Source of the DNA: Bdellovibrio bacteriovorus
GTDB taxonomy: Bacteria; Bdellovibrionota; Bdellovibrionia; Bdellovibrionales; Bdellovibrionaceae
Reading direction: 5' to 3'
Assembly: GCF_001592755.1 (NCBI RefSeq)
Contig: NZ_LUKF01000020.1
Location: 1 to 64,000, forward strand
DNA: 64,000 nucleotides
The notes beneath the pieces are model-generated. The model had not been told where the DNA came from. It searched no databases and was given only the letters and a program-made list of their open reading frames with translations. Of the stretch, positions 1-64,000 are shown piece by piece. The position numbers and the translations under genes are program-made. The stretch's first letter is position 1; each line of letters starts with the position of its first letter.

Positions 1-179
<179 letters not shown>

Positions 180-526
180 GGCGACAGAACCGCACTTCAT
201 TCAGAGTAAAACATTTCGAACAGAATGTTACTGGTCGAAACTCTTAGCGACCGGTTTGATGCAATTGCTCACTGCCACGATGGCAGTAAAACCCTTTATT
301 ACAAACCAAAATTTAGTCGAAATAATCTTGACGAGTTTTCCGTGTCCGTAAAACGACCATGCTTAAACGAATCCACTAATTTATTTTAAAAATGAATCTT
401 GAGCCAATATTGCACAGTCTGCGCAATGCGGAAGTGTTTGAAGGGCGGTTCATTTGTTCTCGGGGCATACATCCTGAAAAGCAATTTAAACCCATGATAT
501 GTTCTGCGCATGGGTGAGGTGTTGAA
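180..526. other. Leader region of the HNH gene
   Basis: No convincing gene is seen. The stretch holds one palindrome (271-287, arms ACTGCCA/TGGCAGT). It also has a 7-bp inverted repeat, ACCCATG at 490-496 and CATGGGT at 509-515, whose 3' arm touches the GAGGT ribosome-binding site at 515-519 just before the ATG at 527. In RNA this hairpin could limit ribosome access. Confidence 0.5.
271..287. repeat. Palindrome, TACTGCCAC family
   Basis: Seven-base arms ACTGCCA and TGGCAGT surround a 3-bp centre. The same core recurs inside the HNH gene (1209-1229) and in the 18.1-kb intergenic cluster. Function is unknown; it could be a protein-binding dyad or a REP-like element. Confidence 0.8.
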
Positions 527-1447
527 ATGTCGATTTCAAAAATGACAAACAATGAATTGGATTCAAGAATAAAAACTCTTGCGAGCAATGAGCGCAAGCT
601 TTTGAAATCTATTCTCTTCACAATATCAGAGATTGACAGTCGACGTTCATATTTAGAGCTAGGATATCCCAGTCTTTTTGATTATCTCACGAAAGAAGTC
701 GGTTATAGCGGAGGAAGCGCACAAAGACGAATTGATGCCGCTCGAATTCTTCGTGAGATTCCTGAGACTGCAGAGAAAATAGAATCTGGTGAAATAAAGT
801 TGAACCAAATATCGATGCTACAAAGAGCCGCAAGAGAAATTGCGAAAGAACGCAATGTAGAGGTGAGTGCACACGATAAAAAAGAACTTTTGAATCAAAT
901 TGCCAATCGAGGCCACGAAGAGACGCAAAAAGAGATCGCCATTTTTTTTGATCTGCCCGTAATTGAAGCTCCCGTTTCTAAAGTACAAGCCGATGAAAGC
1001 GTTCGCTTAGAATTCACATTGACCAAAGAACAATATGAAAAGTTGAAACAGGCACAAGCCCTTCTTGCACACTCATCATCTTCGTCTGATATTCCGAATT
1101 TTATTGAACATATTTGCGATAAGATTATCACTCAGAAAACTAAAGTTAGATCTTTGAAGAATGAACGCGCGGATGAGACGCGCATTGATTCTAGTGGCGA
1201 AAGTTCCGTTACTGCCACGGTGGCAGTAAGCACGCGCGTCAAGAAAATGCTGCTCGCAAAACAACCTTGCTGTCAGTTTAAAATCCCATCCACCGGAAAA
1301 ATCTGCGGAAGTACTTGGCTGTTGCAAGTCGATCATATTCGACCGCGCTGGAGCGGAGGTGATAACTCTATAGATAATCTTCAGGTGCTCTGCGCACAAC
1401 ACAATAGGTTGAAGTACCGTATGGAAGCTGGACGGCGATTTAAGTAG
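527..1447 (+). CDS. DUF222-like/HNH endonuclease family protein
   Basis: This 306-residue protein has a helical N-terminal two thirds resembling the DUF222-type region that precedes HNH domains. A C-terminal HNH nuclease domain spans about residues 246-300, with a Cys pair at the start, the VDH motif and a final CAQHN segment giving the Asn and His. HNH domains cut DNA with a divalent metal; the target here cannot be read. The gene is visibly more AT-rich than its neighbours, stands alone, and is flanked by AAGATAG-type repeats on both sides. A palindrome of a dispersed family lies inside the coding sequence (1209-1229). These signs suggest a repeated or mobile gene, comparable with the REP13E12 DUF222-HNH repeats of mycobacteria. 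GAGGT lies 8 bases before the ATG. Confidence 0.85.
   Translation: MSISKMTNNELDSRIKTLASNERKLLKSILFTISEIDSRRSYLELGYPSLFDYLTKEVGYSGGSAQRRIDAARILREIPETAEKIESGEIKLNQISMLQRAAREIAKERNVEVSAHDKKELLNQIANRGHEETQKEIAIFFDLPVIEAPVSKVQADESVRLEFTLTKEQYEKLKQAQALLAHSSSSSDIPNFIEHICDKIITQKTKVRSLKNERADETRIDSSGESSVTATVAVSTRVKKMLLAKQPCCQFKIPSTGKICGSTWLLQVDHIRPRWSGGDNSIDNLQVLCAQHNRLKYRMEAGRRFK
1209..1229. repeat. Palindrome inside the HNH coding sequence
   Basis: Perfect 10-bp arms, TTACTGCCAC and GTGGCAGTAA, flank a single central G. It encodes a short Val/Thr/Ala stretch between the helical region and the HNH domain, so it is tolerated in frame as a linker. Confidence 0.9.
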
Positions 1448-1504
1448 ATTGGAGAATTTGTTTCTTAATCTCTAGCTTTGGAGTTTATCTTAAGGTGAGC
1501 AGGA

Positions 1505-1575
1505 CTGAAAAATAAGACAATATAGACAGAAGACAGAGGGAAGATAAAAGATAGAAGATAGAAGGAAAGACAAAG
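1505..1575. repeat. Degenerate AGATAGAAG purine tract
   Basis: This purine-rich stretch contains imperfect AAGATA/AGATAGAAG units on the same strand as the array at 1-179. It lies on the other side of the HNH gene, between its stop and the 3' end of mazG. It could be a decayed copy of the same microsatellite. Confidence 0.6.
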
Positions 1576-1651
1576 CTAGCGGATAAAGGCCAGTACCAGT
1601 CGCCTCAAGCGAAGTGATTTGCCGGCAGCGCCAAAACCTTTTATCAAACGC

Positions 1652-2476
1652 CTACTTCCCCCTCAAAATCTCCTTCGCCTTCACCCAATACTTATCCTTA
1701 TCATCCATACTCAAAGAACCCCAATCAACCCCATCCGCGGCGGCCAGTTCGACCATCTTATTAAACCGTGTCTCAAATTTCACATTTCCGCGGCGAAGAA
1801 TCTGTTCCGGTTCTAAATCCAAATGGCGACTTAACTGCGCCAAGGAAAACAAAACATCCCCGAGCTCCGCTTGCACCTGTTCGTCGGTGCCTTCATCAAT
1901 CGCTTCGCGAAGTTCGGCGAACTCCTCTTCCACCTTATTCATCGCGCCTTCCGCATCTTCCCAGTCAAACTGCAGCTTCTCAGTGCGTTTGCCGATTTTG
2001 TAAGCGCGTTGCAAAGCGGGAAGGGGAGGCACATTCAAAGCATAAGGCGAAGCAGAAGCTCCACTTCCATCAGCCGCCTTTTCTGCCTTCTTAATCGATT
2101 CCCAATTGCGAACAACTTCAGCAGAGTCCGCCACTTTGGTGTCACCAAACACATGCGGATGCCGGCGTAAAAGCTTCTCTGAAATGGACGAAATGACATC
2201 TTCTAAAGTGAAAGCTCCACGTTCTGAAGCCAACTGAGCGTGCAAAACCACTTGAAAAAGCACATCGCCCAGCTCTTCCTTCATCTTCTGGTCTTTTAAA
2301 GCTCCACTCGGATATTCAAGAACCTCCACCAACTCGTGGGTTTCCTCGATTGCGTACTGAGTCAAAGACTCATGAGTCTGCTCTTTATCCCAAGGGCAGC
2401 CATCTGGCCCGCGTAGACGCGCCACGATCTCGACTAAGGACTCAATTTGACGTAAGTTGGATGGAATTGCAGCCAT
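1652..2476 (-). CDS. mazG: Nucleoside triphosphate pyrophosphohydrolase MazG
   Basis: This 274-residue protein has two tandem MazG domains, the usual size for the full-length enzyme. The N-terminal one shows PDGCPWDKEQTH, the EETHE acidic helix and ELGDVLFQ. The C-terminal one repeats EEFAEL and ELGDVLFS. MazG hydrolyses (d)NTPs to the monophosphate and pyrophosphate, cleaning the nucleotide pool and in some bacteria tuning (p)ppGpp. It is transcribed divergently from the HD-domain gene across about 100 bp. No clear terminator was found downstream. Confidence 0.95.
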   Translation of the reverse strand: MAAIPSNLRQIESLVEIVARLRGPDGCPWDKEQTHESLTQYAIEETHELVEVLEYPSGALKDQKMKEELGDVLFQVVLHAQLASERGAFTLEDVISSISEKLLRRHPHVFGDTKVADSAEVVRNWESIKKAEKAADGSGASASPYALNVPPLPALQRAYKIGKRTEKLQFDWEDAEGAMNKVEEEFAELREAIDEGTDEQVQAELGDVLFSLAQLSRHLDLEPEQILRRGNVKFETRFNKMVELAAADGVDWGSLSMDDKDKYWVKAKEILRGK

Positions 2477-2575
2477 AAGGAGCCTCGACTTTCTGATGGA
2501 ATCTCTTCATAGCTAGCACAATTACAGAGTGATTTCGACAATTTTCGCAAAACAGGATACGGTAGAAAACTGGAT

Positions 2576-4984
2576 ATGCAGCGAGGTAAGCAAACTAAAA
2601 AAGGTGAGAGTCCCACGACTCGTGTCAACTATGAGGATCACAGTCTTAAGTTCTTAGACTGGGTGGATTCCATTGGCCTAGAGAAAACCTTCTTTGGTCG
2701 CATCGTTCAAGTCATGGAAGAAAAATTCTTCATCCGCCGTGCTGCCTTGATCTTCCTTTACTGCGTCCTTCTTTCTTATACGATTTTCTATCAATTAGAC
2801 GTTCCTTATAACTTCAACGTCGGCGACGTCGCGAAATTCGATGTGGTTTCTCCGATCGGTTTTGAAATGACCGACGAAGTCACCACCGAAGAAAAGCGCT
2901 TCAAGGCCGAATATTCGGTGCCGATCGTTTACGACTACGACACCAGCGTCTTTGAAAGAGTGTCCGTCAACCTGATCCACTCCTTCAGAACCATGCGCGC
3001 GTATTACCGCGAAACAAAATGGTCGCCAATACCGTCAGAACATCGCCGTCAGGTGAAGGACTTCTTCCAGCACAAAAAGCAATTCGAAAAAGAATTGGGA
3101 GTGGTGGTTTCAGATTTCATGTTCGAATGGCTGATTGATCTGAAGTTCACACCCAGAATTGAAGCCGTGATCATTCGTAACCTAGAAAGCTGGTACGACA
3201 AAAAGATCGCAGAAGCCCCAGACCGTTTTATCCCGGCGAATCAAGCAAGTGTCCTAGCCCGCGTCGTGCATAAAAACAACTTGGGTAAAGAGTTCCCCAT
3301 CCCACGTGAAGAAATCCAAGATTTGCAGGCGCCAGAAAATTTCGAGTTCGATTCAAAAAAAGACCTGAACAGATTCTCTGAAAGTGACCAGGCCAACCTT
3401 CTGTATTTCGCTAGATCCTTGCTAGTCCCGAACCTGACCTTGAATAAACAAGAGACAGCGTCAAGAAGGCAGTCCGCTCGCGATGCGGTGATTCCGGTCA
3501 CAATCACGATTAAAAAGAACCAAGCCATTATTTCTCAAGGCTCCGTGATTCAACCGGGTCAGATGGCCGTCATTAAACAAATCGAAAACATTCGCGCAGA
3601 CAAGCGAAAAGACATCATGGCGCTTTCAATGGCCCTGATGCTTTCCGTAGCGATTTTAGTCTTCTTCTCGTACCTGAAACGTTTCACGATGAACAAAGTG
3701 AAAATCGAGTTTAAAGACGTGACCGTGATGATGCTTATCGCGTTCGGAGCGATTCTTTTCACAAAGATTTACATGTTCATCACCGATGCGGCCTTCGCCT
3801 CAAAAATGGGTCATATCATTCCTCCGGCCATCTTCCTGTATGCGGCTCCGGTGGCTGCGGGGCCGATGTTGGTGGGCCTGCTTATTTCCTACGGTGAAAT
3901 CGTATGGCTCTTCACGGCCTTCCTTTCGGTGTGCTTGGGTATCATGGTCGACTACAATTACAGCTTCATGTTTGTCAGCTTGGTCGGTGGTATCGCGGCG
4001 GCTCGCGGGGTCTTTAATTGCAAAACTCGTAACGACATTTACTTTGCCGGGGTCAGAACGGGTGTAGTCAATGCCCTGATGATCGCGTTCATTTTAACAA
4101 TGACGAAGTTTGATCAAGAGGGCGGACTTAAAGAAATCCTTCTTTCAATCCCCGCGGGTTTCTTAGGCGGTATCTTCAGCGCGCTCGTCACGATGATGTT
4201 CATCCCGCTCCTGGAATCCATCTTCAACTACACAACCGACGTTAAACTTCTTGAACTGAGCAACCTGAATCATCCATTGCTAAAAGAGATGATCGTAAAA
4301 GCTCCGGGAACATATCATCACTCGATGATGGTGGGTTCGATGGTAGAGGCCGCAGCCGAAGAGATCGGAGCCAATCCGCTCTTAGGTAAAGTTATGTGCT
4401 ACTACCACGATATCGGTAAGATGGAGCATGCGAACTATTTTATTGAAAATCAAAAACCAGGACACAACCCTCACGATCACATTTCTCCATTCATGAGTAA
4501 GACCTTGTTAGTGGCGCACGTGAAAGACGGTATCGAGATGGGGATGGCCTACAAACTAGGTAAGCCGATCTTAGACGGTATCGTTCAGCATCACGGAACG
4601 ACGTTGATTTCTTATTTCTACAACAAAGCTTTGGATCTAAAAAAAGAAGACGATCCAGAAATCAGCGATCAAGATTTCCGTTACCCAGGTCCTAAACCTC
4701 AGTTCCGTGAATCTGCACTTTGCATGCTTGCAGACAGTATCGAAGCGGCGGCGCGCTCACTCGATGAACCAACGCCAGCGCGTCTGCAAAACATCGTTCG
4801 AAATATCATCCAAAGAAAATTCTCGGACGCACAGCTGGACGAGTGTAATCTAACTCTGAAAGATATTTCGAAAGTCGAAGCCGCCTTCGTGCGCATTCTT
4901 CTGGGTATTTACCATCAACGTATCGACTATCCGCGCAGCGCGGGTGGTGGATTGGGCGACACCAATGCAACTTCTGATCGTTAA
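2576..4984 (+). CDS. 7TMR-HD family phosphohydrolase, PgpH-like
   Basis: The 802-residue protein has one N-terminal membrane segment (about 54-72) and a large extracytoplasmic domain (about 80-340). About seven hydrophobic segments follow (350-560), then a cytoplasmic HD domain with the first His near 580 and HDIGKM at about 611-616. This is the order of the 7TM-7TMR_HD family, whose PgpH members hydrolyse cyclic di-AMP. The substrate here is inferred from the family only. The gene overlaps ybeY, an association also common in Firmicutes, where phoH, pgpH and ybeY cluster. Confidence 0.9.
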   Translation: MQRGKQTKKGESPTTRVNYEDHSLKFLDWVDSIGLEKTFFGRIVQVMEEKFFIRRAALIFLYCVLLSYTIFYQLDVPYNFNVGDVAKFDVVSPIGFEMTDEVTTEEKRFKAEYSVPIVYDYDTSVFERVSVNLIHSFRTMRAYYRETKWSPIPSEHRRQVKDFFQHKKQFEKELGVVVSDFMFEWLIDLKFTPRIEAVIIRNLESWYDKKIAEAPDRFIPANQASVLARVVHKNNLGKEFPIPREEIQDLQAPENFEFDSKKDLNRFSESDQANLLYFARSLLVPNLTLNKQETASRRQSARDAVIPVTITIKKNQAIISQGSVIQPGQMAVIKQIENIRADKRKDIMALSMALMLSVAILVFFSYLKRFTMNKVKIEFKDVTVMMLIAFGAILFTKIYMFITDAAFASKMGHIIPPAIFLYAAPVAAGPMLVGLLISYGEIVWLFTAFLSVCLGIMVDYNYSFMFVSLVGGIAAARGVFNCKTRNDIYFAGVRTGVVNALMIAFILTMTKFDQEGGLKEILLSIPAGFLGGIFSALVTMMFIPLLESIFNYTTDVKLLELSNLNHPLLKEMIVKAPGTYHHSMMVGSMVEAAAEEIGANPLLGKVMCYYHDIGKMEHANYFIENQKPGHNPHDHISPFMSKTLLVAHVKDGIEMGMAYKLGKPILDGIVQHHGTTLISYFYNKALDLKKEDDPEISDQDFRYPGPKPQFRESALCMLADSIEAAARSLDEPTPARLQNIVRNIIQRKFSDAQLDECNLTLKDISKVEAAFVRILLGIYHQRIDYPRSAGGGLGDTNATSDR

Positions 4985-5414
4985 TGAATCTAAGCACGCC
5001 GTGCCTCGCAAATTCATCACGGAATGGATGGACGAAGTGGTCAGTGAGCTTAAAAAACGTCGCATCCTCAAAGCCGCCCACGCGAAAAAAGAACTCACCT
5101 TGGTGTTCTTAGATAAAAAGCCCGCGCAGAAAATCAATTTCGAGTTTCGCGGTAAAGACTACGCCACAGATGTCCTTAGTTTTGACTCGATGGACCCGAT
5201 TTCTTTCGGGGAGCTTGTCATGTGTCCCGAAGTTCTAAAGCGCCAAGCTAAAGAACATAAACTCAGTTTTCAACATGAATTGGGATACATGCTTTTGCAT
5301 GGGGTTCTTCATTTATTGGGCTATGATCATGAGACCAATGAAAAGGACGCCAAAGAAATGTTCGACCTCCAGGACGCTGTTTTCGAAAAGCTTTTGAAAA
5401 AACTCTCTGCCTAA
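4944..5414 (+). CDS. ybeY: Endoribonuclease YbeY (rRNA maturation factor)
   Basis: The 156-residue protein ends with the zinc motif HGVLHLLGYDH (H-x3-H-x5-H), diagnostic of YbeY, a metal-dependent RNase for 16S rRNA 3' maturation and ribosome quality control. A second possible start at 4965 (MQLLIVNE) fits the usual N-terminus better and would give 149 residues. Either start overlaps the 3' end of the HD-domain gene, implying translational coupling. Confidence 0.95.
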   Translation: MVDWATPMQLLIVNESKHAVPRKFITEWMDEVVSELKKRRILKAAHAKKELTLVFLDKKPAQKINFEFRGKDYATDVLSFDSMDPISFGELVMCPEVLKRQAKEHKLSFQHELGYMLLHGVLHLLGYDHETNEKDAKEMFDLQDAVFEKLLKKLSA

Positions 5415-5467
5415 ATCGGGCTCAATTCCTCTATATTGCTGCTTAAGATCAAAAAATAAAAGATCCC

Positions 5468-5671
5468 CTCGGAAGAGACACTTTGCGCACCTTGATTTGA
5501 TCAAGTTTTAAGCGAAACCGGGGTGGGTCCATCAGTTTCCACTCTGAAACTCCCATATTTCGCAATTCGTCGAACGAACACACCCTGGCATCGAGATTGT
5601 AATAGGGAATCTGTGTTCTCCCTTGTCGCCTCCGAGAGCTTTTCCCCTCCCTGCTCGCGGAGGCGTTTTTC
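5468..5671 (+). ncRNA. Structured RNA with terminator before prfB
   Basis: Four nested or adjacent stems can be drawn by eye. P1 pairs CTCGGA-aga-GACA (5468-5480) with TGTC-gcc-TCCGAG (5624-5636). P2 is CTTGAT/ATCAAG (5491-5505). P3 combines GCGAAA, TGGG and AGTTTC with GAAACT, CCCA and TTTCGC (5512-5563). P4 pairs GAACACA and CCCT with AGGG and TGTGTTC (5576-5618). A strong terminator follows and its 5' strand uses the same bases as the 3' side of P1, so the two are mutually exclusive. It may be a free-standing small RNA (6S-like is one option) or a riboswitch/attenuator. No known riboswitch core was recognised. Confidence 0.5.
5627..5670 (+). terminator. Rho-independent terminator upstream of prfB
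   Basis: CGCCTCCG (5627-5634) pairs with CGGAGGCG (5658-5665). The stem extends by GAGC/GCTC after one mismatch, so 12 of 13 positions pair, and TTTTT follows at 5666-5670. It ends one base before the prfB -35 box. Confidence 0.85.
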
Positions 5672-5699
5672 TTGACAGACTAGGTCCCCCAGATACACT
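5672..5699 (+). promoter_or_regulatory. Sigma-70-type promoter for prfB
   Basis: A consensus -35 TTGACA (5672-5677) is followed, with a 16-bp spacer, by TACACT (5694-5699, 4 of 6 consensus). The predicted start falls at about 5706-5707, on the prfB ATG itself, which implies a leaderless mRNA. No Shine-Dalgarno is seen before that ATG. An inverted repeat CCCCAG/CTGGGG (5687-5703) overlaps the -10 region. Confidence 0.5.
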
Positions 5700-5706
5700 G
5701 GGGCCT

Positions 5707-6838
5707 ATGTCTATCGTTACTGAATCATCGGAAATCAAAAGCAGAATCGGCGCTCTCGAAAGTTTCTCGACGGAACTTCGGGGGTATCTTTGACCTAGAT
5801 AAAAAGAAAAAGCGTCTTGACGAGCTTGCGATCCAAGCCGAAAACCCCGCGCTGTGGGAAAAGCCTGCAGAAATGCAAAAACTCAATAAAGAAAAGACCC
5901 TGCTTGAAAGAGCGGTGGGAGAGTTTGATTCTTTCGCCAACCGACTGAGCGATGCCAAAGTTCTTTTGGAAATGGCAATGGAAGCTCAAGATGAGGGCAG
6001 CTTCAGCGAAGTGAAAGCCGAAGTCGATTCCTTAGAAAAATACGGACAAGATTTAGAATTAAAGCGAGTTCTTAATGGCGAACTCGACACGAACAGTGCT
6101 TACTTATCGATCAACTCGGGCGCCGGTGGGACGGAGTCCTGTGATTGGGCCGAGATGCTTCTGCGTATGTACACGCGCTATGCCGACAAACACGGCTATA
6201 AGGTCAGTGTTGTCGAGATGACCGAAGGCGAAGGAGCGGGGATCAAATCCTGCACTCTTTTAGTCGAAGGACCTTACGCTTATGGCTACTTGAAAGCAGA
6301 ATCGGGCGTTCATCGCCTCGTGCGTATTTCTCCGTTTGATTCCAATGCTCGTCGACACACTTCTTTTGCGTCTGTGTTTGCGTGGGCCGAGGTCGACGAC
6401 GACATCAATATTGAAGTTCGTCCTGAAGACACTCGCGTTGAAACTTTCCGTTCTAGTGGGGCGGGTGGACAGCACGTGAATAAAACCGACTCTGCAGTTC
6501 GTATGTACCATATTCCAACAGGCATTGTTGTTTCCTGCCAAATGGAGCGTTCGCAAATCCAAAATAGAGAAAAGGCGATGAAGATGTTAAAAGCGCGCCT
6601 TTACGAATTGGAAATTGAAAAGCGCAATGCTGAAAAAGACGCGATGAACTCGCAGAAAAAAGCCAACGAATGGGGATCGCAAATTCGTTCTTACGTGATG
6701 CACCCTTATCAAATGGTGAAAGACCACCGCACGGACTTTGAAACCAATCAAGTGGACGATGTGATGGACGGGGATTTAGATGGCTTTATCATGGCTTATC
6801 TAAAATCCCAAATCACGACAGAGGCGAAACCTCAGTGA
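5707..6838 (+). CDS. prfB: Peptide chain release factor 2 (programmed +1 frameshift)
   Basis: A 28-codon first frame begins at ATG 5707 and stops at TGA 5791-5793. The site has the classic GGGGG-TAT-CTT-TGA-C layout: an internal Shine-Dalgarno-like G run, then slippery CTT before TGA C. A +1 shift (join 5707..5790, 5792..6838) gives about 376 residues. RF2 reads UGA and UAA. The anticodon-mimic SPF lies at 208-210 and the catalytic GGQ at 253-255, matching E. coli spacing. When RF2 is scarce the UGA is read slowly and frameshifting rises, giving autoregulation. Annotation from the internal ATG at 5873 would lose the N-terminal domain. The stop overlaps the GTG of the next gene. Confidence 0.97.
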
Positions 6839-8070
6839 ATAAGTCCTTAATGTGGATTGCATGGCGACTTTTGATTTCTCGAAAAACTCTTTTCGGGGGA
6901 TCGGCGCCATTGTCTTTGTTGGGACTTGTTTTAGGTGTGGCGGCGCTGGTCGCATCGATGGCCGTGATGAGTGGCTTTGAATCAACATTGAAGCACGCGA
7001 TGGCCGATGTTTCGGGGCATGCGCAAGTGGTGAAGCGCTCGCGTTTTCCTGATGACTATAAAGAACTTGAAGAGAGAATTAAAAAAGCCGAGCCCACGTT
7101 GGTGGGATCTTCACGCTTCGTCTTTATCGAAGCGGTTCTTGCTCACCAAGGAAAAATCTCTGGCATCCTGATTCAAGGTGTGGACACTCAAGAAGTCGGC
7201 AAAGTTTTAAATTTCAAAAGCCGGGTGATGAGCGGCTCTGCGGATTTAAGTTCTTCTTCAGAGTCGGAAGTTCCCTTGGCCTTAATGGGTAAAGGCCTTG
7301 CCGCAAAAATGAATTTAAAAGTCGGCGATAGTTTTCGTGTGGTCGTTCCTGTTGCTGACGCCGTTGATCCGTCAAAATTCCAGCGCCGTGTCGGGGAATT
7401 CCAACTGCAAGGAATTCTGGATTTAGGAAAATATGATTGGAACGAAAGATTCATTTTAAGCGATCTTGCAGCCACACAAAAACTAGCCGACATCGGAGAT
7501 CGTTATTCCGGTTTGCTTCTGCGTTTTGAAGACGTGGACTACGCACGTCAGGCCGCTTTCAATTTAAGTCATGTCTTAGGTTCACCATACTGGGTGCGCG
7601 ATTGGAGAGACTCTAACGAAAATCTTTTCGAAGCCGTCAGCGTAGAACGTCCCGGAATTTTCTTTGTTGTCTTGATTATTACTTTGGTGGCGGCGTTCAA
7701 CGTCTCTTCGACGTTGCTGGTGAACGTCGTTCGACGCTACAAAGACATCGCGATCCTAAAAACCGTCGGTCTTTCGCGAAAAGACATTATTAAGATCTTC
7801 GCCTTCCAGGGGCTTTTCATGGGCGGGATTGGTTTGTTCTTTGGATTTATTCTAGGATTTATTCTTTGCCTGCTCTTTAACTTCGCGCAAAGCCGTTTAG
7901 GTCTTGTTGCCGGTGAAGTTTATCGTCTGGATTCGATCGATGTGAACATCCGTTTTGTTGACTCCATCGCCATTGTTATCGCCACACTTTTGATTTGTTT
8001 CATCGCCACATTGGCGCCCGCTCGTCGCGGCGGCCGATTGAACCCAGTAGAAGGGCTTCGCAATGAATGA
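6835..8070 (+). CDS. lolC: Lipoprotein-releasing ABC permease, LolC/LolE family
   Basis: This 411-residue inner-membrane protein has one N-terminal membrane segment (about 24-46), a large periplasmic domain (about 50-265) and three C-terminal segments in the FtsX-like region. That is the LolC/E topology. With LolD it extracts outer-membrane lipoproteins from the inner membrane. Only one permease gene is present here, so it may work as a homodimer, as proposed for single-permease (LolF-type) systems. The GTG start overlaps the prfB stop, and the 3' end overlaps lolD by 8 bp. Confidence 0.9.
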   Translation: MNKSLMWIAWRLLISRKTLFGGSAPLSLLGLVLGVAALVASMAVMSGFESTLKHAMADVSGHAQVVKRSRFPDDYKELEERIKKAEPTLVGSSRFVFIEAVLAHQGKISGILIQGVDTQEVGKVLNFKSRVMSGSADLSSSSESEVPLALMGKGLAAKMNLKVGDSFRVVVPVADAVDPSKFQRRVGEFQLQGILDLGKYDWNERFILSDLAATQKLADIGDRYSGLLLRFEDVDYARQAAFNLSHVLGSPYWVRDWRDSNENLFEAVSVERPGIFFVVLIITLVAAFNVSSTLLVNVVRRYKDIAILKTVGLSRKDIIKIFAFQGLFMGGIGLFFGFILGFILCLLFNFAQSRLGLVAGEVYRLDSIDVNIRFVDSIAIVIATLLICFIATLAPARRGGRLNPVEGLRNE

Positions 8071-8743
8071 CACTAATGTATTTTTAAAAGCCGTTGATAT
8101 TCACAAATCCTACAGCCAAGGTACGGGAGAGTTAGAAATTCTTCGTGGCATCAGCCTAGAAATCAAAGAAGGCGAAGCTTTAGCGATCTTAGGTTCTTCG
8201 GGCGCGGGTAAAAGTACACTTTTGCAAATCATGGGAACTTTGGATCGTCCGAATAAGGGCGAACTCTTTTGTGAAGGCCGCGATCTTTTGGCGATGAGTG
8301 ATGATGAGCTGTCTCGTTTTCGTAACGCGGAAATGGGATTTGTATTCCAGTTCCATCATCTGTTGGGCGAGTTCACGGCCTTGGAAAACATCATGATCCC
8401 ATGTCGCGTGGCGGGTGAAGCTCCGAAAGCGGCGCGTGAAAAAGCTTTGCATCTTTTAGAATTCATGGGTCTTGCTGAGCGTCGAGAACATTATCCAAAT
8501 CAGTTGTCTGGTGGTGAGTTGCAGCGGGTCGCCATCGCGCGTGCCTTGGTGCGACATCCAAAGATTCTTTTCGCCGATGAGCCGACGGGAAATCTGGATT
8601 CGCAGACGAGTGGAAAGATCCAAGAGTTGTTCTTCCGTCTGAAAGAAGAGATGAAGCTCGCACTGGTCGTGGTGACGCATGATTTGACCTTTGCGACAAA
8701 GTTTCCAAAAGTATACCGAATGAAAGACGGCGTCTGGGTCTAA
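8063..8743 (+). CDS. lolD: Lipoprotein-releasing ABC ATPase LolD
   Basis: This 226-residue ABC ATPase shows Walker A GSSGAGKST (44-52), the signature LSGGE and Walker B ILFADEP followed by the TGNLDS D-loop, as in the LolD/MacB/FtsE group. It powers lipoprotein release together with the upstream permease. The ATG lies inside the 3' end of the permease gene. A long inverted repeat starts directly at its stop codon and may end the operon. Confidence 0.93.
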   Translation: MNDTNVFLKAVDIHKSYSQGTGELEILRGISLEIKEGEALAILGSSGAGKSTLLQIMGTLDRPNKGELFCEGRDLLAMSDDELSRFRNAEMGFVFQFHHLLGEFTALENIMIPCRVAGEAPKAAREKALHLLEFMGLAERREHYPNQLSGGELQRVAIARALVRHPKILFADEPTGNLDSQTSGKIQELFFRLKEEMKLALVVVTHDLTFATKFPKVYRMKDGVWV

Positions 8744-8841
8744 ACACTGGCAGATTCGTTTCTTCCGCGTTGCTGCGTCGGCGCTGTACATTTGTACAGC
8801 TTTCTCCTTGCGCCTTGAATAAACGAATCTTCCAGCGTTTA
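8741..8841. repeat. 101-bp nested inverted-repeat element
   Basis: Outer 21-bp arms (8741-8761 and 8821-8841) match at 19 positions. A perfect inner hairpin, GCTGTACA-tt-TGTACAGC, lies at 8783-8800. The left arm includes the lolD stop codon. There is no T run, so it is not a standard terminator; it could be a folded 3' end, a REP-like element or a binding site. Confidence 0.75.
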
Positions 8842-8898
8842 GCCTTCTCAAAAATGCGCTAACTGCGCGCTTTTCCTTGGAAGCGCGGCGCGTCTTCT

Positions 8899-8927
8899 TT
8901 GACAGGACCTTGGTCTTAAGTTACGAT
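8899..8927 (+). promoter_or_regulatory. Sigma-70-type promoter for bamA
   Basis: TTGACA (8899-8904), a 17-bp spacer and TACGAT (8922-8927) give a good housekeeping promoter. Transcription would begin about 8934, some 63 bases before the bamA start. Confidence 0.65.
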
Positions 8928-8996
8928 TCCCCAATAAATTTGTAAGTACGCAGAAATCTTATAGATTTTCGAAAAACGCCTGGCGGGGAATAGACT

Positions 8997-11390
8997 TTGA
9001 GTAAGCTTCTTTGTGCATTGTTAATCACTTCGTTATCTTCGACGGTTTGGGCAGCTCCAGCTAAGAAGAAAACCGCTAAAAACACCAAAGCTCCCGTGCA
9101 AGCGGCAGCTCCAGTTTCTTCAGGTCTTATGATCAAAACTATTGAAGTCACTGGAAATCGTAAAATCGAAAAGGATGCGATTCTTACCAAGATCACTTCC
9201 AAAGTGGGCGGAGAGTATTCTGCACTCAGCATCCGCGAAGACGTAGAAGCTCTTTTCAAGCTCGGATTCTTTAATGACATCGAAGTGGATCGCCAAGTTT
9301 CCGGTAAAGACGTTACGCTGACGTACAAAGTTTTAGAAAAACCGTCCATCGTCGAAATTACTTACGAAGGAAATAGCGAAGTTAAATCCGAAGATATCGC
9401 CGACGCCACAGGAATTAAGCCGTATCAGCTTTTGAATATGGCGAAAGTAAAAGAAGCCGTTGAAAAAATCCAAAAGCTTTACGAAGACAAGGGTTACTTC
9501 TTAGCGAAAATTGAAGCCGAAGTTCAAAACATCAACAAAGATGAAACCGTTCGTCTGGTGTTTAAGATTCGTGAAAACGACAAAGTGAAAGTAAAGAAAA
9601 TCACTTTCCTAGGAAATAAAAACCTTGGTGACAGTCAGTTGAAGTCCAAAATGCTGACTCAAGAGGGCGGATTCTTTTCGGGTCTTTCGGGCTCTGGTCA
9701 ATACAAGCAAGAAATGTTCGAGCGTGACGTGCAGATCCTTCGCTTCCTTTACTGGAATCAAGGTTACGTTCAAGCTAAAGTCGATCGTCCCCAAGTGACC
9801 GTGACTCCAGACAAAAAGAACATCTACATCACCATTCGCATCGAAGAGGGTGAGCAATACGATGTCGGCGAAGTGGATTTTGCCGGCGACATCTTGTTCC
9901 CGAAACAAGAACTTTATGAAGCCATCAAAATCGATGACAACGGTGTCTTTGCTTATGACGTTCTTCAAAAAGACATCAGTGAGTTGACGGCGAAGTACGG
10001 AGACTTGGGTTATGCCTACGCCAACGTGATTCCTCGTACGGCGTTCAATGCCAAAGAGCGCAAAGTGAATTTGATCTTTGAATTCGACAAGGGTTCGAAA
10101 GTTTACTTCGGTAAGATCAATATGATCGGAAACTCGAAGACGCGCGATAAAGTCATCCGTCGTGAATTGAAAATCCACGAAGGGGAGCTTTACAATGAAA
10201 CCCGCCGTCGTCAGTCTTTGGAAAACATCCAACGCTTGGGTTACTTCGAAGAAGTGAACTTCAAGACTTCGATTGATCCCGAGCGCACGGAAGTGATGAA
10301 CGTCGACATCGCCGTGAAAGAAAGAAACACCGGACAGATCCAATTGGGAGCTGGTTACGGAACATCTCAAGGTTTCACTTTGCAGGGTTCGATCAATCAG
10401 GCGAACTTCTTAGGTAAAGGACAAAACCTAGGTGCGTCTTTGAACCTCAGTAATACAGGAAGTTACTACAGTCTTTCGTTCACTGAGCCTTACTTCAACG
10501 ACACTCTTTGGTCCGTCGGTGGAGACCTTTATCAAAGTGCCAACTCTGCACGTGCCGACTACGATGAAAAACACACCGGGGGAGCCATCCGTTTCGGTCA
10601 CCCCTTGGCCGAGTTCACCCGCGGATACTTGCGCTATAAATACGACGACACTCAGCTTGAAGAAAAATTCGATAGCGAAGAGCAATCTTTAACGGACCGC
10701 GATTTGTTCCCTCTGGAAACCGCTTCCGGTGTTACAAGTTCGATTACGGCAACGATTGATTACGACACTCGTAACGACCGTCAAATGCCGACGAAAGGGA
10801 TGTACGCGAGTGCGTCTTATGAATACGCAGGTCTAGGTGGAGACTTGAAATTCACTCGCATGAACACGAATTTCCGCTACTACAAAAACCTGTTCTGGGA
10901 TGTGGTGTGGCGAAATAACATCAGTTACGCGCGCATTGATTCTTTAGAAGGTCAAGACGTGCCGTTCAGTGAATTATATCTACTTGGTGGTCCATACTCC
11001 CTACGTGGTTACCGTTCGTACCGTGTGGGTAAAATGAAACTATCCAACAAGATCAAAGCTAAGATCATCGCGGACAACCCGGGTATTAGTGACGAAGAAG
11101 CCACAAAACGTGCGATGCGTTTCTACGGTGGTACTCAACAGGCGATGTACCAGACGGAATTACAGTTCCCTTTAGTTAAAGATGCTGGCATCATGGGTGC
11201 TGGATTCTTCGACGTCGGTGCTGCGGATGATATCTTGTCAGAAGATAATTTCTTTGCAGACGTCGGCTTCGGTATCCGCTGGTACTCTCCGATCGGGGTC
11301 TTGCGTTTCGAATGGGGCTTCCCACTGAACCGCGATCCACTCTACCACGACGCCACCGTGTTCGAGTTCTCGATCGGGCCTAGTTTCTAG
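8997..11390 (+). CDS. bamA: Outer membrane assembly factor BamA
   Basis: This 797-residue precursor starts at TTG with a signal peptide ending near the VWAAPA segment. Five POTRA repeats (about residues 45-415) are followed by a C-terminal 16-strand-type barrel. The barrel carries the conserved L6 motif in the form LRGY, close to the canonical VRGF. It ends FSIGPSF, with the usual terminal Phe. BamA folds and inserts outer-membrane proteins. It heads the skp-lpx run, as in many Proteobacteria. Confidence 0.96.
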   Translation: MSKLLCALLITSLSSTVWAAPAKKKTAKNTKAPVQAAAPVSSGLMIKTIEVTGNRKIEKDAILTKITSKVGGEYSALSIREDVEALFKLGFFNDIEVDRQVSGKDVTLTYKVLEKPSIVEITYEGNSEVKSEDIADATGIKPYQLLNMAKVKEAVEKIQKLYEDKGYFLAKIEAEVQNINKDETVRLVFKIRENDKVKVKKITFLGNKNLGDSQLKSKMLTQEGGFFSGLSGSGQYKQEMFERDVQILRFLYWNQGYVQAKVDRPQVTVTPDKKNIYITIRIEEGEQYDVGEVDFAGDILFPKQELYEAIKIDDNGVFAYDVLQKDISELTAKYGDLGYAYANVIPRTAFNAKERKVNLIFEFDKGSKVYFGKINMIGNSKTRDKVIRRELKIHEGELYNETRRRQSLENIQRLGYFEEVNFKTSIDPERTEVMNVDIAVKERNTGQIQLGAGYGTSQGFTLQGSINQANFLGKGQNLGASLNLSNTGSYYSLSFTEPYFNDTLWSVGGDLYQSANSARADYDEKHTGGAIRFGHPLAEFTRGYLRYKYDDTQLEEKFDSEEQSLTDRDLFPLETASGVTSSITATIDYDTRNDRQMPTKGMYASASYEYAGLGGDLKFTRMNTNFRYYKNLFWDVVWRNNISYARIDSLEGQDVPFSELYLLGGPYSLRGYRSYRVGKMKLSNKIKAKIIADNPGISDEEATKRAMRFYGGTQQAMYQTELQFPLVKDAGIMGAGFFDVGAADDILSEDNFFADVGFGIRWYSPIGVLRFEWGFPLNRDPLYHDATVFEFSIGPSF

Positions 11391-11505
11391 CGCGCACGCG
11401 CGCAGAAGCCGCAGCGCCTCGGCGCGGAGACTGGACTCGCTCGGTAGAGCAGAAGGCGCAGCGGGCTTTGCCCGCGTAGCTGAACTAGCTCTCACTAGCA
11501 GAGAG
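11390..11505. repeat. GC-rich multi-hairpin spacer
   Basis: Between bamA and skp lie consecutive hairpins: GCGCGC-ac-GCGCGC (11390-11403), GCGGGC-ttt-GCCCGC (11461-11475) and CTCTC/GAGAG (11489-11505). Composition is far richer in G+C than the neighbouring genes. No long T run follows, so it may be an RNA-processing or attenuating region within the operon. Confidence 0.6.
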
Positions 11506-11543
11506 TAACAAAGAATATAGTTTTAAACCTTTAAGGAGGATTG

Positions 11544-12044
11544 ATGAAAAAAATGTTGATCGTGCTAAGCATGCTTATGACGGCATCCTTCGCACACGCG
11601 GAAGCAAAAGTAGGTTACGTGGATATGCAAAAAGCTATTCAATCTACTTCTGCAGGTAAGAAAGCAAAAACAGAACTTGAAGGCGAGTTCAATAAAAAGA
11701 AAAAAGAACTAGAGAAGAAAGAAGCTGATTTGAAAAAAATGGGCGAAGACTTGGAAAAGAAAAAGTCTGTTCTTTCTGAAGATGCTCTAGGTAAAAAACA
11801 AGCGGAATTCCAAGAAGAAATGTTGAAGTACCGTGATGTTGTTGGCAAAAGCCAAGTTGAAATCCAAAAGAAAGAGCGTGAACTCACGGCTCCTATCTTG
11901 GAAAAAATGAAAAAAGTCATCGCGAAAATCGCGAAAGACAAAGGCTACACGATGGTGATTGAGAACTCTCAGATGGTGCTTTATGCAACACCTGAGGCGG
12001 ATTTAACACAAGAAGTGATCGCGGCCTTCGAAAAAGAAAAGTAG
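11544..12044 (+). CDS. skp: OmpH/Skp-family periplasmic chaperone
   Basis: The 166-residue precursor has a signal peptide ending around SFAHA. A long, charged, lysine- and glutamate-rich coiled coil (about 45-125) forms the tentacle domain typical of Skp. Skp holds unfolded outer-membrane proteins on their way to BamA, fitting its place directly after bamA. ATG 11544 is chosen over an in-frame TTG at 11541 because GGAGG (11535-11539) is properly spaced for the ATG. Confidence 0.92.
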   Translation: MKKMLIVLSMLMTASFAHAEAKVGYVDMQKAIQSTSAGKKAKTELEGEFNKKKKELEKKEADLKKMGEDLEKKKSVLSEDALGKKQAEFQEEMLKYRDVVGKSQVEIQKKERELTAPILEKMKKVIAKIAKDKGYTMVIENSQMVLYATPEADLTQEVIAAFEKEK

Positions 12045-12059
12045 ATCTCGGATAAAAAC

Positions 12060-12087
12060 GAAAGGGCCTGCAAGGGCCCTTTCTAGT
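12060..12087 (+). terminator. Hairpin after skp
   Basis: GAAAGGGCC (12060-12068) pairs with GGCCCTTTC (12075-12083) around a 6-base loop. Only a short T-rich tail follows, so readthrough into lpxA is likely. Confidence 0.65.
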
Positions 12088-12103
12088 TTAAGGTAAAGTA
12101 CTC

Positions 12104-12928
12104 ATGGCAAATTATAAAGTTCATCCAAGCAGTGTTATCTCTCCCGAAGCTGAAATAGCAGACGATGTTGAAATCGGTCCTTACTGCTTGATTCAAGGTA
12201 AAGTTAAAATTGGTAAAGGCACGTTAGTAGAAGGTCATGTGACCTTAGGTTCTCGCCACGGTATTCTGGAAATCGGCGAAAACAATCACTTCTCTCCAGG
12301 TGCTGTTATCGGTGGTCCGCCACAAGACGTTTCTTACAAAGGCGAACCGACAAAATTGGTTATTGGAAAAAACAACACCTTCCGCGAATTCACGACAGTG
12401 AATATCGGAACTCCTAAAGGTGGCGGCGTTACATCCATTGGCGACAACTGTCTGTTGATGGCTTACACGCACATTGGACATGATTGTCATATTGCGAACA
12501 ACGTTGTAATCGTGAATGGTTGCCACTTGGGTGGTCACTGTGAAATCGAAGAAAACGTCACTATCGGCGGGGTTTCGGCTCTGAACCAATTCACAAAAGT
12601 GGGTCGTGGTGCTTTCATCGCTGGTTCTTCGATTGTGAATAAAGACATTCTTCCGTTCTCGCGCGCACAAGGTAACTACGCGACGATCCGTGCAACAAAT
12701 AAAATCGGTCTTTCTCGTAAAGGCTTCCCACGTGAAGAAGTTGCGAATGTCCACAAAGCCATTCGTATCATCATTATGGGATCTCACACGGTGGACGAGG
12801 GTATCGAGCGTATTAAACAAGAATGCGTTATGAGTCCTAACATTGAATACTTCATCAACTTCATTAAGTCTTCGAAACGCGGTATTGCTGTAGATAGAAG
12901 CCCTAAAGGATGGCAGGACGATGACTAG
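12104..12928 (+). CDS. lpxA: UDP-GlcNAc (or GlcNAc3N) acyltransferase LpxA
   Basis: This 274-residue left-handed beta-helix protein has hexapeptide repeats from residue 5 to about 190 and a helical C-terminus. The HIGHDC segment carries the catalytic His that corresponds to H125 of E. coli LpxA. It performs the first acyl transfer of lipid A synthesis from acyl-ACP. Because the next gene is GnnA-like, the acceptor may be the 3-amino sugar, giving an amide-linked acyl chain. Its 3' end overlaps the next gene by 8 bp. Confidence 0.96.
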   Translation: MANYKVHPSSVISPEAEIADDVEIGPYCLIQGKVKIGKGTLVEGHVTLGSRHGILEIGENNHFSPGAVIGGPPQDVSYKGEPTKLVIGKNNTFREFTTVNIGTPKGGGVTSIGDNCLLMAYTHIGHDCHIANNVVIVNGCHLGGHCEIEENVTIGGVSALNQFTKVGRGAFIAGSSIVNKDILPFSRAQGNYATIRATNKIGLSRKGFPREEVANVHKAIRIIIMGSHTVDEGIERIKQECVMSPNIEYFINFIKSSKRGIAVDRSPKGWQDDD

Positions 12929-13853
12929 TCAGAAATTGCGTGCCGCGGTGATCGGCGTGGGTTACTTAGGTAACTTCCACGCTCAGAAATATAAAAACAA
13001 TCCCCACGTCGAACTTGTGGGAGTGTGTGATCACTTCCCCGCACAAGCAGATAAGATTGCGGCAGAGTTGGGAGTAAAAAGCTTCCACCGTCCGCAAGAT
13101 TTGATCGGCCAAGTGGATCTAATTACCGTAGCGGCAAGCACGTTGAGTCACTACGAAGTGGCAAAAATGTTTTTGCAAAACGGTGTGCACGTGAATGTTG
13201 AAAAACCAATCACGGCGACTGTACCTCAAGCTGAAGAGCTTGTGGCTTTAGCAGAAAAAAATAATTTGAAGTTAGCTGTCGGTCATATCGAGCGTTTCAA
13301 TCCGTCTGTGGTTGAAGTGAAGAAAAATCTTAAAAAACCGCGTTTGATCGAACTGACTCGCATGGCGACTTACAAGGCGCGCGGTGCCGATGTCAGCGTA
13401 TTGCACGACTTGATGATTCACGATATCGACATGTTGTTCTTCTTAAGCGGCACAAGCGAAATTGAATCCATGATTGGAACAGGCTCTAAGCTTGTATCTA
13501 AAGAACTAGATACGGCCTCTGTGACGATCAAAATGAAAAACGGTGTGGTCGGTGTCATCAACGTCAGCCGTGTTTCTTCGACAATGACTAGATCTGTGCG
13601 TGTGATCGAAGACGATTTCACTCTGTTCGCAAATACGGGCATCCATGAGCTTGAAAAAGGCGAAAAGGGACCTGGCGGAGACGAGCTAGTGAAGTACACA
13701 AAGTGGACTTTAGAAAAAGCTGACGCTCTTCAAAAAGAAACCGACGCCTTTGTCGATGCAGTTATCAATAATAAAAAACCTGTGGTTACAGGAGTCGACG
13801 GTCTGGTTGCTTTAAAAGCGATCGAAGACGTGCAAAGAATGATCGAGGGCTAA
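12921..13853 (+). CDS. gnnA: Gfo/Idh/MocA oxidoreductase, GnnA-like
   Basis: This 310-residue protein has an N-terminal Rossmann fold with GVGYLG (12-17), the family VEKPIT motif near residue 93 and a GHIERFNP segment, typical of Gfo/Idh/MocA enzymes. In Acidithiobacillus ferrooxidans, GnnA (same family) and the transaminase GnnB sit between lpxA and lpxB. Together they convert UDP-GlcNAc to UDP-GlcNAc3N. Bdellovibrio lipid A is known to contain 2,3-diamino-2,3-dideoxyglucose, so a GnnA role (3-OH to 3-keto) is well supported by context. No gnnB is present in the window. Confidence 0.8.
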   Translation: MTSQKLRAAVIGVGYLGNFHAQKYKNNPHVELVGVCDHFPAQADKIAAELGVKSFHRPQDLIGQVDLITVAASTLSHYEVAKMFLQNGVHVNVEKPITATVPQAEELVALAEKNNLKLAVGHIERFNPSVVEVKKNLKKPRLIELTRMATYKARGADVSVLHDLMIHDIDMLFFLSGTSEIESMIGTGSKLVSKELDTASVTIKMKNGVVGVINVSRVSSTMTRSVRVIEDDFTLFANTGIHELEKGEKGPGGDELVKYTKWTLEKADALQKETDAFVDAVINNKKPVVTGVDGLVALKAIEDVQRMIEG

Positions 13854-15004
13854 TGGATCAGGTTCTGTTTGTCGCGGCGGAAGCCTCTAGCGTCACCTAT
13901 GCTCAAAGAATTCTGGAAGCTTGGAAGAAGCAAGGTCGTAATATTCATGCTTTCGGCGTCGGCAGTCAGGACATGGAAAATATCGGCTTTGAGCGCTTAG
14001 GAAAATCGGAAGAGATGGCCGTCGTCGGAGCGGCAGAAATCATCGCTCAATACGGTCACCTCAAAGGCGTTTTTGACAGTCTGGTCGCCGAAGCAGAAAA
14101 GCGTCGTCCTAAAGTGGCGATCGTCATGGATTACCCTGAGTTCAACTTGATGCTTTCTAAGAAGCTTCATGCCATGGGTATCCCGGTTGTGTACTACATT
14201 TCTCCGCAAGTGTGGGCGTGGCGCAAAGGCCGTGTCAAGACGATCAAAAAGTACTGCAAAGAAGTCTTCGTTCTTTTCCCATTTGAAGTTCCGTTCTATG
14301 AAGAGCACGGCGTCCCTGTGGAATTCGTTGGCCATCCGTTATTGGATGAACTCGACGACAAGCTTCTGAACGACAAAGATTACTTAAAAACTCACCGCAA
14401 TCAGTGCGGCATCCGCGATGATGAAATCGTTTTAGGTCTGATGCCGGGAAGCCGTCGTTTAGAACTAAAACAACACTTTCAGATTCAACTGGATACGGCG
14501 CGTGTTTTATCCAAAAAATATCCGAACCTTAAAGTCGTTATCTTGACGGCTCCGACGTTCACGAAGGAAAAAATGCAGGAGTACCTTGAAGACTTCCGTC
14601 TTCCTTACATACTTCTGAAAGACGAGCCTTTCCGCATGATTCATCTTGTGGACATGATGCTCGTAGCTTCGGGAACAGCGACATTGCAAGTGGGTATTTT
14701 GAAAAAACCGATGGTCATCATGTATCGCATGAAATGGCTGACGGGCATTTTCGCGAAACTGGTCGTGCGCGGAACGAAGTATTTCGGTCTGGTGAATTTG
14801 ATTTTGAACAAAGAAGCCGTGCCGGAAAGATTCCAATCGGAAGTGAATCCAGAACATCTGGCTTCTTTATTAGAAAAATATATCGTGGATCCTGCTTATA
14901 AAGCCCAAGTCGTTCATGATTTGGAAGAGCTTAGAAAATACCTAGGCGATCGCGGAGCCACTCAACGTGTTGTTAAAGCATTGGATAAATATTTAACAAA
15001 ATGA
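13853..15004 (+). CDS. lpxB: Lipid-A-disaccharide synthase LpxB
   Basis: The 383-residue GT19 enzyme shows the LpxB hallmarks: YYISPQVWAWRKGR near residue 118, the VGHPLLDEL stretch and GLMPGSRRLE, plus a late SGTATLQ segment. It joins UDP-diacyl sugar and lipid X to form the lipid A disaccharide at the inner face of the inner membrane. Its ATG shares a base with the stop of the gnnA-like gene. Confidence 0.96.
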   Translation: MDQVLFVAAEASSVTYAQRILEAWKKQGRNIHAFGVGSQDMENIGFERLGKSEEMAVVGAAEIIAQYGHLKGVFDSLVAEAEKRRPKVAIVMDYPEFNLMLSKKLHAMGIPVVYYISPQVWAWRKGRVKTIKKYCKEVFVLFPFEVPFYEEHGVPVEFVGHPLLDELDDKLLNDKDYLKTHRNQCGIRDDEIVLGLMPGSRRLELKQHFQIQLDTARVLSKKYPNLKVVILTAPTFTKEKMQEYLEDFRLPYILLKDEPFRMIHLVDMMLVASGTATLQVGILKKPMVIMYRMKWLTGIFAKLVVRGTKYFGLVNLILNKEAVPERFQSEVNPEHLASLLEKYIVDPAYKAQVVHDLEELRKYLGDRGATQRVVKALDKYLTK

Positions 15005-16020
15005 AATATTACTTAAGGCCTTTTTCTTTTCTGTATAACCAAGTTGTCGGAGTTAAAAACTCTCTGTACCGCCGTGGTGTGATCCGTGTTTATAAAGCAC
15101 CGGTTCCCGTGGTGAGTATCGGAAATCTGACAGTCGGGGGCACAGGAAAAACGCCCATCACGGATTATTGCCTTAAAGCTTTAGTTGCTGATGGAAAAAA
15201 GGTCGCCGTCATCAGCCGTTCTTATCGCGCCGATGTAGAAAGTCCGTCTCAAGTCGATGTCGGACATCCGTTTGCGGCTCGCTACTATGGCGATGAACCC
15301 GTGTTGCTCGCACAAGCGAATCCTCAAGTTGCGGTCTTTGTCGGTCCAAGCAAGTGGCAAACGGCGAAGTACGCCGTCAGTAAAGATCAGTTCGATTTAC
15401 TGATCGTGGATGATGGTTTCCAACATCGTAAACTTCATCGCGATCTGAATATCGTGATCTTGGATGCGACAGAAAGCATCGAAAACTACGCGGTCCTTCC
15501 AGAAGGCCGGGCCCGTGAATCTTGGGAAGGTGTGGAAAGAGCCGACGTCTTAGTTCTTTCGAAATGCAATCTTGCTCCCGATGCGGACTTGAAGGTGTTA
15601 GAAAGTCGTCTTCCCAAAGGTAAAGAAGTTCTTTATCTCGGTTATCAAATCAATCATCTTAAAAATGTCGCGACCAAAGCCGTTATCGCTCGTGAAGAGC
15701 TTAAAGGAAAATCTTTATTCCTGGTCTCGGCGATCGCTCGCCCGGACGTTTTTGAGAAAATGATGAGAAATATCGGAGAGGTTTCTAAAAAGAGCCTGCA
15801 CTATCGAGATCATCATCAATACACCGCTGCGGATGTGGCTCATATCCAAGATGAGTTCCGCAAAGCCAAAGCTGATTATCTTATCACGACTGAAAAGGAC
15901 GCGGTGAAACTGCGCCAGCTTTTCTCAGACTCCTCGCTGCTATGGAGTGCCTCTTTAGAGGTGGCCGAGCAGGGAAAGAAGGGACGTCTTCATGAACTTA
16001 TTAGTCAAATTCTTCGTTAG
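15001..16020 (+). CDS. lpxK: Tetraacyldisaccharide 4'-kinase LpxK
   Basis: This 339-residue kinase has the LpxK P-loop GGTGKTP (47-53) after the SIGNLTV strand, and the DDGFQHRKL motif characteristic of the family. It phosphorylates the 4' position of the lipid A disaccharide. Mature Bdellovibrio lipid A is reported to lack phosphate and carry mannose instead, so the phosphate is probably transient. The gene overlaps lpxB by 4 bp and the next gene by 29 bp. Confidence 0.95.
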   Translation: MKYYLRPFSFLYNQVVGVKNSLYRRGVIRVYKAPVPVVSIGNLTVGGTGKTPITDYCLKALVADGKKVAVISRSYRADVESPSQVDVGHPFAARYYGDEPVLLAQANPQVAVFVGPSKWQTAKYAVSKDQFDLLIVDDGFQHRKLHRDLNIVILDATESIENYAVLPEGRARESWEGVERADVLVLSKCNLAPDADLKVLESRLPKGKEVLYLGYQINHLKNVATKAVIAREELKGKSLFLVSAIARPDVFEKMMRNIGEVSKKSLHYRDHHQYTAADVAHIQDEFRKAKADYLITTEKDAVKLRQLFSDSSLLWSASLEVAEQGKKGRLHELISQILR

Positions 16021-16873
16021 TGTGATGAGCTTTTTTAGCTCGATGTTTCCGCGCACCTGGCTTCGTAAATCGGGCTCCTGGGTGGGGTTTCTTTGGTTTG
16101 ATGTCTTCGGTTTTAGAAAGCAAATCGTGTTAAATAATTTGCAGATCGCCTTCCCCGAATGGAGTGAAGAGCAAAAACTAAAAGTCGGACGCGAATCGGT
16201 TTATAATTTGGGCTATAACTTCGGTGAGTTTTTTTTCATTCCTTCTTTGTCGCAAAAATGGCTGGATAAGAATGCCGTTTTTGAAGGCTGGGAAAATATT
16301 GAAAAAGCCCGCGCTGGCGGCAAAGGGATGTTCTTCCTGACTCTGCACTTAGGAAACGGGGACCTGGCGGCAAACACCCTGGTCATGAAAGGTCAGCCCA
16401 CTTACATCATCACTAAGAAATTTAAAACTCAGTGGTTCAATGACTTGTGGTTTGCCACTCGTGGCGCCAAAGGTGTTCAGTACATCGATGCCCACGGACC
16501 AAACAATGCCTTTGAGATTTTAAAAGCGCTGAAGAAAAACGCTGCCGTCGTCTTCGTTCTGGATCAGTACATGGGAAAGCCTTACGGAGTCGCGACGACT
16601 TTCTTCGGTAAGCGCACGGGCACCGCCTATGGTCTAGCTCTGTTTGCACAAAAGACGAAGGCACCGGTTCTGCCGATTTATACCTTCGAGGGCCCTGATA
16701 AAAAACTGCATGTAGTTATTGAACCAGCTATAGACACATCTCAAAGTGTGTCCGAAGATAAAGATCAGACTATCTTGAACCTGACACAGTCCTTCAACAA
16801 CAAGTTGGAAGAGATTGTGCGTAAGCACCCTGAACAATGGATGTGGGTGCATCGTCGATGGAAGGATTTTTAG
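15992..16873 (+). CDS. Lipid A late acyltransferase, LpxL/HtrB family
   Basis: The 293-residue protein has an N-terminal hydrophobic segment and the catalytic H-x4-D motif in HLGNGD near residue 118. A second conserved block follows around VLDQYMGKPYG. It probably adds secondary acyl chains to Kdo-lipid A at the inner membrane. Which of the LpxL/LpxM reactions it performs cannot be told. It is coupled to lpxK by overlap. Confidence 0.9.
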   Translation: MNLLVKFFVSVMSFFSSMFPRTWLRKSGSWVGFLWFDVFGFRKQIVLNNLQIAFPEWSEEQKLKVGRESVYNLGYNFGEFFFIPSLSQKWLDKNAVFEGWENIEKARAGGKGMFFLTLHLGNGDLAANTLVMKGQPTYIITKKFKTQWFNDLWFATRGAKGVQYIDAHGPNNAFEILKALKKNAAVVFVLDQYMGKPYGVATTFFGKRTGTAYGLALFAQKTKAPVLPIYTFEGPDKKLHVVIEPAIDTSQSVSEDKDQTILNLTQSFNNKLEEIVRKHPEQWMWVHRRWKDF

Positions 16874-18057
16874 TGAAAGTGCCAAATCTTCTGGGATCAA
16901 TCGTTGCGGTGATGTTTTTGGCTTCTTGCTCATCTTCAATTTTGAAGTATGAAAAGTCCGAGAATCTGAAAAAGAACGACGAGTTCGAAAACGCCGTCTC
17001 GATTGTAAAACCAGAAGCACCGGCTCCGGCACCAGCGGACCCGACTCAGCCCGCGGAAACGGCGGCGGCTCCAGTAACCACGGCTCCAGCTCCAAAGACT
17101 CCAGAGAAAACCTCCAGCAAATCTGCGACAACTTCGAGAAAAACCGCCACAGCGAAATCGGCTTCATCGAAGACTTCTTCAACCGGAGTAGGCTCAGCAT
17201 CAACGACCTCTAGCAAAAAAGAAACAAAGAAAAGTTCAGCGAAATCTGCAAAGTCTGCTAAGGCCGAAACGGCAAAAGCAGAAGTGCCTGCAACTCGTCA
17301 ACCCGACATCGAAGACTCTGCAGGATTTGAAGGCGCTAGCCGCCGTCCGTTGAAAGACCCCTTCCGCGTGGGCGAGGAAGTCGTGCATGACGTTCACTAT
17401 TTCAAAGTGTCTGCGGGCGAGCTTCGCTTGAAAGTCGAACCTTTTGCAATGGTGAATAACCGCAAGTCCTATACATTTGCTATCGAAATCAAAACAAGTA
17501 AGTTGTTTAATAGTTTTTATAGCGTGGATGACCGCGTAGAAACTTTCGTCGACTTTGAAGACTTGGTTCCTCGTGTGTTTCAACTTCACGTGAAAGAATC
17601 TAAACAGCTTCGTGAAGCGAAAATGCTTTTTGATACTGAAAAGAACACAGCGACTTTCTGGGAAAAGAAAGTGACCAAAGAAGACGGGGAAGAAGAAAAG
17701 CGCCAACAGTGGGACATCCTTCCTTTTACGCAAAACGTGTATAGCGCCGTCTACTACATGAGAAACTTCCAATGGGAAACCGGAAAGGAATACGCCTTCC
17801 GCGTCGCGAACGATAACGAGAATCTAGTTTTTTCCGGTAAAGCCATTCGCCGCGAAGTTCTCGACACTGAACTGGGCCCAATGAAAGCCATCGTGATTCA
17901 GCCCAATATCGTCTTAAAAGGGAAATTCAAACCTATCGGCGACAACTTCATCTGGTTGTCTGACGACGACAGAAAATACGTCTTGCGTATCGAATCCAAA
18001 ATCAAAATCGGAACCTTAGTTTCCGAAGTGGTGTCGATCAATCCGGGTAAGCCATAG
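16873..18057 (+). CDS. DUF3108 lipoprotein
   Basis: A GTG at 16873, with GGAAGG 8 bases upstream, gives a 394-residue protein. Its signal peptide has the lipobox FLASC, so it should be a lipoprotein. A low-complexity Ala/Pro/Ser/Thr/Lys linker (about 35-140) precedes a beta-rich C-terminal domain of the DUF3108 type. The function of this family is not established, but its position at the end of the lipid A operon suggests an envelope role. Longer starts at 16837 or 16858 would place residues before the signal peptide and lack a ribosome-binding site. Confidence 0.8.
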   Translation: MKVPNLLGSIVAVMFLASCSSSILKYEKSENLKKNDEFENAVSIVKPEAPAPAPADPTQPAETAAAPVTTAPAPKTPEKTSSKSATTSRKTATAKSASSKTSSTGVGSASTTSSKKETKKSSAKSAKSAKAETAKAEVPATRQPDIEDSAGFEGASRRPLKDPFRVGEEVVHDVHYFKVSAGELRLKVEPFAMVNNRKSYTFAIEIKTSKLFNSFYSVDDRVETFVDFEDLVPRVFQLHVKESKQLREAKMLFDTEKNTATFWEKKVTKEDGEEEKRQQWDILPFTQNVYSAVYYMRNFQWETGKEYAFRVANDNENLVFSGKAIRREVLDTELGPMKAIVIQPNIVLKGKFKPIGDNFIWLSDDDRKYVLRIESKIKIGTLVSEVVSINPGKP

Positions 18058-18091
18058 CTGACTCAGAGCTGTCTCGATTAACGCTCATGCT

Positions 18092-18110
18092 TACTGCCAT
18101 CGTGGCAGTA
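18092..18110. repeat. Palindrome 1 of intergenic cluster
   Basis: TACTGCCA (18092-18099) and TGGCAGTA (18103-18110) flank a 3-bp centre. The core is the same as at 271-287 and 1209-1229. Confidence 0.9.
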
Positions 18111-18133
18111 GATTAAAATACCAACGCAGCTGC

Positions 18134-18154
18134 TTACTACCACAGTGGCAGTAA
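18134..18154. repeat. Palindrome 2 of intergenic cluster
   Basis: TTACTACCAC and GTGGCAGTAA flank one base. The single mismatch would be a G-U wobble if the element is read as RNA on the minus strand. Confidence 0.85.
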
Positions 18155-18210
18155 CTCAGCATCACTGGAATACATGATCCTAAAATCCCGAAACGCCGCT
18201 TGAGCCCCAA

Positions 18211-18235
18211 TTCTACTTCCACGGTGGAAGTAGAA
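18211..18235. repeat. Palindrome 3 of intergenic cluster
   Basis: Perfect 12-bp arms, TTCTACTTCCAC and GTGGAAGTAGAA, flank one base. Relative to the other copies, G-to-T in the left arm is matched by C-to-A in the right arm, so the dyad is kept. Confidence 0.9.
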
Positions 18236-18347
18236 TGAGCCGGTAACCAACGAATTTGGATTAGCAACAAGCGGTTTGCTTACACCTCGTAAAAAAGACT
18301 CTAAAGGTATTTTCTTTGAGCGGGAAGCTCCAGGTAGGTGAAAACGA

Positions 18348-18971
18348 TCAAGTCTCTTTCACTTCCGCCAGCGCTTGACGTTCTAACTCAATCAGCGACG
18401 GATGTTTCAACATCATCTGACGATATTCTTCAGCGACACCTGAAAGCGTCACGCCGTAACTTTGAAAACGGAATACCACCGGAGCATAAAAGCAATCTGC
18501 AATCGACCATTCGCCAAAAAGATACGGTCCGCTAGCGGCATGAACACTTCGGCATTCGCTCCAGATTTGTTCGATGCGCTGAATGTCGACGGAAATATCC
18601 GTCACATCTTTCGTGATTCTTTTTGCGATATTGCCCGGCATCGCTTTACGAAGTTCGGCAAAGCCGGAGTGCATTTCCGCGACCACAGATCGTGCCCAGG
18701 CGCGAGACTTCATCTCCTGCGGTCACATTTTCTTTTCAGGATATTTCTCATTCAGATATTCCAAAATCGCCAGCGAATCCCATATCGTCAAATCTCCGTC
18801 AATCAAACAAGGAATGCGCCCTGACGGGGAGTGCTTCAAAATTTCTTTCTGTGTCGAAGGCTTATCTAAAAGCACCACAGTCTCGACAAACGGAATGTTG
18901 AAAGAGTGAAGCGCCAACCAAGCGCGCCAAGACCAAGTGGATAGATTTTTATCGCCAATAATTAATTTCAT
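18348..18971 (-). pseudogene. Glutathione S-transferase interrupted by in-frame TGA
   Basis: Reading from ATG 18971, the N-terminal thioredoxin-like half (MKLIIGDKN, then the SGRIPCLIDG and WDSLAILEYL segments) ends at a TGA at 18725-18723. The C-terminal half continues in the same frame to 18348 with RAWARSVVAEMHSGF, typical of this GST subfamily. Trp-Pro is common at this position in relatives, so the likely change is one base, TGG to TGA. If the stop is real, the N-terminal half ends at about 82 residues and no complete enzyme is made. A sequencing error or readthrough are alternatives. Confidence 0.85.
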
Positions 18972-19157
18972 AACAGTCCTCGAATTGAAATACCCGGGGG
19001 AACGCAGATTCATCCCATACTAAATTAATAAGTTAAGTAGATGTATCAAATTTTTTGGAGATAGATCTTGTTGGCTCTATAAGATTATTTCAGATAACCG
19101 CAGAGTAAATGGTCGAAGACAGTTTTTCGATTGTGTGTCCGAGGCGACAAAAGGCCC

Positions 19158-20288
19158 TTACTTCCTCAACGCATCACTCTGCAAACGCTGATGCGCCAAA
19201 GTTTCAATTTCTTTTGCCAAGAATAGATTTTGTGAAAGAACACGGTAAAAATTCTGCTGGCCGATTTCCAAAAAAACAGAATCCTGCTGTGTGGTCACAG
19301 TGGCCGTTCTTTGGCCACCGCTCATCAACAAAGAAATCTCTCCAAAGCAGGAACCTTGTCCAAGAACGTTGATGTTTTTTCCGCGCTGGCTGATGACGAC
19401 ATTTCCTTGAACCAAAATATAACAAGCATTTCCCGGTTGCCCTTCTTGGAAAAGGGTCTGATGAGCTGGGGCCTGTTTCAATGTCCCGGAAAAAATCAAA
19501 CTGTCTAAACTTTCATTCGGCAGGTCTTTAAAGAAAGGCGAGGAGGCTAAAGCTTGCAGAACCCAAAAGCGATGCTGCAGACTTTGTGCCTTGTCGGTTT
19601 TAATAAGTTGATCGAACTCAGGCAAGTGACGCACGCGCAGCACTTCGCAATCCATCGTAGTAATCACATCCGCCGTACGCGGTTGATTTAAAAGAAAACT
19701 TCTTTCACCAAAAATAGAACGGCTACTTAAAGTGGCCACCAATTGCCGGCGCTTTTCATCCAGCACGCGGTAGATCGAAGCGTGGCCTTTTAAAAGAATA
19801 TACAAATCACGATCCTGCTGACCGGCTTGGGTGATGCGGGTGTTTGCAGGAACGCGCAGACGCTCGGATTTTTGCAAAAGAAACTGCGCTAATTGCGGCT
19901 CGAGGGATCGAAAGAAAGGAAGATCTTCCGCTCGCACAGAAGTGCCAGCGCCGGGAGTGAAAGACGCTGACTGAAAACGAACTTCCTTTGGCGCCAGTCC
20001 CGAAAAGTAATTTTTGAAAGAGGCATTCGTTAAAATCCCTTCCTCAATCAAAAACTGCAGTAAAGAATAAAGTTCTCGAAAGCTAACAAGCCAACCTTGC
20101 CCCAGAAAGAACTGAATCAGACCTTCAATCGAACCAGAATTTCTTAAAACATCCAGATAAGAATAATGAAGCGAATTCAGGCGAAAACTCTGACGGGTTT
20201 CAAGCACGGTCACGGTACCACCATCTCCTGATGGGGAGAGCTGCAAGGGTTTTAACTGGACCAATTCTTTTTCAAGCTTCATGCACAT
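19158..20288 (-). CDS. Tandem cyclic nucleotide-binding domain protein
   Basis: This 376-residue cytoplasmic protein holds two cNMP-binding folds, about 130-245 and 250-365. Each has the Gly-rich turn and the phosphate-cassette region (IFGERSFLLNQPRTA in the first, CFGEISLLMSGGQRTATV in the second). There is no DNA-binding or kinase domain. Residues 20-100 resemble a small winged-helix/PqqD-like fold, but weakly. It probably senses a cyclic nucleotide and acts through a protein partner. It diverges from the GT9 pair. Confidence 0.8.
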   Translation of the reverse strand: MCMKLEKELVQLKPLQLSPSGDGGTVTVLETRQSFRLNSLHYSYLDVLRNSGSIEGLIQFFLGQGWLVSFRELYSLLQFLIEEGILTNASFKNYFSGLAPKEVRFQSASFTPGAGTSVRAEDLPFFRSLEPQLAQFLLQKSERLRVPANTRITQAGQQDRDLYILLKGHASIYRVLDEKRRQLVATLSSRSIFGERSFLLNQPRTADVITTMDCEVLRVRHLPEFDQLIKTDKAQSLQHRFWVLQALASSPFFKDLPNESLDSLIFSGTLKQAPAHQTLFQEGQPGNACYILVQGNVVISQRGKNINVLGQGSCFGEISLLMSGGQRTATVTTQQDSVFLEIGQQNFYRVLSQNLFLAKEIETLAHQRLQSDALRK

Positions 20289-20385
20289 GCCATATCGGAT
20301 AAAAACAGGTTTTCACTTACCGAACTTAGGTCTTGAAAACGGATCCAGACTCGAGTCGATATGAAATCTCATCATAGAATAAACT

Positions 20386-21567
20386 ATGGCCATAACTGAC
20401 TGTCGACATTTCTCGGGATACAAGCCTTGCGCTAAAAACTCAGACTGCAATCACAGTTGCCCTCAGAAAGACGTTCCGCAAATATCCTTGTTACTTGTTC
20501 ACTTGGGAGCATTAGGAGCCGTCGTTCGCAGCACCTCGCTTCTAAAGGCCATCAAACGTAAATACCCAAGCTCAATGATTACGTGGGTAACGGATGCCCC
20601 CGCTCATCACTTACTAAAAAATCATCCCGCCATCGACCGTGTTCTAACAACAAGTGAATCCGATCTTTTACAGCTAGAAGCCCTGGAATTCGAAGTCGCT
20701 TTCGTGATCGATAAGTCCTTGAAAGCGGCCGGCGTTCTTAAGCGTACTCATGCAGATCAAGTTTTCGGTTTCAAAGTTCAAGGGAAGAACGGCGCTGTCG
20801 TCCCCGCGACGGAAGCCGCTAAAGAATTGTGGGAGCTAGGGCTTAACAATCAGAAAAAATTCTTTGAAAATAGAAAGCCTGAAACTCAGTTGATGATTGA
20901 AGCCCTTGAGTTAGGAACTTACCAAAGAGACGAATACTGGCTTCCGTTAACTAAGACAGAAGAAAACCTGCGCCAGCAACGCCGATCCGAGTTTTTGGCA
21001 AAAAATAAAAAACACTATGTTATCGGTCTAAATACGGGCTGTAGCAACGTGATTTCTTATAAGAAACTCACCGTCGAATATCACCGCGACTTGATCCGTC
21101 GTATTCATCAAGACTTTCCAGAAGCGGAAGTCGTTCTTTTGGGGGGACCTGAGGACACTGAAAGAAACCGGCTAATTGCTCAAGATTTAAACGTGATTTC
21201 GACTGCGACTGAGTCAGGTCTTCGAGATGGCTTAGTCAGCGTTGCCGCCTGCGATATTGTTATTACCGGAGACAGTCTAGGAATGCATATGGCGATCTCG
21301 CAAAAGACGCAAGTGATCGCGTGGTTTGGACCAACCTGTGCTCATGAAATAGACCTTTACGATCGGGGAGTTCACATTCTGACGAAGAGCTCTTGCAGTC
21401 CCTGCTGGAAGAGGACTTGTGAAAAAAGCATTATGTGCTACGATCAGGTGTCTTTAGAGGAAATAGTGAATGCCCTTAAATCTAGTCGTGCAAACAGCCT
21501 TTCTTGGAGATCTTCTGCTCTCCATTCCGCTGCTGAAGAAGTGCCGGGAGCAGTGGCCCCAGCATAA
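20386..21567 (+). CDS. Glycosyltransferase family 9 (heptosyltransferase-like)
   Basis: The 393-residue protein has an unusual N-terminal stretch with four Cys (about residues 6, 15, 21 and 25) before a GT-B fold starting at VHLGALGAVV. The donor-binding half includes GDSLGMHMA and WFGPTCAHE. A second Cys group near the C-terminus (CSPCW, then two more Cys) is a feature seen in LPS heptosyltransferase relatives. It probably adds heptose or a similar sugar to LPS core. Its last 33 residues are encoded in a 98-bp overlap with the next gene and look like a non-conserved extension. Confidence 0.8.
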   Translation: MAITDCRHFSGYKPCAKNSDCNHSCPQKDVPQISLLLVHLGALGAVVRSTSLLKAIKRKYPSSMITWVTDAPAHHLLKNHPAIDRVLTTSESDLLQLEALEFEVAFVIDKSLKAAGVLKRTHADQVFGFKVQGKNGAVVPATEAAKELWELGLNNQKKFFENRKPETQLMIEALELGTYQRDEYWLPLTKTEENLRQQRRSEFLAKNKKHYVIGLNTGCSNVISYKKLTVEYHRDLIRRIHQDFPEAEVVLLGGPEDTERNRLIAQDLNVISTATESGLRDGLVSVAACDIVITGDSLGMHMAISQKTQVIAWFGPTCAHEIDLYDRGVHILTKSSCSPCWKRTCEKSIMCYDQVSLEEIVNALKSSRANSLSWRSSALHSAAEEVPGAVAPA

Positions 21568-22564
21568 GCTTGCACTTGTCTGTCGTAAGGGCTTTGGCGA
21601 CTTCTTTCTTAAAACTCATTTAGTAGATCAAGTTTTTGAAATCGAAAAGGGGAAGGCAGACTCTTACGCCAAGATCGTAGAACATCTTCGCTACGTGGAA
21701 GTCGACAATCTCATCTCTCCGCATGAATCTTTAAGAACGGCGTTCTTCAACGCTAAGATCAAAGCCAAACACAAAATCAGCTTTCAGAAATCCTGGAACT
21801 TTTTAATCTATTCAAAGCGCACGCAAAAAAACGCACAACTTCCGGACGCAATGAGACAGCTAAGCCTTCTTGCGCCCGAGGATGCAAATCTTGCCAAAGA
21901 TCTTTCGGATTATACGAAAGAGGCGAAGCCGTTCACGACACAAGAATTCGGTAAATTATCGGCGCCGCCCAAATGGGCTTCGATGAGCTTGCGTCATCAA
22001 GTCTTGGAATTGAAGGATGTCTACGCAAATCTCAAAGAGCGCTTCGACCTCAAAGGTTTTGATGAAGGAAAAGCGGTTCTGATTTTTCCAGGCAGTGTGT
22101 GGGCGACCAAGCGCTGGACCGAAGAAGGCTTTATCAATACGGGCAAAGCTCTTCAGCAAAAGGGCTTTAAAGTCTATGTTATGGGCGGGCCCGGAGAAGA
22201 AGAGTTGGCTGAAAAAGTAGCCGCGGCCATTCCTGGTTCTCAATCGCTTGCTGGAAAAACGAAGATCATTGAATCAGCCCAATTGATTGCCAGAGCCGCG
22301 TTGCTTATCGGAAACGACAGTGCTTCGACTCATCTAGCGGCCGTCTGCGAGACACCTTTGATTGCGGTGTTTGGTCCGACGATTTTAGAGTTTGGCTTTC
22401 GCCCGTGGTCTGCCGAAAGTTACGTCGTACAGACCGAGGGATTGTCGTGCCGACCTTGCGGTAAGCACGGACATAAAGTCTGTCCTATCGGCACTCATGT
22501 CTGTATGAAAAACATTTCGGCCGAAGACGTGCTGCGCACCGCAGGTTTTATTCTTCGCTCGTAA
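21470..22564 (+). CDS. Glycosyltransferase family 9 (heptosyltransferase-like)
   Basis: The 364-residue GT9 protein begins with the canonical VQTAFLGDLLLSIPLL strand-helix. It has the sugar-nucleotide site GNDSASTHLAA and the FGPT motif, then the C-terminal Cys cluster CRPCGKHG with two more Cys. It is likely the partner of the preceding gene in LPS core assembly. Because the N-terminal motif is intact, the start inside the upstream gene is credible. The 3' end overlaps the convergent NtrC-type gene by 17 bp. Confidence 0.87.
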   Translation: MPLNLVVQTAFLGDLLLSIPLLKKCREQWPQHKLALVCRKGFGDFFLKTHLVDQVFEIEKGKADSYAKIVEHLRYVEVDNLISPHESLRTAFFNAKIKAKHKISFQKSWNFLIYSKRTQKNAQLPDAMRQLSLLAPEDANLAKDLSDYTKEAKPFTTQEFGKLSAPPKWASMSLRHQVLELKDVYANLKERFDLKGFDEGKAVLIFPGSVWATKRWTEEGFINTGKALQQKGFKVYVMGGPGEEELAEKVAAAIPGSQSLAGKTKIIESAQLIARAALLIGNDSASTHLAAVCETPLIAVFGPTILEFGFRPWSAESYVVQTEGLSCRPCGKHGHKVCPIGTHVCMKNISAEDVLRTAGFILRS

Positions 22565-23960
22565 AATCCTTGACGTTGATTCCATACTTACGAATCTTAC
22601 GCAATAATGTGTTCTTTGGAATGTTCGCCTGAGCCACAGTTTGATTGATGCGACCGTTATTTGCCTTCAAAGCGCTCATGATGAACTCTTTTTCCATCTC
22701 TTCTTTGAAAGCATCAAAGTCCAACGGGCCAGAGTAACCTACGCTCGCGGTTTTATCCGTGCTCTCTTTCGGAGCCAGCTTCAAAGACTCCGGCAATGAA
22801 TCCACGGTGATCTGGTGCGAGTTCTCAACGATGAACGCACGTTCAATCACGTTTTCAAGCTCACGGATGTTTCCCGGCCAACGATAGGCTTTAAGCAAAG
22901 TCAAAACTTCATCCGTCACGCCATTGATTGTGCGACCGTGTTGTTTTGAAAACTTCTTAATAAAGTTCTGAGTTAAAGCATCAATATCGTCGATACGTTC
23001 GCGCAATGGTGGCAAAAAGATCGGCATGACATTCAGGCGATAGAACAAGTCTTCGCGGAATGTGCCTTCTTCCATCATCTTTTCCAAATTACGGTTTGTT
23101 GCGGCGATAATGCGAGTGGTGGTTTTTACTTCACGAGTTCCGCCCACGGGGGTGAATTTACGCTCTTGCAAAACGCGCAAAAGTTTCACCTGCATGTCGG
23201 GACGAAGTTCGCCGATTTCATCCAAGAATAAAGTTCCGTTATTGGCCATTTGGAACTTACCAATTTTTCTTTCCACCGCGCCCGTGAAAGCCCCTTTTTC
23301 ATGACCGAAAAGTTCACTTTCCATCAGGCTTTCTGGGATCGCACCACAATTGATGGCCACAAAACTGCCAGACTTGCGAGGAGAATTGAAATGAATAGCT
23401 TTAGCGACAAGCTCTTTACCTGTTCCGTTTTCACCACGCACCAGAACCGTCGTATCGACTTTGCAAAGACGATAGATCAAATTAAAGACTTCTTTCATCT
23501 TTGAAGAGCCGCCGACGAATTCGCTTTCGATGTCGTCATCAAAAACCGGATTTGAAAGTGCCAGGCTGGAAACCAAATCCCGCGCTTCCTGAGACTTACG
23601 AACAATCTCAGTCAGTTGTTGAGGATTGACGGGCTTTTCAACATAGTCGTAAGCGCCTTCTTTGATCGCTACAACCGCATCGTGAAGATTCGAGTGCGCG
23701 GTCATCAAAACTACGAAGGTGCGAGGATCGTGCTCTTTAATAGCCGTTAAAGCCTCAATGCCATTCATTTCGGGCATCTTAACGTCCATCAAGACGAGAT
23801 CCCATTGTTGTTGTTTTACTTTGTCTAAGGCTTCTTTGCCCGTAGAAGCTTCATCGATCGTAAAATCGATTTCCGGCATCGTAGATTTTAAAATCGAAAT
23901 GACAGAGCGGCGTAACTCAGCTTCGTCGTCAACAATCAGGGTGTGGAGTTTGTTCATCAT
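22548..23960 (-). CDS. NtrC-family sigma-54 response regulator
   Basis: This 470-residue protein contains a receiver domain (1-125) with the phospho-acceptor Asp in LMDVKMPEMNG and an AAA+ domain (about 145-380) with GENGTGKE and GAFTGA. A Fis-type helix-turn-helix lies at the C-terminus (AQANIPKNTLLRKIRKYG). GAFTGA contacts sigma-54, so it should activate -24/-12 promoters. It overlaps the upstream kinase gene by 4 bp, making the pair a two-component system. Confidence 0.94.
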   Translation of the reverse strand: MMNKLHTLIVDDEAELRRSVISILKSTMPEIDFTIDEASTGKEALDKVKQQQWDLVLMDVKMPEMNGIEALTAIKEHDPRTFVVLMTAHSNLHDAVVAIKEGAYDYVEKPVNPQQLTEIVRKSQEARDLVSSLALSNPVFDDDIESEFVGGSSKMKEVFNLIYRLCKVDTTVLVRGENGTGKELVAKAIHFNSPRKSGSFVAINCGAIPESLMESELFGHEKGAFTGAVERKIGKFQMANNGTLFLDEIGELRPDMQVKLLRVLQERKFTPVGGTREVKTTTRIIAATNRNLEKMMEEGTFREDLFYRLNVMPIFLPPLRERIDDIDALTQNFIKKFSKQHGRTINGVTDEVLTLLKAYRWPGNIRELENVIERAFIVENSHQITVDSLPESLKLAPKESTDKTASVGYSGPLDFDAFKEEMEKEFIMSALKANNGRINQTVAQANIPKNTLLRKIRKYGINVKDFTSEE

Positions 23961-25873
23961 GCGATCACCTCGGTTTCATTTTCCATTGCGATTTCAGAGT
24001 CGAGCGGCAAAGTGAAAGACACGGTGGTCCCATGTCCCACGGTGCTTTCCATTTTTACTTTTCCGCCGTGCAGTTCAATAAAGTATTTTACTAAGTAAAG
24101 ACCCAAACCCGTTCCTTTGGTTCTGAGATCCTGATCACTTCCGCGAGTGAACTTACCCCAGACTTTTTCCATGTCTTCGGGTTTAATCCCTTCGCCGGTG
24201 TCTTTCACGATCACGTGAACCATGTCATCGGCTTCTAAGGAAACGACTTCAATCTGGCCGTCGCGAGGCGTGTACTTGATCGCGTTTTCAACCAGATTGA
24301 TAACAACCTCTTTAATCAAGGTCGTATCAAACTCTAAAGAGAACATCGGCTCAAGGGCCGTATGAATTTGAATATTCTTTTCGCGCGCTAAAGGACGAAG
24401 AGTTTGCAGGGCCTCTTCGATCACTTCGTTGATATCGCCGACTTCGGTGTGAATTTTGAAATCACGCGACTCTACGCGAAGGACCTTCAAGATCGATTGA
24501 ATATAGCGGTTCAATTCGTCGCCATAGATACGCAGGGAACGTAAGTCTTGTCCCAATTCGTTGTCTGCATTTTGGGTCAGCAGACGATCGACAATGGCCT
24601 GAATTTTCGCAATTGGAGTTTTCAAGTCGTGAGAAATCAAACTGACGAAGTTGTTCTTAAGCTGTTCCAGCTCTTGCAAGTATTGCTGCTCTTGTTGCAG
24701 GCGGAAGTTCTTCTTTTCGATCTTCGTCGCCTGATAACCGATGAAGATGATCCAGCACGCGCCTAACAATACAAAAGGAGAAAACGCCGGCGACCAGAAA
24801 TAAAAACTATCAAACACCCAAGCTGATAGAGCCGCTAGCAAAGTTCCGATCCACAAAATACAGAACAAGGCCACAGATTGCGGATAAGTCGTGATCAGGA
24901 ACACCGCCATCATCATCAAGACGAAAAAGCCCGCAGCATACCACCAGAAAGAAAGACGCTTGATCCACTTATTGCCTAAAAGAGTGTCCGTCACATGCGC
25001 TAAGATCTCCGTGCGTGAGAGCGTTCCCACGGGAGTCATGTACACCGGAGCCGCAGAAGTCTCGGCCCCAATCAAAACGATCTTATCGGAAAAAGCATTC
25101 GAAGGAATTTCGTCATACATGATTTCACTCAAAGTGTATTGAGTGAACACACGGCTGGTTCCGGCATAGTTGATCGGAAGTCCCGCCAGTGTGGTCGGAA
25201 ACTTCTTACCTGTCAGGCGCTCTACCAAGTGAGGCATCTCTGCTCTTTGCGGGAACACACGACGAACAACGCCGTCTTCATCGCGACGAACTTCGTTGTT
25301 TCCTAAGTTGTCATGTTCACGGTTGGCAAAGGCGGGAGTCAGAACTCGCTCTAAGCTGTTCGTGGTCGAAGCCCAGACGACACGTTTATCTAAAAACAGT
25401 CTTTGCTCTTCGGGATTTAAGCGGACGGTTCCGATATTGTCGCCAAAGTACAAAGTCACACCGACGGAGCGGGGATTTTGGCGCAGGATTTTTAGAAGCA
25501 ATTCGTTCCAGACCGGTTTGTTCCAGAAAAAGCTATCCGTGATATCCGTGACCTCAGACATGTTGTCCAGGAAGTTGGTCCTGCTGTCATAGATCGTGGC
25601 GAAGTCGGACTGACGGATCGTAATTAAAACAATCTGCTTAGAGGCCTGTTGATCTCCGCGCAGTTGAAAACGTTGGTCGTAAGAAGTGATCTCGTCGTTG
25701 GAAAGGGCCAGGCATCCGATGCTCCAGCATAGCAGGCAGCGAAGCCAAAATCCGCGGCGTCGGGAGAAGAATCGAAGCAGGACTTCGAGACGGATTCTAA
25801 GGTTTTGAAATGAGGCCTTTTGCACGCGTCGCAACATAGCAAATTTATTAAAAAATTCAACTATTAAAAGCAC
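23957..25873 (-). CDS. CHASE2 sensor histidine kinase
   Basis: The 638-residue membrane kinase has one N-terminal membrane segment, an extracytoplasmic CHASE2 domain (about 60-310) and three further membrane segments (about 315-385). A short coiled coil then leads to the HisKA H-box SLISHDLKTP and a HATPase with NAIKYTPRDG, DTGEGI and GTGLGLYLV. The CHASE2 ligand is unknown. It phosphorylates the co-encoded NtrC-type regulator. Its 5' end lies only 27 bp from the divergent ribF start, so the two promoters must overlap. The start may be a Met further in. Confidence 0.9.
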   Translation of the reverse strand: MLLIVEFFNKFAMLRRVQKASFQNLRIRLEVLLRFFSRRRGFWLRCLLCWSIGCLALSNDEITSYDQRFQLRGDQQASKQIVLITIRQSDFATIYDSRTNFLDNMSEVTDITDSFFWNKPVWNELLLKILRQNPRSVGVTLYFGDNIGTVRLNPEEQRLFLDKRVVWASTTNSLERVLTPAFANREHDNLGNNEVRRDEDGVVRRVFPQRAEMPHLVERLTGKKFPTTLAGLPINYAGTSRVFTQYTLSEIMYDEIPSNAFSDKIVLIGAETSAAPVYMTPVGTLSRTEILAHVTDTLLGNKWIKRLSFWWYAAGFFVLMMMAVFLITTYPQSVALFCILWIGTLLAALSAWVFDSFYFWSPAFSPFVLLGACWIIFIGYQATKIEKKNFRLQQEQQYLQELEQLKNNFVSLISHDLKTPIAKIQAIVDRLLTQNADNELGQDLRSLRIYGDELNRYIQSILKVLRVESRDFKIHTEVGDINEVIEEALQTLRPLAREKNIQIHTALEPMFSLEFDTTLIKEVVINLVENAIKYTPRDGQIEVVSLEADDMVHVIVKDTGEGIKPEDMEKVWGKFTRGSDQDLRTKGTGLGLYLVKYFIELHGGKVKMESTVGHGTTVSFTLPLDSEIAMENETEVIA

Positions 25874-25900
25874 TTACCGCCGAGCCCAGAAAGAGGTATA

Positions 25901-26857
25901 TTGAAAAATATGCATATCCTTCAAGGCGTTAAACAGTTGAACTCTCCACTAGAGGCCTCCGTGGTCACTATAGGGAACTTTGACGGTGTTCATTTGGGAC
26001 ATCAACAGCTCGTGGAAAACGTGGTCCGCGAGGCTCAGTATTTTGGCGTTCCGTCGGTGGTGTACACCTTCCATCCGCACCCTGTAAAAGTTCTGCATCC
26101 GGAGCGTGCAACTTATCGTCTTTTCGATCTTAAAGACCAGCAGGAGCAATTTGCTCAGCGAGGGATTGAGTACGTTATCATCGAGGAATTTACGAAGGAT
26201 TTTTCCAAAGTTTCGCCGCAAGATTTTTTAGAAAAATACATCGTAGAAAAACTGCATCCTAAAACTTTGGTGGTTGGCCATGACTTTTCATTCGGAGCCG
26301 ATCGCGCCGGAAATATTCCCTTTCTAGAAAAATTCTGTGCAGAAAAAGGCATTCGTCTTATCATCATTCCGCCTTTTCAGTATCAAGGAGCGGTGGTTTC
26401 GTCGACGAGCATTCGTGAAAAACTTAAAAACGGTGAAGTCGAAAAAGCCAATGAGCTTTTGGGCCGTACTTACTATGTGCGCGGTCACGTGGAAAAAGGA
26501 TTTCAACGCGGACGAACCATCGGTGTGCCCACGGCGAATATTCATCCAGACGTGGAGTTCACTCCGCGCCAAGGTGTGTATTGCACTTTGACTAAGATCG
26601 GCAGTCACATGCATCCGTCGGTTACTAATATCGGCGTGAATCCCACGTTTCAAGAAAATGGCAAAGGGCCCATTAAAATCGAAACTCATCTTTTTGATTT
26701 CGATGCGCATCTTTATGGAATGGAAGTGGAAGTTTATCTTTTGCACTTCATCCGAGATGAAATGAAATTTTCCGGTATTGAAGAATTGAAGGCACAAATC
26801 CAAAAAGACATGATTGAAACTCGCAGGTATTTCGATGAGCACCCTGAAGTTCGTTGA
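25901..26857 (+). CDS. ribF: Bifunctional riboflavin kinase/FAD synthetase RibF
   Basis: This 318-residue protein has an N-terminal nucleotidyltransferase domain (GNFDGVHLGHQ near residue 26, SSTSIRE later). The C-terminal riboflavin kinase domain (about 190-312) contains GVPTANIH. It turns riboflavin into FMN and FAD. The TTG at 25901 has AGAGG four bases upstream; ATG 25910 is the alternative and removes three residues. No FMN riboswitch is seen in the 27-bp upstream gap. Confidence 0.95.
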   Translation: MKNMHILQGVKQLNSPLEASVVTIGNFDGVHLGHQQLVENVVREAQYFGVPSVVYTFHPHPVKVLHPERATYRLFDLKDQQEQFAQRGIEYVIIEEFTKDFSKVSPQDFLEKYIVEKLHPKTLVVGHDFSFGADRAGNIPFLEKFCAEKGIRLIIIPPFQYQGAVVSSTSIREKLKNGEVEKANELLGRTYYVRGHVEKGFQRGRTIGVPTANIHPDVEFTPRQGVYCTLTKIGSHMHPSVTNIGVNPTFQENGKGPIKIETHLFDFDAHLYGMEVEVYLLHFIRDEMKFSGIEELKAQIQKDMIETRRYFDEHPEVR

Positions 26858-27668
26858 TATTTGCCCCGAGGGCTTAAGTGTGTTTTCAAAGTATTTGGAT
26901 TTTTTGTCTCAGCAAAAATCTTTGGGCTGGTCTGTGGAGCATCACGCGACTTTTTCCGCGGAAATCATGGAAGGCGCCCTAGCGGTTAAGATTGCGCCGT
27001 CCTTGTCGGATGAAATCCTGCCGCAATTGCGCGTTTTACCGACGCAAGTTCGTACTTCCGAAGTTTTAGATTCTTTTTTTAAAGAAGAAGGCGGATGGTA
27101 TCCGCGACTTATTTTACACGAAGCCATTCGCAGTGTTCTTGTGCAAGAAGCCCGGGATTTAGATATTCGAGCGCCGGGGTTTGTGGTGGGCGAGAGTAAA
27201 GAAGCTCGCGTGGCCGCAGGCGTTCTTGCTGAGATGGGTGTCTCTGAAATTTTTCTCGTGGGCGACCCTGCCGTGTTAGAACCTCAAAAAAATATCTTGT
27301 CCCGTCAGCAATTGGGCATTCGTTTTAACATCCTCAATCCAGAAGATCTCACTTTGCAGGCGGTGAGTGCCGGCATAATGATAAACACCATGGATTTGCG
27401 TCAGAATAAAAGTTTGCTAACGGATCTTTCCTATTTCAATTTCATGAAGCGCTCAGGTTACGCGCTAGATTTAAATCTTTTTCCTCTAGAGAATCTTTTA
27501 TTAGAGGAAGCCGAGCGTGCCGACTTGAAAGTTTTGTCGCCCATTTTAGTGGCAGAGACTTTCACGCGTCTTTGGTTTCAACGTCTGAAGTTGGGCAATG
27601 ATATTTCAAACGAGGAAATTCGCGCGACTTGGAATACTTTTTTGAAAGAAAACTCTTCTTCGGTCTAG
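26835..27668 (+). CDS. Shikimate dehydrogenase-like Rossmann protein
   Basis: From ATG 26835 this gives a 277-residue protein. The middle (GFVVGESKEARVAAGVLAEMG, then IFLVGDP) looks like a dinucleotide-binding fold of the shikimate dehydrogenase type, but the typical glycine-rich loop is altered and the classical catalytic Lys/Asp pair was not identified. Function is therefore uncertain; it could be a degenerate dehydrogenase or an ATP-independent scaffold. It overlaps the end of ribF and lies 50 bp before pilB. Confidence 0.5.
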   Translation: MSTLKFVDICPEGLSVFSKYLDFLSQQKSLGWSVEHHATFSAEIMEGALAVKIAPSLSDEILPQLRVLPTQVRTSEVLDSFFKEEGGWYPRLILHEAIRSVLVQEARDLDIRAPGFVVGESKEARVAAGVLAEMGVSEIFLVGDPAVLEPQKNILSRQQLGIRFNILNPEDLTLQAVSAGIMINTMDLRQNKSLLTDLSYFNFMKRSGYALDLNLFPLENLLLEEAERADLKVLSPILVAETFTRLWFQRLKLGNDISNEEIRATWNTFLKENSSSV

Positions 27669-27718
27669 TTACAAAAAATGGCACCCTGTATTAAAGTAAG
27701 TCTAGTGACAGGAGCCAT

Positions 27719-29422
27719 ATGTCTTCACTCAAAATTGGTGAAATCTTAGTTAAGCAGGGTCTGCTGCGCGCAGATCAGTTGTCGCTTGCAATTGAAGAAC
27801 AGAAAAAAGCCGGAAATAAACTGACGTCTGCCATCATTCAATTGGGTTTCCTTAAAGAAAATCAAATCCTTCGCGCCCTGGAAAAGCATTTTGCGGTTCC
27901 GGGTGTTGAGGTGAATACTTTTGAAATTGATCAGTCGGTTATCGCCCTTATTCCTAAAGACGTGTGCGAAAAGAACACGCTGATTCCCTTGCAGAAAGCG
28001 GGAACCACACTGGTGGTTGCGTTTGCCGATCCTTCCAATATCATCGTTAAAGAAGACTTACGTTTTATCACTCGCTGCCGTATTCAGGCCGTAGTGGGAA
28101 CGGAAAGTGCGATTGCTTCGGGTATTGAAAAATACTATGGCGGAAGCATTAGTACAAAGTCCTTAAACGTGATCGGCTCTGACGGCTTCGACGAAGAATT
28201 CAGTGTGAACAACCCCACAGCCGAAGTCATTGACCAGGATGGTGTGACTGATGATGCCCCTATCGTTAAGTTCGTGAATTCGATCTTAACTGATGCCATT
28301 CGTAAAAGAGTTTCCGATATTCACTTTGAACCCTATGAAAAGAAGTACCGCGTGCGTTTTCGTATCGACGGTAACTTGCAAGAAGCCACCGCACCTCCTG
28401 CGGGAACAGGCGCGGCGATTGCCTCCCGTATTAAAATCATGTCCAAGCTCGACATCGCCGAAAAACGCCGTCCTCAAGATGGTCGTTTGAAAGTTCGTAC
28501 TTCCAAAGGAAAAGAGATGGACTTCCGTGTCAGCGTCTTGCCAACACTTTGGGGTGAAAAAGTAGTTCTGCGTCTTTTGGATAAATCGAATTTGCAGCTC
28601 GACATGACGAAGCTGGGATTTGAAGAAGACGATTTGAAACTTTTTAAATCGCAAATCAACCTTCCTCAAGGCATGGTCTTGATCACAGGTCCCACGGGTT
28701 CCGGTAAAACCAACACGATCTATTCGGCTCTTTCAGAGTTGAATCAGCCGGATGTGAATATTTCCACTGCCGAAGATCCGGTCGAGTTCAACTTAGAAGG
28801 TATCAACCAGGTTCAAATGAACCCCGATATCGAATTGACCTTCGCCAGCGCCTTAAAATCTTTCCTGCGTCAGGACCCGGATATCGTTCTGGTGGGGGAG
28901 ATTCGTGACTTAGAAACTGCCGAAATCGCATTTAAAGCGGCATCAACGGGTCACTTGGTCGTAAGTACCTTGCATACCAATGATGCTCCTTCGACAGTGA
29001 TTCGTCTGACAGAAATGGGCGTGGCACCTTATATTATCACTTCCACAGTGAACCTTATCGTGGCTCAGCGTCTCGTGGGTAAAATCTGTGAATCTTGCAA
29101 AGCACCCGTGGAAGTTCCGGCCCAAATTCTTTTGAACTTGGGTGTGCCTCAGGCTGAGGTGGGTGATTACAAAGTTTTCCGCGGCAAAGGCTGTGCGAAC
29201 TGTAGTAACACAGGAATCAAAGGTCGTACGGCGATCTTTGAGCTTATGCACATGACCGAGAAGATGAAAGAGGCGATCCTTAAAGGCGCTTCCACAGGAC
29301 AGCTTCGTTATCTAGCACGTGAACAGGGAATGAGAACACTACGTCGAAGTGCCTTGTTAAAACTAAAGCGGGGCTTGACGACGATTGAAGAAGTACTCAA
29401 TGCATCAGTGAAGGACACATAA
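27719..29422 (+). CDS. pilB: Type IV pilus assembly ATPase PilB
   Basis: This 567-residue protein has an N-terminal GspE/PilB domain (1-160) and a secretion ATPase core. The core shows Walker A GPTGSGKT (324-331), Walker B VLVGEIRD, the His box HLVVSTLHTND and a C-terminal zinc tetracysteine site (CESC and CANC). All catalytic motifs are intact, so it should drive pilus extension through the PilC platform. The stop shares a base with the next start, making one operon with the pilT-like, pilC, pilS and pilR genes. Confidence 0.96.
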   Translation: MSSLKIGEILVKQGLLRADQLSLAIEEQKKAGNKLTSAIIQLGFLKENQILRALEKHFAVPGVEVNTFEIDQSVIALIPKDVCEKNTLIPLQKAGTTLVVAFADPSNIIVKEDLRFITRCRIQAVVGTESAIASGIEKYYGGSISTKSLNVIGSDGFDEEFSVNNPTAEVIDQDGVTDDAPIVKFVNSILTDAIRKRVSDIHFEPYEKKYRVRFRIDGNLQEATAPPAGTGAAIASRIKIMSKLDIAEKRRPQDGRLKVRTSKGKEMDFRVSVLPTLWGEKVVLRLLDKSNLQLDMTKLGFEEDDLKLFKSQINLPQGMVLITGPTGSGKTNTIYSALSELNQPDVNISTAEDPVEFNLEGINQVQMNPDIELTFASALKSFLRQDPDIVLVGEIRDLETAEIAFKAASTGHLVVSTLHTNDAPSTVIRLTEMGVAPYIITSTVNLIVAQRLVGKICESCKAPVEVPAQILLNLGVPQAEVGDYKVFRGKGCANCSNTGIKGRTAIFELMHMTEKMKEAILKGASTGQLRYLAREQGMRTLRRSALLKLKRGLTTIEEVLNASVKDT

Positions 29423-30465
29423 TGAGTTTGACGGAACTTCTTTTGCAGGCAAAAGCGAAAAAGGCTGAAGAGTTTTTATTTGTAGTGGGCAGTGAACCGC
29501 GTGTTCGGCTGTCTTCAGGGTGGACGAGTCTTCGCACTTCTCCTGCGCTGGTAACCGAATGGAATCTTCTGCAACAAAGTCTCTTGTCGAATCAGCAGAA
29601 GGCTGTTCTGGATACAACCGGCGTGGTTCAAGGCGAAGCCTCTTTTGAAAACGTGCGCATTGGTTTTTCCTTCTTCCAACAAGACACGACGATGAAAGCG
29701 GTCTTGGATATGGATTTAGATGGTGGACGTCAGGAAATTTCCCTGCCACCTTCTTTGATGGAAAGCTGCGCGCGCATGAAGGGCCTGGTTCTTCTTTCGG
29801 GTCCCGGTGAAGCCGGGCAGGTGTGGGCTTTGCATAAAATTCTGCAAAAGCTCAGTGAAGAAAAAGCCTTCGTGGGCGTTGTTTTTTCTCGCAAAGCCTT
29901 TCCACAAGTGAAAGAAGCGAAGGCTTGTTATCTTTATCACAACGGCGATTTTTCGAAACCCGAAGAGCGCGAAAGCCTGATGGCGGGCGTGGATATGGTG
30001 GTCTTTGAGGGATTCGCCGATGATGAGTCGTTACTTGAAGCCATGACATTGGCAGAACGTGGTCTTTTCGTTATTTACTCGATGAAAGCACCATCCCTGA
30101 CGAATGCTCTTCGTCGTTCTTTGTCCGTCCTTGGCGAAAAATTCGGTGAGCATGGCGCGCCACGCTTTTCTGAGATCTTAAGCCTGGCGGCGGGACAATA
30201 CGCCGTCAGTGGACTTGCCGGGGCCAAAGTTTTTGCTCACGAGGTTTTACTTATGAAACCTCAGGTGCGCAGCCTCATTGAAGCGGAGGACCTGAAGGGC
30301 TTAGACTCTTTGATGAATCACGCGCAAGAAAATTCCGGCATTTTGACTTTGAATCAGTCATTGCTTCAGCATCTTATTCGTCGTCGTGTAGACCTTAAAA
30401 CAGCATTTGAAGTTTCTCGTGATCCCGACAATCTTGATCAGCTCTTGAAGAAGGTAGGTATCTAA
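29422..30465 (+). CDS. PilT-family protein with lost ATPase motifs
   Basis: The 347-residue protein aligns along its length with the PilT retraction ATPase and sits where pilT often does, between pilB and pilC. The Walker A has become SGPGEAGQVW (about 126-135), without the Lys and Ser/Thr. The Asp box is not recognisable, Walker B is MVVFEGFAD, and the His-box position reads LFVIYSMKA. The C-terminal AHEVLLMKPQVRSLIE keeps the PilT layout (AHEIM...AIRNLIRE) in altered form. It can hardly hydrolyse ATP and may regulate or scaffold PilB or a true PilT elsewhere. There is no sign of gene decay. Confidence 0.85.
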   Translation: MSLTELLLQAKAKKAEEFLFVVGSEPRVRLSSGWTSLRTSPALVTEWNLLQQSLLSNQQKAVLDTTGVVQGEASFENVRIGFSFFQQDTTMKAVLDMDLDGGRQEISLPPSLMESCARMKGLVLLSGPGEAGQVWALHKILQKLSEEKAFVGVVFSRKAFPQVKEAKACYLYHNGDFSKPEERESLMAGVDMVVFEGFADDESLLEAMTLAERGLFVIYSMKAPSLTNALRRSLSVLGEKFGEHGAPRFSEILSLAAGQYAVSGLAGAKVFAHEVLLMKPQVRSLIEAEDLKGLDSLMNHAQENSGILTLNQSLLQHLIRRRVDLKTAFEVSRDPDNLDQLLKKVGI

Positions 30466-30466
30466 G

Positions 30467-31687
30467 ATGGCAAAGTTTCAATACCAAGCAAAAAACGCCT
30501 CGGGCCAAGTGGTTCAAGGTGAACTCGAAGCCGCCAATCAACAAGAGGCGATCATTCGTTTAAGAGCGCAGCAGCTATTGCCTGTTCGTGTCGTGCAATT
30601 TGGTGGGGCTCGCGCCGCTGCGGGAAAAAACAGCACCGGACTTTTTGCTCCGCGTGTGAATGGTAAAGACCTTCAAGTCTTCACTCGTCAATTTGCAACT
30701 TTGATCAACGCCGGTATTCCGGTGGTGGACTCTCTGAAAATCCTCTCGGAAGGTTTGCGTCCGGGTCTTTTAAAAGAGGCTTCTGCTCAAGTAAAAACTT
30801 CGATCGAAGGCGGTCGTCGTTTGGCCGATTCGATGGCGCAAGTGCCCAATGTGTTTGATAAACTTTATGTGAATATGATCCAGGCAGGGGAAGAAGCCGG
30901 TATCTTGGATAGCATTCTTCAACGTCTTGCTAGCTATATGGAAAAGTCTGAAAAACTAAAAGCGCAAGTTAAAGGCGCCTTGGTTTACCCGATGGTCATC
31001 ATCGTTGTTGCGATGATTGTTATCGCCGGTATCTTGGTCTTCATTATTCCGAAATTTATGGAGTTCTTTGCTTCTTCAGGAAAAGAACCACCTGCACTGA
31101 CTCAAATGGTGGTGAACTTAAGTAATTCAATGATTAACAACTGGTACGTGTACTTAGTTGTGCTGATCGTGGGCCCTTTTGTGTTTGCGCAATGGATTCG
31201 CACGGACGCAGGTAAAGATGCTTTTGATCGCTTCATCATGAAAGCGCCGGTGTTTGGTGAAGTGGTGCAAAAATCGGCGATCGCTCGTCTAACACGCACA
31301 CTTTCTACTTTGTTGTCTTCGGGTGTGGGTCTGATTGAGGCCATTGATATTTCTTCTAAAACTGCGGGAAACATCGTTATTGAGCAGTCTTTGCTTCGCT
31401 GTAAAGAGTCGGTGACTCAAGGTCGTACATTTGCAGCACCTCTTGGAAAAGAGAAAGCCTTTCCTGAAATGGTTGTGCAAATGATCTCGATCGGTGAACA
31501 GTCGGGTACTTTGGATATCATGCTGGGTAAGATTGCCGACTTCTATGAAGATGAAGTTGAAACAGCGGTTAAAGCCATGACGTCACTTCTTGAGCCTCTT
31601 TTGATGGTTGTTTTGGGTGGTATTATCGCCGTTCTTGTTGTTGCGATGTATCTTCCGATCTTCAATATGGCGGATGTGGTTCAATAG
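30467..31687 (+). CDS. pilC: Type IV pilus inner-membrane platform PilC
   Basis: This 406-residue protein has two GspF/PilC cytoplasmic helical domains (about 70-190 and 270-390) and three membrane segments (about 170-195, 222-242, 375-400). Motifs such as FTRQFATLINAGIPVVDSL and GEQSGTLD are typical. PilC couples PilB to pilin polymerisation. It begins one base after the preceding stop. Confidence 0.95.
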   Translation: MAKFQYQAKNASGQVVQGELEAANQQEAIIRLRAQQLLPVRVVQFGGARAAAGKNSTGLFAPRVNGKDLQVFTRQFATLINAGIPVVDSLKILSEGLRPGLLKEASAQVKTSIEGGRRLADSMAQVPNVFDKLYVNMIQAGEEAGILDSILQRLASYMEKSEKLKAQVKGALVYPMVIIVVAMIVIAGILVFIIPKFMEFFASSGKEPPALTQMVVNLSNSMINNWYVYLVVLIVGPFVFAQWIRTDAGKDAFDRFIMKAPVFGEVVQKSAIARLTRTLSTLLSSGVGLIEAIDISSKTAGNIVIEQSLLRCKESVTQGRTFAAPLGKEKAFPEMVVQMISIGEQSGTLDIMLGKIADFYEDEVETAVKAMTSLLEPLLMVVLGGIIAVLVVAMYLPIFNMADVVQ

Positions 31688-33265
31688 ATGCGCTTAAGTT
31701 TTGCTTTGCAGAACAATAAAGAACAAGGACTGATGGTGGAGTTTGGCCGCCTCAGTCTTTTTGTTCTTATACTTGTTATCAGTGTTATTTCCAGCATCGT
31801 TCAAGAAGGGTTCGTGAATTGGTCCATCTTAGGGCCGTTCTATTCTATTTTGACCGTGGCACTGGGGCTTCATCTGATTTGGTTTTCATTCTGGGACCAA
31901 TTGCTGCAACGTCCGCTTCTGTTGTTTTTAGGTTTTGTCGTAGATTCGCTTCTGATTTCGCTTTTGATTTATCATTCGGGAATCAGTCAGTCTTTGTTTT
32001 TATTTTTACACTTAGTAAACATCTTATTGGCAGGTATCGCGTGTCGTGGTGTCGGCGCCGTGACCCTGGCTCTTTTTACGAGCATCTTTTTTTCCGGTGC
32101 GGCTTTGTTTTCGCCAGAAATGAAGGCCCTTAACTTCTTCTTTCTTTTGGCTTTGAATAACATCGCTTTCTTTTCAGTAGCGGGATTGTCGGGCTATCTA
32201 AGCGAACAGCTGCAATTTGTCGGCAGCGAACTTAAGAAAACCGGTCAAAGTCTGCGCTCTGCCCAGGAACTTAATGAGGTCTTGGTTGAAAACATTCCGA
32301 CGGGAATGGTCTCGTTCACGGAAAGTGGAGAGATCGTTAAGGCAAACTCTTCGGCTTTAGAAATTCTGGGAATGGCGGATGTGTCTTCCACAAATTTCTA
32401 TCAGCTTTTTCCCGATTTAGATAAGACAGAGGCTTTGGTTAAAAAAGACGTGAAGTACGCTCCTTCCGCAGAGGCTCAAGCTAAAATCCTGGGGCTGACG
32501 GTTTCAAAAATCTATAGCCCTGAACTTCAGTCCCATCTTTCGATCGCGCTTTTTGATGACTTAACTAAAATTCGTCAGTTGGAATACAATGCCCGTCAGA
32601 ATGAAAAACTGGCGGCGGTGGGTGGACTGGCGGCGGGGATTGCCCATGAAATTCGCAATCCATTGGCCGGTATCAGCGGCAGTATTGAAATGCTCACTCA
32701 AACCGTGACCAATGAAGATGATCGAAAATTGATGAAGATTGTTCTTCGCGAAATTGATCGTCTTAATAACTTGATCACCGAGTTCTTAGACTATGCTCGT
32801 CCTGAAACACCTCCCACAGATCCGGTGGATCTGTCTTCACTTGTGACGGAAGTGTTGGACTCTATGCGCTCTAACAACCAAGTGCGCGCAGATGTAGAAC
32901 AAGTCAGACAGTACGACGCCGGTTTAAAAATCCTAGGTCGTCGTGATAAATTGAAACAGGCTTTTTTAAATATCATTATCAACTCATACCAAGCGATGAA
33001 TGAAAGTCCACAGCCGAAAATTTCCGTTCAAGCCGTGACGAAAGGCAATGAAGTGGAAGTGCGCATTCGTGATGCCGGTTGCGGAATGAGCGAAGCGACG
33101 AAGAAGAAAATGTTTGAACCTTTCCACACAACGAAGCCGAAGGGCACGGGCCTAGGTCTAGCTGTGACTCATAAGATTTTGGAAGGGCATGGAGCACAAG
33201 TCTTTGTCGAGAGCGAAGTCGGCGTAGGTACTGAGTTTATTTTGACTTTTCCCAAAGCAAACTGA
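31688..33265 (+). CDS. pilS: PilS-type sensor histidine kinase
   Basis: The 525-residue protein has six hydrophobic segments in the first 175 residues, a PAS domain (about 200-300), the HisKA box AGIAHEIRNPLAG and a HATPase with DAGCGM and GTGLGLAVT. This is the PilS layout; in Pseudomonas PilS monitors pilin in the membrane and phosphorylates PilR. It follows pilC directly and is 36 bp from pilR. Confidence 0.92.
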   Translation: MRLSFALQNNKEQGLMVEFGRLSLFVLILVISVISSIVQEGFVNWSILGPFYSILTVALGLHLIWFSFWDQLLQRPLLLFLGFVVDSLLISLLIYHSGISQSLFLFLHLVNILLAGIACRGVGAVTLALFTSIFFSGAALFSPEMKALNFFFLLALNNIAFFSVAGLSGYLSEQLQFVGSELKKTGQSLRSAQELNEVLVENIPTGMVSFTESGEIVKANSSALEILGMADVSSTNFYQLFPDLDKTEALVKKDVKYAPSAEAQAKILGLTVSKIYSPELQSHLSIALFDDLTKIRQLEYNARQNEKLAAVGGLAAGIAHEIRNPLAGISGSIEMLTQTVTNEDDRKLMKIVLREIDRLNNLITEFLDYARPETPPTDPVDLSSLVTEVLDSMRSNNQVRADVEQVRQYDAGLKILGRRDKLKQAFLNIIINSYQAMNESPQPKISVQAVTKGNEVEVRIRDAGCGMSEATKKKMFEPFHTTKPKGTGLGLAVTHKILEGHGAQVFVESEVGVGTEFILTFPKAN

Positions 33266-33301
33266 GAGAATAAATAGAACACAGGACGTGGGAGCGTATA
33301 C

Positions 33302-34708
33302 ATGAAGTCGAGAATTCTTGTTGTCGATGACGAAGAATCCATTCGCGAGTTTTTAGAGATCATGCTTAAAAAAGAAGGCTATGAAGTGACTTTGGCTGAG
33401 GATGGCCAAAAAGCGAAAGACCTTCTTACGAAAAAAACTTTCGATATGATCATTTCGGATCTACAGATGCCGCATGTGACGGGCATCGAGCTTCTTAAAC
33501 ACGTCAAAGAATCTTACCCTGACACTGTCTTCATGTTGATCACAGCTTTCGGTACAACGGAAACTGCGGTTGAAGCCATGAAAATGGGCGCCTACGATTA
33601 TTTGACGAAGCCGTTTAAGATTGATGAAGTTCGTTTGAACATTCAAAACGCTTTGCGCTCTCGAAACTTAGAAGTCGAAAATAGATCTCTTAAAAAAGAA
33701 CTTGTTAAAGAATACTCTTTCCAAAACATGGTCGGAAATTCTCCGGCAATGCACGCGATTTACGATATGGTGAAGCGCGTATCTCAAACGCCCACAAACG
33801 TTTTGATCACCGGGGAGTCAGGAACAGGTAAAGAGGTCGTTGCTAAAGCGATTCACTATAACGGTCCACTGAAAGACCGTCCGTTCGTGACTGTGAACTG
33901 CGGTGCCATTCCTGAAAACTTGATGGAATCCGAAATGTTCGGTCATAAAAAAGGCTCTTTCACGGGCGCAGTTTCCGATAAAGCCGGTCTTTTTGAAGTG
34001 GCTGATACCGGAACTTTGTTCCTGGATGAAGTCGGTGAGTTGCCGTTGACGATTCAAGTAAAACTTCTTCGTGCGATTCAAGAGCGTGTGATCCGCCGCG
34101 TGGGCGCGACGGAAGATATGAAAGTCGAAGTGCGTATCATCGCTGCGACAAATAGAAATCTTGAAGAGATGGTTCAAAAAGGAACTTTCCGTCAAGATTT
34201 GTTCTATCGTTTGAATGTCATCAATATCAAAACTCCGGGCCTTCGCGAGCGTCGTGAAGACGTGCCTTTGCTCGCAAATCACTTCCTTAAAAAGTACAAT
34301 GAGCGCTTAGGTAAGAACATCGGCGCGATCAGTGCTGAAGCGATGGAGATCTTAAAGAAGTACGACTATCCAGGTAACGTGCGTGAGCTTGAAAACTTGA
34401 TCGAGCGCACCGTGGCTTTAGAGGGTGGCGCAACCATCCTTCCTGAGTCTTTACCGCCAATGGTGAACACAGCTTCAGGTCGTAAGATGGCTTCATCCAA
34501 CGAAATCGAAATCGGGGATGATGGTGTTGATCTTGATAAGGTGATGGGCCAAATCGAAAAAGAACTTCTGGTGAAAGCTATTCACGCTGCCGGCGGAGTG
34601 AAAAAGAGAGCTGCCAAGCTTCTTCATATTTCATTCCGATCTATGCGATATCGCATAGAAAAATACAACCTTGGTGTTGTCGGTGATGATGAATTGGATG
34701 ATGAATAA
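33302..34708 (+). CDS. pilR: PilR-type sigma-54 response regulator
   Basis: The 468-residue NtrC-family regulator has a receiver domain (phospho-Asp in MIISDLQMPH) and an AAA+ domain with GESGTGKE. Its sigma-54 loop reads GSFTGA rather than GAFTGA. A C-terminal Fis-type helix-turn-helix (HISFRSMRYRIEKY) completes it. With PilS it likely controls pilin genes, none of which are in the window. A strong terminator follows. Confidence 0.93.
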   Translation: MKSRILVVDDEESIREFLEIMLKKEGYEVTLAEDGQKAKDLLTKKTFDMIISDLQMPHVTGIELLKHVKESYPDTVFMLITAFGTTETAVEAMKMGAYDYLTKPFKIDEVRLNIQNALRSRNLEVENRSLKKELVKEYSFQNMVGNSPAMHAIYDMVKRVSQTPTNVLITGESGTGKEVVAKAIHYNGPLKDRPFVTVNCGAIPENLMESEMFGHKKGSFTGAVSDKAGLFEVADTGTLFLDEVGELPLTIQVKLLRAIQERVIRRVGATEDMKVEVRIIAATNRNLEEMVQKGTFRQDLFYRLNVINIKTPGLRERREDVPLLANHFLKKYNERLGKNIGAISAEAMEILKKYDYPGNVRELENLIERTVALEGGATILPESLPPMVNTASGRKMASSNEIEIGDDGVDLDKVMGQIEKELLVKAIHAAGGVKKRAAKLLHISFRSMRYRIEKYNLGVVGDDELDDE

Positions 34709-34723
34709 AAAAATAAATTGAAA

Positions 34724-34758
34724 CTAAAAAAAGGGAGCCGAAAAGCTCCCTTTTTATT
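34724..34758 (+). terminator. Terminator of the pil operon
   Basis: GGGAGC (34733-34738) pairs with GCTCCC (34745-34750), with an A run before and TTTTTATTT after the stem. Confidence 0.92.
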
Positions 34759-34854
34759 TCTGTAGACGCTGTCCGACAAAGGACTGGTTTCAATACGTTT
34801 TCACTTGAGACTCCGTGCGGGCAATGTTCTTCTTAGAGCTGTTTGGAGGCCTGT

Positions 34855-35283
34855 ATGTCTAATGAAAATCAAAAAGTTGTCGCTTTACTGAATGAAATTA
34901 TCGAGATGGAAATTTCCGGCGTAGTACGCTATCTGCACTATGCATTGATGATCAAAGGACCTAACCGTATTCCAATTGTAAAGTGGTTCCATGACCAAGC
35001 TAACGAAGGCTACCAACACGCTTCTATGGTTGGCGAAAAGATCACGGCCTTGGGTGGTCATCCTTCTTTGAAGGTGTCCCCAGTTCCAGAAACTAAAACT
35101 CACAAGGTTTTGGATATCTTGAAAGAAAGCTTGGATTTCGAACAAAGCGCTTTGGCGAAATATAAAGAAGTCCTAAAACACTGCGCCGACGACGTGGCCC
35201 TAGAAGAGATGATTCGCGGCATGATCCGTCTTGAAACCGAGCACATCGAAGAAGTGGTGAAGATGCTCGATGTAAATACTTAA
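34855..35283 (+). CDS. Ferritin-like/bacterioferritin-type protein
   Basis: The 142-residue four-helix protein has GGAGG (34845-34849) six bases before ATG 34855. Helix 1 carries EIIEMEISGVVRYLHYA, helix 2 ANEGYQHASMVGEKI, helix 3 LDFEQSALAKYKE and helix 4 RLETEHIEEV. That matches the metal-binding Glu/His pattern of ferritin-like proteins, though the Glu usually three positions before the helix-2 His is Gly here. It probably stores iron or detoxifies peroxide. It forms a single-gene unit between two terminators. Confidence 0.82.
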   Translation: MSNENQKVVALLNEIIEMEISGVVRYLHYALMIKGPNRIPIVKWFHDQANEGYQHASMVGEKITALGGHPSLKVSPVPETKTHKVLDILKESLDFEQSALAKYKEVLKHCADDVALEEMIRGMIRLETEHIEEVVKMLDVNT

Positions 35284-35304
35284 TCTAAAGATTTAAATAC
35301 ATAA

Positions 35305-35340
35305 TAAAAAAGGCGGATGAATCATCCGCCTTTTTTATTT
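35305..35340. terminator. Bidirectional terminator
   Basis: GGCGGATGA (35312-35320) and TCATCCGCC (35322-35330) are flanked by an A run on the left and a T run on the right. It serves both the ferritin-like gene and the convergent minus-strand gene. Confidence 0.93.
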
Positions 35341-35731
35341 ATTTGCACTTTAAAGCGACGATAAACTCGTCAGCGTAAGAATAAAGAATGTCTTCTTCAC
35401 CGATATACTCAGGTCGGCCCATCATCATTCCGACAAGAAGTTCTCGCGGTAAATAACGAAGCTTCACGAAGTCCGTCAGGTCTTTGCCTTCGATAAGAAT
35501 GGTGGTTTTTTGTTTGCCAAAGATTTTAAGCTTCCCTTCTTTCGGGTTGCTAAGATCTGAATAGCGCTGCAACTTCTTATCTTCCAAAGTTGCTTGGATA
35601 TCTTTACCCACTTGTTCGAACTTAAAAAGATGGGTGTTGGTGATAGCCTCGCAGCTTTTAACTGGAAGTGTGTCCGCTAGGGTCGACAGGGATGTCAGAA
35701 CAATCGCGCAGATGGCGAAGATGTATTTCAT
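35339..35731 (-). CDS. Small secreted protein, unknown function
   Basis: The 130-residue precursor has a clear signal peptide (MKYIFAICAIVLTSLSTLA), leaving about 110 residues. Two Cys, one near the new N-terminus and one at the penultimate position, could form a disulfide. No family was recognised. GGAGG lies just before the ATG. It is probably periplasmic. Confidence 0.7.
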   Translation of the reverse strand: MKYIFAICAIVLTSLSTLADTLPVKSCEAITNTHLFKFEQVGKDIQATLEDKKLQRYSDLSNPKEGKLKIFGKQKTTILIEGKDLTDFVKLRYLPRELLVGMMMGRPEYIGEEDILYSYADEFIVALKCK

Positions 35732-35845
35732 AGAACCTCCGATATGCGAAAGTTCTAACAGAGAAATAGAACGGCTTTTAAATTAACAAACGGTCATGAA
35801 GGCCTAGTAACAGACGAAATTCCATTTTGCCTGACCTCAGAATAG

Positions 35846-35878
35846 AAAAAGGCGCTGGTAAGACAGCGCCTTTTTTTT
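35846..35878. terminator. Bidirectional terminator
   Basis: GGCGCTG (35851-35857) and CAGCGCC (35864-35870) are flanked by A5 and T8. It ends the minus-strand gene at 35897-36289. Confidence 0.92.
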
Positions 35879-35896
35879 ATGTGAATTTTATCGTGA

Positions 35897-36289
35897 CTAA
35901 AGAGTCGTGAAGACCGCGCCGAAGTCAGTGAAGACGGCGATAGTGCCATCTTCATAAGTCACCGTAGCGCTGCTGCTATAAGGGCGGTTTTTCTGACCAC
36001 GAACAACGGCACTGATACGGCCTTCTTCATTTTCTAAAGTCAGTTGTTCTGCCGTGTAAAGTGGGTTGATGCCACCATTGATTTTTGCACGCTGAACGAT
36101 TTCGTAAACTTCAGTTCCGTGTGCCGAAGAAAGAGAGGCGTAAGCTGTTGTAAAACCCACGCGGCGACCGAAGCAGAAAGTTTGAATTTCATTGTAACCG
36201 CAAACAGAAGGAACGAATGTTCCCACAGGTTTTAGTTCTGCCATTGCAGTTGATCCGAACAAAGCGACAAAAAGAACCAATGCTTTCAT
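35897..36289 (-). CDS. Small secreted protein, unknown function
   Basis: The 130-residue precursor carries a signal peptide (ALVLFVALFGSTAMA) and a beta-rich mature part with two Cys (CGYNEIQTFC). It was not recognised as a known family. AGGAGA precedes the ATG. The size and arrangement resemble the neighbouring secreted gene, but the sequences do not align. Confidence 0.7.
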   Translation of the reverse strand: MKALVLFVALFGSTAMAELKPVGTFVPSVCGYNEIQTFCFGRRVGFTTAYASLSSAHGTEVYEIVQRAKINGGINPLYTAEQLTLENEEGRISAVVRGQKNRPYSSSATVTYEDGTIAVFTDFGAVFTTL

Positions 36290-36461
36290 GTAAACATCTC
36301 CTAAGAATGATTTTTTATTTTAATGTTGATGTGTCTGTGCCAAAACCATGCCTGCTCATAAATAGCTTATGAGTCTTGAGCCTCATCCACAGGAAAAATC
36401 TATCTTAGGCAGTTCCAAAACGGATTCAATGTCTTCCTATTGCATTGCAAGAGTTTAACGA

Positions 36462-36569
36462 CTATGTGCAACCACGAATGAGGAATAACACAATCAAAAC
36501 GGGAACGGGAATGCCGATAGCCCAAAGAAGAATCCAACCAATTTTGCCTGACTGATTCTTGAGATCCAT
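36462..36569 (-). CDS. 35-residue single-span membrane protein
   Basis: ATG 36569 is preceded by AGAGGGG. The peptide begins MDLKNQSGKIGW and continues with one hydrophobic span containing IGIPVPVLIVLFL, ending RGCT. The charge pattern predicts one membrane helix. Similar short GW...GIPIP...LFL...RGC peptides occur in other bacteria as uncharacterised proteins (recalled, not searched). It is too short for usual gene callers. Confidence 0.65.
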   Translation of the reverse strand: MDLKNQSGKIGWILLWAIGIPVPVLIVLFLIRGCT

Positions 36570-36649
36570 AATTGCCCCTCTTGTTAAGTCAGTAAGTGGC
36601 AAGAGTCCTCAAAAGCTTGAAGACTTTGCCTATTCTTTTATAAGGAGCA
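36570..36649. other. Short spacer
   Basis: Nothing beyond the leader of the 35-residue gene is seen here. On the far side of that gene, 36290-36461 holds a small inverted repeat (CTCATAA at 36355-36361, TTATGAG at 36367-36373) and no ORF I can support. Confidence 0.4.
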
Positions 36650-36678
36650 AAAACAAAGCCACAGAATATGGCTTTGCA
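36650..36678 (-). terminator. Terminator of the M1 peptidase gene
   Basis: AAAGCCA (36655-36661) pairs with TGGCTTT (36669-36675). On the minus strand the stem is followed by GTTTTTG. Confidence 0.75.
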
Positions 36679-36691
36679 TCAAACTGATGAA

Positions 36692-38755
36692 TTACAGATT
36701 TCTTTGCAGAGGAGAATGCAGAACGGGCCAGGTGCTTTTTAAAACGGCAGGACGCCCTTTAAATACCAAGATACCAAAAGTCCCGTAGTGTGTGAGGCGG
36801 GACGCCCACTCAACAGGATTATTATCCTTGCTCCAGCGCGCCCACACCACAGTTTGCTGCGGATTTGATTTCAATCTTGTCACGAAGACCGTGCTGGTTT
36901 CCGCAAGTTGGAATGTCTGCGATTCAATGCGAATGGATGTGTCAGTCAATTCAAAGTTCTGATCTTCTAGTTGAGTCTTCATGAATTGAGCAAACAGCTC
37001 TTTGTCGCCGACAAAGACCAAGGCTCCTTGGGCAGGAAGGTTCAATGAATCGGTGACCGCGTGGAAGCTGTCTTTTCCTTCAGTAGCGGCGGCCCAAGCT
37101 TGCGCAAACTTCTCTGTTGCTGGGTGAGCAGGGTCAAAAAAGAAGTGCACTTCAGGGCTGCCAAAAGCAGAAGAAAGAGTCGCGGGTCGCTCTTCAATAA
37201 AGAGCTTTCTAAAGACGTGATAATCAGGATCCACCGCGACCTTCACGGGACGTGAATGGCTGACAAGAGAAAAGACCTGAGACTTATCAAAAAGACGAGC
37301 GATCTGACGAATCACTTGTCCGTTTTCTAAAGTCCAAACCACCGGAATGTGCAGTTCGTACGTCGCTGCATTTTGCGTCTGCGCAAGCACATAAGTCGTG
37401 CTGTAAGAGCCATCCAACCAGCGCATGACTTTCACGTCAGGGATTTCAATCTGAGGTGCGCCTTCGCGATCCAGCCATTGCGTGAAGAAATTATTTAAGT
37501 TCTGATTCGTGACTTTTTCAAAACTCTTTTGAATCTCGTTAAAGGAAACGCGTTGATACAGATTTTCGGAGTAAAAATCCTGCAGGGCTTTTTTGAAAAG
37601 ATCTTTGCCGAAGCGGAATTCCAGCATATGGAAAATCATCATGGTTTTGCCATAACCAACGGCTTGCGAGCTGGAGTTGTGACGTCCCCGGAACTGGCGA
37701 ACCGGGAAATCATTTTTAGGATTTGCGGCAACAAAATCGGAATAGTTAATAAGCGTATTTAAGCGATACCCAGGATCATTCCCGGCAAGTTCTTGCTGCC
37801 AGTGATCGGCCATGTAAGTCGTAAGACCTTCGCTCCAATTGCCTTTATCATAATCGACGTAAACGCTATTACCCCACCAGTTATGCAAAACTTCGTGAGG
37901 CAAGGAGGAGTTTAAAATAAATGGCAGGCGAATAACGGTGGGACCTAAAAGCGTAAAGCTGGGCATGCCGTAGCCGGTCTCCCAAAAGTTTTCAACGACG
38001 GTAAATGATGAATACGGGTAGGGAGCGATGCTGGAAGCATAGTGTTCCATAAATCCCGGGATCAAAGACATAAAACTTTGCGCTAACGAGGGATCGTCTT
38101 TGCGCAAAAGAACTTGCACCTTTTTCCCATCTTTCATTTCTTTTTCGTAGAATGAGAAGGGCCCCGCGACTAGATAGATTTCTTCCTGAGGATAGATTTC
38201 TACAAAGCGAGTGGTGCGCGAACTGACGTCCACTTCCATACTTGTGATTTGGCCTTGGATTAAAGATCTCCAAGCCAAAGGCGTTTTCACGGTGATGTCG
38301 AAACTTTTTTGGGTATCTAGGAAAGACGGATACCAATAAGTGCTGCCAAAAAGAGTGGCGCCTTCAGCGGCAATCAACCCGTTGGAGTTGTCATTGACGA
38401 CGGCATCGTAAATCACACCTTGATAGTACAAGGACACTTTGTTGTCTTGGCTTCCAAGCTGCAATCCGTATTCAGCATAAGGTTCTTCTTTGGTTGCCGC
38501 ATGCAAAAGAACAAGGCTGTCATCCGCGCTTGTTACGGAAACTTGCAAATCTTTATGCAAAACGAAGCTGAGCTTGCGAGGAGAGTCTTTTGCAAAAGTC
38601 AGAGTATCTTGGGCTTTCAACATTTTCAGCCCGGGAAGAAGTTCCACCTGCATTTTGTGATGCACGGGGGTCGCGTGGGACTGCATAGTCACAAGAAGAA
38701 TTAGAAGAAGAGCCACCACAACCATCAGTTTGTGAAGAGCTTGCGCCTTAGACAT
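36692..38755 (-). CDS. Periplasmic M1-family metallopeptidase
   Basis: The 687-residue precursor has a signal peptide in the first 30 residues. Zinc ligands are HEVLH (287-291) and a Glu 18 residues later in WSEGLTTY, the exact gluzincin spacing of M1 aminopeptidases. The usual GxMEN substrate motif is replaced by a GYGMPSF segment, so specificity may differ. Export suggests digestion of peptides in the periplasm or, in a predator, outside. It lies 69 bp downstream of the RluA-type gene on the same strand. Confidence 0.88.
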   Translation of the reverse strand: MSKAQALHKLMVVVALLLILLVTMQSHATPVHHKMQVELLPGLKMLKAQDTLTFAKDSPRKLSFVLHKDLQVSVTSADDSLVLLHAATKEEPYAEYGLQLGSQDNKVSLYYQGVIYDAVVNDNSNGLIAAEGATLFGSTYWYPSFLDTQKSFDITVKTPLAWRSLIQGQITSMEVDVSSRTTRFVEIYPQEEIYLVAGPFSFYEKEMKDGKKVQVLLRKDDPSLAQSFMSLIPGFMEHYASSIAPYPYSSFTVVENFWETGYGMPSFTLLGPTVIRLPFILNSSLPHEVLHNWWGNSVYVDYDKGNWSEGLTTYMADHWQQELAGNDPGYRLNTLINYSDFVAANPKNDFPVRQFRGRHNSSSQAVGYGKTMMIFHMLEFRFGKDLFKKALQDFYSENLYQRVSFNEIQKSFEKVTNQNLNNFFTQWLDREGAPQIEIPDVKVMRWLDGSYSTTYVLAQTQNAATYELHIPVVWTLENGQVIRQIARLFDKSQVFSLVSHSRPVKVAVDPDYHVFRKLFIEERPATLSSAFGSPEVHFFFDPAHPATEKFAQAWAAATEGKDSFHAVTDSLNLPAQGALVFVGDKELFAQFMKTQLEDQNFELTDTSIRIESQTFQLAETSTVFVTRLKSNPQQTVVWARWSKDNNPVEWASRLTHYGTFGILVFKGRPAVLKSTWPVLHSPLQRNL

Positions 38756-38824
38756 TTTTTACCTCTGAAACGGCGGTCTTTTTACGCCGGTCCCAGAGGG
38801 AGGTCAAAGGGATTTCAGAGAGGC

Positions 38825-39526
38825 TTATTCGCCCTGGGCCGGGGCAAACAAATTTTGAATTTTATTCCATTTTTCACAAGCCGGAGCCTCGATTGTGACT
38901 CTTTCGCCACTCCAGGGATGGATGAATTCCAGGCGCAGGGCCTTAAGGCACAGGCCCTCAATTCCCACTTCATTGCGGAAAAAGCGGTTGTGGTGCGAAT
39001 CGCCATGAACGGCATCCCCTAAAAGAGGGTGGGAAATGCGATTAAAGTGGCGGCGGATCTGGTGATAACGGCCGGTATGGGGAGTGACTTCCACCCAAGA
39101 ATACCGAGCGGTGGGAAATTTTTTACCCACGGCCACCGGAAATTCTTTTGTGCCTAAGCGTTTGAAAGATGTCTTAGCGTCGACGAGGTCTCCGGTGGAA
39201 TCCAATTCCAAAGGAAGATCAATGAGGCCTTCTTCTTTGACATAACCACGAACCACCGCCTGATAGGTTTTCTGGGTGGCGCGGTCGGTGAAGAGTTTGC
39301 AGATTTCTCGTGCGGATTCAGAAGACAGGGCAAAAAGCAGGACGCCACTGGTTGCGGCATCCAAACGATGCACCGGATAGACGTGTTGTTTCATCATGCG
39401 GCGAGCGTGATAAAGACAGATTTTATCTCGAGAAACCCGATGCTGTACATTTTCATGTGGATGAACGTGAAATCCCGACGGTTTATTGACGGCGATAAAG
39501 TAGTCATCCTTGTACAGCAGTTCCAC
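38825..39526 (-). CDS. RluA-family pseudouridine synthase (TruC-like)
   Basis: The 233-residue enzyme starts at GTG and carries the catalytic motif HRLDAATSG with the active-site Asp, then KTYQAVVRG and the C-terminal HTGRYHQIRRHF, all typical of the RluA family. Its short length and absence of an S4 domain resemble TruC, which modifies U65 of some tRNAs, but the substrate is inferred only. It starts 9 bp after the L,D-transpeptidase gene. Confidence 0.92.
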   Translation of the reverse strand: MELLYKDDYFIAVNKPSGFHVHPHENVQHRVSRDKICLYHARRMMKQHVYPVHRLDAATSGVLLFALSSESAREICKLFTDRATQKTYQAVVRGYVKEEGLIDLPLELDSTGDLVDAKTSFKRLGTKEFPVAVGKKFPTARYSWVEVTPHTGRYHQIRRHFNRISHPLLGDAVHGDSHHNRFFRNEVGIEGLCLKALRLEFIHPWSGERVTIEAPACEKWNKIQNLFAPAQGE

Positions 39527-39535
39527 TAAAAATTC

Positions 39536-40147
39536 CTAAGGTTGTCCCGCCCAAATATAATAAACACTTCCGCCTTTAAGCTGACTGACGACGGTGTTGA
39601 TATACTTTTGTTCCACCGCAGGACAGCCTTCACTGCGACCCAAGGGCTTGTATTGAGGGTCGACATACCAGGCACCATGCACCACAATCGCGCGACTCAT
39701 CGCCTGATCATTGGTTTTTTCTAAACCCACTAAGCGCATGGAGCGGCCATGTTTACCACTGTATTCTGCCCCGGTCACGTACATACCGATAGAAGACATC
39801 TTAGAGCCTTCAATATTGGAAAATTTCTTCGCCATGCCCGTGTGGCTAGGGTCAGAACCGCGGCCATGGGATACCAGATAGCGAGTGACTAAACCCGTTT
39901 TCATATCAATCAGGTACATGCGTTTTTGATGAGAGGCTTGAGTGAAGTCAATCACCGTCACGTAATTCTTATTGGCAATCTTATTATAGTAAACATCGTA
40001 GTAAGTAAGCGCTTTTGTCAGAGCGACTGTCGGCACTTCTTTCTTTGGATCGACATAGTCATATTTTGAGAGGTCGACCTCGGGGGTCTGTGCGAAGGCC
40101 GAAGAGAGAAAGAAAAAACAAAGAAGAGATAAAATACGTAACGTCAT
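39536..40147 (-). CDS. L,D-transpeptidase catalytic-domain protein (YkuD_2 type)
   Basis: ATG 40147, preceded by GGGAGC, gives a 203-residue precursor with a signal peptide ending SSAFA. The catalytic motif is VVHGAWYV followed by RSEGCPAV, with the nucleophile at about Cys175. It probably cross-links or edits peptidoglycan, or exchanges D-amino acids. Predatory bdellovibrios encode many such enzymes for prey-wall remodelling. An upstream extension to 40324 has no signal peptide at its start and is not favoured. Confidence 0.88.
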   Translation of the reverse strand: MTLRILSLLCFFFLSSAFAQTPEVDLSKYDYVDPKKEVPTVALTKALTYYDVYYNKIANKNYVTVIDFTQASHQKRMYLIDMKTGLVTRYLVSHGRGSDPSHTGMAKKFSNIEGSKMSSIGMYVTGAEYSGKHGRSMRLVGLEKTNDQAMSRAIVVHGAWYVDPQYKPLGRSEGCPAVEQKYINTVVSQLKGGSVYYIWAGQP

Positions 40148-40336
40148 AGTTGCTCCCGATAATTCCAGAAATGATGTGTTGATGATCAATCGGAGTTCGA
40201 CGTCGAGACTTGACGCTTTCAACCGGCAAATTGGACCAAAGACGAGTCGCAGTTTTTTCACACAAGGCGGGGCAAGAAATTGAGTTCTCTCTAGTGATCC
40301 CTCATCCTGACTTAAAAGGCGCAAGGAGGACTTTTT

Positions 40337-41068
40337 ATGACGAGTAAGAAGGTACTTTTTGTTTTAACCAGCACAGATCGTTTGGGGAACTCGGGACACC
40401 ATACCGGTGCGTATCTGTCAGAAATCACCCATCCGTACGACGAAGTCATCCGCGCTGGATATAGCGTCGATATGGTGAGCCCCCAAGGGGGAAAAGTCCC
40501 CTTGGATGGCGTCAAGATGGACGACCCCATCAATGCGACGTGGATGAATGACGAAGATTTTCTAGAAAAAATCGAAGCTTCATTAAAACCTTCAGAAGTA
40601 AATATCGATGATTATGTCGCTGTTCTGTATGTCGGTGGGCATGGAGCGATGTTTGATTTGCCCGACAATAAAGAGCTGCAAAAAATTGCCGCCCGCATTT
40701 TTGAAAACGACGGCGTCGTGGCTTCTGTCTGTCATGGGGCTGCGGGACTTGTGAATGTGCGTCTTTCTAGTGGTCAGTACTTGGTGCAGGGCCATGAGCT
40801 TTCTGCGTTCACGAATGACGAGGAAGAAACCGTAGGCATGGAAAAAGTCGTGCCGTTTCTTTTAGAAAGTAAATTGAAAGAGCGAGGCGCCCTGTTTTCT
40901 TCAGCACCGAAGTTTACTTCTCACGTAGTTAAAAGCGGGCGCTTAGTCACCGGTCAGAATCCCGCTTCTGCAGCCGAAGTGGGGCAGGCCTTAGTTGAAG
41001 TCTTAGATTTTATTTCCGAGGGACGATCCGTACCTGAAAAGAATTGGTGTGAATGGGGGCATCCGTAA
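40337..41068 (+). CDS. DJ-1/PfpI superfamily protein (Hsp31-like)
   Basis: The 243-residue protein has the class I glutamine amidotransferase-like fold with the nucleophile elbow ASVCHGAAG and the GGHGAMFDLP strand. It resembles Hsp31/glyoxalase III-type members, which convert methylglyoxal or act as holdases under stress. A strong AAGGAGG lies before the ATG. Its stop shares a base with the ATG of the sigma-54 activator, so both are co-translated. Confidence 0.87.
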   Translation: MTSKKVLFVLTSTDRLGNSGHHTGAYLSEITHPYDEVIRAGYSVDMVSPQGGKVPLDGVKMDDPINATWMNDEDFLEKIEASLKPSEVNIDDYVAVLYVGGHGAMFDLPDNKELQKIAARIFENDGVVASVCHGAAGLVNVRLSSGQYLVQGHELSAFTNDEEETVGMEKVVPFLLESKLKERGALFSSAPKFTSHVVKSGRLVTGQNPASAAEVGQALVEVLDFISEGRSVPEKNWCEWGHP

Positions 41069-42036
41069 TGTCGACGACAATGGAATCACAAGTCATCGCG
41101 CACAGTCCGCGCTTTTTAAAAATTATTGAGATTGCCAAGAAAGTTTCTGCCAGCTCTGCCAACGTGTTGATCACGGGTGAAAGCGGGACCGGGAAAGAGA
41201 TCATTGCGCGCATGATTCATGACCTCAGTCCTCGCCGCAAAGAACCCTTTGTGCCGATCAACTGTTCAGCCATCCCTGAGCAACTTCTAGAAAGCGAACT
41301 TTTCGGTTATGCCAAAGGTGCGTTCACCGGGGCGTCTAATCAAAAGCCCGGTCTTTTTGAAGAGGCCAATGGGGGAACTCTTTTTCTGGATGAAATCGGT
41401 GATCTGGATTTGCACCTGCAAGCCAAGCTTTTACGAGTGCTGCAGGAAAAAAAGGTCAAAAGAGTTGGCGAAAATCACTATCGCCCCTTGAATATCCGTA
41501 TTCTTGCGGCCACTCATAACGACCTCAGCGAAGATGTGCAGCAAAAGAAATTTCGCGAAGACTTGTACTTCCGTTTGAATGTCGTTCCCATTGAAGTGCC
41601 GCCTTTGCGCGAACGCATGGAGGACATTCTGCCGCTAGCACAATATTTTTTAAAAAAGTTTTCATTGCGCCATCACTCTGTTGAAAAGCATTTTGCTTCC
41701 GATGTCGGAAGCTACCTGCTTTCGCACTCCTGGTGGGGAAATGTGCGCGAACTTGAAAATACCATTGAGCGCGCGGTGGTTTTAAGTGCCGGAAATGAAA
41801 TCACCGTGAATGATTTAGATGGGAATCAAAGACGATCCATCAGCATGGAGTCGGTCTTTGAACGTCTTTGTCAAAAAGAGGGTCGTTTGCTTTCGCTGGA
41901 AGAAATGGCTCGTCAGTATATCGAGTACGCCCTTCAGGTTAATAAGGGCGCACGAGAAAAAACAGCGAAAGATTTGGGTATTGACCGAAAAACACTGTAT
42001 CGCAAAACTCACCAGCCGCATCAGCAACGTGCTTAA
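41068..42036 (+). CDS. PspF-like sigma-54 activator without sensor domain
   Basis: This 322-residue protein starts straight into the AAA+ domain: GESGTGKE, GAFTGA, Walker B LFLDEIGD and RLNVVPI. A Fis-like helix-turn-helix (TAKDLGIDRKTLYRK) ends it. There is no receiver, GAF or PAS domain, as in PspF, which is held in check by a partner protein. No PspA gene is nearby, so its control is unknown. Two -24/-12 motifs (before 42897 and 53003 on the minus strand) are plausible local targets. It converges on the next gene with a 4-bp overlap. Confidence 0.9.
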   Translation: MSTTMESQVIAHSPRFLKIIEIAKKVSASSANVLITGESGTGKEIIARMIHDLSPRRKEPFVPINCSAIPEQLLESELFGYAKGAFTGASNQKPGLFEEANGGTLFLDEIGDLDLHLQAKLLRVLQEKKVKRVGENHYRPLNIRILAATHNDLSEDVQQKKFREDLYFRLNVVPIEVPPLRERMEDILPLAQYFLKKFSLRHHSVEKHFASDVGSYLLSHSWWGNVRELENTIERAVVLSAGNEITVNDLDGNQRRSISMESVFERLCQKEGRLLSLEEMARQYIEYALQVNKGAREKTAKDLGIDRKTLYRKTHQPHQQRA

Positions 42037-42590
42037 TGCACGTGCGAGCGAGGTGTTTCGCGGTTCGGTGCTGTGGTGCTGGCCATGTCTTCGCCTGCAT
42101 ACGCAGATGTTTCCGGTCCACGAGCGGCACGGCGAATCTCACGCTCCTTCACATAGTCCATCACTAAAGCCGACAGAGCGTGTTCCAGCGAGGACGGGCG
42201 CTTGTGCTGTTCCATTTCCTCTTCTTCGCGTTCATGTTTAAGTTTGCGTTTGATTTCTTGTTTTGCTTTCGTGGCTCCCGGCCAAGCGCGCAGAAAGACG
42301 ACGGCAAAAGCGACCGAAGCCAACACAATCAAACCCACTCCCGTGCTGAGTGTCGCGGACCAAACGATAGAACCGGTCCGATCCCACTGCATGGATAAAT
42401 CTAAAAGTGAAATAAACAGGCCACCGGTAAAAAAGATGACAGAGGCAACGCCGACAAGAATAAGTGTCACCATGCGGCGACTGCGGAATGAAACTTCATC
42501 AAAAATTTCAATGGCGGCATCTTTAAAGCCGCGGGGTCTCATGTTTAGGCGACCAAAAACGAACGACAATACTAAAGCTAACCACTTCAT
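42033..42590 (-). CDS. Two-span membrane protein, unknown function
   Basis: The 185-residue protein has two hydrophobic segments (about 40-65 and 75-102), a strongly charged helical stretch (KAKQEIKRKLKHEREEEE) and a hydrophilic tail. The layout resembles small YqjE/holin-like membrane proteins that pair with YqjD, which fits the adjacent YqjD-like gene. The match is by architecture only. Confidence 0.6.
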   Translation of the reverse strand: MKWLALVLSFVFGRLNMRPRGFKDAAIEIFDEVSFRSRRMVTLILVGVASVIFFTGGLFISLLDLSMQWDRTGSIVWSATLSTGVGLIVLASVAFAVVFLRAWPGATKAKQEIKRKLKHEREEEEMEQHKRPSSLEHALSALVMDYVKEREIRRAARGPETSAYAGEDMASTTAPNRETPRSHVH

Positions 42591-42610
42591 TGGGACTCCC
42601 TGCGATGATG

Positions 42611-42636
42611 AGGAGGTCTCGAGGACGGGACCTCCT
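42611..42636. other. Hairpin between YqjD-like gene and partner
   Basis: AGGAGGTC (42611-42618) pairs with GACCTCCT (42629-42636). On the minus strand no T run follows, so it is more likely an mRNA stability or processing element than a terminator. Confidence 0.5.
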
Positions 42637-42657
42637 TATTTATTTAATTGATTTGAA

Positions 42658-42897
42658 TTATCTACGACGGATTAGCAGACCGGCCACCAGACCCACTGCA
42701 GCTGCGCCAAGGACTGTGTAAAAGGGATGAGCCTTAACAAATTCCTCGGAAGCGTCCATGGCTTCACGGGCTCTGTCTTGGGCCATATTGTAAGTGTCAG
42801 TCCAGCCACTTTTATCAAGTTCTTGCTTCACGCCTTGTTTCACATTTTCTTTGATGTTGCCAAGGTTGCTTCTGAAATCGTTTGGGGTCGTTTCCAT
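42658..42897 (-). CDS. YqjD/ElaB-family (DUF883) membrane-anchored protein
   Basis: ATG 42897 with AAGGAG upstream gives a 79-residue protein. A charged amphipathic N-terminus is followed by KAHPFYTVLG and one C-terminal membrane helix ending in three Arg, the signature of the ElaB/YqjD/DUF883 group. In E. coli these tail-anchored proteins bind ribosomes in stationary phase. A -24/-12 promoter motif lies 46 bp upstream, so control by sigma-54 is likely. Confidence 0.85.
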   Translation of the reverse strand: METTPNDFRSNLGNIKENVKQGVKQELDKSGWTDTYNMAQDRAREAMDASEEFVKAHPFYTVLGAAAVGLVAGLLIRRR

Positions 42898-42942
42898 GAA
42901 TCCACTCCTTTTTGTGTTGTTGGTAACCACTAATCAGTGCAA

Positions 42943-42958
42943 AGCAGGAAGGATGCCA
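42943..42958 (-). promoter_or_regulatory. Sigma-54 (-24/-12) promoter motif
   Basis: On the minus strand it reads TGGCAT-CCTTC-CTGCT, matching TGGCAC-N5-TTGCW at GG, GC and most flanking positions with exact spacing. Transcription would begin near 42932, about 35 bases before the YqjD-like ATG. Confidence 0.7.
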
Positions 42959-43071
42959 ACGCGAAATCCGGTAGATGCGATATTGAGTTGCAGACAGAGG
43001 TAATTATCCCTTTTTCCTCTGGGATTCTTGCCCCATTTGACTTTTGTCGTTCGTCGGATGACGATGTCGTG

Positions 43072-43608
43072 ATGAAAAAAGCCCTTGTTCTTTTCGCACA
43101 TCCTTTTTCGAAACAGTCCCGAGTCAATCGCGCCATCATGGATCAGCTACGCGAACTAAAACATGTTCATGTGCATGACCTTTACGAAGAGTATCCGTAC
43201 TTTCATATCCAAGTTCAAAAAGAGCAGGAACTTTTATTAGAGCATGATCTTGTGGTTTGGCAGCATCCGTTCTATTGGTTTTCGATGCCACCCTTGATGA
43301 AGCTCTGGTGTGATGAAGTTTTACGTCGTGGATTTGCGTACGGGCCGGGCGGAAATAAACTTCAAGGCAAAGACTTTTTCTTATCGATCACGACTGGGGG
43401 TTGGGGCGATCCTTCCTCGCCGGGATCGGTCGAAGATTTTTTTCCACCGTATCGGCAGACGATCGAGCAGTGTGGAATGAAGTGGCATAAACCTGTCGTC
43501 ATGACAGGAACGGGAAAAGCAACCGAAGAGCAAATTCTGTTACATGCCGAGGCCGTTCGCCGCAGAATGATTGATTATTGTGCAACTGGCGTTTGTAAAG
43601 ATATGTAG
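43072..43608 (+). CDS. kefF: KefF-type NAD(P)H oxidoreductase
   Basis: ATG 43072 gives 178 residues, the KefF size. The flavodoxin-like fold starts KALVLFAHPF and contains QHPFYWFSMPPLMKLWCDEVL and TTGGWGDP, typical of KefF and related quinone reductases. KefF is the ancillary activator of KefC. The longer frame from 42937 has no support. It lies 12 bp before kefC. Confidence 0.9.
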   Translation: MKKALVLFAHPFSKQSRVNRAIMDQLRELKHVHVHDLYEEYPYFHIQVQKEQELLLEHDLVVWQHPFYWFSMPPLMKLWCDEVLRRGFAYGPGGNKLQGKDFFLSITTGGWGDPSSPGSVEDFFPPYRQTIEQCGMKWHKPVVMTGTGKATEEQILLHAEAVRRRMIDYCATGVCKDM

Positions 43609-43620
43609 GAACGAAGAACG

Positions 43621-45435
43621 ATGGAATCAGGTGGTTTGTTTTATATTTTAGTGTTTTTAGTTTCTGCATTGATCTGCGTTCCTATTTGTAAGCGCTTAGG
43701 ATTGGGATCTGTGCTTGGCTACTTGCTTGCCGGAATGATTATCGGCCCGTATGGTCTTAAGGTCATCGCCGGCGTGGAAGACATCATGCACATTTCCGAA
43801 TTCGGTGTCGTGCTTTTGATGTTCCTGATTGGGCTTGAGCTGGAACCGAAAAAGTTATGGGACATGCGGGTCTCTATATTCGGGCTGGGTGGTTTGCAGG
43901 TTCTTTCGGTCAGCGTCGTTATTGGTCTTATCGTAAAGCTCTTTTTTGCTCAAAGCACGGCTGTATCGATCCTGGTGGGAATGGCATTTGCTCTTTCTTC
44001 GACGGCTATCGGTCTGCAGATTTTATCCGAGAAAAAACTTTTAGCCACGACTTCAGGTTCCTCGGCCTTTTCTATTTTGTTATTTCAAGATATTGCCGTC
44101 ATTCCGATGATTGCAATTCTGCCGCTATTAACCGTGAATGCCGCCGCATCTGCCTCTACCGGGAATCCCTGGGCCAGCGTTTTAGAAGTGGTGATGGTTC
44201 TAGCAACCGTGATTGTTCTGGGGCGCTTGCTGCTTCGTCATTTCTTGCGTTGGATTGGCGCTTTGCACTTGCGCGAGATCTTTACGGCCTTCGCTTTATT
44301 CTTGGTCATCGGAATGTCCTTTTTGATGCAAAGACTGGGAATCTCGATGGCATTGGGCGCTTTTATGGCCGGTGTGCTTTTGGCGGATAGCGAATATCGT
44401 CATGCTTTGGAAACAGATATCGAGCCGTTTAAGGGTTTGTTGATGGGGCTTTTCTTTATCTCTGTCGGCATGAGCGTCAACCTGATCCAAATTCTTGAGA
44501 ATCCGGCGCAGTTCGTTCTTTTGGTGCTTTTGGTATTCATTGTAAAAACGGCAGTGCATGCCGGACTGGCTTTTTTATTCAAAACACCTCGAGCGCAGAT
44601 TCCATTCTTTGCTATCATTCTTTCACAAATTGGTGAGTTTGCATTTGTTCTTTTAGGGGCCGCTCAAGGTCTGAAGGTTTTAGATACAAATACCGTTGGA
44701 ACTTTGACGGCCGTGGTGGCTCTTTCCATGTTATTCACGCCGTTAACGATCCTACTTTACGACAAAGTGTATCTTCGTTATGTCGCAGGCGCTTCGACGA
44801 TGGAAGAAGATAAGATTGAAGACGAGCACAGCCCGGTCATCATCGCGGGCTTCGGTCGTTTCGGTCAGATTATCGGTCGTTTGCTGTACGCCAATCGTGT
44901 GAAGGCCACGGTCTTAGATCATGAGCCCAGTCAAATTGAAATGCTTCGTCGTTTCGGATTCAAAGTTCACTATGGTGATGCCACCCGTATGGATCTTTTA
45001 GAGGCCGCCGGTGCTCAACATGCAAAAATCCTTGTGGTCGCTATTGATGACATGGATGATTGCCTGAAGCTGATTGATTCCGCACGCGAAGCCTTTCCGC
45101 ATCTTAAAATCTTTGCTCGGGCTCGCAATGTCGATCACGTGTACCGATTGATGGACCGAGACGTATTTAACTTCGAACGGGAGCTCTATGAGTCTTCGTT
45201 GCGCATGGGTTCTTCGGTCTTGCGAGCTTTGGGTTGGCCGGCTTATCAAAGTGTGATTGCCGCAAATATTTTCCGGGATCATAATAACCAGATGCTGGAA
45301 GAGCTGCATCGCCGTCGTGATAATCCGGATGAGATGGTGTCCCGATCTAAGCAGGCGCGCGACGATTTAGAGAAAATGTTCCAGCAAGAAAATCATTACT
45401 TAGAGCGAACAGAAGCATGGAGCAACGAGCAATGA
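43621..45435 (+). CDS. kefC: Potassium/proton antiporter KefC family
   Basis: The 604-residue protein has about 12 membrane segments (1-385) and a C-terminal TrkA-N/KTN Rossmann domain starting IIAGFGRFGQIIG (about 405). It is a CPA2 efflux system that acidifies the cytoplasm when electrophiles form glutathione adducts. Pairing with KefF supports the gated Kef type. This fits the neighbouring DJ-1-type protein as electrophile defence. Confidence 0.93.
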   Translation: MESGGLFYILVFLVSALICVPICKRLGLGSVLGYLLAGMIIGPYGLKVIAGVEDIMHISEFGVVLLMFLIGLELEPKKLWDMRVSIFGLGGLQVLSVSVVIGLIVKLFFAQSTAVSILVGMAFALSSTAIGLQILSEKKLLATTSGSSAFSILLFQDIAVIPMIAILPLLTVNAAASASTGNPWASVLEVVMVLATVIVLGRLLLRHFLRWIGALHLREIFTAFALFLVIGMSFLMQRLGISMALGAFMAGVLLADSEYRHALETDIEPFKGLLMGLFFISVGMSVNLIQILENPAQFVLLVLLVFIVKTAVHAGLAFLFKTPRAQIPFFAIILSQIGEFAFVLLGAAQGLKVLDTNTVGTLTAVVALSMLFTPLTILLYDKVYLRYVAGASTMEEDKIEDEHSPVIIAGFGRFGQIIGRLLYANRVKATVLDHEPSQIEMLRRFGFKVHYGDATRMDLLEAAGAQHAKILVVAIDDMDDCLKLIDSAREAFPHLKIFARARNVDHVYRLMDRDVFNFERELYESSLRMGSSVLRALGWPAYQSVIAANIFRDHNNQMLEELHRRRDNPDEMVSRSKQARDDLEKMFQQENHYLERTEAWSNEQ

Positions 45436-46433
45436 AGCTACTTATTCTGATTTTAAGTCTTCTTATCTTTTCATCCAGCACTTTTGCGAATGACTGCGAA
45501 GAAAGAAGGGGAGCTCTTGATTTTGGTTCTGGAACTACGAAAGCCTTTGCCGCGGTTGTGGATACTTGCGCCAAGAAGATCATCTCTGTCCTGTATGAAG
45601 ACCGGTTGCCGTTGGCCCTTAACGAAGCTTTAGAAAAATCTCCCAAAAAAGAAATTCCCGCGACCACGGTGCAAGAGGCTTTTCCAAAAATAAAAAACTT
45701 CGTGACGAAGATGAAAGAGCTGCAAGTCACACGCATTCAAGGCGTCGCTACTTCGGTTTTTCGCGTTGCTAAAAATGGCAAGGCCACAGCGCAAATGATC
45801 TCGGAAGAAGTGGGTGTTCCTGTGCAGATTATTTCGCAGGAACGAGAAGCGGAGCTGGGATATTGGTCAGCCTTGGCGCAAAAAAAAGTGGAACCTTCAG
45901 AATTGATGGTGGTTTGGGATATTGGCGGGGGCTCCATGCAAATGTATGCCCGCACTAAGGACAAAGTTCATATCTATCAAGGTGATTTAGCTTCGGTGAC
46001 TTTTAAAAATAAAATTTTGCAGGTCTTGCAGTTTAAAAATCCGGCGGAAGTTTCTTCGCCGAATCCTTTGGGACGCCAGAAAGAGGCGGCTTTGCAACTG
46101 GCGAAAAATCATGCCTATTTGAATGTGCCTAAGTTTTTCAAAGACAACGCCACTCAAGCTCGTTGGATCGGAGTTGGAGGTGTGTTGTCGGCATCAGTGC
46201 AAAGGCAAGCACATCCTTCAGGGCACGACTTTACTGAAAATCAGCTGAGTGAGGCCTTGAAAAGACGGGCTCCGCTGAGTGACAGTCAGCTTGAAGGTGA
46301 TTATAAAATTTCCGATGTTTCTAATCTAGCTTTGGTTTTAGGTTATATGCAGGCCTTGAAAATTTCAAAAGTCGAGACCGTGCAAGCGTCTTTAGGGCAA
46401 GGTCTTATTTACCAAGGTCTTCATGCCAAATAG
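45432..46433 (+). CDS. Exported Ppx/GppA phosphatase homologue
   Basis: ATG 45432 overlaps the kefC stop (ATGA) and begins a signal peptide (LLILILSLLIFSSSTFA) of a 333-residue protein. The mature part has the actin-like phosphate motifs ALDFGSGTTKAF and WDIGGGSMQMYA and the TSVFRVAKNG segment of Ppx/GppA. Such enzymes normally act on polyphosphate or pppGpp in the cytoplasm, so export is unusual and the substrate is open. Confidence 0.82.
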   Translation: MKLLILILSLLIFSSSTFANDCEERRGALDFGSGTTKAFAAVVDTCAKKIISVLYEDRLPLALNEALEKSPKKEIPATTVQEAFPKIKNFVTKMKELQVTRIQGVATSVFRVAKNGKATAQMISEEVGVPVQIISQEREAELGYWSALAQKKVEPSELMVVWDIGGGSMQMYARTKDKVHIYQGDLASVTFKNKILQVLQFKNPAEVSSPNPLGRQKEAALQLAKNHAYLNVPKFFKDNATQARWIGVGGVLSASVQRQAHPSGHDFTENQLSEALKRRAPLSDSQLEGDYKISDVSNLALVLGYMQALKISKVETVQASLGQGLIYQGLHAK

Positions 46434-47567
46434 CTATTGAAGGTTGAGGATCGCGGCAGCGGGGGAGGACGTCGGCATGTCTTTATCATTAAGGACAATA
46501 ACTTCTCCGCCCTGACGGATCACTTCACAGGCGATGTCGTCCAAAATATCGTCATCCTTTGCATCCTGTTGCTTTTCATGAAAAGTGATCTCGGCACTTC
46601 CGCGGTGCAGTTGTCCCCAGATTTCGCTGTTATCACGAATAAATAAAGTTTTTACTTTTCCACCCAAAGCCGCTCGAGAGATTTTTACCAGATCATCGAT
46701 GACACGTTTTTGACGGGTCATTTCGTCAATCTCTAAGGTAGAGACGTTGCGCTGTTGAGACTGGTTCTTTTGAATGTGTAAATTCGCTTGGTGCGTGATT
46801 GCTTCAATGCGGGGGATTCCTTTTGTGGGATCAATCTTGCATAAAATAGGTTCCCCATGCGCCGACACTTCTTTATATGCGTGAAAGATAATGTCGCTAG
46901 TGAAGACGAACAAAGGCAAAGTTTTATAACCGGTTTCTTTCGATATCTTTGATTCAATCCATTTTAAAAAAAGTTTTCCGCTGGATTTTTTCTTTAAATG
47001 ATTGTCTTGAGTTCCGCGACCACGTGAGTGTGATTTCAAGTGAGGAATCTGAAAAGTTTCGGTCTCATCCTGATATTTCCAGTGCATACTGTTGCTATGT
47101 TGACCGTGGTGATAAAGGAAGGTGTGAACCTCGCTGCCACGACTGCCATCACAGCTAAAAAGAACTGCTTCAGACGGTGTTAGCACCAGAGCATGGTAGG
47201 TGTTGTGCCCTTGCAGGTCTTCGATCAAAGGCTTTAGATGGAACGATTCGGCGACGACGACTTTTGAAGGCAGCTCGTGGCCCGCAACGTAATAACCAGT
47301 CCAATGCTTATTGACAAAAATCGCCAAACCTTCTTTTTCCGATTCTAAAAATTCAGCCGGATTAAAGTTATAGAGGGCGTCGAGAAGTTCCTGGTGTCGT
47401 TCTTTCCTTTGGTCGTAAGAAAGCAGATGCACGGCACGACGGACCAGCGCCTCGTATTCCATTTGTAAAGTCTTCGACGGCATCGCCGGGACATAAATGG
47501 AGATACAGGGACCATCCTGGACGGATGTAAGACGTAAAAGATCATCGTGTGTCATCTTTTCTATCAT
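46434..47567 (-). CDS. baeRF family protein (bacterial release-factor-like)
   Basis: The 377-residue protein opens with SVQDGPCISIYVPAMPS and contains LAIFVNKHWTGYYV and ALVLTPSEAVLFSCDG, the pattern of the bacterial archaeo-eukaryotic release-factor-like (baeRF family 3) proteins. A C-terminal region with LFIRDNSEIWG and GGEVIVLNDKDMP completes it. These proteins are predicted to act on stalled ribosomes or RNA; no experiment is known to me for this one. Divergent from another baeRF-type gene. Confidence 0.75.
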   Translation of the reverse strand: MIEKMTHDDLLRLTSVQDGPCISIYVPAMPSKTLQMEYEALVRRAVHLLSYDQRKERHQELLDALYNFNPAEFLESEKEGLAIFVNKHWTGYYVAGHELPSKVVVAESFHLKPLIEDLQGHNTYHALVLTPSEAVLFSCDGSRGSEVHTFLYHHGQHSNSMHWKYQDETETFQIPHLKSHSRGRGTQDNHLKKKSSGKLFLKWIESKISKETGYKTLPLFVFTSDIIFHAYKEVSAHGEPILCKIDPTKGIPRIEAITHQANLHIQKNQSQQRNVSTLEIDEMTRQKRVIDDLVKISRAALGGKVKTLFIRDNSEIWGQLHRGSAEITFHEKQQDAKDDDILDDIACEVIRQGGEVIVLNDKDMPTSSPAAAILNLQ

Positions 47568-47697
47568 GTGTCCATTATCCGCTCAACCGACAAGGAACAC
47601 AAAAAGTCATTTGACAGTCCAGTGTGAGGAGTCATGTGGGGAAAACATCTTCACTTCACTACAATGAAAGAAGGCCCTCAAACATACAGCAGAGAGG

Positions 47698-48165
47698 ATG
47701 AACATGAAAACTTGGATTTGTGTCGTCAACCGTTCTGAAGCTAAGATTTTTGAACATGGAAACAACCGCTCCGCAGATGTGCAATTCGTCACAAAGCTGT
47801 CGAATCCTCGAGGCCGATTGAAAGCGCAGGATATCAACGCCGATAAACCTGGAAGCTTTGTATCTGGCTTTACCACTCATGGAATGGGGCGCGAGAAAAT
47901 TGATTCTCCGACAGAGCACGTCGCTCAAGAGTTTGCCAAACAAGTCTCTCAATTTCTGTACGATTCTTGTCAGCAGCACTTGTTCGAAGAACTCGTACTC
48001 ATCGCAGAGCCACAGTGTCTTGGGCGCTTACGCGGACTTTTAAGTAAAGAAGTACGTCAATGTATCGTCCAAGAGATTCCTAAAGATCTTGTGACCGCTG
48101 CGACCACGACGGATCTGAAAGAGCGTCTGAGGCCGATGTCTGATTTACGCTCTGCAACTATCTAA
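47698..48165 (+). CDS. Host-attachment-type (baeRF) protein
   Basis: The 155-residue soluble protein begins TWICVVNRSEAKIFE and ends with QEIPKDLVT before the last segment, matching the host-attachment protein family. That family is now regarded as a baeRF lineage related to eRF1 domains. There is no signal peptide or membrane segment, so a surface attachment role is doubtful despite the family name. An alternative start is ATG 47704. AGAGG precedes the first ATG. Confidence 0.82.
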   Translation: MNMKTWICVVNRSEAKIFEHGNNRSADVQFVTKLSNPRGRLKAQDINADKPGSFVSGFTTHGMGREKIDSPTEHVAQEFAKQVSQFLYDSCQQHLFEELVLIAEPQCLGRLRGLLSKEVRQCIVQEIPKDLVTAATTTDLKERLRPMSDLRSATI

Positions 48166-48176
48166 TTAGCTGACTA

Positions 48177-48209
48177 AGCGGCCGGTGATTTTCGTCGTCG
48201 ACCGCTTTT
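48177..48209 (+). terminator. Possible terminator
   Basis: An imperfect stem GCGG.../...CCGC is followed by TTTT. Pairing inside is weak. Confidence 0.4.
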
Positions 48210-48278
48210 CCGCTCTGCGTGCCGCAGTGAGGCCATAAAAAATCTTTGTTTTGAAAAATTCCTGCTCTAAGTAAGAAT

Positions 48279-49559
48279 GTGTCCATGTCAAAACATGCAC
48301 TTCTATCGTTGATCATCCCTTTTTTAACAACAAGCCCTGCCTTTTCAGCCACACTTCAAGAAGCTTATCAGTCCGCTTTACAGAAGAATGAAACTGTCGG
48401 TTTGCAAAACGCCAAAGTCACTCAAGCCAAAGAACGGGTTTCGCAATTGCGCGGCGGTTTGTACCCACAAATTTCAGCTAAGGCGACGTACTTCATGCAA
48501 CCGGAAGCGAAAGATCCCTTAGCTCAAGAGATCTTTCCGGACCGTCAGACGACGGTGGCGCTTTCTGCGAATCAGGTTTTATTCCGAGGCCTGCGAGAGT
48601 TTGCCGGCATCCGCCAACAGAAAGATCTTTTAGAATCTCAAGAAGAAGCGCGCAATCAGGCGCTTTTGCAGCTTTATCAAGATGTCGCTAATTCCTATTT
48701 GAATATTCTGACACTCGAGCAGGATTTGAAAAACCTGGAAGTGCAAATCAAGCTTTATGATGAGCGCGTTTCTGAATTGAGTGGACGTGTTCGTCGCGGA
48801 GAATCTAATTCCACCGAGGTTTTGACGGCGCAGTCCAGTCAAGCCGGCTTGAAAGCCGAATCACAAATCGTCAGCGGAAATCTGAAAATGGCCCGCGAGC
48901 TTTTTGCCTTTATCACGGGCCTGCCAGCGAATGAGTCTTTAACGGACCCGGCACTCACGAAAAATAAAAGCATCAACTCTTTGGATTATTATCTGAAGCG
49001 CATTGAAGAACGTTACGACGTGAAGTCAGCGCGCGAACTTTATAATGCCGCAGAGGAAGATGTGAAGATCGCAAAAGGGGCGCATTGGCCTTCGTTAGAT
49101 GTGGCGGGCAATTATTATTTGAAGCGTCCTGAAGGATTCAGTGAAGACTTAAAGTGGGACGTGCAGTTCACTTTGACTTTACCGATCTTTGAAGGCGGCA
49201 CCACGCAGGCGAAAGTGCGCGAAGCGGCCTCAAGAAAAATTGAAGCCGATCTGACTTTAGCGCGTTTGCGTCGCCAAGCGGATCAAGAAATTCGGGCCTA
49301 TTATGAAAATTATCAATCTCGTTTAAACCAAGTGGCAGCCTTGGAAAAGGCCACCAGCTTGTCCGAGAAAAACTATCAAGTGCTTCAGCGTGATTACCGT
49401 CGGGGCCTGTCCCGCAACGTCGATGTACAAATCGCGTTAACGGATTTTCGTGTGGCCTCACGCGCTTTAGACCAAGCGCGCTTTGCGGCTCAATCTGAAC
49501 TTGTTCGTTTGCAAATTGCGGCGGCCGAAATGATCGCGCCGGCAGTGAAGGAAGACTAG
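48279..49559 (+). CDS. TolC-family outer membrane efflux protein
   Basis: This precursor of about 426 residues has a signal peptide ending SPAFS and two internally repeated outer-membrane-efflux domains rich in long helices, as in TolC. It forms the exit duct of a tripartite pump. GTG 48279 or ATG 48285 may be the start. Its stop is 3 bp from the RND transporter gene, so the two are co-transcribed. Confidence 0.92.
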   Translation: MSMSKHALLSLIIPFLTTSPAFSATLQEAYQSALQKNETVGLQNAKVTQAKERVSQLRGGLYPQISAKATYFMQPEAKDPLAQEIFPDRQTTVALSANQVLFRGLREFAGIRQQKDLLESQEEARNQALLQLYQDVANSYLNILTLEQDLKNLEVQIKLYDERVSELSGRVRRGESNSTEVLTAQSSQAGLKAESQIVSGNLKMARELFAFITGLPANESLTDPALTKNKSINSLDYYLKRIEERYDVKSARELYNAAEEDVKIAKGAHWPSLDVAGNYYLKRPEGFSEDLKWDVQFTLTLPIFEGGTTQAKVREAASRKIEADLTLARLRRQADQEIRAYYENYQSRLNQVAALEKATSLSEKNYQVLQRDYRRGLSRNVDVQIALTDFRVASRALDQARFAAQSELVRLQIAAAEMIAPAVKED

Positions 49560-49562
49560 ACA

Positions 49563-52500
49563 ATGACTTTATCTGATTTATCAATCCGTAAGCCCGTATT
49601 TGCCTGGATGTTGATGTTTGGCTTGATCGTATTCGGGGCGATCAGCTTTATGCGCATGGGGGTCAGTGAGCTTCCCGACGTGGACTTCCCAGTCATCTCT
49701 CTTTCAGTTCGATACGAAGGAGCGGCACCAGAAGTGATGGAAGCCGACGTCATCGATCCGATCGAAGATGCCTTGATTAGTATTCAAGGGGTGAAAAATA
49801 TCACCTCCATTGCGCGCAATAGTACGGCGGATGTGACGATCGAGTTTGATCTTGAGGTCAATATCGATGTGGCCTTCCAAGACGTTCAGGCGAAGATGGC
49901 GCAAATTCAAGGCGCCCTGCCTCAGGATATGGATCCTCCGACAGTGATGAAAATCAATCCGGAAGATTTCCCGATCATGTGGTTGTCGGTTTCAAGTAAC
50001 CAAATGCCTTTGCAGGATATGATGGTGTACGTGAACGACCAGATTCGTGATCGCTTAACCACGGTTCCTGGCGTAGGGAATCTTTGGATGCCCGGTTACT
50101 TAGAACCTAATCTGCGTGTGTGGGTGCGTAACGAAGATCTGCATAAATATGCTCTTTCTGTCTCGGACGTCGTTACGACTTTACGTAACGAACATGCGGA
50201 ACCACCAGCAGGTCGAGCAGAATATAATAAGACGGAATACAGTCTGCGCACCTTAGGCGAAGCGAAAAAGCTAGATCAGTTCCACAATATCCTCGTGAAT
50301 TCTCGCGGCGGGGGCCCCAACTACAGTCCGATTCCGTTAGAGCGCGTTGCTGACTTTAAAGAAGGCACCGTCGACGTTGTCCAGTTCGCGCGGGCCAATG
50401 GAAAGTTTGCCGTCGGTCTGGGCGTAGTTAAACAGCGTGGATCGAATGCGGTGTCCGTCGCACATGCGGTGAAGGATCGTATCGTCGAGATCCAAAAGAC
50501 GTTGCCTGAGGGCATGCAAATAGTCGTGAACTATGATGGAACGAAGTTCGTTGAAGAATCCGTTCATGAATTGGTTCTGACTTTGATTTTGGCGGCGATT
50601 TTAACTTCCTTGGTGTGTTGGCTGTTCTTAGGATCTTGGTCTTCGACGTTCAACGTCTTGTTGGCGATTCCGACTTCGGTTTTAGGAAGCTTTATTATTC
50701 TATACTTCGCGGGCTTTACGCTGAATATCTTCACGTTGATGGGCTTGAGTTTGGCGATCGGTATCGTCGTCGATGACGCGATCATGGTCTTAGAAAACAT
50801 CATCCGTCACTTAGAGATGGGAAAAAAGAAGAAGGAAGCGGCCTTGGTCGGTGCCAGAGAGATCACGTTTGCAGCGATGGCCGCCTCCGTGTCTTTGGTG
50901 GCGATCTTCTTGCCTATTGCCTTTATGGAAGGTTTGATCGGTCGCTTCTTATTCCAATTCGGTGTGACGATGAGTGCGGCGGTGATGATTTCACTTCTCG
51001 AAGCTTTGACGTTGACTCCGATGCGTGCGTCGCAGTTTGTTGAATCAGGTGAACGAACAACTCGTATTGGAAGAACCTTTGAAGCCGGGTACGAGCGTCT
51101 GCATGATCTTTATACAAGATCATTGAAGGTGTCGCTAAATCACCGCTGGAAAGTTATTTTCGCCTCTTTGATTTTCTTCGTTCTGAGCTTCGGTTCTGTG
51201 GCTTTCTTAAAAGGAGAGTTTCAACCAGCACAGGATCAGAGCTCGTTGATGATTCAAATCAGCAACCCGCCGAAGTCGGCCATTTCTTTTACGGACGAAA
51301 AAGTAAAAGTGATTGAAGACTTCCTTCATAAACGCAACGAAGTGAAATCAACCTTCGTGGCCGCCGGTGGTTTCACAGGTGGTGAGGCGAATAACGCCAT
51401 CATCTTTGTGGATTTAAAACCCAAAGGCGAGCGTGGGAAAGATCCTGAAAAAGGAAAAGAACTTTCTCAGCAACAGTTTATCGAAGTGGTGCGTGAATAC
51501 CTTAATAAAACCATTCCAGATGCGAAGCCTCAGGTGCAAGATCCATCAACGCAAGGATTCGGTGGGGGCGGTGGTAAGGGCTTCCCCGTGGAATTCAGTA
51601 TTCAAGGACCGAACTGGAACGAGTTGGGTAAGTACTCTGAAACCATCGTTGAAGAACTTAAGAATAAGAAAATCATGACGGATGTAAGTTCGGACTATCA
51701 AGCCGGTGCTCCAGAAATCCAAGTGATTCCGAATCGCAAAAAGGCTTCTGACCGTGGTGTGAGTGTGATTGCTATCGGTGAAGTCTTAAATGCGATGATG
51801 GGTGGGGTGGTTGTGGGTAGCTATGAAAAAGGCGGCCACCGCTATGATATTCGCGTGAAGATGGCAGAAAACGGACAAGCACCTCACGAACGTATCCGTC
51901 AGTTGAAGGTTCGTAACAACCGTGGTGAGCTTGTGCCTATTGCGGATGTCGTCGATATCAAAGAAGCTTCCGTGGCTTCGACGATTTCTCGTAAGAACCG
52001 TCAACGTTCGATCATCATTTACGGAAACATGGGACCGGGATTGAGTCAGCAGCAAGCTTCGGATCAAGCGATGGCCGCGGCTCGAAAAATTCTGCCGCAA
52101 GAATACAAAGTCATTATCAGCGGATCGGCCGAAGAGTTCCAGCAAAGCTTTATCAGCTTGATCTTTGCTTTGATCATGGGATTTGTTGTTGCCTACATGG
52201 TACTGGCGTCGCAGTTCAATAGTTTTATTGATCCGATCACGGTCTTTATGGCGTTGCCGTTTAGTTTCTCGGGTGCTTTCTTGGCACTCTTGATCGGCGG
52301 TCAGTCACTGAATATCTTCAGTATGATTGGTTTGATCTTGCTCATGGGTATCGTGAAAAAGAACTCGATCTTGCTTGTGGACTTTACGAATCAACGTCGC
52401 GACACCGAACATGTTTCGGTTCATCAGGCCTTGATCGAAGCCTGTCCGACACGTCTGCGTCCTATCTTGATGACATCGTTTGCGACTATCGCCGGTGCGG

Positions 52501-52676
52501 TGCCAGCAGCGCTCAGTCTTGGACCGGGAGCGGAAGCGCGTCAACCCATGGCCATCGCGGTGATCGGGGGCGTTTTTGTTTCGACGTTCTTGACTCTTTA
52601 TGTGGTGCCTTGTGTGTACAGTCTTTTTGCACGCTGGGACCGTCGTGAAAGACATCGCGACGAAGTCGAAGCCTAA
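49563..52676 (+). CDS. RND-family efflux transporter
   Basis: The 1037-residue pump has twelve membrane segments and two large periplasmic loops. The proton-relay Asp pair is present in IGIVVDDAIMVLEN. The second half has the matching GIVKKNSILLVDF. N-terminal LSIRKPVFAWML and SELPDVDFPV are typical of the HAE1-like/MdtB-type group. It should work with the preceding TolC homologue, but no membrane-fusion protein gene lies in this operon. A strong terminator follows. Confidence 0.94.
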   Translation: MTLSDLSIRKPVFAWMLMFGLIVFGAISFMRMGVSELPDVDFPVISLSVRYEGAAPEVMEADVIDPIEDALISIQGVKNITSIARNSTADVTIEFDLEVNIDVAFQDVQAKMAQIQGALPQDMDPPTVMKINPEDFPIMWLSVSSNQMPLQDMMVYVNDQIRDRLTTVPGVGNLWMPGYLEPNLRVWVRNEDLHKYALSVSDVVTTLRNEHAEPPAGRAEYNKTEYSLRTLGEAKKLDQFHNILVNSRGGGPNYSPIPLERVADFKEGTVDVVQFARANGKFAVGLGVVKQRGSNAVSVAHAVKDRIVEIQKTLPEGMQIVVNYDGTKFVEESVHELVLTLILAAILTSLVCWLFLGSWSSTFNVLLAIPTSVLGSFIILYFAGFTLNIFTLMGLSLAIGIVVDDAIMVLENIIRHLEMGKKKKEAALVGAREITFAAMAASVSLVAIFLPIAFMEGLIGRFLFQFGVTMSAAVMISLLEALTLTPMRASQFVESGERTTRIGRTFEAGYERLHDLYTRSLKVSLNHRWKVIFASLIFFVLSFGSVAFLKGEFQPAQDQSSLMIQISNPPKSAISFTDEKVKVIEDFLHKRNEVKSTFVAAGGFTGGEANNAIIFVDLKPKGERGKDPEKGKELSQQQFIEVVREYLNKTIPDAKPQVQDPSTQGFGGGGGKGFPVEFSIQGPNWNELGKYSETIVEELKNKKIMTDVSSDYQAGAPEIQVIPNRKKASDRGVSVIAIGEVLNAMMGGVVVGSYEKGGHRYDIRVKMAENGQAPHERIRQLKVRNNRGELVPIADVVDIKEASVASTISRKNRQRSIIIYGNMGPGLSQQQASDQAMAAARKILPQEYKVIISGSAEEFQQSFISLIFALIMGFVVAYMVLASQFNSFIDPITVFMALPFSFSGAFLALLIGGQSLNIFSMIGLILLMGIVKKNSILLVDFTNQRRDTEHVSVHQALIEACPTRLRPILMTSFATIAGAVPAALSLGPGAEARQPMAIAVIGGVFVSTFLTLYVVPCVYSLFARWDRRERHRDEVEA

Positions 52677-52702
52677 GCCTTAGTAAATGCAAAAAGTCAG
52701 AA

Positions 52703-52732
52703 GGGCTCTTGAGAAATCAAGAGCCTTTTTTA
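52703..52732 (+). terminator. Terminator of tolC-RND operon
   Basis: GGCTCTTGA (52704-52712) pairs with TCAAGAGCC (52717-52725) around GAAA, followed by a T run. Confidence 0.95.
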
Positions 52733-52781
52733 TTTTGCCCCAAGTCGAGTGGACATTTCGCCCCGTCAAATCACCGACACA

Positions 52782-53003
52782 TCAGTGGTATTCGTCAGGA
52801 TTTTTTGGAGTTTTACTCCAGGCGGGAGGATCACTGGCAGGAAATGACTCCATCGAACTTTCGTTGACCTCGTCATATTCGTCCTCATCGCGAAATGCTT
52901 CTCTTCGTTTGCTGAGAGTCTCTTTTTTTGCCATCGTTCTGGTGGCTACGGCGCCCAGACAAACACCCAATGATAATAAGAATAGTCCTTTTAGTGTGCT
53001 CAT
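52782..53003 (-). CDS. Small membrane-anchored FPASDPP-motif protein
   Basis: ATG 53003 gives 73 residues: one N-terminal membrane helix (LKGLFLLSLGVCLGAVA) and an acidic tail with ESSMESFPASDPPAW. This SFPASDPP motif is widespread in tiny bacterial proteins of unknown function. No Shine-Dalgarno is visible, and a -24/-12 motif sits so close that transcription would begin at the ATG, suggesting a leaderless mRNA. Confidence 0.7.
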   Translation of the reverse strand: MSTLKGLFLLSLGVCLGAVATRTMAKKETLSKRREAFRDEDEYDEVNESSMESFPASDPPAWSKTPKNPDEYH

Positions 53004-53015
53004 GCTTTGAATCGA

Positions 53016-53031
53016 TGCAAGATTCGGCCCA
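53016..53031 (-). promoter_or_regulatory. Sigma-54 (-24/-12) promoter motif
   Basis: The minus strand reads TGGGCC-GAATC-TTGCA, a near-consensus match with exact spacing. The predicted start is about 53005, just before the ATG at 53003. Confidence 0.7.
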
Positions 53032-53124
53032 CCGTTAATTAACACGTTACTTTTTTGTCAATTGAGCTTCTTTAACGAAACCTTGAGCATAGGACCACTA
53101 ACAAAAAACCAACAAGGAGAACTC

Positions 53125-53664
53125 ATGAATACAAAACAATGTGTATCCGCTTTATTGCTCGCAACTTCATTCACTTTCGCAACGGCCCACGCCGCGACTT
53201 ATACAGACGGTGAGATCATGGAGATCATGAAAGTGGCCAATGAAGCGGAAATTGATGCGGGCGACATGGCTGAAGATAAAGCGAAGAATTCTGAAGTGAA
53301 AGACTTTGCTAAGCACATGATGGAAGAGCACAAGAAAAATAAAAAGGAAGGGAAGTCTGTTTCAAAAGACGCTAAAATTAAAATGAAATCCAGCGCGAAA
53401 AGTAAAGAGCTGGAAAAAGATGCGAAGAACAAGTTGAGCGGTCTTAAAAAAATGAAGGATGAAAACTTCGATAAGACTTACATCACTCAACAAATCGAAA
53501 TGCACCAAGCTCTTTTGACGGAATTGGATTCAAGCCTGATTCCTTCAGCTCAAGATCCAAAATTGAAAACGTTCTTGGAAGAGACAAAAACACACGTGCA
53601 AGAACACTTGACGAAAGCTCAAGAGATTCAGCAAAAAATGGGTCCTGCAAATCAGACAATGTAA
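53125..53664 (+). CDS. DUF4142 periplasmic protein
   Basis: ATG 53125 with AAGGAG gives a 179-residue precursor with a signal peptide ending THAA-like (ATAHAATY). The mature helical bundle has NEAEIDAGDMAEDKAKN, FAKHMMEEHKK and IEMHQALLTELD, the ferritin-like DUF4142 pattern. Function is not established; members are often stress-induced. It diverges from the FPASDPP gene. Confidence 0.88.
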   Translation: MNTKQCVSALLLATSFTFATAHAATYTDGEIMEIMKVANEAEIDAGDMAEDKAKNSEVKDFAKHMMEEHKKNKKEGKSVSKDAKIKMKSSAKSKELEKDAKNKLSGLKKMKDENFDKTYITQQIEMHQALLTELDSSLIPSAQDPKLKTFLEETKTHVQEHLTKAQEIQQKMGPANQTM

Positions 53665-53676
53665 TAAGATATGAGG

Positions 53677-53712
53677 GAATCCGTCTCTGCAACGGGGACG
53701 GATTCTTCGATT
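53677..53712 (+). terminator. Terminator after DUF4142 gene
   Basis: GAATCCGTC (53677-53685) pairs with GACGGATTC (53697-53705); only a few T residues follow. Confidence 0.65.
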
Positions 53713-53846
53713 TAGCTTTTAAAGAAGCTGTAATAAGCGGCCACCGCTAGAATAATCCCGATAATAAATAACCAGACAGAGTGAGCCAGAAAAAACTTAA
53801 AGGGTGTGGGAACATCTTTTTGGTTCTTGTCTTTTTCTTCAGGCAT
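53712..53846 (-). CDS. 44-residue single-span membrane protein
   Basis: ATG 53846, preceded by GGAGG, starts MPEEKDKNQKD. One C-terminal membrane helix (SVWLFIIGIILAVAAYY) follows and the protein ends FKS. It is hydrophilic in front and membrane-anchored behind. No family was recognised. A terminator upstream separates it from the carbonic anhydrase gene. Confidence 0.65.
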   Translation of the reverse strand: MPEEKDKNQKDVPTPFKFFLAHSVWLFIIGIILAVAAYYSFFKS

Positions 53847-53910
53847 GCGTCCTCCGATACCGCCAGTATCTCGTGATGCAAAGACCTTGTAAATTTGTAG
53901 CTTCGCAAAT

Positions 53911-53938
53911 GAAAAAGGCTCTTGTGCCGAGCCTTTGT
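53911..53938 (-). terminator. Terminator of carbonic anhydrase gene
   Basis: GGCTC (53917-53921) pairs with GAGCC (53929-53933), extended by A/T pairs. The T run lies on the minus strand side. Confidence 0.8.
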
Positions 53939-53952
53939 TATTTTCCAGATTT

Positions 53953-54591
53953 TTAGTAAGGAATCGGAGTGAATGATTCCGTCTTCTCGTTGAACTCCAA
54001 GAGCTCACCCTTTTCGATATCGAAATAAACCCCTAATAGTGTCAAACCACGTTTTTCGATGGCTTCGGCAACAAAGGGGAAAGATTTCAGATTCTCTAGT
54101 GAGGTGCGAATACTTTCGTGTTCACACAGTCTCCACAAAGGAACAGAGTCATCCGAAGAGGCCAAGGCAATCGCACGGGTTTTTGCAGGCTCAGCGATTT
54201 TCACCCATTGTTGAAGGAAACCTCCAGCAATCGTGTTTTCAGGATTTAAAAGAGCGCGGATACCGCCGCACTGACTGTGACCTAGAATGATCACCGTTTC
54301 GACTTGCAAATTGACGACCGCAAATTCGATCGCGGCACTCACCCCGTGACGACCTCCATCAGGATCACATGGCGGAACCAGATTTGCGACGTTACGAACT
54401 ACAAAAAGCTCACCCGGTCCTGCAGACGAAAGAATCGCAGGATCCACGCGTGAGTCCGAACATCCGATGATCAAAGTCTTAGGATTTTGGACATTTTGTA
54501 GCTTGCTGTATACAGAGTCTTCCCCTGCATAGAATTTTTCTTTGAATTGTCGAAAACCAGTAAGAAGGCGGGCAATTTCTTTTTTCAACAT
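53953..54591 (-). CDS. Beta-class carbonic anhydrase
   Basis: ATG 54591 (MLKKEIARLL) gives 212 residues. Zinc ligands are seen in IIGCSDSRVDP (Cys, with the catalytic Asp/Arg dyad) and LGHSQCGGI (His and Cys). It interconverts CO2 and bicarbonate, supporting pH balance and carboxylation. An in-frame extension to 54633 has no support. Confidence 0.95.
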   Translation of the reverse strand: MLKKEIARLLTGFRQFKEKFYAGEDSVYSKLQNVQNPKTLIIGCSDSRVDPAILSSAGPGELFVVRNVANLVPPCDPDGGRHGVSAAIEFAVVNLQVETVIILGHSQCGGIRALLNPENTIAGGFLQQWVKIAEPAKTRAIALASSDDSVPLWRLCEHESIRTSLENLKSFPFVAEAIEKRGLTLLGVYFDIEKGELLEFNEKTESFTPIPY

Positions 54592-54718
54592 GTTGGTTTT
54601 ATACGATAGATAGAATCTCGCCTCAAGCTCCACCCGCGGTCCATTGCGTCACGGCTTAAGTGTTTGTTTCTGCTGGAAAACATCTTCGCCTGAGGACAAG
54701 GAGCAGAGAAAATATCCC

Positions 54719-55780
54719 GTGGAAAGAATCCGAGCCATTGATTTAGCACGAGGAATTGCGGTCGTTCTTATGATTTTAAGTCATGGGATCAAGGGGCTTG
54801 TTCCATTTGAAGAGTTTCCATCTTGGGGGCTTGTGCCTCTTCATCTTTTAACCAAAGGCGCTTCAACCTGTTTCTTTCTGGTCTTCGGAATGACGTTGGC
54901 GGTGGCCTTTGTTCCGGCGATAGATCGCGACGACTGGCCCAAGAAAAGAAAGAGGCTGTTCTTTCGCGGATTGAAAATTCTTTTTTGGTACAAGGTTCTG
55001 TGCATCGTGGAAATGTTTTCTTTGTACGAACGGCAAGAAATCATCGATGTTCTTTTGTACCGAGCTTTCGCAGTTTATTCAGAAATTCTGGGCTTCTACG
55101 GCATCGCCCTTTTGTGGATTCCGTTTTTTCTGCCACTGTGGAAGAAGCTTCGATGGTGGGGGCAACTGCTCAGCATAGCTGTCACGACTTACATCGCGAT
55201 TTTTCTTTTTAACAATTTCGATTTCGGCAGCGTGGGTTTACAAGCGCTGCTTGTTGAGCATGAAGATTTTTATACCTGGGGACAGCTCACACGTTTACCC
55301 ATTGTGATGATTGGTATGATGTTAGGCGAAGCCGTGCGCCGCAGTTACGACAGCATCAGAAAAAGAATGATTCTTTCAGCCTCCCTCTTTACGGGCGGAA
55401 TTCTTTTGGCCGTGGCGTTTGTTTTACACTCTCCGGAAAACCTGCAAGAAACTTTGATGGCGTTGGCGATGAACGAGGGAAAGCATCCTCCGGATGCGTC
55501 TTTTATGTTATTTAGCATCTCGCTCACTCTGTTTATAGTATCGCTCAGTTTAGCCGGAGGAAATCTTCTGGCTTTAGTCTTGAAACCCGTGACTATCATC
55601 GGGTCAGATGCGCTAGGAGCCTTCATCTTTCACATCTGTGTGATCTTTGTTTTCTATAGGTATTTATTCGATTATTGGCATAAAATAACTTATCAGCACG
55701 CTTTGCATCTTACCTTGTTATTGATTTTATTAACGGCCATTTGGATAAGGGTAAAAAATTGGGTTTCACAAGAATCTTAA
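54719..55780 (+). CDS. Multi-span membrane protein, DUF1624/acyltransferase-like
   Basis: From GTG 54719 this is a 353-residue protein with about ten membrane segments. It opens with RIRAIDLARGIAVVLMILSHG, the motif shared by HGSNAT/DUF1624 and acyltransferase-3 proteins, whose His takes part in transferring acyl groups across the membrane. The substrate is unknown. The start is uncertain: AAGGAG lies 15 bases before the GTG, and TTG 54644 is the alternative. Confidence 0.7.
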   Translation: MERIRAIDLARGIAVVLMILSHGIKGLVPFEEFPSWGLVPLHLLTKGASTCFFLVFGMTLAVAFVPAIDRDDWPKKRKRLFFRGLKILFWYKVLCIVEMFSLYERQEIIDVLLYRAFAVYSEILGFYGIALLWIPFFLPLWKKLRWWGQLLSIAVTTYIAIFLFNNFDFGSVGLQALLVEHEDFYTWGQLTRLPIVMIGMMLGEAVRRSYDSIRKRMILSASLFTGGILLAVAFVLHSPENLQETLMALAMNEGKHPPDASFMLFSISLTLFIVSLSLAGGNLLALVLKPVTIIGSDALGAFIFHICVIFVFYRYLFDYWHKITYQHALHLTLLLILLTAIWIRVKNWVSQES

Positions 55781-56799
55781 AAGCCGTGATGTTTGCTTTG
55801 ACCGTGACCTGGGTGAAAGCGCCAGCATGGGCGAGCTCAAAAAATTTTGAAGAAAGCTTGAAAGAGCTTGAATCAAAACAGCCGATTCAATTAGGCGTCT
55901 TCGTCAAAAATCTCAGCACCGGAGAGGTTCTCTCTTACCGAGGTGAAGACCTGTGGTATGTCGCTTCCGGCGTAAAGCTACCTATTGTTCTAGAGAATCT
56001 TCGTCAGGTAGATCAGAAAAAATACACTTTGAATTCGCAGATTGAACTTCGAAAAGAAGACTTCGTGGATGGCGCGGGCTACACGAATTATAAAAAAGCC
56101 GGAAGTAAACTGTCAGTGAAGTTTCTGGTGGAGCAGGCGTTGATATATAGTGATAACACGGCGAGCGACCTTCTGATTCGGCAAGCAGGTTTGGATTCCG
56201 TCAATAGCTGTATCCAGGATCTGGTGCCGGGAGGCTTTACCGCGATCACGACATTGGCGGATGTTCGTCGTCGACTTTATTCTGAAGTGCATCCTTCGTC
56301 TGAAAAACTTCAAGGTCAGGATTTTATTTTGCTTAAAAGATCTCGCGGGGATGAAGTGAAATTTCGTCGGCTGTCGCAGATGTTGGGCGTGGATACAAAA
56401 GAATTCAAATGTAAAACTTTGGACGAAGCTTACGACAACTATTACTCAAAGAAATTGAATTCAGCCACATTAAAAGCCTATGCGGAACTTTTAGAAAAAG
56501 TGGCGGAAGGAAAAATACTCGGTGATTCAACTCAGAAGTTTCTGATTGAAACTATGACCAAGGTGCAAACCGGTCCGCATCGGATCAAGGCGGGGCTGCC
56601 AAAGAAGTATTCTTTCGCCCATAAGACGGGAACTCAGCATTCCCGGATCTGTGACTTTGGCATTGCCTGGGATAAAAAGTCAGAAATCAAAACGGGCGTT
56701 GTGATCGCGGCCTGTGTAAAAGACTTCAAATCTTTGGATGTGGCAGAGTCGGCGCTTAAAAGTGTCGGCGTCGCTTTACAAAAAGCGGGAGTTCTATGA
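55759..56799 (+). CDS. Class A beta-lactamase-fold serine hydrolase (copy 1)
   Basis: From TTG 55759 (AAGGG upstream) this is a 346-residue exported protein with a signal peptide ending APAWA. Active-site motifs are S-x-x-K in VASGVKLP, SDN in YSDNTASD and KTG in HKTGTQ. The usual E-x-x-L-N omega-loop motif is not evident; a conserved Glu in YSEVHP may stand in. It may be a penicillin-recognising peptidoglycan enzyme rather than an efficient beta-lactamase. It overlaps the upstream gene by 22 bp and is followed by a tandem paralogue. Confidence 0.85.
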   Translation: MGFTRILKAVMFALTVTWVKAPAWASSKNFEESLKELESKQPIQLGVFVKNLSTGEVLSYRGEDLWYVASGVKLPIVLENLRQVDQKKYTLNSQIELRKEDFVDGAGYTNYKKAGSKLSVKFLVEQALIYSDNTASDLLIRQAGLDSVNSCIQDLVPGGFTAITTLADVRRRLYSEVHPSSEKLQGQDFILLKRSRGDEVKFRRLSQMLGVDTKEFKCKTLDEAYDNYYSKKLNSATLKAYAELLEKVAEGKILGDSTQKFLIETMTKVQTGPHRIKAGLPKKYSFAHKTGTQHSRICDFGIAWDKKSEIKTGVVIAACVKDFKSLDVAESALKSVGVALQKAGVL

Positions 56800-57824
56800 A
56801 ATTCGCCGTCTTTTTTCTGACAGGACTGTTGGTTTTTCCCGCGGTGGCTCAGAAAAATTGGACGGCGTCTTGTTTAACCAATATGTCTCAACTGGATGAC
56901 TCCTTTCCGGGGGACGTCGGAATTTTTGTTAAATCTTTAAGTGACGGTGAAATCTGCGAGTTTCAAGCGGATAAGAGATGGTATTTAGCCTCCACTATCA
57001 AAATACCTGTCGCGATTGCACTCTTGCGAGAAGTCGAGAAAGGTCAAATAGACCTGCAAAAAAAACTCACCTTGAAGCGCAGCGATTATGTCGATGGCTC
57101 TGGAGATTTGTTGTGGCAGGATCCCGGAAAAAGTTTTACCGTTCAGCATCTTCTTAAAAATATGCTGGAGCAGAGTGACAGTACTGCGACAGACATGTTG
57201 ATTGGTCTGATGGGTGTTGGAACTTTAAATAAAACCATCCACGAACTCGCTCGGGACTTTGCTCCGTTAACTACGATCTTACAAGTGCGCTACGATGCTT
57301 ATGGTGAACTCCATCCCAAAGCCAAAACACTGACCAACATGGATTTTATCGAACTTAAAAAGTTTCCGGTAGCGAAGCGCTATGAAGCGTTCGCGAAACT
57401 GATTCAAGTGCCCGTCAGCGAACTCAAAACGGCCAGTATTGAAGAGGCCTTTGAAAAGTATTATGCCCGAGGATTGAACTCGACGACTTTGCGAAGTTTC
57501 GGATCTCTTCTAGAGAAGCTGGCACGGGGGCAGGTCTTAAATAAAGCCCACACAGCCCTTGTTTTAAAATATATGCAAGAAATGAAAACAGGCGAAAATA
57601 GATTGAAAGCCGGTCTGCCAAAAGATGTGGTTTTTGCGCAAAAAACGGGAACTCAAGTCGCTCGCATGTGCAATGTCGGTATCGCTGCCTCAAAGAAGAA
57701 AGCTCAACAAAAGACGGTGATTGTGGCTTGTGCTGAAAAATACCTCGATCAAGCGGGGGCAGAGAAAGTTCTAAAGAAAATGGCCGACGCCCTCACTGAA
57801 GAAGGCGCCTTTAAAAATTTCTAA
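56796..57824 (+). CDS. Class A beta-lactamase-fold serine hydrolase (copy 2)
   Basis: The 342-residue paralogue of the preceding gene starts at an ATGA overlap. It has a signal peptide (FFLTGLLVFPAVA), S-x-x-K in LASTIKIP, SDS instead of SDN in EQSDSTATD, and KTG in QKTGTQ. The equivalent segment YGELHP keeps the Glu. Both copies share VDGxG and GLNSxTL stretches, so they arose by tandem duplication. The end is 1 bp from the convergent aldo/keto reductase. Confidence 0.85.
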   Translation: MKFAVFFLTGLLVFPAVAQKNWTASCLTNMSQLDDSFPGDVGIFVKSLSDGEICEFQADKRWYLASTIKIPVAIALLREVEKGQIDLQKKLTLKRSDYVDGSGDLLWQDPGKSFTVQHLLKNMLEQSDSTATDMLIGLMGVGTLNKTIHELARDFAPLTTILQVRYDAYGELHPKAKTLTNMDFIELKKFPVAKRYEAFAKLIQVPVSELKTASIEEAFEKYYARGLNSTTLRSFGSLLEKLARGQVLNKAHTALVLKYMQEMKTGENRLKAGLPKDVVFAQKTGTQVARMCNVGIAASKKKAQQKTVIVACAEKYLDQAGAEKVLKKMADALTEEGAFKNF

Positions 57825-57825
57825 A

Positions 57826-58848
57826 TTAGATAGGTGAAGGAATTAACTCGCGATCACCGTGTTGATGCCAATACGGATAAATCGGTTTCACGGCACTGAC
57901 TTTGTCAAGTTTAGCAACGTGTTCTGCCGAAAGCTTCCATCCCAGAGCCCCGAAGTTTTGTTTTAATTGTTCTTCGTTGCGTGCGCCAATCACAATGCTC
58001 GTGACAGAAGGACGATGCATCACCCAGTTTAAAGCGACTTGCGGTATTGTCTTGCCTGTTTCTTTGGAAATTTCATCGAGCGTATCGACGATGTTGTGCA
58101 AAGCTTCAGATTTAGCGGACACCACAAAATCAATTTGTGAAGAACGACTGCCCGCTGGAGGCGCCTGATTACGACGGAATTTTCCGGAAAGGGCTCCACC
58201 GGCCAAAGGACTCCACACAAACGTAGAAATTTTTTGATCTAGCGCTAGCGGCATTAACTCCCATTCAAACTCACGACCTGCCAAAGAATAATAAGCTTGG
58301 TGGGCCACATATTTGCTCCAACCATAGCGCTCAGAAACACTCAGTGACTTCATCAAATGCCAACCCGAAAAATTGGAAGCTCCGATGTAGCGGATTTTTC
58401 CGGCGGTGATCAAATCATCTAAGGCGCGCAGAGTTTCTTCGACAGGAGTATTGGCGTCAAATCCATGCATTGTATAAAGATCGACGTAATCGGTTTTCAG
58501 GCGACGCAGACTGGCTTCGCATTCTTTGATAATATTCCAGCGCGTGGAACCTGACTTGTTCGGTCCATCGCCCATACGGAAGGTGGATTTTGTCGATAAC
58601 AAGATCTGATCCCGTTTGCCTTCAATCGCAGCACCCAAAATTTCTTCCGACATTCCTTGAGAATAAACATTGGCGGTGTCGAAAAGATTTAAACCGTTAT
58701 CTAAGCAAACACTAATCAGTCGCTGAGCTTCTTTAAGATCCGTGCTGCCCCAAGCCTTAAAGAACTCGCTGCCACCACCAAATGTCGCTGTGCCGAAACT
58801 CATCACGGGAACATCAAGACCGCTGCCTAATAACTTTCTGTATTCCAT
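57826..58848 (-). CDS. Aldo/keto reductase
   Basis: The 340-residue TIM-barrel enzyme shows FDTANVYSQG (Asp and Tyr of the tetrad), a Lys in STKS and a His in YTMHGFD, then the NADPH-binding VIGARNEEQL near the C-terminus. It reduces aldehydes or ketones; the substrate is unknown. ATG 58848 follows AGGAGATAC on the minus strand. Confidence 0.92.
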   Translation of the reverse strand: MEYRKLLGSGLDVPVMSFGTATFGGGSEFFKAWGSTDLKEAQRLISVCLDNGLNLFDTANVYSQGMSEEILGAAIEGKRDQILLSTKSTFRMGDGPNKSGSTRWNIIKECEASLRRLKTDYVDLYTMHGFDANTPVEETLRALDDLITAGKIRYIGASNFSGWHLMKSLSVSERYGWSKYVAHQAYYSLAGREFEWELMPLALDQKISTFVWSPLAGGALSGKFRRNQAPPAGSRSSQIDFVVSAKSEALHNIVDTLDEISKETGKTIPQVALNWVMHRPSVTSIVIGARNEEQLKQNFGALGWKLSAEHVAKLDKVSAVKPIYPYWHQHGDRELIPSPI

Positions 58849-59077
58849 AGTATCTCCTAACGGTACTTAGCCTAGGTCAGTTTGAAGAAGGAAACAATCA
58901 GGCAAAAACCGAATTGAGTTTTTCCTAAAGGGAAATAATTTGAATGAATATGAGACGCTCCTGGAAATTCGCGGACATAATTCGCATCCAATGGCGGTAA
59001 CTTCGGATTTTTATCTGTAAAAACGCTCACTTTTGACCGAAGAGCCTAAGATGGAACCCTTGTGGAGGCCCTTTGAG

Positions 59078-62000
59078 ATGAAATGGAACGTTCTTGGACG
59101 AGCTCTAGCAGCTGTGCTTTTCTGCCTGCTGTCCGGATGTGGACAAATGCGCGCCGATTTTTTTGGTCGTATGACGAAAGAGATTCTTCCGTCGACGCCG
59201 GCATTGCCACCTGTTCCAAAAGTTACCAAAGTCGATGCCGATACAGCGGGCGCTTCGTCAGTGTCAGCGTTTTCAGTTCCTCGTTTCACCACCGCGCAAG
59301 TCGTACCTATTCAAGTGCATTTTTCTGGGCCTGTGAGTGTCACGGGCGTTCCTAGTATTGAGTTAGAAACGGGCAGTGTCAAAAGAACCGCCTTTTATGC
59401 CTCTGGTTCGGGAACTGCCATCTTAACTTTTGAATATGCCGTCGTAGCCGGGGATTCGGCTCTGACTTTGGATTATACGAGCTCCACAGCTCTTGCATTG
59501 AATGGCGGAACTATCGAACCCGCCGAAGAGGTCCAAGGAACGACGGAGGATTTTGATAATCTAACAAAACTGCCCGATCCAGGAACGGACGAGTCTTTAT
59601 CTAAGACCACTCCGATCTTGATTCGTACAATTCCCGAAGTTAAAAAACTCAGTGCACCACAAACAGACGTCTATCTGGATGGAACAAGCTTAGAAATCGT
59701 TGTGAAGTATGACCAGCCGATCACCGTCACGGGATCTCCGCGAATTCCGGTGAAGGTCGCTGGCAACACGCGACTCGTGAACCTGATTTCACAGATTTCT
59801 CCTTCAGAACTTTTGTTCCGCTATGAAGTTGTTGTCGGTGATAATGACACGGATGGAATCGAACTTCCCACCGCGATTGATTTAAATGGTGGATCCATCG
59901 TGAATCCTGCAAATGAAACGGCAGTGACCGCTCTTCCCGTCAAAGACACGACCGGTGTTTTGACCTACACCACACCGTTGACGGCTTCATTTCTGTCCAG
60001 CACACAACTTGTGAGTGAAGGGGTGGGAAGTATCCATGTTCCAATCAGCTTAAGTACGCCCGCGCCAATCCCATTCAAAGTCAGTATCAGTGTTTTAGGA
60101 GAAGCCGATGGCAACGACTATGTACTTACTTCTCGTGAAGTGCAGTTTGCAGCGGGTGATCAGCTGAAGTATTTGACCGTGCAAATCACCGACGACACGC
60201 TCCCAGAAAGTGAAGAGCGTTTACGCCTGGTTTTGTCGCGCAACTCTTTAGGAAATGGGGGAGATGTTTCTTTCCACGAAATCCATATTAAAGACAATGA
60301 CAGCGGCACAGTCCCGACTGTTGTGTCTATGAGTAAGGGATATGCCTTTAGTTGCGCTCTGTTTTCCAATAAAGACTTGAAGTGTTGGGGTGACAATAGC
60401 TCAGGCCAGCTAGGAAACGGGACTTATGTTTCCACTTCGGCGGTGAGCACTGTGGCGATGAGTGACGTCGAACAATTTGAAGTGACTCACAGTCTGGCTT
60501 GCGCATTGAATTCGAACCAAGAACTTTGGTGTTGGGGAAAAGACAATATGGGTTATCTTTTCCCAGGATCTTCAGGAGGCAAACTTCATCCAAACCCTGT
60601 GAAAGTCATTGCATCCGGTGTGGCTTCATTTGCTCTGCATCCCAACGTCATCTGCTACGTCAAAACCAATGCGACGAAAGATCTGATGTGCTGGGGATAT
60701 GAGTCGACCGGGATCATGGCGCAAGGTGCGGTCACGCAAAATCGCTCTTTTGCCAGTGCTTTGAAAGTGACAGATCAAGTAGATAGAGTGCAGATCATCA
60801 CCGGAGCTGTTGACAGTATTTGCGTTTTAAAAACGAATAAAGACCTTTATTGCTGGGGGCATAACGGCGTTCAGAATTCCCCAGCAACGCAAATCAAAAC
60901 CTTTCCCGCGACCCCTATAGATACAAACGTCACATCGTTTTTCATACAAGGTTCAAATATTTGTACACAAAAAGAAGAGGGAACTCCTTCGGTTCGTACA
61001 AACTATTGTTGGGGTTCTAACTACAATGCCCAAATCACTCCGGGAACGGCCACACCTTCGCATATTTTCACTCCAGTTCAAATGCCGTTAGATTATGTAG
61101 AGACTAAACCCGTAGGGGCGGCGATCTGCGGAATTAAAACCGATGGGTCGATGTGGTGTTGGGGATGGGGCGTTGATTTACCGAGTACGAATAGCACCGG
61201 CAACTTAGCTCCGTATAAAGTCATTCCCGAAAGAGTCGCGTCTTTCTTGGATGTCACTTATCGTTTAAATCCTCTCCACTGTGTTCTTATGGTTGATTCC
61301 AGTGTGCGCTGTTGGGCTGGAAGCAGTGAAAGCTTAACAAGAGTCACTCCTGTTACCGTGATTCCATCAGGTGTTTCAAAAGTATCTTTGCATGGGAATA
61401 CTATCTACCGTCATATGTGCGCCCTGCTAACGAATGGCGAAGTGCAGTGCTGGGGTCGCAATAATGGCGGGCAGGTAGGTGATCGTACGGTCATAAATCG
61501 TCTGGTACCAACGCAAGCCCTCGCGCGCAATCAAAGTCAGATACTCACAGATCGAGAACGCAGTTGTGCGATTTCTACTTTTGGGGAATTGCGCTGTTGG
61601 GGTAAGAACTCCGCATTGGGAAGTTTGGGTATGGGCACGATGGCCAATTTCACATCGCCAAAACTCCTCATAGATAGAAATGTCGAAAAGGTCACCATGA
61701 ATGATGATGGCGGCTGTGCGGTTTTAAAAAACGGAGAGCTTCGCTGCTGGGGAAATAACAGTGACGGACAGGCGAAGCCCGGTTCAACGTCATTTCAATC
61801 TACACCAGTGGTCGTGAAGGCCAGCGGAGTGCGTGATGTGGAAATGGAGCACAACAGTGCTTGTTATATCTCCACCGATGATAAACTTTATTGTTGGGGA
61901 AAAAATCTGAACAATCAGTTGGGAAATGGCACAACCACAGCGCAAAATACTTTGCCGGCAACACCTACTCTGGAAAATGTCAGCAGCGTTATTTTGGGAG

Positions 62001-62428
62001 GCGGATTTTCTCAACCGATCGGCTGTGCTCTTCAAAAAAATGGCGATCTGAGTTGTTGGGGAGGAGGACAATCAGCTTGTCTTGGCACAAACTCTTCCAT
62101 ACCGAAGTTTATGATGGCAGATGTCCGTAAGTATTCTGTCGGTCCTTATGGCGTGTGCGTAATCACGGGCGATGAGGGAAAACTTCAATGCTGGGGGACG
62201 AACTCTGCAGGCGAATTAGGTGTCGGTCACACGTCCAACGTTTGCTGGGCGGCGGGACCTGCCACTATAGTTAGTGAAGGCGTGACAGAGGTGAGCCTTG
62301 GATCTTCGGCAACCTGTTTTGTGTTAAACACCGGTGAACTAAAGTGCATGGGAGATAACTCGTCGGGAGTTTTAGGAACCGGTGATACGCTAGTTCATCC
62401 GCGCACTGTCTTTGGTCTCACTAATTAG
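59078..62428 (+). CDS. Large surface-type lipoprotein with 14 RCC1-like repeats
   Basis: ATG 59078 with GGAGG upstream gives 1116 residues. A lipoprotein signal with lipobox LLSGC is followed by two Ig-like repeats sharing VTGxPxI (about 45-160 and 185-290) and a Calx-beta domain (about 305-400). About 14 repeats of the form C-x(8-13)-CWG-x-N then run to the end, each a blade of an RCC1-type beta-propeller, which would make two seven-bladed rings. Each blade has a Cys pair able to form a disulfide. Function is unknown; adhesion or protein binding at the cell surface is a reasonable guess. Confidence 0.88.
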   Translation: MKWNVLGRALAAVLFCLLSGCGQMRADFFGRMTKEILPSTPALPPVPKVTKVDADTAGASSVSAFSVPRFTTAQVVPIQVHFSGPVSVTGVPSIELETGSVKRTAFYASGSGTAILTFEYAVVAGDSALTLDYTSSTALALNGGTIEPAEEVQGTTEDFDNLTKLPDPGTDESLSKTTPILIRTIPEVKKLSAPQTDVYLDGTSLEIVVKYDQPITVTGSPRIPVKVAGNTRLVNLISQISPSELLFRYEVVVGDNDTDGIELPTAIDLNGGSIVNPANETAVTALPVKDTTGVLTYTTPLTASFLSSTQLVSEGVGSIHVPISLSTPAPIPFKVSISVLGEADGNDYVLTSREVQFAAGDQLKYLTVQITDDTLPESEERLRLVLSRNSLGNGGDVSFHEIHIKDNDSGTVPTVVSMSKGYAFSCALFSNKDLKCWGDNSSGQLGNGTYVSTSAVSTVAMSDVEQFEVTHSLACALNSNQELWCWGKDNMGYLFPGSSGGKLHPNPVKVIASGVASFALHPNVICYVKTNATKDLMCWGYESTGIMAQGAVTQNRSFASALKVTDQVDRVQIITGAVDSICVLKTNKDLYCWGHNGVQNSPATQIKTFPATPIDTNVTSFFIQGSNICTQKEEGTPSVRTNYCWGSNYNAQITPGTATPSHIFTPVQMPLDYVETKPVGAAICGIKTDGSMWCWGWGVDLPSTNSTGNLAPYKVIPERVASFLDVTYRLNPLHCVLMVDSSVRCWAGSSESLTRVTPVTVIPSGVSKVSLHGNTIYRHMCALLTNGEVQCWGRNNGGQVGDRTVINRLVPTQALARNQSQILTDRERSCAISTFGELRCWGKNSALGSLGMGTMANFTSPKLLIDRNVEKVTMNDDGGCAVLKNGELRCWGNNSDGQAKPGSTSFQSTPVVVKASGVRDVEMEHNSACYISTDDKLYCWGKNLNNQLGNGTTTAQNTLPATPTLENVSSVILGGGFSQPIGCALQKNGDLSCWGGGQSACLGTNSSIPKFMMADVRKYSVGPYGVCVITGDEGKLQCWGTNSAGELGVGHTSNVCWAAGPATIVSEGVTEVSLGSSATCFVLNTGELKCMGDNSSGVLGTGDTLVHPRTVFGLTN

Positions 62429-62430
62429 GG

Positions 62431-62592
62431 TCGCAAGAACAAAAAGCGAATGAACAGATCCTCGATCTGAAAGAAAACACGAAAAAATATATTCCCATTG
62501 TGGCGGTGACAGCCAATTCTCTTAAAGAAGACCGCGAAAAATGTTTTGCGAGCGGCATCGACGTGTGTCCAAGTCTTATCAATATTTACTAA
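62431..62592 (+). pseudogene. Decayed C-terminal receiver-domain fragment
   Basis: In frame from 62431 to the TAA at 62590-62592, with no start codon, the translation includes YIPIVAVTANSLKEDREKC and FASGID, the alpha4-beta5 region of a response-regulator receiver domain. The end (VSKSYQ, resembling the Lys-Pro region) continues in another frame, so a frameshift followed truncation. It begins 2 bp after the RCC1 gene. It is likely the remnant of a hybrid kinase or regulator destroyed by rearrangement. Confidence 0.75.
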
Positions 62593-62600
62593 AAATCGAA

Positions 62601-63356
62601 ATGAGGGGAAGAACTTTGCATCAACACAAAGTGAATAACTCATTCTACGAAAGCTACGGCGATCGTTGGTACACAGCTTTCGATGATCCGGTGGCGTTAT
62701 TGCGTGCAGAATCCAACGTTAAAATTCCTTGGGTTGTCGAAAGAATACGTCGGCACTTTTCTCAAGCTCACATTTTAGATGTTGGCTGTGGCGGAGGCTT
62801 TGTCAGTAATGCGTTGGCGCAAGAAGGTTTCACGGTCACAGGAATAGATCTTTCCGAAGCTTCGTTAGAAATAGCAAGAAAGCACGATGTCACCCGTAAG
62901 GTGCAGTACTTAAAGGCCAACGCGTTTCACTTGCCATTTCCCGATGCCCACTTCGAAGTCGTGACAGCCATGGATTTTCTAGAGCATATCGAAAACCCCG
63001 AACTCTTTATTAAAGAAGCTTCTCGAGTTCTAAAGCCCGGAGGCTTGTTTTTCTTTAACACCTTCAATCGTCATTGGCTTTCGTGGTTTCTCGTCATCAA
63101 AATGATAGAGTGGATGGTGAAGAACACCCCTAAAGACATGCATGTGATAGAGTATTTTATTAAACCCAATGAACTGCGCGAGTATTGCTTCAAAGCCGAC
63201 ATGACCGTCGAAGAAATGACGGGTCTGAAAATGGATTTTTCAACAATCCCTATAAAAAACTATTTCACGGGTATCGTTCCCCAGGAGTTAAGGTTTAAGC
63301 TCACCTCCTCTTTGCTCTTATCTTATTTAGGTTATGCAATAAAAAATGAAGCTTAG
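62601..63356 (+). CDS. SAM-dependent methyltransferase, UbiG-like
   Basis: The protein of about 251 residues has motif I LDVGCGGGFVSNAL, then TGIDLSEASL and a FNTFNRH segment, as in UbiG (ubiquinone O-methyltransferase) relatives. ATG 62601 is listed; TTG 62616 is spaced better from GAGGGG (62603-62608). An extension to 62541 would run into the receiver remnant. The substrate is not certain and no ubiquinone genes are adjacent. Confidence 0.85.
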   Translation: MRGRTLHQHKVNNSFYESYGDRWYTAFDDPVALLRAESNVKIPWVVERIRRHFSQAHILDVGCGGGFVSNALAQEGFTVTGIDLSEASLEIARKHDVTRKVQYLKANAFHLPFPDAHFEVVTAMDFLEHIENPELFIKEASRVLKPGGLFFFNTFNRHWLSWFLVIKMIEWMVKNTPKDMHVIEYFIKPNELREYCFKADMTVEEMTGLKMDFSTIPIKNYFTGIVPQELRFKLTSSLLLSYLGYAIKNEA

Positions 63357-63416
63357 TTCATTTTTTGTGAACGATTAATTGTGATATCATATCCGGATAC
63401 CTGTAAGGAGTTTTAC

Positions 63417-64000
63417 GTGGATCAATCCCTCGTGGCATTTTCAGTTCTGTGCTTGTTATTGACGATAGCGCCCGGCGCGGACACGGCACTCGTATTGAAA
63501 AGTTCAATGACCGGAAAACAAAAACACTTCGTCGCAACGATCCTAGGTATTTGCGTCGGATTGCTATTCCACGCAACGATGTCGTCATTAGGACTTTCCG
63601 CCATTTTAAAGAAATCTGCTGAGCTCTATGCGGTGGTCAAGTATTTGGGGGCCGCTTATTTGATCTACCTGGGGCTTCAAAGTTTGTTTGAGGCTTGGTT
63701 CCGTAAAGATAAGGAAGATGAAACATCAGGAGTCATGAAGAACTCTGAAGGCTCTTTCGCTCAAGAGTTTCGAAAAGGCCTTCTGACAAACACCCTCAAC
63801 CCCAAAGTTGCCGTGTTTTATCTAACCTTCCTTCCGCAATTCGTGAACGTTAAGAAAAACGTCCTTATCCAATCTTTGGGACTATCGATGATCCACATTC
63901 TCATGAATCTGGTGTGGCTCTATCTCGTAGGATCGTTTGTGATGTTCTTCAAAGCTCAGTTCGCTAAAAAGTCCGTAAAAAGAAAAATAGAAACTCTGAC
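63417..64000 (+). CDS. LysE/RhtB-family exporter (partial, runs off window)
   Basis: GTG 63417 follows AAGGAG (63404-63409). The frame is open to the window end, giving 194 residues so far. It shows the LysE-family opening with TIAPGADTALVLKSS, a second membrane helix, KYLGAAYLIYLGLQSL and GLLTNTLNPKVAVFYLTFLPQF. The family exports amino acids or related metabolites. The 3' end is missing. Confidence 0.92.
   Translation, partial: MDQSLVAFSVLCLLLTIAPGADTALVLKSSMTGKQKHFVATILGICVGLLFHATMSSLGLSAILKKSAELYAVVKYLGAAYLIYLGLQSLFEAWFRKDKEDETSGVMKNSEGSFAQEFRKGLLTNTLNPKVAVFYLTFLPQFVNVKKNVLIQSLGLSMIHILMNLVWLYLVGSFVMFFKAQFAKKSVKRKIETL

Follow-up and report, generated by a model that had tools for sequence, protein, structure and literature searches.

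In Helicobacter pylori, the C/U-rich terminator loop of the small RNA RepG pairs with G-rich mRNA leaders (PMC8295292). A comparable mode of action is described for sX13 of Xanthomonas, which uses C-rich loops to bind G-rich motifs close to translation starts and does so without the help of Hfq (PMC3771888). Another described small RNA, Pxr of Myxococcus xanthus, has a predicted sigma-54 promoter with an upstream enhancer region; a CCCCCCACCCC stretch is implied by the published probe, and the loop of its stem-loop SL1 is essential (PMC5568312, PMC5684412). Within the genus Bdellovibrio, the attack-phase small RNAs and merRNA of B. bacteriovorus are likewise intergenic (PMC3627812).

Here we describe the interval between ybeY and prfB (ATG at 5707) in a window of 64,000 nucleotides of B. 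bacteriovorus DNA, to which all positions below refer. Most likely, and with good confidence for the explanation as a whole, this interval holds an independent, sigma-54-driven RNA of about 60 nt with a C-rich loop (Table 1). Comparison between genomes shows the promoter elements, the hairpin, the loop conservation and the separate prfB promoter: we identified prfB in each of the 24 genomes of the genus and compared the DNA ahead of it in prfB orientation.

Table 1. Features in and around the ybeY–prfB interval (window positions).
Feature	Position	Strand	Basis
ybeY, upstream neighbour	4944–5414	+	TIGR00043
Conserved upstream block 1 (TTTGCGC...TTTTAAGCGAA), putative activator site	5482–5516		Identity 0.64 versus 0.42 and 0.36 in the flanks; presumed role
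Conserved upstream block 2 (TTTCGCAANNNGTCGAA), putative enhancer-binding-protein site	5558–5574		Identity; presumed role
Predicted sigma-54 promoter, -24 TGGCA (5586–5590), -12 TTGTA (5597–5601)	5585–5601	+	Invariance in 12 genomes
Predicted small RNA gene, about 60 nt	5612–5670	+	z -4.27 for 5612–5671; covariance model; predicted start
Intrinsic terminator hairpin of the small RNA, T-run 5666–5670	5627–5670	+	Compensatory changes in 6 of 12 pairs
C-rich loop motif UCCCCUCCCU, proposed seed	5643–5652	+	CCCCUCCCU in all 12 orthologues
prfB promoter TTGACA (5672–5677)-N16-TACACT (5694–5699)	5672–5699	+	Sequence; TTGACA-type kept in genomes without the small RNA
prfB (release factor 2), start 5707, programmed +1 frameshift at CTTTGA	5707–6838	+	TIGR00020 and sequence

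Terminator Hairpin and Overall Fold

The hairpin CGCCTCCG-A-GAGC / GCTC-G-CGGAGGCG (5627–5665) is 97.9% paired over 12 orthologues, with compensatory changes in six of its 12 pairs, and none of 500 shuffles matched it on pairing and covariation. The intrinsic terminator with a T-run that had been proposed before prfB is thus confirmed by sequence and covariation. The original prediction also drew a four-stem, multi-branched fold of about 170 nt (P1–P4). In that fold, the 3' strand of P1 (5468–5473 with 5631–5636) doubles as the 5' strand of the terminator, so that the interval would be a cis-acting riboswitch or attenuator, a leader of about 170 nt in which P1 and the terminator compete to control prfB. 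On paper, this pairing is possible in the present genome, and the minimum-energy fold of 5466–5645 is multi-branched (z -2.07). P1 is not conserved, however, and neither is the aptamer-like fold. Covariation in P1–P4, sought in the 12 orthologues, was not found (score 0.135 versus 0.130 after shuffling), and the pairing in their alignment showed no excess (63.0% of cells versus 62.7% shuffled); on every measure applied to this 12-sequence alignment, the structure did no better than with shuffled partners. RNAalifold retains the terminator and four pairs that join nearly invariant columns, and nothing else. Covariation across orthologues therefore upholds the terminator hairpin but not P1–P4. 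Folded alone, the upstream part (5466–5611) is no more stable than shuffles (z -0.10), while 5612–5671 reaches a z of -4.27. A plausible folded RNA can evidently arise by accident from promoter DNA that adjoins a true terminator.

The riboswitch or attenuator reading is further weakened by the absence of an Rfam match, by the conserved sigma-54 promoter inside the supposed aptamer (see below) and by the position of the prfB promoter. The latter was found where it had been proposed, directly behind the terminator, with its -35 box starting two bases past the T-run. As prfB has its own conserved promoter beyond the terminator, co-transcription with the leader is not expected, and as a TTGACA promoter is also present in genomes without the element, prfB and the small RNA would be separate units. 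Altogether, regulation of prfB in cis appears very improbable. By the spacing of TTGACA-N16-TACACT, transcription of prfB would begin at most a few bases from the ATG (window positions 5672–5709), and the prfB mRNA is therefore probably near-leaderless.

A second, divergent 6S-like RNA would share the intergenic location, a length of about 170–180 nt and a closing stem. Nonetheless, we regard it as extremely improbable: beside the lack of a conserved fold, an Rfam search returned no family at the locus, 6S (RF00013) giving no match there even at E up to 10, and the sole 6S match of the genome lies on another contig (G000:C19:219049-219225). The small RNA matches nothing in Rfam or in the literature searched. 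Its HD100 position (1409136–1409226, taking genome G005 as HD100) is absent from the published small RNAs of B. bacteriovorus (PMC3627812), which counts against the proposed RNA, although the published list is confined to attack-phase-specific RNAs.

Distribution in the Genus

The element was recognized before prfB in 12 of the 24 genomes of the genus, and a covariance model built on promoter and RNA together recovers exactly these 12, with one copy each. Under strict filters, it matched no other genome among the 141 of the order, and extra copies elsewhere in the genome or the order were not found with this model either. A pattern scan of genome contigs returned two Bdellovibrio contigs that match at this locus, besides four unrelated organisms judged to be chance matches. 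In most genomes without the small RNA, ybeY lies almost against prfB, with the TTGACA promoter kept. In G017, of the element itself only remnants are left. Presence of the element is clustered on the (poorly resolved) prfB tree, the best tree requiring four changes, which makes several losses or gains likely. A reading frame of the DUF222/HNH endonuclease type occurs at 527–1447 of the window, and a similar HNH-type frame lies directly before prfB in G017 (L056), the genome in which the small RNA is disrupted. The two occurrences suggest that HNH-type genes are mobile within the genus.

Predicted Sigma-54 Promoter and Upstream Blocks

Upstream of prfB, sequence identity is concentrated in islands (5482–5516, 5556–5575, 5585–5604 and the hairpin), and drops to 0.36–0.42 in the stretches between them. 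The region of block 2 (5556–5575) has a mean pairwise column identity of 0.77, against 0.36 and 0.41 in its flanks, and its spacing from the sigma-54 promoter is near-fixed. In the next island, TGGCA-N7-TGTA, both TGGCA and TGTA are invariant in all 12 genomes, while the seven bases in the middle vary. The sigma-54 -24/-12 consensus is TGGCAC-N5-TTGCW. Judged by its sequence, the invariant island is a promoter of this type, conserved at the right distance from the predicted RNA start, with a -12 element that reads GT rather than the usual GC. RpoN is encoded in this genome, and the wider pattern TGGCAC-N5-TTGYW occurs 14 times in it, compared to seven times for the reversed pattern. The eight TTGCT and the two TTGTA sites all fall between genes, 19–169 nt ahead of a gene with the same orientation, and all four TTGTT sites are within reading frames. 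TTGTA is therefore found where promoters are expected.

Two further exact copies of the TTGTATTA promoter in the genome precede protein genes and not small RNAs. Block 2 has a single exact copy in the genome, the one before prfB. A regulon sharing this block was rejected, as genomic copies with at most two mismatches are no commoner than those of a reversed control (45 versus 70). Elsewhere in the genome (L079 27–2419; G000:C1 around 407000), the gene for a sigma-54 activator precedes a sigma-54-type promoter (TGGCACTAGTCTTGTATTA); the protein encoded downstream has a weak likeness to part of a sigma-54 interaction domain.

The Proposed Small RNA and Its Loop

The predicted start at 5612 lies about 12 nt beyond the -12 element, at a well-conserved GTGT motif, and yields an RNA that comprises a 15-nt tail (UGUGUUCUCCCUUGU) and the terminator hairpin. 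The loop sequence CCCCUCCCU, preceded by U or C, is kept in 12 of 12 orthologues despite changes in the stem. It is retained even in the most diverged orthologue, and also in G014, although paired changes have altered several positions of the stem there. The RNA thus has a conserved C-rich loop within a stable hairpin, as expected of C-rich-loop trans-acting small RNAs. Since termination has no need of such a constraint on the loop, it points to a pairing seed.

The element might instead be no more than a terminator that keeps ybeY transcripts out of prfB, without any functional small RNA. Its place immediately before the prfB promoter suits this role, and half of the genus lives without it. 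Insulation, however, leaves both the invariant sigma-54 elements with the near-fixed upstream blocks and the conserved loop sequence unexplained, and we consider it unlikely. The features fit the ordinary architecture of a free-standing small RNA gene under a promoter of its own. An independent small RNA had been offered as the alternative in the original prediction; that part holds up, but the RNA would be about 60 nt long and start from an internal sigma-54 promoter instead of spanning 170 nt.

Candidate Target

A search of the 24 genomes for GGGAGGGG close before an ATG retrieved one gene common to several RNA-bearing genomes. It encodes an OlsB-like GNAT acyltransferase (Acetyltransf_5), which in NCBIfam scores best against OlsB families without reaching their cut-offs. 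Orthologues of the gene occur in 23 genomes. Among the 12 RNA-bearing genomes, eight have GGGAGGGG as the ribosome-binding site of this gene, against none of the 11 RNA-less genomes examined, a contrast to be read knowing that the gene was picked by searching for a loop match and that related genomes are not independent. In those eight genomes, the duplex predicted between the loop and the OlsB-like leader amounts to -19 to -23 kcal/mol; it is weaker in the HD100 group (about -13 kcal/mol) and in G014 (-11 kcal/mol). With a stand-in loop, genomes lacking the RNA mostly give -7 to -14 kcal/mol, but G007 (-20 kcal/mol) and G017 (-16 kcal/mol) show that G-rich ribosome-binding sites of this gene also occur in some RNA-less genomes. 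The number of G-rich start sites per genome does not separate genomes with the RNA from those without, and such sites are not visibly commoner in the former. The complementarity is at most suggestive of targeting, and the OlsB-like gene is the best, albeit tentative, candidate.

Proposed Mode of Action

For the proposed RNA, we infer the start site, expression, activator, repression mode and target. From the two conserved upstream blocks, a bound activator would switch on sigma-54 RNA polymerase, which would start transcription at about 5612 and stop at the hairpin ending at about 5670. In the resulting product of about 60 nt, a 15-nt single-stranded tail would be joined to the terminator hairpin that presents the UCCCCUCCCU loop. 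This loop may pair with the G-rich ribosome-binding sites of target mRNAs, possibly including that of the OlsB-like N-acyltransferase (ornithine-lipid type), and block their translation without Hfq, while prfB would be transcribed apart from its own promoter. No match to the Hfq family was found in this genome, five of 14 control genomes giving one, and the lack of a detectable Hfq fits C-rich-loop RNAs that work without it, such as sX13. Rather doubtful at present is the idea that a sigma-54-controlled, Hfq-independent C-rich-loop RNA sets ornithine-type membrane lipids in the predator life cycle with the terminator loop as its sole seed.

Regulatory RNAs known from Bdellovibrio are few, and Hfq appears to be lacking in this genome. 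Post-transcriptional control in a predator would become more accessible through a small RNA that is compact, has a recognizable promoter and a well-defined seed, and offers a target that can be tested.

Comparison with Known Small RNAs

Pxr, from another predatory bacterium, resembles the Bdellovibrio RNA in its sigma-54-type promoter with an upstream region. Pxr differs in being 108 nt long, in having three stem-loops and in adjoining nla19, and no homology is claimed. The likeness to RepG lies in an independent small RNA with the terminator loop as pairing site, the pairing being predicted in our case; target and genome setting differ, and the likeness implies no common ancestry. Whereas sX13 has three stem-loops with C-rich loops, the Bdellovibrio RNA would have a single hairpin, the terminator, and would extend the C-rich-loop mode of action to another lineage without Hfq.
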